Of a DNA stretch of 20,383 nt, positions 1 to 20,383 are shown one piece after another. Positions within the stretch are counted from its first letter, which is position 1. The number at the start of each line of letters is the position of its first letter. Both the position numbers and the translations under genes were made by a program. Location of the stretch: IMG/VR virus record IMGVR_UViG_3300005911_000020, positions 1 through 20,383 of that record; one strand, given 5' to 3'. The DNA is from a virus. Below the pieces are notes generated by a model, which ran no database searches, was not told the origin of the DNA, and worked only from the letters and a program-made list of their open reading frames with translations.

Positions 1-578
1 TGTCGTGCTTGTTTTCTACTAACCTCTGAAAGACGAGCGTTCTTTTGCCCTCTAGTTAGTCCTGAAGCGTCTTGTATAGCTTCAATGTTTCTAGTGAACT
101 TCAAGTTTGTTTCTCGTAGTTGATTATCAATATCGTTAAGAGCTGTTGTTTTATCTGAGATACCAGCTTGATCCTCTGCCCTTTGAGTGAACTGCCCCTT
201 TTGTAATAGACTCTCAAATGAGTCTTTAATGTCTCCTAGTCCTAGTTCAGATAGAATGTCTTGTCTTCCACTAATGGTTTCTCGTAGAGTGTTAGCTTCC
301 TGTGAGATATTAGCTGAGTCTTGTTGCTGTGTTCGCTGGTCTTCTGTAGGGATTCTTGTATTAGCAATAATAGCATCAGGTACTTGTGGTCTAGGAGCTT
401 CTGGAATATTAAAACGTGTACCACTCTCAATACCTTCAGCGGAAATAACCCCTTCTTTAACATCTCTCCTGTTAAGAGCATCTCTTTCATCGTTAATAGC
501 TCTAGTAGAAAGTTTTTTACCTTGAAGACCTGATAGTGTCTGTATGTCCTCGTTAGTTAGTGTTGATTTATCTGCCAT
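1..578 (-). CDS. Coiled-coil virion-associated protein (3' end cut by window edge)
   Basis: An open frame starts at ATG 578 (M-A-D-K-S-T-L-T-N) and runs off the left edge without a stop, giving 192 visible codons. It is rich in Q, N, E, D, R and K, with long stretches compatible with alpha-helix or coiled coil and few hydrophobic residues. A proline patch lies near residues 58-66 (PEAPRPQVP). It begins one base after the stop of the 601-aa tail protein and is probably translated with it. A helical, polar protein last in a podovirus-like structural module could be an internal virion or ejection protein, or the start of a tape-measure-like protein. That is inferred from position only. No catalytic motif is visible. 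Confidence that it is a real gene is high; its function is unknown. Confidence 0.8.
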   Translation of the reverse strand, partial: MADKSTLTNEDIQTLSGLQGKKLSTRAINDERDALNRRDVKEGVISAEGIESGTRFNIPEAPRPQVPDAIIANTRIPTEDQRTQQQDSANISQEANTLRETISGRQDILSELGLGDIKDSFESLLQKGQFTQRAEDQAGISDKTTALNDIDNQLRETNLKFTRNIEAIQDASGLTRGQKNARLSEVSRKQAR

Positions 579-579
579 G

Positions 580-2385
580 TTATTGTGTTGAATTTTTGTT
601 CACCTTAGATATTGATAATAGTCTTTCCAGCTCAATGTCAGAACCAATCATGTAGACTCTGTACTGAATCCATGAACTAGGTTTGTCAGTTAGAAATTCC
701 ATATGTGACAACATGTTGTCTGCATCTGTGAAATCTCCTGCCTTGAACCACCTATCAACTCGTACTTTAGCTGTTCTAGTGGTTACACCGTCTATTGTTT
801 CATCAATTGTCACGGTATATGTACCACCTGACTCTTCAATGTTAGTGATATGAGATAAGTAACCTGAACCATCTCCCCATATTCCTTCCACTTCGTAGCC
901 ACCACATGCGTCAAAGCCTGTTTTGATAGCTGCCCATGATGCATCTGTTGATGTAAAAGACGTACTATTTACCCAAGTAATACTAGTTTCTACTGGTATG
1001 TATTCCTGTACCCTATATTTTACCACAATCTTGTCGGTTGTATTAGTAAATGGCTTAATAAATGTAACGAATTTCTGCCATTGTTCCTGTATTTCATTAG
1101 AACGAATCTTTGGAAGAGTAATAAGACCAACTTTCTGTAAAGTCTCTCTGAATCCTCTTTTATCGTGAATACCTGTAGCGAATGTAATATCACCTGATAA
1201 ATCCTTGTATGAATATCCTGCAAGGAAGTCAGATTGCTTGTCTTTGTCACTTAAAGTCACATCTCCCTCTAATGGAAGCAGTGCACCTGCCATAACAAGC
1301 TCTAATTGCCCTCCATCTGCCACTGTAGAGCTATCTGTCTGCCCACTTAGTACATGTTTGTGATATAGACCATTAACCTCGTTATACGCCAATATACCAC
1401 TTGGTGTCTTTATTGGTAATGTGTCTGTACTATCGTCTGGTCGTGCATTGAAGTTGATAAGTATTTCACCATCCACCTCAATCATCCCGTTAGGACAAAC
1501 AAACCTGTTATTAGTATCGTCTTCATTGAAGTTCTTTAGTTGTTTGTTATCAATGTCTACTCTCGCAACTTCTTGGAAGAAAGAACCATTGTATGTAGAT
1601 AGAACCCCCTTAGTATCAAAGATATAAGGTCTATCATCCTTAATTACAATAGATAGAACACCTGAAGCGTTAATCTTCTTACCAAATTCTACTGTGTCTG
1701 CTGTTTCACCATCCCAGAAGAACATTTTAGCTCTACCCCCTTTATTGCTGGTAGTTCCTATCCAAATACCGTTTGATACTGCTCTCATGCATGAAATCTC
1801 TAATCCTTTGTTCTCTTCTACATCAAGGTCAAGAGTATTAGCTCCTGAAGTTACAATAGTCTCCGCAACGTTCATTGAACGGATAGTTTGAGCAGCATTA
1901 ACAAAGAAGAGTCTGTCTGCGTAGACTTCTAACAATTTCTTATTACTAGCCACACTTGTTGTGAGAGTACTCCATGCTGTTGTGGTTCTCTTGTAGATTT
2001 TACCTCTAGTAGCAACATACATATTAGCCCCGAAGGTCTTAATGTCTGTTTCTCCTTTAACAAGGTCTACTGGTGATGAGGATGTAGTATCTTCAATAAA
2101 AGCAGAATCTTCACTGGCAGCTTGATACATATTACTCCCGAACTGTGTCCAGATACGGTCTGTAGAAACTGCACCCACTGTACTAGTGAACTTTGCAAAC
2201 GTGGTAGCTACTGTATCTTCTGATATAATACTTCCAATCTTTGTTGTATTTAAAACGTGATGTGATGGTCTTACTGAGCCTTCTTTGAAGTTAAGGTCAA
2301 TATTACGTGACGAGTAAATCATTCCACTGTAATCACCCTTGTTAGGTTGAGTCCATCTATCGTTTTGAGGTATTGGTATGTTCAT
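580..2385 (-). CDS. Large phage structural protein, candidate tail nozzle / beta-rich tail protein
   Basis: This 601-aa protein begins M-N-I-P-I-P-Q-N-D-R-W. Phage structural proteins with this style of N-terminus recur in environmental phages, as far as I recall, without a defined function. The sequence is beta-rich, with many short hydrophobic strands separated by Asp/Asn/Gly/Thr turns (VYADRLFFVNA, GIWIGTTS, RPYIFDTKGVL), as expected for propeller or sandwich folds. No signal peptide or membrane segment is seen. It lies after the fibre genes and before a coiled-coil protein. By analogy with the beta-propeller nozzles of P22-like and T7-like tails it could be the tail nozzle, but this is inference from fold character and position. 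Its start overlaps the stop of the upstream 65-aa gene in a TAATG, suggesting translational coupling. Confidence 0.85.
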   Translation of the reverse strand: MNIPIPQNDRWTQPNKGDYSGMIYSSRNIDLNFKEGSVRPSHHVLNTTKIGSIISEDTVATTFAKFTSTVGAVSTDRIWTQFGSNMYQAASEDSAFIEDTTSSSPVDLVKGETDIKTFGANMYVATRGKIYKRTTTAWSTLTTSVASNKKLLEVYADRLFFVNAAQTIRSMNVAETIVTSGANTLDLDVEENKGLEISCMRAVSNGIWIGTTSNKGGRAKMFFWDGETADTVEFGKKINASGVLSIVIKDDRPYIFDTKGVLSTYNGSFFQEVARVDIDNKQLKNFNEDDTNNRFVCPNGMIEVDGEILINFNARPDDSTDTLPIKTPSGILAYNEVNGLYHKHVLSGQTDSSTVADGGQLELVMAGALLPLEGDVTLSDKDKQSDFLAGYSYKDLSGDITFATGIHDKRGFRETLQKVGLITLPKIRSNEIQEQWQKFVTFIKPFTNTTDKIVVKYRVQEYIPVETSITWVNSTSFTSTDASWAAIKTGFDACGGYEVEGIWGDGSGYLSHITNIEESGGTYTVTIDETIDGVTTRTAKVRVDRWFKAGDFTDADNMLSHMEFLTDKPSSWIQYRVYMIGSDIELERLLSISKVNKNSTQ

Positions 2386-2582
2386 TAGACTGTTTCTAGG
2401 TTATATTGCTTCCCATTTTTGTCTATAATCGTTGGTTTCCCTGCAACATGCTCTTTAATAACAATGTTTTCACGAATAACTGCCTTAGTTCGTACATCGT
2501 CTGATATACCATATAGAATATTCTCAAGTTTGGTTACTTGTTCCTTCAAATCTTCCATTTCTTGTTTTTCTTGAGGTGTCAT
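2385..2582 (-). CDS. Small coiled-coil protein
   Basis: This 65-aa protein has an N-terminal helix (residues about 3-30, MTPQEKQEMEDLKEQVTKLE) with heptad-like hydrophobic spacing. A short beta-like C-terminal part follows (AGKPTIIDKNGKQYNLETV). Its TAA stop overlaps the ATG of the large tail protein by one base. An extended -10 box ends only six bases before the ATG, so the mRNA may be leaderless. It sits among tail genes and may be a small virion or assembly protein. No family recognised. Confidence 0.75.
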   Translation of the reverse strand: MTPQEKQEMEDLKEQVTKLENILYGISDDVRTKAVIRENIVIKEHVAGKPTIIDKNGKQYNLETV

Positions 2583-2588
2583 ATATAC

Positions 2589-2597
2589 ATTATACCA
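2589..2597 (-). promoter_or_regulatory. Extended -10 promoter (TGnTATAAT)
   Basis: The minus strand reads TGGTATAAT, followed by six bases and the ATG at 2582. The TG one base before the hexamer matches a bacterial extended -10 element. No good -35 is seen. The expected transcription start coincides with, or lies within a base or two of, the start codon. Confidence 0.55.
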
Positions 2598-2598
2598 T

Positions 2599-2745
2599 TT
2601 AGATGATTTGCATTGTTGCTACGAATGTTGATGATGCTGGAGGTCCTGCTGCTATACCAATAGCCGACCCTGCGGTTCTTCCTCCTGAATTACCTGCACA
2701 CCCTATACTTAGAGCTCCTGCTGTTGTTGGTAATGTTTCGGGCAT
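2599..2745 (-). CDS. Small Gly/Ala/Ser-rich protein (48 aa)
   Basis: ATG at 2745 opens a 48-aa frame beginning M-P-E-T-L-P-T-T-A-G-A-L-S-I-G and ending at TAA 2599. It is rich in G, A, S and T, like the neighbouring fibre and virion proteins. It fills an otherwise empty gap between the propeller-like gene and the next small gene. Short phage tail peptides with an LPT-type opening are common, but I cannot assign this one. The extended -10 of the next gene begins immediately after its stop. Support comes from position and composition only. Confidence 0.5.
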   Translation of the reverse strand: MPETLPTTAGALSIGCAGNSGGRTAGSAIGIAAGPPASSTFVATMQII

Positions 2746-2770
2746 GTTGTCTTAGTTTTATTTTACCACA

Positions 2771-3880
2771 TTAGTTACACCACATAGCGTTTTGAGGCTC
2801 TGGCTTCTCTATTTTAAATGTTTTCACAAACCCATCAGTTCCTACACCAGCATAGGCAAGTGCCACATAATAAATACCACCAGCTTCTTCAATCAAGTCC
2901 ATTGTGTTAAACCCAACAACAGCATCAGCAGTATCATGCTCAAGTGTATAGTGTTGTTTAATGTTGTACGTTTGTGGGCTAATTGATACTGCAGTGATGT
3001 GCTCTCCTGTTCCAACCTTATCATACGCTACAGCATAATAGTTTTCACCAAGTGAAACCATTGAAGATTCTGTGGAAATTGAATCTGATATTTTTATGGT
3101 ATTTTCCTTTGTAATTGCAAACGAGCCATCAATAGAGAAGACTGAAACTGTTCCAAAGTTACCTGTTCCACGATAAGAAACACACATTGTTGTTGAATTT
3201 ATAGCAACAAGTGAAGGATATACAGCTAATGCTGTATCATATTCAAGTGAATCTTCCTCTGTTAGCACATATGAACCATCAATCGTAAATGTTTTTATGA
3301 ATCCATGAGCTGCAGAATCAGCATAGGCAAGTCCATATGTTGTACTGTCTAGCTTTACCAAAGAGTTAATAGATGCAACAGAAAGTGCAGAGTGCACAAG
3401 AGCATCAACTTCTGTGATGGTTCCAAACGAACCATCGTGTGAGAAAGTTTTTATAACCCCTGTTGAGGCGGTTTTATACGCAACCATGAAATGAGTAGAG
3501 TCAATTTGCACAATAGAACTATCTCTAGCTTCTACTGTTTCGTGTTCAAGTACATCTACCTCAGTGATGTTATATGAACCATCAATAGAGAATGTCTTAA
3601 CAAACCCATCAAATGCTGTACCTGTATAAGCTAACCCAAAGTGAGTTGAATCTAGCTTAACCATTCTATTGTAACGAGCGTTTACCGTGTCATGTTCAAT
3701 AGAATCAATCAATGTAATGGTACCTTTATTTGCATCAATGCTGTATGTTGCAATAAATCCATCAAAAGAGACTCCTGAGTATGCAATGATAAAGTGAGTT
3801 GCATCAATAACAACCAAGCTAGCTTCTCTCCCTTGTCCTGTATCAAATTCTAATTCATCTATTTGTGTAATTCCAATCAT
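2771..3880 (-). CDS. Seven-repeat beta-propeller-like virion protein
   Basis: This 369-aa protein is built from seven imperfect repeats of about 50 residues. Each has the pattern: short acidic linker with E/D-x-D, L-E-H-D-T, then a strand ending in L-D-S-T-H-F, then a strand A-Y-x-G, then D-G-F-V-K-T-F-S-I-D-G-S. The repeats start near residues 1, 54, 104, 154, 205, 255 and 306. Seven four-strand-sized repeats fill the chain, which is what a closed seven-bladed propeller would need. No signal peptide or enzyme motif is seen. It lies directly after the fibre gene (10-bp gap), so it may be a receptor-binding or decoration component at the fibre. The repeat structure is seen in the sequence; the fold and role are inferred. 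Confidence 0.85.
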   Translation of the reverse strand: MIGITQIDELEFDTGQGREASLVVIDATHFIIAYSGVSFDGFIATYSIDANKGTITLIDSIEHDTVNARYNRMVKLDSTHFGLAYTGTAFDGFVKTFSIDGSYNITEVDVLEHETVEARDSSIVQIDSTHFMVAYKTASTGVIKTFSHDGSFGTITEVDALVHSALSVASINSLVKLDSTTYGLAYADSAAHGFIKTFTIDGSYVLTEEDSLEYDTALAVYPSLVAINSTTMCVSYRGTGNFGTVSVFSIDGSFAITKENTIKISDSISTESSMVSLGENYYAVAYDKVGTGEHITAVSISPQTYNIKQHYTLEHDTADAVVGFNTMDLIEEAGGIYYVALAYAGVGTDGFVKTFKIEKPEPQNAMWCN

Positions 3881-3890
3881 GTGATTTTGG

Positions 3891-5987
3891 TTATGGTAAT
3901 CTAAATTCTAATTCTATATACAGACCCTCAGGAGAGACTGTTGAAGCGGCATCTATATCAATCCTTATTATGTCACCTGCAGCCACATCATCGTTCGCAG
4001 TATCTATCACAGCAGGTGTAGCTGCAGTTCGTGATGATGTCTCTCCACTATCAATAGTTGATACTGTGGACAGCATATCTGCTGCCTGAGTTAGATTATG
4101 AATTTGAACATCTGTTGTGTTTGTTGTTCCTGCTGTTACAACATAAGCATGCACTCCTACAAGATTCATTCCTCCCACTGAAGTTGGGATGTATGTTCTT
4201 GCCTGATTGTCACCAGTCACAACATCAATATTATCTGGAGTTACAGAAATAACTACTCGTGCTGTCCCCACATATGAGCCTGCAAGAGCATCAGCTGTCG
4301 CATACTTATCTGTGTCTGTTCCTGTGTTTATTTCAGAAGCAATAAGTGCAACCTCATCTCCTGTGTTAGTGTTTGATGTGTTACCTATTACTGTGGCTTC
4401 TGCGTCTGTTACAAAGTTTTTATCAGTACCCTCTGTCATGTTAGTGGTAGCAAGTACAGGTGATGCTCCATTAATAACACTTTGGTCTAGTGCCTTAACA
4501 TCCGCAATAGATGTTAGTTCTGAATCCATCAAAGCACCTGCTGACTGCACATTAGTGGCATCTGTAACATCTGCACCATCTTCTACGTTAATTAGTGTTC
4601 TTACTGAACTAGCTGTTAGTTCTTCTGAGTTACCTGAACCTGCTGTAGTTCTTCCTAACACTCTTGCTGTAGCTACATTAGAAACAACGTCAACTGTTCC
4701 TGCTGGGATGTTAGTAAAGTTAGTACCGTCAAATACAGGTGAAGCCCCATTTACTACACTCTGGTCTAAGGCTTTTACGTCTGCGATGCTTGTTAGCTCA
4801 CTATCCATCAACGCTCCCGCTGCGGTTACATTAGCTGTATCTGTTACATCTGCTCCTGCTTCCACACCCGTTGTTGCCCCTACAGTAAGTCCTGCTGCTG
4901 TTCCTGTGATGTTTGTACCAACTAAATCACTTGGAGTTCCAAGGTCTGGTGTAATAAGCGCTGGAGAATCATTAAACACTAGTAATCCTGAACCTGTCTC
5001 ATTTGAGATAACCCCTGCTAGTTCTGCTGAAGTAGTTGCTGCGAATTGGTCTAATCCATTTGAAGTAAGAGCATCTCCTCCTCCTGCTAGAGCTTGCCAT
5101 GAACACGTACCATCACCATCTTCTCGTAAGAATTTAGAACCTCCTGCTTCTCCTGTAGATAGAACTGCTGTACCTTCTGGTGCTCCAATAGCATCAATCT
5201 GTGTTTGGATAGCTGAAGTAACTCCTTTGACATAAGCAAGCTCTGTAAGACTTGGGTAAGTAGCAACTGGTGCTGACACTATATCCTTTGAACCATTAGT
5301 TATTAAAATCTCTGAAGCTGTTAGGTAGCTACCTGTAATAGATGTTGCGAATGTGGGAGCTGTCGATGGTGACTTAGCATCTAATTGTGTCTGTATTGCG
5401 CTTGTTACTCCATCCACATAGTTAAGTTCTGTGGCTGTGGCTGTAACTCCGTCTAAAATGTTTAGTTCTGCTGTTGTTGAAGTAACTCCATCAAGGATAT
5501 TAAGCTCTGCGGTGGTTGTTGTTGCCCCTTCTAAGATACCTAACTCTGTTTCTGACACGTTTACTGCTCCTATACCAATTTCTCCTGTGAATGTAGGGTT
5601 TGCAATGGGTGCTTTAAGGTCTACATAAGCTTTAATAGATTGTTGTGATGCTAATTTAGTAGCACTATCTGAAGCCATGTTGTCTTCGTCTAGTACATAG
5701 CCATTACCTGAAACGTCTGTATCTGCGTTGTATGTTAAAGCTGCTGTATCTGTAAGGTCTGTAGAAGCTCCTGTTACTTCTGCACCAATAGCGAGATTAG
5801 TAATAGTGTTGTTGTCACCATCAATAGTTTTATTAGTTATAGTTTGTGTAGTTGCTTTAAGAACGTCATCTATATTATCAAGAGTAACTTTCTTAGTTGC
5901 TCCTCCTGCTACATCGTTAATAGCAAACTCGTCTGCTGCTACGGGTGTTGTCTTTGCTGTTAATGCTGAAATCTTTTTATTTGCCAT
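3891..5987 (-). CDS. Phage tail fibre protein, Ala/Thr-rich with TAELNILDGVT repeats
   Basis: This 698-aa protein opens with MANKKISALTAKTTPVAADEF, typical of phage fibre N-termini that attach to the virion. Residues about 148-200 hold tandem copies of T-A-E-L-N-I-L-D-G-V-T, a motif common in trimeric phage fibre shafts. The middle carries a duplicated segment of about 28 residues (A-G-A-L-M-D-S-E-L-T-S-I-A-D-V-K-A-L-D-Q-S-V) encoded at 4739-4821 and 4459-4541. The last 120 residues change character to a likely beta-sandwich tip ending in I-E-L-E-F-R-L-P. Its ATG overlaps the stop of the upstream 57-aa gene (TAATG). The expected role is host recognition at the virion surface. A long open frame on the opposite strand is a compositional shadow. 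Confidence 0.92.
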   Translation of the reverse strand: MANKKISALTAKTTPVAADEFAINDVAGGATKKVTLDNIDDVLKATTQTITNKTIDGDNNTITNLAIGAEVTGASTDLTDTAALTYNADTDVSGNGYVLDEDNMASDSATKLASQQSIKAYVDLKAPIANPTFTGEIGIGAVNVSETELGILEGATTTTAELNILDGVTSTTAELNILDGVTATATELNYVDGVTSAIQTQLDAKSPSTAPTFATSITGSYLTASEILITNGSKDIVSAPVATYPSLTELAYVKGVTSAIQTQIDAIGAPEGTAVLSTGEAGGSKFLREDGDGTCSWQALAGGGDALTSNGLDQFAATTSAELAGVISNETGSGLLVFNDSPALITPDLGTPSDLVGTNITGTAAGLTVGATTGVEAGADVTDTANVTAAGALMDSELTSIADVKALDQSVVNGASPVFDGTNFTNIPAGTVDVVSNVATARVLGRTTAGSGNSEELTASSVRTLINVEDGADVTDATNVQSAGALMDSELTSIADVKALDQSVINGASPVLATTNMTEGTDKNFVTDAEATVIGNTSNTNTGDEVALIASEINTGTDTDKYATADALAGSYVGTARVVISVTPDNIDVVTGDNQARTYIPTSVGGMNLVGVHAYVVTAGTTNTTDVQIHNLTQAADMLSTVSTIDSGETSSRTAATPAVIDTANDDVAAGDIIRIDIDAASTVSPEGLYIELEFRLP

Positions 5988-6160
5988 TATGATTTAGTTA
6001 TATTACTCCATGAAGAGCTTGATTCTAGTAAAATGAGTTCTCCGTTTTCCTGTAAAAGAAAGTCTCCGTTCTCTAATAATAGATAGAACTCTCCTTGGAG
6101 GTTACGTGCTTCATTACCCCAAGTAGAAGTATTCTTTGATTGATTTGCCCAAGTAGCCAT
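5987..6160 (-). CDS. Small phage structural peptide (57 aa)
   Basis: ATG at 6160 gives a 57-aa protein beginning M-A-T-W-A-N-Q-S-K-N-T-S-T-W-G-N. It has two W-x-N-x-S/A-x-N style motifs at the N-terminus, a near-duplicate pair L-L-L-E-N-G-D-F and L-Q-E-N-G-E-L-I in the middle, and W-S-N-I-T-K-S at the end. It starts one base after the adaptor gene's stop, and its TAA overlaps the fibre ATG as TAATG. The gene therefore fits the operon exactly on both sides. Short proteins of this W/N/S/K style turn up in environmental phage structural modules in my recollection, function unknown. It may be a small virion or fibre-linking peptide. Confidence 0.72.
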   Translation of the reverse strand: MATWANQSKNTSTWGNEARNLQGEFYLLLENGDFLLQENGELILLESSSSWSNITKS

Positions 6161-6161
6161 A

Positions 6162-6899
6162 TTACTTAGCGTTTTTACGCTTCATGCTAATGGCTGGCTT
6201 TGAATCCTTCTGTCTTTTACCCATGAACTTCTCTAGTCGTGACTCTGCCTTCTCAATCTTTCCAGTAAGCATGTTTACTTTATTGACCATCTCGTTAGCT
6301 GACGCATATTCAAGAGATGCGTACAGAGGAATTAGTTTATGGAAGATAGACGCAAACCCTGGTTCTTTAGTAGTATCAGTCGTTGCAAAGTATGCCCCTG
6401 CACGCTGAAAACGGACTTTTAAGCCATCAGTTGCTGTAACTTGAGTAGTATCAGGCTGTGGGTATAAAAAGATTGAATTACCAATCTTATCGTAGTGTAT
6501 AGGTAGACCGTTTGTAGTTGAGTACTCGGTCTCCGTAATATTCATCTGTTTGAAGTCTGCTGTGTCTATTGGATATAATGGGTAATAACTTCCAGTACTA
6601 TCAAGTACTTCTACTCGCTCAATCTTTAAGAAGGTAGATGCAAAAGAGTAATCCTTTTGACCATTAACTAGGTCTGAAGTAGCTATTGGGAAGTCAGTGT
6701 TGTTTGTATCGTCCCATTGCCATGTATTATCAGAATTCAATAGAATGTCTGATACATTATCCATAGCATCGTTAGATAGTCCTGTGAATTCAGCTAAACG
6801 TACTGTACTACCTGTAATAGAGCCATAATTGCTCCCAAATAGGTAAAGTTCGCACTTCTGTAGTATTCCATCTTTGTTAGTGGTGTCTGAGAAATTCAT
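6162..6899 (-). CDS. Putative head-tail adaptor / neck protein
   Basis: This 245-aa protein has the segments G-L-P-I-H-Y-D-K-I-G-N-S-I-F-L-Y-P-Q-P near residues 137-155 and F-H-K-L-I-P-L-Y-A-S-L-E-Y-A near 186-199. The G-x-P-x-x-Y...G-x-x-I-x-L-Y-P-x-P pattern is typical of phage neck or adaptor proteins of the P22 gp4 / T7 gp11 type (known family behaviour, matched here by eye). A basic, helical C-terminus (K-R-Q-K-D-S-K-P) follows. It sits between small head genes and the fibre genes, where a podovirus adaptor is expected. An extended -10 box ends nine bases before its ATG. Adaptor is the best reading; other connector types are possible. Confidence 0.75.
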   Translation of the reverse strand: MNFSDTTNKDGILQKCELYLFGSNYGSITGSTVRLAEFTGLSNDAMDNVSDILLNSDNTWQWDDTNNTDFPIATSDLVNGQKDYSFASTFLKIERVEVLDSTGSYYPLYPIDTADFKQMNITETEYSTTNGLPIHYDKIGNSIFLYPQPDTTQVTATDGLKVRFQRAGAYFATTDTTKEPGFASIFHKLIPLYASLEYASANEMVNKVNMLTGKIEKAESRLEKFMGKRQKDSKPAISMKRKNAK

Positions 6900-6908
6900 A
6901 TATATTCC

Positions 6909-6917
6909 ATTATATCA
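6909..6917 (-). promoter_or_regulatory. Extended -10 promoter (TGnTATAAT)
   Basis: The minus strand reads TGATATAAT, nine bases before the adaptor ATG at 6899. The upstream sequence GTGATATAAT is identical to that before the portal gene. No -35 match is seen. The predicted leader is zero to two bases. Confidence 0.6.
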
Positions 6918-6924
6918 CGTAACT

Positions 6925-7080
6925 CTATTTACGCTCAGAAAACTGTTTTGTTTTTGGTGCTGGCTTTGCTTTAACTGGTGTTTTAACGATTGTTCCTCCT
7001 GTAACCTCAGCATATCGTTCTGCAGCTTCTTTCTTTGCAAATTCCTTAACTCTTCCATCTCGGAATTGTACTTTAATCAT
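6925..7080 (-). CDS. Small basic protein (51 aa)
   Basis: ATG at 7080, one base after the stop of the preceding gene, opens a 51-aa frame starting M-I-K-V-Q-F-R-D-G-R-V-K-E-F and ending in a Lys/Pro/Ala-rich basic tail. The N-terminal half looks like a short beta hairpin plus helix (FAKKEAAERYAEVTGG). It overlaps no other gene and fits the one-base spacing seen throughout this operon, so it is probably real. Function unknown; the basic tail could bind nucleic acid or an acidic partner. Confidence 0.7.
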   Translation of the reverse strand: MIKVQFRDGRVKEFAKKEAAERYAEVTGGTIVKTPVKAKPAPKTKQFSERK

Positions 7081-7081
7081 A

Positions 7082-7531
7082 TTATTCTAATATTGTTAGT
7101 ATTTCTTGTAATTTTGTGTCTATCTCCATTGGGTCGATAGCTGCAATTGCCTCGATTACTTTGGCTTTATTGTCTTCCATAGACTCTTCTGGTGTCATTT
7201 CCCCAGCTTCTCTACGTTCTGCACGCTCCCGTTCTTCCTTCAGAGACTCTTTAAACTGCTCAACCCTGTCAATGACAGACACTTGAACTTCACCATCTAC
7301 GATTTCCGTAGTTAAGGCTAGCTCAAACTCTGACATAGGTTCATCTTTGATGGCTTCTGCTGTTTTCTCAATAATCTGAGCAACTAGAGTGTTTCTTTCT
7401 TCACCAATAACATTACCTTCATCGTTAAGTTTTTCCATGTTTTGATAGTGCTTTCGCCCTTTCATTACTAGCTCTCCTTTCTTTTCTACAAGTGCTTTAA
7501 GTTCTTCGTCTTTAATGATTATATTTCTCAT
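7082..7531 (-). CDS. Helical, highly charged protein in the head module
   Basis: This 149-aa protein is dominated by Glu and Lys, with long predicted helices (residues 5-60 and 85-120, including the run ESLKEERERAERREAG). Hydrophobic residues cluster at the C-terminus (IEAIAAIDPMEIDTKLQEILTILE). It lies between the small gene after the capsid and the adaptor. It could be a head-completion or assembly protein; no family recognised. It starts at ATG 7531 with no SD, one base after the previous stop. Confidence 0.75.
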   Translation of the reverse strand: MRNIIIKDEELKALVEKKGELVMKGRKHYQNMEKLNDEGNVIGEERNTLVAQIIEKTAEAIKDEPMSEFELALTTEIVDGEVQVSVIDRVEQFKESLKEERERAERREAGEMTPEESMEDNKAKVIEAIAAIDPMEIDTKLQEILTILE

Positions 7532-7532
7532 A

Positions 7533-7751
7533 TTATTTATTAGTTAGTAGTTTCTTAATCTCCTCGATACCTTGTTCCATCTTATCTAGCCTTTCCTCTG
7601 TTTTATCTTCTTCCATTGGTACTGGGTTGGCTTTAAAAGCTCCAACTGTTGCCATAGGTGTAGTACCTTCTCGTAAGACTTTCCCTGAACGTGGGTCAAT
7701 CATCTTTGTAATGTGCTGCAAATCTTTAGATATTGTTGTTTTTCTTTTCAT
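7533..7751 (-). CDS. Small protein downstream of capsid gene (72 aa)
   Basis: This 72-aa protein has a basic N-terminus (M-K-R-K-T-T-I-S-K-D), a central region I-D-P-R-S-G-K-V-L-R-E-G and a C-terminal coiled-coil-like helix (E-E-R-L-D-K-M-E-Q-G-I-E-E-I-K-K-L-L). It is the first gene after the capsid gene and its downstream hairpin. No family recognised. Its position would suit a head decoration or cement factor, but nothing in the sequence proves that. Confidence 0.7.
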   Translation of the reverse strand: MKRKTTISKDLQHITKMIDPRSGKVLREGTTPMATVGAFKANPVPMEEDKTEERLDKMEQGIEEIKKLLTNK

Positions 7752-7769
7752 GTAATTGCTATCAGTTCT

Positions 7770-7802
7770 TTCAAGGGTAGTAAACTGATGTCTACCCTTG
7801 AA
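7770..7802 (-). terminator. Strong stem-loop after the capsid gene
   Basis: A perfect 11-bp inverted repeat (TTCAAGGGTAG / CTACCCTTGAA) with an 11-base loop lies 37 bases past the capsid stop codon. There is no U-tract after it on the minus strand, so it is not a classic intrinsic terminator. It may be a leaky terminator or an mRNA 3'-end stabiliser that raises capsid expression relative to downstream genes. Confidence 0.5.
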
Positions 7803-7838
7803 GAAACAATTAAGTTGTTAATCTTCAACCCTGTAGAA

Positions 7839-8954
7839 CTAGTCTACTGATAGGATTTCTACTCCTGCTGCTTCTCGGTTTTCAATAACTCCGAATAGGA
7901 TGTCTGCTACAACCAATACTCCTAGCCATTCTAGTTTGTATTCTGCTTGTAGACGTACTCCATTTGCGTCTTTTGCTCCTGGAAGTGCTGCTGTTGCAAA
8001 GTGAATTGCATCAGGGTTTCCAAAGAATCCGTGTAAATCTGTACCGTCACTAACAATGTTAGTTGTTGATAGAACTGGTCGTCCGTACAACATTCCAATC
8101 TGTCCTTTTAGAAGTGGATCAGCTCCATTTGTGTTTTGCACAAGTGAGAACTTATCAATTGCCATAAGGTCAGCCCAGATAGTCTTTGGATTAAGAATCC
8201 AAGCTGCATCATCTAGGTCTCCATCATTTGCTGTGTACTTGCTTACTGCGTCTAGCACGTTAGCATCTGACAAAGCTGTTCCTGTAGTTCCTGCAACTGC
8301 TGTAAAGCCTACGAATAGAGCTGTAATAGCTGAATCTAGTGCTTTTGCTGCTGTGTACGCTGCATTCTTCATGTAAGTTTCTTGCGTTTTGTACTGTTTC
8401 ATTACTTGTGCTGCTTCCTTATCTTCAATCATGAAGGCAACGTGTGAATGAGTAGCGATAGTTAGGTCTACTGAAGTTTGTGCGTTATCTGCAAGTACAA
8501 CTTGTGTCTGTGCCTGTTTGGCTGCGGCTGCAAGTTCTACAATAACTGGTGTGTGAATAATATCCCCTCCTGCAATTACGTCTTCTGAACGGTCTGTAAA
8601 GAAGTTAGCTGCTACTAATTTTGAACGGTAGAAGTCGTTGATTTTGTTTCCCCATACTTCTCCGATTGATGCTGCCAAGTCGGCTGCAACAAAGTGGTCT
8701 GTCTCTGTGTTACTACCTCTTTCAAGGCGGGAGTACCTCTTCGGGTTCTCCTCTCATAGTTTCCTATGAGGTCAGACTATACCTTCACTCTTTCGTTATA
8801 TGGCGAGCGTGTGTCTCGATGGTAGTCGTTGAGGGTTCTCTTTCGAGCTTCCCTGCTGATTGTCCGTTAGTCCCCACCTTTTCAGGCTTCGGCTCTTGGG
8901 AGTTTCCAGCATATACAAGATTTTAATTAGGCAAAGTCACTTACCTAATGCCAT
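7839..8954 (-). CDS. Major capsid protein (HK97-fold), interrupted by a group I intron
   Basis: The proposed coding sequence is join(8943..8954, 7839..8702) on the minus strand, 291 aa. Exon 1 is ATG-GCA-TTA-GGT (M-A-L-G). Exon 2 begins T-D-H-F-V-A-A-D-L-A-A-S-I-G-E-V-W. The long frame has no ATG at its 5' end: it only offers TTG at 8678 and is open up to a TGA inside the intron, so an unspliced reading would give a truncated or ill-started protein. The product resembles HK97-fold coat proteins, with an N-terminal helical stretch (VWGNKINDFYRSKLVAANFF), V-A-F-M-I-E-D-K-E-A-A near the middle, W-I-L-N-P-K-T-I-W-A-D-L, G-R-P-V-L-S-T-T-N-I and a C-terminal G-V-I-E-N-R-E-A-A. It follows the scaffold candidate and an HNH gene. 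The capsid call is strong; the exact 3' splice site is chosen by reading frame and the terminal G. Confidence 0.88.
8703..8942 (-). ncRNA. Group I self-splicing intron in the capsid gene (about 240 nt, no ORF)
   Basis: Read on the minus strand, P1 pairs exon ATTAGGT (8943-8949) with GCCTAAT (8926-8932), all seven positions, with the required U.G at the 5' splice site. P4 pairs TGCTG (8907-8911) with CAGCA (8854-8858). P7 pairs GACTA (8823-8827) with TAGTC (8775-8779), inside the conserved-looking R segment CAACGACTA and S segment GGTATAGTC. P3 (TCTTG/CGAGA) and P8 (CGCTC/GAGTG) can form with wobble pairs. P9 is a perfect CTCATAG-GAAA-CTATGAG hairpin (8753-8770). Further hairpins (GGAG/CTCC; GCCTT-GAAA-GAGGT) follow. 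The 3' end is placed after GAG at 8703 because it ends in G and keeps frame. It carries no protein gene. Confidence 0.85.
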
Positions 8955-8971
8955 ATATAATATTTGTTAAG

Positions 8972-9484
8972 TTAACGTACTTTAACAATTGCATTAGAAA
9001 TATTTAAATCATGTCTGTCATATTTGACGTGACATGGAACACATAGACAGGTGAAGTCATCAAGGTCTCTTTTATACTCCCTGCTTATGTTAGCCCAGTG
9101 AAAGTGACCTTTGTAAGGGTCAGCAAATCCACATATAGAGCACACACAAGGCTTCTTCCCTTTCCATTTAGCAACCCAATCATGGAGAGCAGAATACCCT
9201 ACATCATCACCTTTCCACTTAGAATTTTCTTTCCCCGTGTTATCTCCATCTTTAAAATGAGTACGACCAGTGTTATTGGTGTGTCCAATTCTGTCAGAAG
9301 ACATTTGAGCTTTAGTTTCTTCTGTGTGTTTTTTACCCTTACGTGGGGACCATCCCTTTGAATACTTCTCAAGAAGCCTCTTAGAGTGAGCTGTATTGCT
9401 GCCCGTCTTTATTCCTTTGTTCCAAGCAACCTGGACGCCAGTTTTACCCTTGTTCCAAGGAACTTGTCCTTTCTTTCCTGCCAT
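8972..9484 (-). CDS. Free-standing HNH homing endonuclease with NUMOD3-like repeats
   Basis: This 170-aa protein opens with repeated P-W-N-K-G-K-T / A-W-N-K-G-I-K-T motifs and S-P-R-K-G-K-K-H-T-E-E-T-K (residues about 9-60), which match NUMOD3-type DNA-binding motifs of homing endonucleases. The C-terminal nuclease has C115-x2-C118 and C148-x2-C151 as a likely zinc site, and H129-W-A-N132 and H152 as likely HNH residues, in the common phage form H-F-H-W-A-N-I-S-R-E-Y-K-R-D. The gene is inserted between the scaffold and capsid genes. It is outside the adjacent group I intron but ends only 17 bases before the capsid ATG. It is flanked by long imperfect inverted repeats, one reaching into its own 3' coding end. 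Its likely target is the intron-less capsid gene or its surroundings (inference). Confidence 0.92.
   Translation of the reverse strand: MAGKKGQVPWNKGKTGVQVAWNKGIKTGSNTAHSKRLLEKYSKGWSPRKGKKHTEETKAQMSSDRIGHTNNTGRTHFKDGDNTGKENSKWKGDDVGYSALHDWVAKWKGKKPCVCSICGFADPYKGHFHWANISREYKRDLDDFTCLCVPCHVKYDRHDLNISNAIVKVR
8977..9010 (+). repeat. Left copy of imperfect inverted repeat flanking the HNH gene
   Basis: On the plus strand this reads GTACTTTAACAATTGCATTA and continues through GAAATATTTAAATC. It matches the minus strand of 9505-9537 with about four mismatches and one indel; the core ACAATTGCATTAG is identical. It lies within the last codons of the HNH gene, so it is both coding and repeat. Confidence 0.75.
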
Positions 9485-9504
9485 GTGTTCATTTTATCAC
9501 AGCG

Positions 9505-9537
9505 GATTAAATATACCTAATGCAATTGTCAATGTAC
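9505..9537 (-). repeat. Right copy of imperfect inverted repeat flanking the HNH gene
   Basis: On the minus strand this reads GTACATTGACAATTGCATTA and continues GGTATATTTAATC. Together with 8977-9010 it brackets the HNH gene with inward-facing ends. It also contains GCATTAGGTA (9514-9523), identical to the capsid exon 1 / intron junction sequence at 8942-8951. It includes a TTGACA hexamer, but I could not fit a convincing -10 to it. Confidence 0.75.
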
Positions 9538-9592
9538 TTTCTCAACAAATTGTTAATCGTTTGAATAATTAACTATCAGGCGTTGAAACTAC

Positions 9593-10108
9593 CTATTTAC
9601 CATGTGCTTTATCAAAGAGTGCCTTGTGGTCATCTCTGTCTAAGTTTGGGCTATTAAAGTCTTTCTTCTCTGCTACTGCGGGTGAACCAGTAGAAGTTCC
9701 TAGCTGTGCCTTTGCAGACTTAGCTTCTTTCTCCTTCTTTTCCTTCCAAGTAACGAAAAGCTCGTCTTTTGTAGCTTCACTTAGTGAAATTCCTTCAAGT
9801 TCAGCGATTTTACCTGCTTTTAATACTTCTTCTTCTGTAAGTCCTTGAGCAAATAGGATAGCCTCTTCACGAGATAGTCCTGTTTTTACTTCTTCCTTCT
9901 CTTCCTTGACTACAGGTTCTTCAGATACAGATGATTTAACATCTTTTAACTTCCCTTCAGCTTTTTCTGCCCGAGCTTTTTGGTTCTCGTATAGCTTCTC
10001 GAAGTCTTTACCTTCAGAATCTTTGTTTAAAGTATCGTTGTTGTCGGTGCTGACACTAGCATCGTCTTGAACTGCGGCATCAAGAGTCTCCTTATTTTCT
10101 TCAGTCAT
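9593..10108 (-). CDS. Candidate capsid scaffolding protein
   Basis: This 171-aa protein is acidic at its N-terminus (residues 1-35, Asp/Asn/Ser/Thr-rich), helical in the middle (KLYENQKARAEKAEGKLKD) and has a conserved-looking segment L-S-R-E-E-A-I-L-F-A-Q-G-L-T-E-E-E-V-L-K. It ends in a basic tail (D-R-D-D-H-K-A-L-F-D-K-A-H-G-K). Disordered acidic plus coiled-coil composition and the place between portal and capsid are the usual signs of a scaffold. A basic C-terminal helix is the usual coat-binding end in known scaffolds. An extended -10 lies 73 bases upstream. The call rests on position and composition. Confidence 0.75.
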   Translation of the reverse strand: MTEENKETLDAAVQDDASVSTDNNDTLNKDSEGKDFEKLYENQKARAEKAEGKLKDVKSSVSEEPVVKEEKEEVKTGLSREEAILFAQGLTEEEVLKAGKIAELEGISLSEATKDELFVTWKEKKEKEAKSAKAQLGTSTGSPAVAEKKDFNSPNLDRDDHKALFDKAHGK

Positions 10109-10181
10109 TAAAGTGTAATTATTTAAAGTAGCTTCCTAAACTACTGATGATGAATAAATAACCTTTTGAGTTATGTTTACA

Positions 10182-10190
10182 ATTATAACA
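10182..10190 (-). promoter_or_regulatory. Extended -10 promoter (TGnTATAAT) upstream of scaffold
   Basis: The minus strand reads TGTTATAAT in the gap after the 72-aa gene. Transcription would start about 65-70 bases before the scaffold ATG, giving a leader that contains a weak AGTAG/CTACT hairpin. It could drive scaffold, HNH and capsid expression separately from the portal. Confidence 0.5.
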
Positions 10191-10193
10191 CAA

Positions 10194-10412
10194 CTACCTA
10201 GCACTGGTAGGTTTGCGTGGTTCTTTCTCCTTGTATTTATACTCCATATCTCTAAAACAGGTCTCTATACACTCCTTAGCTTCTTTAAATCCCTTTGTAT
10301 CTTCCCCTTGTAAGGCTTTACTACCTGCTGTGTCCTTTAGCTGTAATAGTAAATAAGATTTAACCTCATCTCGTGTTTGAAAGTCTGCGTAGAATTTTTG
10401 TAGTAGTTTCAT
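10194..10412 (-). CDS. Small hypothetical protein between portal and scaffold (72 aa)
   Basis: This 72-aa protein is mainly helical and charged (M-K-L-L-Q-K-F-Y-A-D-F-Q-T-R-D-E-V-K-S-Y) with two Cys (ECIETCF) and a basic C-terminus (KEKEPRKPTSAR). It lies four bases after the preceding small gene's stop. No family recognised. Position suggests an accessory head protein. Confidence 0.7.
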   Translation of the reverse strand: MKLLQKFYADFQTRDEVKSYLLLQLKDTAGSKALQGEDTKGFKEAKECIETCFRDMEYKYKEKEPRKPTSAR

Positions 10413-10416
10413 ATGT

Positions 10417-10620
10417 TTATTTAAGAGGATAATTGCTCCATGCCTTATACCCAGAACCGTAGTATATAACTAGAACCCACCGTTTTTTGATATACAGCGT
10501 CTCATAACGAGTCTCAAAAGTAATACCAAAAGTCTTATGGTCATCTATTTGAGCTACAGGACACTTCCCCCATCGCAAAGGGTGTCTTAATATATTGTCT
10601 ACTGTCCAATTTAGTTTCAT
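10417..10620 (-). CDS. Small hypothetical protein downstream of portal (67 aa)
   Basis: The protein reads M-K-L-N-W-T-V-D-N-I-L-R-H-P-L-R-W-G and ends W-S-N-Y-P-L-K. It is aromatic- and beta-rich (TLYIKKRWVLVIYYGSGYKAW), like a small beta-barrel. The frame is open further upstream to a TTG at 10641 and an ATG at 10626. I chose ATG 10620 because a TATAAT ends six bases before it, the same spacing as for other genes here, whereas ATG 10626 would abut the -10 hexamer. No family recognised. Confidence 0.65.
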   Translation of the reverse strand: MKLNWTVDNILRHPLRWGKCPVAQIDDHKTFGITFETRYETLYIKKRWVLVIYYGSGYKAWSNYPLK

Positions 10621-10626
10621 ACCCAT

Positions 10627-10632
10627 ATTATA
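10627..10632 (-). promoter_or_regulatory. -10 promoter element (TATAAT)
   Basis: The minus strand reads TATATAATATGGGTATG, with TATAAT six bases before ATG 10620. There is no TG extension. The spacing repeats the pattern seen at other genes and supports the downstream ATG as the start. Confidence 0.4.
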
Positions 10633-10667
10633 TACCCTCAACTAGTAATAGCGAGGTAGTTATCCAC

Positions 10668-12416
10668 TTATCCTTGTTCTGTTGCTGTTGCAGTCTCCTC
10701 TACAATACCCTCTGGTTGCCCTTGTGGTGCCTGTGGTGCAATGTTCTTGCTTCCTGCACTACTTTGTAGCTTATTGAGTGTAACAGGGCTTATTCCTGCT
10801 CCTGACAATTCAACTGCCTGAGAGAAGATTGATGCTAATGCTGGGTTCTCTAACATAGCGAATGTTCCTGTATTCGGGTCGAATGTACTAGATACCTGCC
10901 CTAAGATATTAGATAGTGATTCTAGTGTTGCTGCTTTATTACGTTGTTCGTTAGTTGTGATAACAGATACTTTGAATTTAAAGTCTTTAAAGTAGTTCTT
11001 TGGTACTTCTAGGAAGCGTGTGTTGTCTGTTTCTGCAAGAATATCTTTGAAGGCTTCGATTGCTTGTTCATATGACTCTGCGTTGAAGTCTGTATCAATC
11101 TTTAGGTTAAGTAGTTTCTGCTTAATAACCTCATTAGCCTTGTAGATGCCAAATCGTTCATCTATCTTAGCTAGTTCATCTGCTGAGAACTCTGCTGACA
11201 ATATCCACTCTTGGTTAATGTCTTTAACAATCTCTGGAATAATCCAATCATTAAACATCTCTGTTAGGAAAATACCCATCTCTTCTCTACGGTAGATGAA
11301 TAGTGAGCTTGCTTCTTGGTTCTGGATAGCAACGCTTCGGAATGGAGTTCCTGAAGGTAGTGTTTCCCCTGTTAAGGCATCGAATGTAGATGTTACCTTC
11401 TCTGCTTGCTCATCCCAGTCTGATTTAGCTCTATCAAACGCTGGTAGTGCGTTAGTCATAGTGTTTACTTGTGTAAACGTCTTGTTATCTCCAAGTTTTA
11501 GAATGAATCCATTATCAAGGTCTGCAATAGCATTGTTCTCGATAGTGTCATCGTTAGTAACGAATCCTGTCTTAGAAGCCATAATCATAGCGTCACGCTG
11601 TAGTAGCTGTGATTCGTTAGTACCTGTCTGTGCTTCAAACATGTCTTCTACTACTCCTCGTGGTGTTCGGTTGTCTTGTTCTGCCCATCCTACCCATTTG
11701 TAATAACTATCTTTCTTTTCACTAAATAGCTCTTTATCCTCTTTGTTTCCATCTTCATATACAAAGAACTTATACTCTGAGTATGTATCTTCTGAACCAC
11801 CAACCACAGAATCAGGCATTTCCCCTGAAATCTCGGCTACTGTATATTCTTCTAAGTTCATGTCTAATAGATCCTGTACGTTGTCCCATACATCCTTCTT
11901 ATCTGCTAGTTGTGCTCTAGTAAGTAGGTGCATTTCCTTAATAGGATGCTCCATAGGGTTAGCTCCTTGGTCAATGATGGCGTTCTTGTGCTTAACTACC
12001 TCTACGTTAATCTTACCGTCAATCATTACCTTCTTAACGAGTAACCAACCATACTTTGGTCGTTTCTCACCCATACGGTTAAGAGTCTTAGCAAATCCAC
12101 TATCTTTCATCCATTGCTGTACACGTTTACCTATAAGTAGTGAACGTACATAGTCTCTAGTCTCTGAAACAATGTTCACATCTTTAGTATCAAAATCTGT
12201 AGCACGAATAGCTACATTAAGTCTGTAGTTAGCAATGTTGTAGTATGGTTTTTCTCGTCCAAACTCATCTAAATCTCCTGATAAATACTTTGAGTTAGAA
12301 ATATACTCAATACGCTTGTTTGTATCTTTTAAGGAGAAATTAAGTCCTTCCTCTACTTCGATAGGACCATCGTATCGCTTTGTTAATGTTTTGCTTATAT
12401 CGAAAATAGTTGTCAT
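10668..12416 (-). CDS. Portal protein
   Basis: This 582-aa protein is next to the terminase genes and has the length and layout of phage portals. The N-terminal part includes K-P-Y-Y-N-I-A-N-Y-R-L-N-V-A-I-R-A-T-D near residues 76-94. A beta-rich wing holds Y-G-W-L-L-V-K-K-V. An R-G-V-V-E-D-M-F-E-A-Q-T-G-T-N-E segment near 254-269 and a long stem-type helical region follow. F-D-A-L-T-G-E-T-L-P-S-G-T-P-F-R-S near 348-364 precedes the crown helices. The C-terminus is Gln/Pro/Glu-rich and disordered. It would form the dodecameric DNA channel at the capsid vertex. An extended -10 ends eight bases before its ATG, so the portal mRNA may be leaderless. The portal call is strong from context and the segments above. 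Confidence 0.88.
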   Translation of the reverse strand: MTTIFDISKTLTKRYDGPIEVEEGLNFSLKDTNKRIEYISNSKYLSGDLDEFGREKPYYNIANYRLNVAIRATDFDTKDVNIVSETRDYVRSLLIGKRVQQWMKDSGFAKTLNRMGEKRPKYGWLLVKKVMIDGKINVEVVKHKNAIIDQGANPMEHPIKEMHLLTRAQLADKKDVWDNVQDLLDMNLEEYTVAEISGEMPDSVVGGSEDTYSEYKFFVYEDGNKEDKELFSEKKDSYYKWVGWAEQDNRTPRGVVEDMFEAQTGTNESQLLQRDAMIMASKTGFVTNDDTIENNAIADLDNGFILKLGDNKTFTQVNTMTNALPAFDRAKSDWDEQAEKVTSTFDALTGETLPSGTPFRSVAIQNQEASSLFIYRREEMGIFLTEMFNDWIIPEIVKDINQEWILSAEFSADELAKIDERFGIYKANEVIKQKLLNLKIDTDFNAESYEQAIEAFKDILAETDNTRFLEVPKNYFKDFKFKVSVITTNEQRNKAATLESLSNILGQVSSTFDPNTGTFAMLENPALASIFSQAVELSGAGISPVTLNKLQSSAGSKNIAPQAPQGQPEGIVEETATATEQG

Positions 12417-12424
12417 ATTGAGTA

Positions 12425-12433
12425 ATTATATCA
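12425..12433 (-). promoter_or_regulatory. Extended -10 promoter (TGnTATAAT) before portal
   Basis: The minus strand reads TGATATAAT, eight bases before the portal ATG at 12416 and just after the stop of a 54-aa gene. The ten bases GTGATATAAT are identical to the site before the adaptor gene. Confidence 0.6.
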
Positions 12434-12436
12434 CAA

Positions 12437-12601
12437 CTACTTAGCTTTATTGATACTTAGCCCTCTACGAGCGTTTCTCCTGTCTAATTGCATCTGTAAT
12501 CTAGCTCTCTCGGGTGTTTCTTCCCCATATAGCATTACATCAATGGAATCATCCATGTTACCTAGCTGACCGTTGTTGTTGTGTTTGTTGTCGTTTTGCA
12601 T
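12437..12601 (-). CDS. Small Asn-rich/basic protein overlapping terminase end (54 aa)
   Basis: ATG at 12601 opens a 54-aa frame with an Asn-rich start (M-Q-N-D-N-K-H-N-N-N), an acidic middle and an Arg-rich helix (PERARLQMQLDRRNARRGL). It overlaps the last 44 bases of the large terminase gene in another frame and fills the gap up to the portal promoter. Codon structure and exact fit support a real gene; the overlap reduces confidence. Function unknown. Confidence 0.55.
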   Translation of the reverse strand: MQNDNKHNNNGQLGNMDDSIDVMLYGEETPERARLQMQLDRRNARRGLSINKAK

Positions 12602-13808
12602 TGAATCGTAATCTATCTAGTTTACTAAACTTCTCTCTTCCCTTAACTATATCAAATCCATACCTCACTGCATCTAATGCATCTGAGAACATATGGTTTG
12701 GTTTGTTAAGTAGGTTCCCGTCCTTGTCTTCATCCCATAGGTAGTTTTGATACCCTTCCCATAGGTTAGTTGAGCTAGCTGTAACACTTATCTTATGTGA
12801 TTGTACGAACTGTATGCCCTGACTAACGCTATCCTTCCCCTTAGAAGCTCCTATGATGTTTACTCCATAAGAACTCATCTCTGCAATAGACTTTGGTTCT
12901 GCACTATCAGCTACAGTAGTGGTACTTAATTCCAGATTAGCTAGGTATAGATTTATAACGTCAGCAATCTGCTTGTTAGACATGCCCTTCCTGAATAAGA
13001 TTTCATCTAAGATATACCCACCATTGTAGTAATAGATAGCAATTGCAGCACTAGGGTCATTTGTATACCCATAATCTAATCCGATACTATCTAGTCTTGC
13101 TTCATGTGGTACATCATCTCTCTTAATCCATCCTTTGTAAATCTTACCCTCTTTACTTGATGGTTTCCCTAGCCATTTGTATTCGTATAGCTTTGGTCGT
13201 TCTGCTTTATCAGCTTCCATCTCCTCAATAAGTACCTGCTCCATCCATCCGTATTTAATAGCCACATCATAGTTAATGTTTATTACTAGTGTGTTAGGTC
13301 TACCCTCTATCACTAATCGTTTATGTATAGGATCTTCTTCTAAGAGTCTGTTGTATGTGTAGATAAGCTGTGAGCCTTTCTTACGAACTGTGGGTGTAAG
13401 TATCTCTAATGACTTCTCTGAGACTGTCTGTGCCTCCTCTACCCATGCTATATCAATACCCTCAATAGACTTAACTGATTGCTCGTTTCTCTTCAACCCT
13501 TTAAATAAAAAGTCTGAACCGTTTACTGTGTTCACAATAGAGTTATCTGTAACCTTGAAGTCATGTAGCTCGTATTTCTCTATAAGGTCTTTAAGTAGTT
13601 GGTGTGATGAATCACTAATGGAGTTTTGGAACTCTCTGAAACATCCTATTCTTAGCTTCTCCTGTCTAGCACGTATAAGTAACACTCTAGCCACTGTATG
13701 TGACTTCAATGAGTTTCTACCACCATAGACTGCTGCTTCTCTCCAGTCCTTATCTAGTAGTCTACTCAGCTCCTTCGGAATTTGTATCGTCTGTTGTTTG
13801 TTTGTCAT
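12558..13808 (-). CDS. terL: Large terminase subunit (TerL, Terminase_3 type)
   Basis: This 416-aa protein is the DNA-packaging motor ATPase and nuclease. Walker A is G-G-R-N-S-L-K-S at residues 29-36, where Leu replaces the Gly often found before the Lys. Walker B with the catalytic Glu is I-D-I-A-W-V-E-E-A at about 118-126. The C-terminal RNase H-like nuclease has G-L-D-Y-G-Y-T-N-D-P-S-A (243-254), V-A-D-S-A-E-P-K-S (299-307) and M-F-S-D-A-L-D-A-V-R-Y-G (373-384), giving the expected acidic residues. The length is normal for the PBSX/SPP1-like type. Its start overlaps the small terminase gene by 47 bases. The Gln/Arg-rich C-terminus is encoded in the region shared with the next small gene. 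Confidence 0.96.
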   Translation of the reverse strand: MTNKQQTIQIPKELSRLLDKDWREAAVYGGRNSLKSHTVARVLLIRARQEKLRIGCFREFQNSISDSSHQLLKDLIEKYELHDFKVTDNSIVNTVNGSDFLFKGLKRNEQSVKSIEGIDIAWVEEAQTVSEKSLEILTPTVRKKGSQLIYTYNRLLEEDPIHKRLVIEGRPNTLVININYDVAIKYGWMEQVLIEEMEADKAERPKLYEYKWLGKPSSKEGKIYKGWIKRDDVPHEARLDSIGLDYGYTNDPSAAIAIYYYNGGYILDEILFRKGMSNKQIADVINLYLANLELSTTTVADSAEPKSIAEMSSYGVNIIGASKGKDSVSQGIQFVQSHKISVTASSTNLWEGYQNYLWDEDKDGNLLNKPNHMFSDALDAVRYGFDIVKGREKFSKLDRLRFNAKRQQTQQQRSAR

Positions 13809-14079
13809 TGATTATTTGTACTAGTACAGGCTGTAGTAAAGACTCTCCGTCCTTTCCTGTAACCATCTGTGTAGGCTTCCCATCTAGCATTTCCATTACA
13901 TGCTTTTCATTAGCTGGATTACTTATATATCTCTCCATATACTCATCAAACTTTTCTGGGTGTTCTCTAAACTCTTTCTTTAAACGAGATAATGCAGAAA
14001 TAGAGCCAACAGGTCTACCGTCTGGATTTCCTGACTCTCCTTTCTTGAAGGGTGTTAGTTGTTTTGGCACTTTTGACAT
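13762..14079 (-). CDS. Small terminase subunit-like protein (DUF5681-type N-terminus)
   Basis: This 105-aa protein starts with F-K-K-G-E-S-G-N-P-D-G-R-P-V-G-S (residues 11-26), the hallmark of DUF5681-type proteins found next to phage large terminases. A helical part follows (ALSRLKKEFREHPEKFDEY) and then an acidic C-terminus. It directly precedes and overlaps the large terminase gene. The likely role is DNA recognition for packaging. No classical helix-turn-helix was identified by eye. Confidence 0.82.
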   Translation of the reverse strand: MSKVPKQLTPFKKGESGNPDGRPVGSISALSRLKKEFREHPEKFDEYMERYISNPANEKHVMEMLDGKPTQMVTGKDGESLLQPVLVQIINDKQTTDDTNSEGAE

Positions 14080-14133
14080 AATAATTGTTTTGTAACTGTT
14101 AACTTTTTTACTTTATTTTCTATAATAGACATA

Positions 14134-14247
14134 CTACAAGTTGTTTAAGAATGTCTTTACTGCCTCCTCTCTTGCTACTGGATCTTCTATACGTGTATCT
14201 TCTGCGTATAAGCTCTTTAGTTGTGTTTCATTGAGTGTGTAGTTCAT
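14134..14247 (-). CDS. Very small hypothetical protein (37 aa)
   Basis: ATG at 14247 gives a 37-aa frame starting M-N-Y-T-L-N-E-T-Q-L-K-S-L and ending F-L-N-N-L, amphipathic and helical. It is preceded by the AT-rich start context (AACAAATATATG) used by other genes here. It lies alone in the gap between the terminase genes and the next small genes. Support is start context, composition and operon orientation. Confidence 0.5.
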   Translation of the reverse strand: MNYTLNETQLKSLYAEDTRIEDPVAREEAVKTFLNNL

Positions 14248-14285
14248 ATATTTGTTGTTAATACCTTTAATTGTAACATGCTTAC

Positions 14286-14393
14286 CTATGCTTTATGTAT
14301 AGTGGTTATTTGTTTATAAGTAGATAAGTTAATAAGACATTTAAAGCTAGAAGTAAATAAGTTGATGTTATCCAATATATATTTTCTTTCATA
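14286..14393 (-). CDS. Tiny possible membrane peptide (35 aa)
   Basis: ATG at 14393, one base after the stop of the upstream gene, opens a 35-aa frame whose first 22 residues (MKENIYWITSTYLLLALKCL...) are strongly hydrophobic and could span a membrane. The C-terminus is polar. The one-base spacing matches other gene junctions here. It could be a small inner-membrane protein, or chance. The 14248-14285 stretch shows nothing else. Confidence 0.4.
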   Translation of the reverse strand, partial: YERKYILDNINLFTSSFKCLINLSTYKQITTIHKA

Positions 14394-14394
14394 C

Positions 14395-14583
14395 TTATTT
14401 GTTCTTAGTTAATACCTTCTCTTTTAAGTAGTCACTTGGTGTGAATTTTACTCTGTTCTCGTATTTCTTTTTACTTCCAAACGTACCGTTAATCTCTCCT
14501 TTCCTTGATGGTTTTAGTTCGAACCTTCCTAAGTGTTTTACAGTAAGGTAACCGTCTTCTTTTAATTTTGAATAGTTAATCAT
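14395..14583 (-). CDS. Small basic protein, possible HU/IHF-arm-like DNA binder (62 aa)
   Basis: I use the ATG at 14583 (M-I-N-Y-S-K-L-K-E-D-G-Y-L-T-V). The frame extends to 14670, but that would overlap the upstream gene, and an extended -10 box sits ten bases before 14583. The segment V-K-H-L-G-R-F-E-L-K-P-S-R-K-G followed by R-V-K-F-T-P-S-D-Y-L-K-E-K-V resembles the beta-arm half of HU/IHF proteins (G-F-G-T-F ... F-K-P-G-K-x-L-K). The N-terminal HU helices are missing. It may bind DNA; this is a weak by-eye resemblance. It is strongly basic. Confidence 0.65.
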   Translation of the reverse strand: MINYSKLKEDGYLTVKHLGRFELKPSRKGEINGTFGSKKKYENRVKFTPSDYLKEKVLTKNK

Positions 14584-14593
14584 TGTATCTATA

Positions 14594-14602
14594 ATTATAA
14601 CA
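14594..14602 (-). promoter_or_regulatory. Extended -10 promoter (TGnTATAAT)
   Basis: The minus strand reads TGTTATAATTATAG, with the hexamer ending ten bases before ATG 14583. TATAATTATAG recurs at 16926-16936 and 17993-18003. Confidence 0.55.
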
Positions 14603-14623
14603 ATATAGAGGTGTAAAGTCCAT

Positions 14624-14908
14624 CTATTCTTTAGTGAGTAAGGTGTGCCATTCTTTGTACTCAACCTCATTACCTTTAATTACATCAAGTAGCTGGTTTA
14701 TTTCCATTAACCCTGCTTTATCTGCGACATTCTCAAGGCAGTAGTTGTAGACTCTATTTCTCTCCTCCTGAACTCTCTTATCTGCGTATTGTTTTAGGGC
14801 TTTTCTTAAAATATCTGTGTATTCTTCAGAATACTCATCATAAGCAATGTTTGTTTCTTTACTAACTCTTTCTACTATTTCCTCTAGTTCTGTTTGTTCT
14901 TTGTTCAT
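14624..14908 (-). CDS. Helical hypothetical protein (94 aa)
   Basis: This 94-aa acidic, helical protein (M-N-K-E-Q-T-E-L-E-E-I-V-E-R-V-S-K-E-T-N) has a C-terminal half E-I-N-Q-L-L-D-V-I-K-G-N-E-V. Its ATG overlaps the TGA stop of the preceding gene (ATGA), which indicates coupled translation. The M-N-K-x start is shared by the next genes upstream. No family recognised. Confidence 0.75.
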   Translation of the reverse strand: MNKEQTELEEIVERVSKETNIAYDEYSEEYTDILRKALKQYADKRVQEERNRVYNYCLENVADKAGLMEINQLLDVIKGNEVEYKEWHTLLTKE

Positions 14909-15522
14909 GTATTCATTATTTTAATTAGTGTTTCTGATAGCCAAATGTAATGGTCTGAGCGTGCTGCTGAGTATGCTGAGTATGCTGCTGAGCGTGCTGA
15001 GTATGCTACTGAGTATGCTGCTGAGCGTGCTGCTGAGTCTGCTGAGCGTGCTGCTTTCTCTGTAATCACCTCCATCTTGAACAAGTCTGCACACTGTTTT
15101 ACTGCTTTTTTACACTCTTTATTATCTCCACAATACTTATATTGTCCATGTCCTTTGTCCATAAGAACTTCATAATTCCAGTCTTTCCACATCTGCTCTG
15201 TGTCTGTAGTTGTTGGTATTGCTTCAAGTAATTTAACAGGGAACTCTTTAGCTAAGTCTTTTGGCAGTCCTTCAAATATCTTTTCAGATACTCTGACAAT
15301 CCATTCAGGTAATCCCATAACACTACTTGCACTAGATAGCACATCGTCTTCTGTCTGCATTAAACAACCATAGAAACAACCTCTGTGCATACCTTCTTCG
15401 TCTTTTCCTCCTTTAATCCATTCACCTTGTGAAAACCTATCTGCTGTTCTGTGTGTTTTTGCTAGTTTTAAGTATTTTGCTTTCTTTACCTTGCTCCATG
15501 TCTTCCAGTCTTTTTTGTTCAT
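14905..15522 (-). CDS. Phage protein with C-terminal Ala-Arg/Tyr-Ser tandem repeats
   Basis: This is a 205-aa protein. The N-terminal domain has A-K-T-H-R-T-A-D-R-F-S-Q-G-E-W, then G-C-F-Y-G-C-L-M-Q-T-E (residues about 47-59) and M-G-L-P-E-W-I-V-R-V-S-E-K-I-F-E-G-L. I recognise this as a pattern recurring in phage proteins of unknown function. The C-terminal region (about 160-191) is a tandem repeat of S-A-A-R, S-A-A-Y and S-A-Y units encoded by 9- and 12-bp DNA repeats. It lies beside another repeat-bearing gene. Only this gene in the window ends in TGA. Function unknown; the repeats could form an extended helix that varies in length between relatives. Confidence 0.82.
   Translation of the reverse strand: MNKKDWKTWSKVKKAKYLKLAKTHRTADRFSQGEWIKGGKDEEGMHRGCFYGCLMQTEDDVLSSASSVMGLPEWIVRVSEKIFEGLPKDLAKEFPVKLLEAIPTTTDTEQMWKDWNYEVLMDKGHGQYKYCGDNKECKKAVKQCADLFKMEVITEKAARSADSAARSAAYSVAYSARSAAYSAYSAARSDHYIWLSETLIKIMNT
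14955..15052 (-). repeat. Tandem 9/12-bp repeats in coding sequence
   Basis: Units GCATACTCA, GCACGCTCA and their GCA-extended 12-bp forms are repeated here, encoding A-Y-S and A-R-S. All units are multiples of three, so copy-number changes would keep the frame. Confidence 0.85.
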
Positions 15523-15552
15523 ATATTTAGTTTAAGTCTGATAATTTGCTCT

Positions 15553-16107
15553 CTACTCCTTTATCACCTTATACCCCTCACTCTTCAACAACTCCATTGC
15601 TTCTTCCATTTTATTGTCTTTTGCTTCTGTATCTATTCCTGTAATTTCTTCAAAGATAGTAGATGAGAAGTTAGGTAACTTTAGAAAGTCATCATGTCGT
15701 TCTGGGTGTTCTTTCCACCATATTTGACATGCTTCTTTGAAATCTAAAGTTTTAAGATAACCACCCATCTGTTTTATTTCTGGTGTTAGTTCATCTTCTG
15801 GTACATCTTTTTCTTCTATCCACTTGTTTAGTGGGATATCGGCATAGATATTGTATTTATTTTCAAATTCTTCATGTGTCATGTCTACCCATTGATTAAA
15901 TATTTGGATTTTATCTGGTGAACCTGTATTGAAGTAACCACTATTCCTGTGACCACTATTCCAGTAACCACTATTCCTGTGACCACTATTCCAGTAACCA
16001 CTATTCCAGTCACCACTATTCCTGTGACCACTATTCCTGTGACCACTATTCCAGTAACCACTATTACTGTTACCACTATTGCCTTCTCCTGTGTTGTTTT
16101 TGTTCAT
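15553..16107 (-). CDS. NSGxx pentapeptide-repeat phage protein
   Basis: This is a 184-aa protein. Residues 10-59 are ten pentapeptides N-S-G-x-x (second part Y-W, H-R, D-W, N-S or Y-F), ending N-T-G. This pattern (PF01469-like) is expected to form a beta-helix or beta-solenoid. The remaining 120 residues hold I-F-N-Q-W-V-D-M-T, M-G-G-Y-L-K-T-L-D-F-K-E-A-C and L-P-N-F-S-S-T-I-F-E-E-I-T-G-I. I recognise this as a recurring phage domain paired with such repeats, with no assigned function. It sits directly before the other repeat-bearing protein. Alternative frames through the repeat also stay open but are shadows. Confidence 0.85.
   Translation of the reverse strand: MNKNNTGEGNSGNSNSGYWNSGHRNSGHRNSGDWNSGYWNSGHRNSGYWNSGHRNSGYFNTGSPDKIQIFNQWVDMTHEEFENKYNIYADIPLNKWIEEKDVPEDELTPEIKQMGGYLKTLDFKEACQIWWKEHPERHDDFLKLPNFSSTIFEEITGIDTEAKDNKMEEAMELLKSEGYKVIKE
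15931..16080 (-). repeat. Ten tandem 15-bp repeats (NSGxx)
   Basis: Ten 15-bp units vary mainly at the two variable codons (TACTGG, CACAGG, GACTGG). Y-W and H-R units alternate, giving a 30-bp higher-order period. High identity between units suggests recent expansion or ongoing slippage. Confidence 0.9.
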
Positions 16108-16108
16108 A

Positions 16109-16567
16109 TTACTTAATTTCCTTTAGCTTTGATAATCTGATCTCTACCTCTTCTTTGTTGTACTTCTTACCGTTGATTTCAATAGTTTCTGTTCTTATTG
16201 TAATGTCGTGTGCTTTGATTTCGTCTCCTTCAATGCAAGTATTTCCGTATTGTTTATCTTCAAAAACTACCCTGTGCATTACGTCTAACACATAAAAACC
16301 TGTAACAATTCCCTCGTAAAAAGCTGTTTTAACATAATCACCAATAGCTATGCTGTTACCTTCAAACTTCGCTGGTGTTAGGAAGCGTACGTCTGAAAGG
16401 TTGAACCAGTGGAAGTCACTTTTATCTTTATTGTAAACAAGAATTGTGTTGTCGTGTGGACAAATTTCATACACTTCAAGCTCTTGTCCAATCATTTCTT
16501 TCATTTCTTCATTGTTTGAGTCTTCTGTATTCCTCATCACCCTTACTTTGTTTGTGTATATGTTCAT
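16109..16567 (-). CDS. Hypothetical beta-rich early protein (152 aa)
   Basis: This 152-aa protein starts M-N-I-Y-T-N-K-V-R-V-M-R. The middle is beta-rich (IAIGDYVKTAFYEGIVTGFYVLD), like small SH3-type or barrel folds, and a C-terminal helix closes it (KEEVEIRLSKLKEIK) after I-E-I-N-G-K-K-Y. It lies one base before the pentapeptide gene and 11 bases after the nuclease gene. No family recognised. Confidence 0.75.
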   Translation of the reverse strand: MNIYTNKVRVMRNTEDSNNEEMKEMIGQELEVYEICPHDNTILVYNKDKSDFHWFNLSDVRFLTPAKFEGNSIAIGDYVKTAFYEGIVTGFYVLDVMHRVVFEDKQYGNTCIEGDEIKAHDITIRTETIEINGKKYNKEEVEIRLSKLKEIK

Positions 16568-16578
16568 ATTTGTGTTAT

Positions 16579-16923
16579 TTATCCTTTAAATACGTCTGGT
16601 TGTTTAATTCTTGGTTGCCATATTATTACCTGTTTTTCTATGAATGGAGGTACTTTAATTTCTCTGTATTCTTTCAGTCCTTTGTGTTTCACTCCACTTA
16701 TGTCCCCTGTAATCGTATGCTTACTATTCCATAATATAAATTCCTTTTCGTTGTATGCTATTCCATCTGAAGCTAGTACATCTATCTTTTGGTAAATTAC
16801 CTTTCCTTTACCTATCATTCTGCCACATACAAATTCTGTAAGTTCAACTGTGTACCCTTTGTCTTCAAACCATTTCTTAGTTTTTCTTTTGTAGTAGTTT
16901 CCTCTACTTGTAGAGCTTGCCAT
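16579..16923 (-). CDS. PDDEXK / Holliday-junction-resolvase-like nuclease
   Basis: This 114-aa protein has the layout of small phage PDDEXK nucleases: an N-terminal helix R-G-N-Y-Y-K-R-K-T-K-K-W-F-E-D-K-G-Y (residues 7-24), Q-K-I-D-V-L-A-S-D (45-53) with the likely metal-binding D48, then I-L-W-N-S-K (63-68) where E/Q-x-K is expected, and a C-terminal I-I-W-Q-P-R. Asn at position 66 replaces the usual Glu or Gln, so activity is uncertain. The role would be processing recombination or branched DNA together with the ERF and SSB genes. An extended -10 box sits seven bases before its ATG. Confidence 0.7.
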   Translation of the reverse strand: MASSTSRGNYYKRKTKKWFEDKGYTVELTEFVCGRMIGKGKVIYQKIDVLASDGIAYNEKEFILWNSKHTITGDISGVKHKGLKEYREIKVPPFIEKQVIIWQPRIKQPDVFKG

Positions 16924-16930
16924 TACTATA

Positions 16931-16939
16931 ATTATAGCA
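16931..16939 (-). promoter_or_regulatory. Extended -10 promoter (TGnTATAAT)
   Basis: The minus strand reads TGCTATAATTATAG, seven bases before the nuclease ATG at 16923. It overlaps the stop codon of the HNH gene. The 12-bp palindrome CTATAATTATAG is shared with 17993-18004. Confidence 0.5.
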
Positions 16940-17273
16940 AGTTAAGCACCTCTTGTACATCATCATCTATGTACTTTAGGAAGTCTTTATCCACTTGTTT
17001 AACCTCGTAATAACTGTTAGTTACTTGGTTGAATATCAACTTTAGTAGCTCCTGTTGGAACTCTTTACTTTGTCTACTTCCAGTATTATGTGCATCAGCT
17101 TCTTTGTGGCAGACAACACATAAACAAATGGCGTTATACATGCTAGATGTGTGTGGCATACGCCGACTGTAGTTGTGGTGGAAACTACAACCTTGATTGC
17201 TCCCACACTTTGCACAGTATGGATGTGACTGCCATATTAGTTGTATATCGTGTTTGTTGAAGTCGTTAGCCAT
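16932..17273 (-). CDS. HNH endonuclease
   Basis: This 113-aa protein has C20-x2-C23, F-H32-H33-N-Y-S-R-R, N47 and C52-x2-C55-H56, the standard zinc-supported HNH arrangement. A helical C-terminus (residues 68-113, with Y-Y-E-V-K-Q-V-D-K-D-F) follows. It lacks the NUMOD-type motifs of the HNH at 8972. It could be a recombination or packaging-associated nuclease, or a stand-alone homing enzyme. A long hairpin element lies immediately upstream. Confidence 0.85.
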   Translation of the reverse strand: MANDFNKHDIQLIWQSHPYCAKCGSNQGCSFHHNYSRRMPHTSSMYNAICLCVVCHKEADAHNTGSRQSKEFQQELLKLIFNQVTNSYYEVKQVDKDFLKYIDDDVQEVLNLL

Positions 17274-17312
17274 TTAACGATAATACTTTTTAGCCACATC
17301 TCTATAAGTTAA

Positions 17313-17448
17313 TTTGTAATGGTGTACTCACCTGTTTCGTGCCACCCAGACCACGGAATATTACTTTGGGTTCGCATCACCTTAGTGCTTGCGATTGAGT
17401 GGCAGAAAACAGGTGAGTATTTAGTTGTTAAATAGTTTGTAATGGTGT
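17313..17448. other. Long structured hairpin element with 13-bp direct repeats
   Basis: ACTCACCTGTTT (17326-17337) pairs with AAACAGGTGAGT (17407-17418). After a 2x2 mismatch, TGCCAC (17340-17345) pairs with GTGGCA (17399-17404). Inside are a TCGCA/TGCGA hairpin with CAC-CTTA-GTG and a CCCA/TGGG pairing. The direct repeat TTTGTAATGGTGT occurs at 17313-17325, touching the hairpin, and at 17436-17448, inside the end of the 48-aa gene. It occupies the 154-bp gap between that gene and the HNH gene. It could be a small inserted element, a non-coding RNA or a large regulatory stem-loop. No tRNA fits. Confidence 0.7.
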
Positions 17449-17574
17449 CCAGTGTAGAATCTGTGCTAGTACTACTGTTAGTGTAATTACAATTAGTAAT
17501 GCGTATGCAAAGTTCATCTCTCTATCTTCTTTCTTCTGCATACGTTGTTTTCTTGTTGTTTTGTCTTTAAACAT
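17428..17574 (-). CDS. Small single-pass membrane protein (48 aa)
   Basis: ATG at 17574 opens a 48-aa frame. A strongly basic N-terminus (M-F-K-D-K-T-T-R-K-Q-R-M-Q-K-K) is followed by one hydrophobic segment (FAYALLIVITLTVVLAQIL) and a short tail H-W-T-P-L-Q-T-I. The positive-inside rule puts the N-terminus in the cytoplasm. It begins three bases after the previous gene. Its last codons overlap one copy of the 13-bp direct repeat of the adjacent hairpin element, and the other copy would encode the same T-P-L-Q followed by I-N-L-stop. The tail may therefore have been altered by an insertion. Function unknown. Confidence 0.65.
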   Translation of the reverse strand: MFKDKTTRKQRMQKKEDREMNFAYALLIVITLTVVLAQILHWTPLQTI

Positions 17575-17576
17575 AT

Positions 17577-17795
17577 TTATTTGGTTAGGTTTGCTAATGC
17601 TTCTCTATTACCTTTGAAAAGTGGTACTTCTTCTACTAAGTTAATTTCCACTTCAAAGTCCTCTACTAATTGTCTTACAATACTGTCTGTATACTCAAAC
17701 TCTCTATCGCACCAGTCATCATGATGTATTCCGTCTTCTGTCATGTTCTCGCTTGCTAGTGTTTGTATAGCTTCGTGAATTTGTTTTATTGTCAT
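17577..17795 (-). CDS. Small acidic hypothetical protein (72 aa)
   Basis: This 72-aa, strongly acidic protein contains G-I-H-H-D-D-W-C-D-R-E-F-E-Y and helical E-A-I-Q-T-L-A-S-E. The H-H-D-D-W-C-D cluster could bind metal, but no family is recognised. It is two bases after the preceding gene's stop. Acidic small early proteins can be host-takeover or DNA-mimic factors; nothing here proves that. Confidence 0.7.
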   Translation of the reverse strand: MTIKQIHEAIQTLASENMTEDGIHHDDWCDREFEYTDSIVRQLVEDFEVEINLVEEVPLFKGNREALANLTK

Positions 17796-17797
17796 AA

Positions 17798-17962
17798 TTA
17801 TTTAATGTTACTCAATTCTTCTGCCAACTTTTCAATTTCAAATTCTGCAATAAAGAAGTGTCCGTCTATGTGGCTCTGGTTTGGCTTTTCTCCGTTATCA
17901 TTAGCTTTTATTGCTCCCATCATTCGATTATTTAAGATTTGCTTGATTTGTTCTTTGTTCAT
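17798..17962 (-). CDS. Small hypothetical protein (54 aa)
   Basis: ATG at 17962 gives a 54-aa frame starting M-N-K-E-Q-I-K-Q-I-L-N-N-R-M-M and ending with an acidic helix. It starts 35 bases after a TATAAT element and stops two bases before the next gene, a good operon fit. It may be the first gene of a transcription unit starting at the intergenic region 17963-18119. No family recognised. Confidence 0.65.
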   Translation of the reverse strand: MNKEQIKQILNNRMMGAIKANDNGEKPNQSHIDGHFFIAEFEIEKLAEELSNIK

Positions 17963-17997
17963 ATATTTGTTTACTGTTGTTGGTTAACTACCCTATA

Positions 17998-18003
17998 ATT
18001 ATA
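17998..18003 (-). promoter_or_regulatory. -10 promoter element in intergenic region
   Basis: The minus strand reads GCTATAATTATAGGG. The TATAAT has no TG extension here, but it shares the CTATAATTATAG palindrome with 16926-16937. It would give a leader of about 28 bases before ATG 17962. Confidence 0.45.
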
Positions 18004-18030
18004 GCTAGTTAGAAGAATATGTCGAGTGAG

Positions 18031-18039
18031 TTATCCACA
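18031..18039 (+). other. DnaA box (TTATCCACA)
   Basis: A perfect match to the consensus DnaA box lies in the 157-bp non-coding stretch 17963-18119, the clearest intergenic region of the early module, next to a promoter element. A single box is weak evidence for an origin. The stretch otherwise holds a short hairpin at 18091-18110. Confidence 0.45.
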
Positions 18040-18090
18040 GGCAATGTAGAGGGTAGGAGGAGTAAATAACAGTAAACTAGCCCCACCCTC

Positions 18091-18110
18091 AACACTACCA
18101 ATGTAGTGCT
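18091..18110 (-). terminator. Short stem-loop after the 119-aa gene
   Basis: On the minus strand AGCACTAC-ATTG-GTAGTGTT forms an 8-bp stem about ten bases after the stop codon. It is followed by a G-rich run rather than a U-tract, so terminator function is doubtful. Confidence 0.3.
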
Positions 18111-18119
18111 ACAAATCTT

Positions 18120-18479
18120 TTAATTTAAAATCTCAATTTCAGTTACAACTGCAGTATCATATTGGTCACAATTACTAACTCCTCTAACGATCCAATCAAT
18201 ATAAGTTAGTTTTACTTTTTTACTATTACTAACTGCATTTTCAATATTTGTAATCAACTCCTTGTCTTCCTTTAAGATACAGTATTTATCTTCTTGGGAG
18301 CTTTCAAGTTCTGTTTTTATATAGAGGCTTGGTGTCTTCCATATAATTCCATAAGATTCAACTGCAGTTAAATATCCAACATGTTCCCCCTTACCTGTTT
18401 CATAGTGAACACCCTTTACAATCAATCCGTATGCAAAAATCATTGCTATAAAAACTACTACTGCTAAAAAAAGTTTCAT
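18120..18479 (-). CDS. N-terminally anchored membrane/secreted protein (119 aa)
   Basis: Residues 1-23 (M-K-L-F-L-A-V-V-V-F-I-A-M-I-F-A-Y-G-L-I-V) form a hydrophobic signal anchor without an obvious cleavage or lipobox motif. The rest is a soluble domain with G-E-H-V-G-Y-L-T-A-V-E, I-I-W-K-T-P-S-L-Y-I-K-T-E, two Cys (C67, C103) that could pair outside the cytoplasm, and V-T-E-I-E-I-L-N at the end. Small membrane proteins of this shape are common in phage early regions; the function is unknown. It precedes the DnaA-box intergenic region. Confidence 0.75.
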   Translation of the reverse strand: MKLFLAVVVFIAMIFAYGLIVKGVHYETGKGEHVGYLTAVESYGIIWKTPSLYIKTELESSQEDKYCILKEDKELITNIENAVSNSKKVKLTYIDWIVRGVSNCDQYDTAVVTEIEILN

Positions 18480-18481
18480 AT

Positions 18482-18811
18482 TTATATTTCTTTATTACTT
18501 ATAAACTCTAACCCATCATCACTTGGAAATGGTGCGTGTAATTCAAAGTTATGAGCTAGCCATAAATTAAATGTATCGTTTACCTTTCCTACTTGGTCGC
18601 TCTCTAGTTCACTTGTTTTATTAGTTCCATACAGTGCCATGCACATTTCTTGGTATAAGAACTTTACATTTTCAGGTGTAACCATTATCTCTGCTCTTTC
18701 TATCTTTTTAATAAGGTCTTGAAATGTATGACCTTCGTTGTTAAGAGCTTGTGATATGTGGTCAAACCATAGGTGCATTGCTGAATTTTGATTTAGTGAA
18801 CGCTTTGCCAT
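18482..18811 (-). CDS. NinB-like recombination-associated protein
   Basis: This 109-aa protein begins K-R-S-L-N-Q-N-S-A-M-H-L-W-F-D-H-I-S-Q-A. The S-L-x-Q-N-x-x-x-H/W motif is found in lambda NinB and in related phage proteins near SSB genes. The middle T-P-E-N-V-K-F-L-Y and the C-terminal H-A-P-F-P-S also match that phage family as I know it. NinB is a single-stranded DNA-binding recombination mediator. Here it lies next to ERF and SSB-like genes, which fits. The relationship is judged by eye. Its ATG overlaps the previous stop (TAATG). Confidence 0.6.
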   Translation of the reverse strand: MAKRSLNQNSAMHLWFDHISQALNNEGHTFQDLIKKIERAEIMVTPENVKFLYQEMCMALYGTNKTSELESDQVGKVNDTFNLWLAHNFELHAPFPSDDGLEFISNKEI

Positions 18812-19254
18812 TATTTCTTGTTCTTACTTCCCTTTGGACGTCCTCTACCTTTCTTTTTAGGTTTTTTCCCAATTTCAACTTGGTCTGTGTAGTAGTCTCC
18901 CATACTAATGTTACAAGCTTCGTCTAATATTCCAACAATGCCACCAGCAGTAATAGGCTCATACTTATTTTTCAGTTCCTTAATCTCTGCCTCTAATTTC
19001 TCTACTTCTTCTTTAGAGTAGTAACCGATAGGTGTACCGTTTTCTTTTATTGAAATAATTTCAGCGTTGCAACTATTAAATTCTATACAGTGTTTTGGGG
19101 CAACTTCTTTTCGATAATATTTCTTTCTAGAACCATTGTTACTAGATATTGTCACAAAGTCGTCAGTCACTATTACACTTTTACACTCACTTTCTTTTAC
19201 AATGTACCCATCTACTGTCTCTACATATCCTTTTGGTATTTTATTCCAGAACAT
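18811..19254 (-). CDS. Early protein with coiled coil and C-terminal AT-hook
   Basis: This is a 147-aa protein. The N-terminal part is beta-rich (GYVETVDGYIVKE, DFVTISSNNGS) and a helix E-E-V-E-K-L-E-A-E-I-K-E-L-K-N-K follows near residues 81-96. The last 16 residues, K-K-K-G-R-G-R-P-K-G-S-K-N-K-K, are a textbook AT-hook (G-R-P core) that binds the minor groove of AT-rich DNA. It lies between SSB-like and NinB-like genes, so a DNA-binding role is likely. Its stop overlaps the NinB-like start. Confidence 0.75.
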   Translation of the reverse strand: MFWNKIPKGYVETVDGYIVKESECKSVIVTDDFVTISSNNGSRKKYYRKEVAPKHCIEFNSCNAEIISIKENGTPIGYYSKEEVEKLEAEIKELKNKYEPITAGGIVGILDEACNISMGDYYTDQVEIGKKPKKKGRGRPKGSKNKK

Positions 19255-19273
19255 ATTATTTATTAGTTAGTTA

Positions 19274-19627
19274 TTAGAAAGGAATCGAATCAATATCTTC
19301 CTGTGTCATCTCTCCTGATGTACCCTTAGGAGCCTCTGTAGTCGCTTGTGAGCCATTTACATCCCTAAATTGACTCCCAGTACCAACGTAGTTACTTTCC
19401 TCTCCCTCTGCGCTCTTTTCTGCAATGAAGTGAGTTTCTACAAGTTCCCATGGTGTCCCATCTTTTTTAGTTCCAGTAGTGATAATACGTTCTTGTTTTT
19501 TCTCTACTAGTACAAGCTCTGCGTTGAGTTCTTTTACTTCTCCGTCCTTACCTGTGTAATTGTTTTCTACTAGCTTGTCTTTAGTAAGCTTCTTTACGTC
19601 TATTTTTAGATTTAATGTTTTTGCCAT
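19274..19627 (-). CDS. Single-stranded DNA-binding-like protein with acidic tail
   Basis: This is a 117-aa protein. A compact basic/beta domain (residues 1-90: LNLKIDVKKLTKDKLVE, AELVLVEKKQERI, WELVETHFIAEKS) is followed by a Gly/Ser/Thr/Gln-rich linker and the acidic tip E-D-I-D-S-I-P-F. That C-terminal tip is the signature through which bacterial SSBs contact partner proteins. The N-terminal domain is not a clear OB-fold match by eye. It is ten bases after the ERF gene, a common SSB-recombinase pairing. Confidence 0.75.
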   Translation of the reverse strand: MAKTLNLKIDVKKLTKDKLVENNYTGKDGEVKELNAELVLVEKKQERIITTGTKKDGTPWELVETHFIAEKSAEGEESNYVGTGSQFRDVNGSQATTEAPKGTSGEMTQEDIDSIPF

Positions 19628-19636
19628 ATTATTTTG

Positions 19637-20062
19637 TTAGTCCAGAAAGTCTGGAGTGTCTGCTTGTAATGCTTCTGCGGTGCTTGGTGCTTTTTTTGCT
19701 GGTTTGCTTGCTGTCTTACCGTCATCATCCTCTGCTTCTAGTACAAATAATGATTGTAAAGAGTATCGTCTGTAATAAGTGATACAGCTTCCCATGTCTT
19801 GTGGCTTAGTACTTTCAATCAACGGAGTTATTGTTTCTATCTTCTCATCAGTTTCTAAATCGTATACACATGTCATCAATGCTGGTTTACCTTCTAAATT
19901 AGTTAGTGGTTGTGTGACTGCTAGCTTGTTCTTCTCTAAGAGAGGCTTTAGCTGTTCTAGTATTTGATTGATGTCAAAGTATTGGTAGTTGTACCCTTTT
20001 TGGTTTTTACTCATCTTTCCTATTTCTTTTTGTACTTCTGCTATTTTTTCAATTAAATTCAT
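19637..20062 (-). CDS. erf: ERF-family single-strand annealing recombinase
   Basis: This 141-aa protein follows the ERF pattern: K-G-Y-N-Y-Q-Y-F-D-I-N-Q-I-L near residues 22-35, L-K-P-L-L-E-K-N-K-L-A-V at 38-49 and, diagnostically, Q-D-M-G-S-C-I-T-Y-Y-R-R-Y-S-L (88-102) with E-A-E-D-D-D-G (109-115). The C-terminus is short and ends T-P-D-F-L-D. ERF proteins anneal complementary single strands during phage recombination or end joining. It overlaps the upstream 62-aa gene by four bases (ATGA) and precedes the SSB-like gene. Confidence 0.92.
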   Translation of the reverse strand: MNLIEKIAEVQKEIGKMSKNQKGYNYQYFDINQILEQLKPLLEKNKLAVTQPLTNLEGKPALMTCVYDLETDEKIETITPLIESTKPQDMGSCITYYRRYSLQSLFVLEAEDDDGKTASKPAKKAPSTAEALQADTPDFLD

Positions 20063-20247
20063 CGTGGTGTTATTTTACAATTGTCTGCTAAATATCCCAT
20101 CCTCGCCTTTAGCTTTTTTAAAGCCTGTAGCATATTTTGATAATCTTCGCTTCCTTTCTCATAATCTTCTACGTGACCCCATCCCTCTGTGAAGTTAGAT
20201 GTAGCCAGAAGTGTTACTTGTTTCATTATCTTTATAGAGTCTTCCAT
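20059..20247 (-). CDS. Small hypothetical protein upstream of erf (62 aa)
   Basis: This 62-aa protein has the segments M-E-D-S-I-K-I-M-K-Q-V-T-L-L-A-T-S, G-W-G-H-V-E-D-Y-E-K-G-S-E-D-Y and a basic helix. Its stop overlaps the erf start by four bases, suggesting coupled translation. It starts one base after the previous stop. No family recognised; the recombination operon context suggests an accessory role. Confidence 0.7.
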   Translation of the reverse strand: MEDSIKIMKQVTLLATSNFTEGWGHVEDYEKGSEDYQNMLQALKKLKARMGYLADNCKITPR

Positions 20248-20248
20248 A

Positions 20249-20383
20249 TTACTCTAATTCAGTTATATACTCTGTAGCGTATTTTATATCATCTGCAGTG
20301 TTCACTACATCAAACTCTTTATTCAACATTGTAAAGGCATCATTGTATTTTGCAGGTATCCATTCTAGTACGTCTACCTCGTG
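20249..20383 (-). CDS. C-terminal part of an early protein (5' end outside window)
   Basis: The last 44 residues are visible, H-E-V-D-V-L-E-W-I-P-A-K-Y-N-D-A-F-T-M-L through Y-I-T-E-L-E-stop, with the stop at 20249. They are acidic and helical. The frame is open to the window edge, which supports a real gene continuing beyond it. Too little remains to identify it. Confidence 0.6.
   Translation of the reverse strand, partial: HEVDVLEWIPAKYNDAFTMLNKEFDVVNTADDIKYATEYITELE

Follow-up and report, generated by a model that had tools for sequence, protein, structure and literature searches.

The major capsid gene of an uncultured virus, carried on a contig of 20,383 bases that was analysed as a whole (hereafter the window), is almost certainly interrupted after its fourth codon by a group I intron whose splice sites bound 8942..8703. 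We consider it very probable that this is an old mobile intron of this capsid site, without an endonuclease of its own and possibly mobilised in trans by the HNH-type gene that adjoins it. The new observation is that a single insertion site occurs in four states: empty, occupied by the HNH gene only, occupied by the HNH gene and an ORF-less intron, or occupied by a LAGLIDADG intron only.

Results

A group I intron splits the major capsid gene

The major capsid gene lies on the minus strand and was recognized by a profile match to PHROG 267 (major head protein, E 3e-19). It is composed of the following parts.

8943..8954, minus strand: exon 1 of the major capsid gene, ATGGCATTAGGT (ATG GCA TTA GGT, M-A-L-G); N-terminus uninterrupted in L003, L004, L005 and L038; last 7 nt in P1
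8703..8942, minus strand: ORF-less group I intron of 240 nt, 5' AAGTGACTTT ... ACACAGAG 3', with terminal G at 8703; assigned from RF00028, fold, helices and the junction in intron-less alleles
7839..8702, minus strand: exon 2 of the major capsid gene, T-D-H-F to the stop codon; assigned from PHROG 267 and relatives

A sequence-only reading of this DNA had placed an ORF-less group I intron after capsid codon four, within a segment (8703-8954) that corresponds to exon 1 plus the intron proper. It had also stated that the capsid frame has no usable start and that a coding-only annotation would call a false TTG start. Our results agree on each count, as no ATG precedes exon 2 in the capsid frame and the ORF finder starts the capsid gene at TTG 8678. 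Read unspliced from the capsid ATG, the sequence encodes MALGK followed by a stop, i.e. five residues. When the exons were joined in silico, the product was an intact 291-aa capsid protein starting MALGTDHFVAADLA. The predicted spliced junction joins GGCATTAGGT to ACAGACCACTTTG, exon 2 opening with ACAGACC, and the predicted N-terminal peptide is ALGTDHFVAADLAASIGEVWGNK.

The Infernal search that the same reading had proposed as a check on the minus strand returned an Rfam RF00028 match at 8969..8753 that scored above the gathering score (52.7 bits vs 50, E 4.9e-11). Furthermore, the intron region was more stably folded than its dinucleotide shuffles (z -4.2), none of 200 shuffles being as stable. 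Because differences in ORF and P9 led MAFFT to misalign P3 and P7 among the introns, helices were placed by hand, as follows.

8926..8949, minus strand: P1, AUUAGGU (8949-8943, exon 1) paired with the guide GCCUAAU (8932-8926), with a U.G pair at the 5' splice site; L077 and L078 have the same guide
8814..8920, minus strand: P3, 8920-8916 with 8818-8814 (UCUUG/CGAGA; UUCUG/CAGAA in L077 and L078)
8854..8911, minus strand: P4 (8911-8907 with 8858-8854) around P5 (8901-8898 with 8875-8872)
8833..8853, minus strand: P6 (8853-8851 with 8835-8833) and P6a (8847-8845 with 8840-8838, GAAA loop)
8775..8827, minus strand: P7 (8827-8823 with 8779-8775, GACUA/UAGUC, identical in L077 and L078), with P8 (8809-8805 with 8790-8786) between its strands
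8753..8770, minus strand: P9, 8770-8764 with 8759-8753, GAAA loop
8716..8751, minus strand: P9.1 (8751-8748 with 8733-8730) and P9.2 (8727-8724 with 8719-8716), both missing from L077 and L078

Every listed helix pair in the window intron is a standard pair, and the intron combines a P3-P9 core containing a conserved P7 with the P1 U.G pair at the 5' splice site and a terminal G. The helices named beforehand (P1 with its U.G pair, P4, P7, and P9 with its GAAA loop) were all found, and P3, P5, P6/P6a, P8, P9.1 and P9.2 could be placed in addition. There was no intron ORF among sense-strand ORFs of at least 60 aa, and P6a is closed by its GAAA loop. This anatomy and the joined frame, both observed directly, suggest that the intron would remove itself from the capsid mRNA. 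P1 would pair the AUUAGGU end of exon 1 with GCCUAAU, so that the U of the U.G pair is the last base before the 5' splice site; the 3' splice site would be marked by the terminal G (8703), and the exons would join as M-A-L-G/T-D-H-F.

The same exon-intron junction was found in three further contigs from other samples. Conversely, the insertion is exactly missing, with the exons in frame, in L003, L004, L005 and L038. The capsids of the first three are 89-90% identical to that of the window, and their junction reads ATGGCATTAGGA-ACAGACCA, M-A-L-G-T-D-H-F being unbroken. Alignment of exon 2 with these intron-less homologues joined M-A-L-G straight to T-D-H-F, the normal N-terminus that the sequence-only reading had expected from splicing. 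In these three relatives the preceding gene runs directly into the capsid gene, and the HNH gene and the intron are both missing. The last base of exon 1 is A in these empty alleles and T in the intron-bearing allele of the window; since the U.G pair requires U, the recipient would already have carried GGT, or the base would have been co-converted on arrival. The empty junctions read GGA|ACA in L003 and GGT|ACA in L038.

A homologous intron with a LAGLIDADG ORF occupies the same site in distant relatives

Two relatives whose capsids are about 40% identical to that of the window, L077 and L078 (IMG/VR 3300006805_001815 and 3300003666_000006), carry a 796-nt insertion at the identical capsid site, where ATGGGATTAGGT is followed by the insertion GAAATAATTGCCTAATTAAAATTCTGTATATGCTGGAA ... 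AATACAAACG and then by ACAAACC. Both yielded intact capsids when spliced in silico. This insertion shares its site and guide sequence with the window intron and has a homologous core. It differs in its length, in having a LAGLIDADG_3 ORF across the P6a loop, the frame of which overlaps core helices on both sides, in lacking P9.1 and P9.2, and in having no upstream HNH gene. Between the two introns, pairing was conserved despite changes to both partners in P3 (two pairs), P6 (one pair) and P9 (three of seven pairs); only two independent lineages of the intron underlie this covariation.

The introns of L077, L078, L097 and L099 escaped an Rfam search even with the threshold relaxed to E 0.5. As Rfam misses these ORF-bearing introns, the evidence for the L077 and L078 introns consists of homology and pairing. 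A stricter intron-core pattern had zero matches; a looser pattern brought up five contigs, none of them new (L077, L078 and three of the window species). The window intron and the L077/L078 insertion are homologous members of one family that is specific for this capsid site; in its other known members, the P6a loop holds a LAGLIDADG ORF. Because these known relatives carry an endonuclease, the window intron has probably lost one, a direction drawn from only two relatives and possibly the reverse.

Capsid genes are interrupted at four sites

A profile search yielded 80 capsid loci, 65 of which are distinct. Seven of these 65 distinct relatives have interrupted capsids, at four sites. In addition to its insertion after codon four, L078 has a second one of 268 nt (2233-2500) between the P and E of IPEIW. 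In L090, L097 and L099, the interruption lies near residue 74, after ..VTL; that of L090 has an RF00028 match of 69.3 bits, with the intron core at 2231-2460, and those of L097 and L099 have an HNH gene inside. L089 bears a 700-nt insertion (3131-3830) with a LAGLIDADG-like ORF after LYG. Apart from those of the window and L090, the interruptions are called group I by their features and homology only. An apparent interruption at residue 20 of L096 was dropped, as no intron could be placed there.

Group I introns were also seen outside capsid genes. In a further relative, L161:2557-3490 has a strong intron core of 91.5 bits followed directly by a NUMOD3/HNH gene, in a non-capsid gene that may be a structural gene; its NUMOD3/HNH gene is distantly related to the HNH gene of the window. 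L024:3120-3323 and L025:1947-2150 are group I introns situated among densely packed phage tRNA genes, and a NUMOD3-type ORF lies several hundred bases from them. Searches with the capsid gave zero matches in cultured phage genomes and zero in bacterial genomes, and a terminase search of bacterial genomes gave one match only, at 35%, on a Clostridiales MAG contig.

An HNH-type gene flanked by an inverted repeat adjoins the capsid gene

Directly upstream of the interrupted capsid gene, we observed a putative endonuclease gene and an inverted repeat around it.

8972..9484, minus strand: free-standing putative homing endonuclease gene of NUMOD3/HNH type (170 aa), identified by NUMOD3 and PHROG 655; its stop codon lies 17 nt ahead of the capsid ATG
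9507..9540, no strand: upstream arm of the inverted repeat, in which ATTGCATTAGGTA (9526-9514) nearly copies the end of exon 1 with its splice site, ATGGCATTAGGTA
8974..9007, no strand: downstream arm of the inverted repeat, within the 3' end of the HNH gene

The end of the HNH gene is 29 nt from the intron insertion point. Its protein has a NUMOD3 motif over the Pfam cut-off and weak PHROG matches, including one to PHROG 655 (homing endonuclease, E 1.9e-4); none of the Pfam HNH models reached its threshold. PHROG 8446 (HNH endonuclease) was matched by 5 of the 8 proteins aligned, and the C-terminal CxxC...CxxCH block of the window protein also occurs in phage HNH-type proteins. The AlphaFold model was poor (mean pLDDT 59) and too uncertain for use; when this poor model was compared with solved structures, the best matches were HNH nucleases, none of them significant. 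Another short gene for an HNH-type endonuclease (PHROG 144) is located at 16932-17273, in the early-side gene block of the window.

L038, another phage with a different terminase, has a 71% identical HNH gene in the same place, and despite this its capsid gene is uninterrupted (ATGGCCTTAGGT-ACAGACCAC). Therefore, the HNH gene can hold this place alone, and the two elements are not obligate partners.

The arms of the inverted repeat (9540..9507 vs 9007..8974) are 34 nt long and 85% complementary. The repeat scored far over shuffles in both the window and L038, and no comparable repeat was found around nine other HNH-type genes tested. Furthermore, the upstream arm contains a 9-nt exact match to exon 1, which 7 of 1000 shuffles also yielded. 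In phage T4, the operator sites ahead of intron endonuclease genes align with the homing sites (PMC2988022). By analogy, a natural reading of the upstream arm is that it may be an operator or a target relic; for the inverted repeat as a whole, an operator, an RNA stem or a target relic may be considered.

Pairing of the capsid start codon

In predicted folds, the probability that the capsid start codon is unpaired was 0.04-0.08 in the unspliced RNA vs 0.36-0.61 in the joined one, as computed by a program that cannot model the P3/P7 crossing. A segment of the P8 loop is complementary to the start region.

8797..8804, minus strand: P8-loop complement GCCAUAUA, which could pair with UAUAUGGC (8957-8950, start codon region of the capsid gene); speculative

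Among 1000 shuffled introns, 4 matched equally well; in L077 and L078, the P8 loop is short and has no such complement to the start codon. Capsid translation gated by splicing is a guess from these models, and stays one because the program cannot model the P3/P7 crossing and because L077 and L078 lack the complement.

Other features of the window

Of the 25 gene starts listed for the window, almost none has a recognizable Shine-Dalgarno sequence and most have an AT-rich leader like AATAATATG, which may hint at the host group. A pentapeptide-like repeat protein (NSGYWNSGHRNSG..., Pfam Pentapeptide_2) is encoded at 15553-16107. A long imperfect minus-strand hairpin at 18027-18112, perhaps a terminator, follows closely on the ORF at 18120-18479; its weak mir-3129 score (25.7 bits, well under the family cut-off) surely reflects shape alone.

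Mobility of the intron and rival explanations

An ORF-less intron beside a free-standing endonuclease gene is a published arrangement, known from collaborative (or trans) homing (PMC3984707, PMC10448857, PMC2988022). As the window intron has no endonuclease, its spread would depend on the adjoining HNH enzyme. This putative HNH-type enzyme would probably cut empty capsid genes at or near the insertion site, and repair would then copy exon 1 and the intron along with the HNH gene. Support comes from the position of the HNH gene directly upstream, from its absence together with the intron in the three empty relatives, and from the near-copy of the exon 1 splice-site sequence ahead of it. We give the homing step by the HNH gene an even chance of being correct.

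The main rival is turnover of endonucleases without a partnership, for which a reasonable, if tentative, case can be made. The LAGLIDADG gene would have been lost after fixation, leaving the intron as a passive remnant, and the HNH gene would be an independent selfish neighbour that cuts elsewhere or not at all. This is consistent with the LAGLIDADG ORF carried at the same site by the only other introns of the family and with the HNH gene of L038 beside an uninterrupted capsid gene, and such a turnover has been proposed for ICP1 (PMC10448857). However, no more than 29 nt separate the intron from the HNH gene, and ahead of the latter lies a sequence that nearly copies the insertion site. Turnover is moreover compatible with an HNH enzyme that now mobilises the intron, and the two ORF-bearing relatives leave the direction, ORF loss or gain, unfixed.

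An elaborate form of collaborative homing appears unlikely to us, namely that the intron switched partners. After loss of the LAGLIDADG gene, the HNH enzyme would recognize GCATTAGGT both at the capsid site, for cutting, and before its own gene, for self-regulation, and the start codon would be locked by an extended P1 and the P8-loop complement such that capsid translation waits for splicing.

We regard as very improbable that the HNH gene is itself intron-borne, with the upstream copy of GCATTAGGT (9522-9514) acting as the 5' splice site and the HNH gene spliced out in a giant P1 loop. The upstream copy does contain AUUAGGU, which can pair with the same guide, and an in-frame TTG lies just ahead of it. 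Yet it has no ATG, whereas all intron-less relatives have an ATG directly before GCNTTAGG, as the downstream copy does, and L038 keeps the upstream copy without any intron. Finally, it is scarcely credible that there is no intron and that the capsid starts at TTG 8678, as the coding-only ORF call has it, behind a regulatory leader or an assembly fault, given the RF00028 group I match, the recurrence of the junction in three contigs from other samples, and the conserved N-terminus MALGTDHFVAADLA, which would be lost yet is kept by relatives.

Discussion

Phage capsid-gene introns and collaborative homing are both already known. In mycobacteriophage LittleE (Cluster J), the major capsid gene contains an intron whose splicing was proven by RT-PCR and N-terminal sequencing (PMC3706429), and the lactococcal phage Tuc2009 is, as cited in that article, a further precedent. 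Like the window, where splicing is predicted from sequence, LittleE has a self-splicing type intron in its major capsid gene, a U that ends exon 1, a G that ends the intron, and empty alleles in close relatives. The LittleE intron differs in being 819 bp long, carrying an opposite-strand LAGLIDADG-like gene and lying further into the gene, whereas that of the window has 240 nt, no ORF and a position 12 nt after the start codon. These precedents leave the interpretation of the sequence-only reading intact and remove its emphasis on an unusual capsid intron (PMC3706429). That reading had correctly recognized the intron and had overlooked three things: the HNH-type gene next to it, the LAGLIDADG intron at the same site in distant relatives, and the further sites at which capsid genes carry introns.

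Collaborative homing loci include psbA of cyanophage S-PM2 with F-CphI, the DNA polymerase introns of T7-like phages, ICP1 terL with a T5orf172 endonuclease, and T4 mobE with the nrdB intron (PMC3984707, PMC10448857, PMC6083498, PMC2988022). They share with the window an ORF-less group I intron and a free-standing endonuclease gene adjoining the interrupted gene. For some of them cleavage of the insertion site has been demonstrated, whereas for the window it is a prediction. In contrast to these loci, the host gene in the window is that of the major capsid protein, and an ORF-bearing form of the intron is found at the identical site in other phages.

For annotators, these results mean that gene callers miss short first exons such as the 12-nt exon 1. 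The four-state site bears on how intron-endonuclease pairs arise, a question raised in PMC10448857, and its four states make the order of events testable. The capsid insertion site thus records the gain and swapping of endonucleases by such elements.
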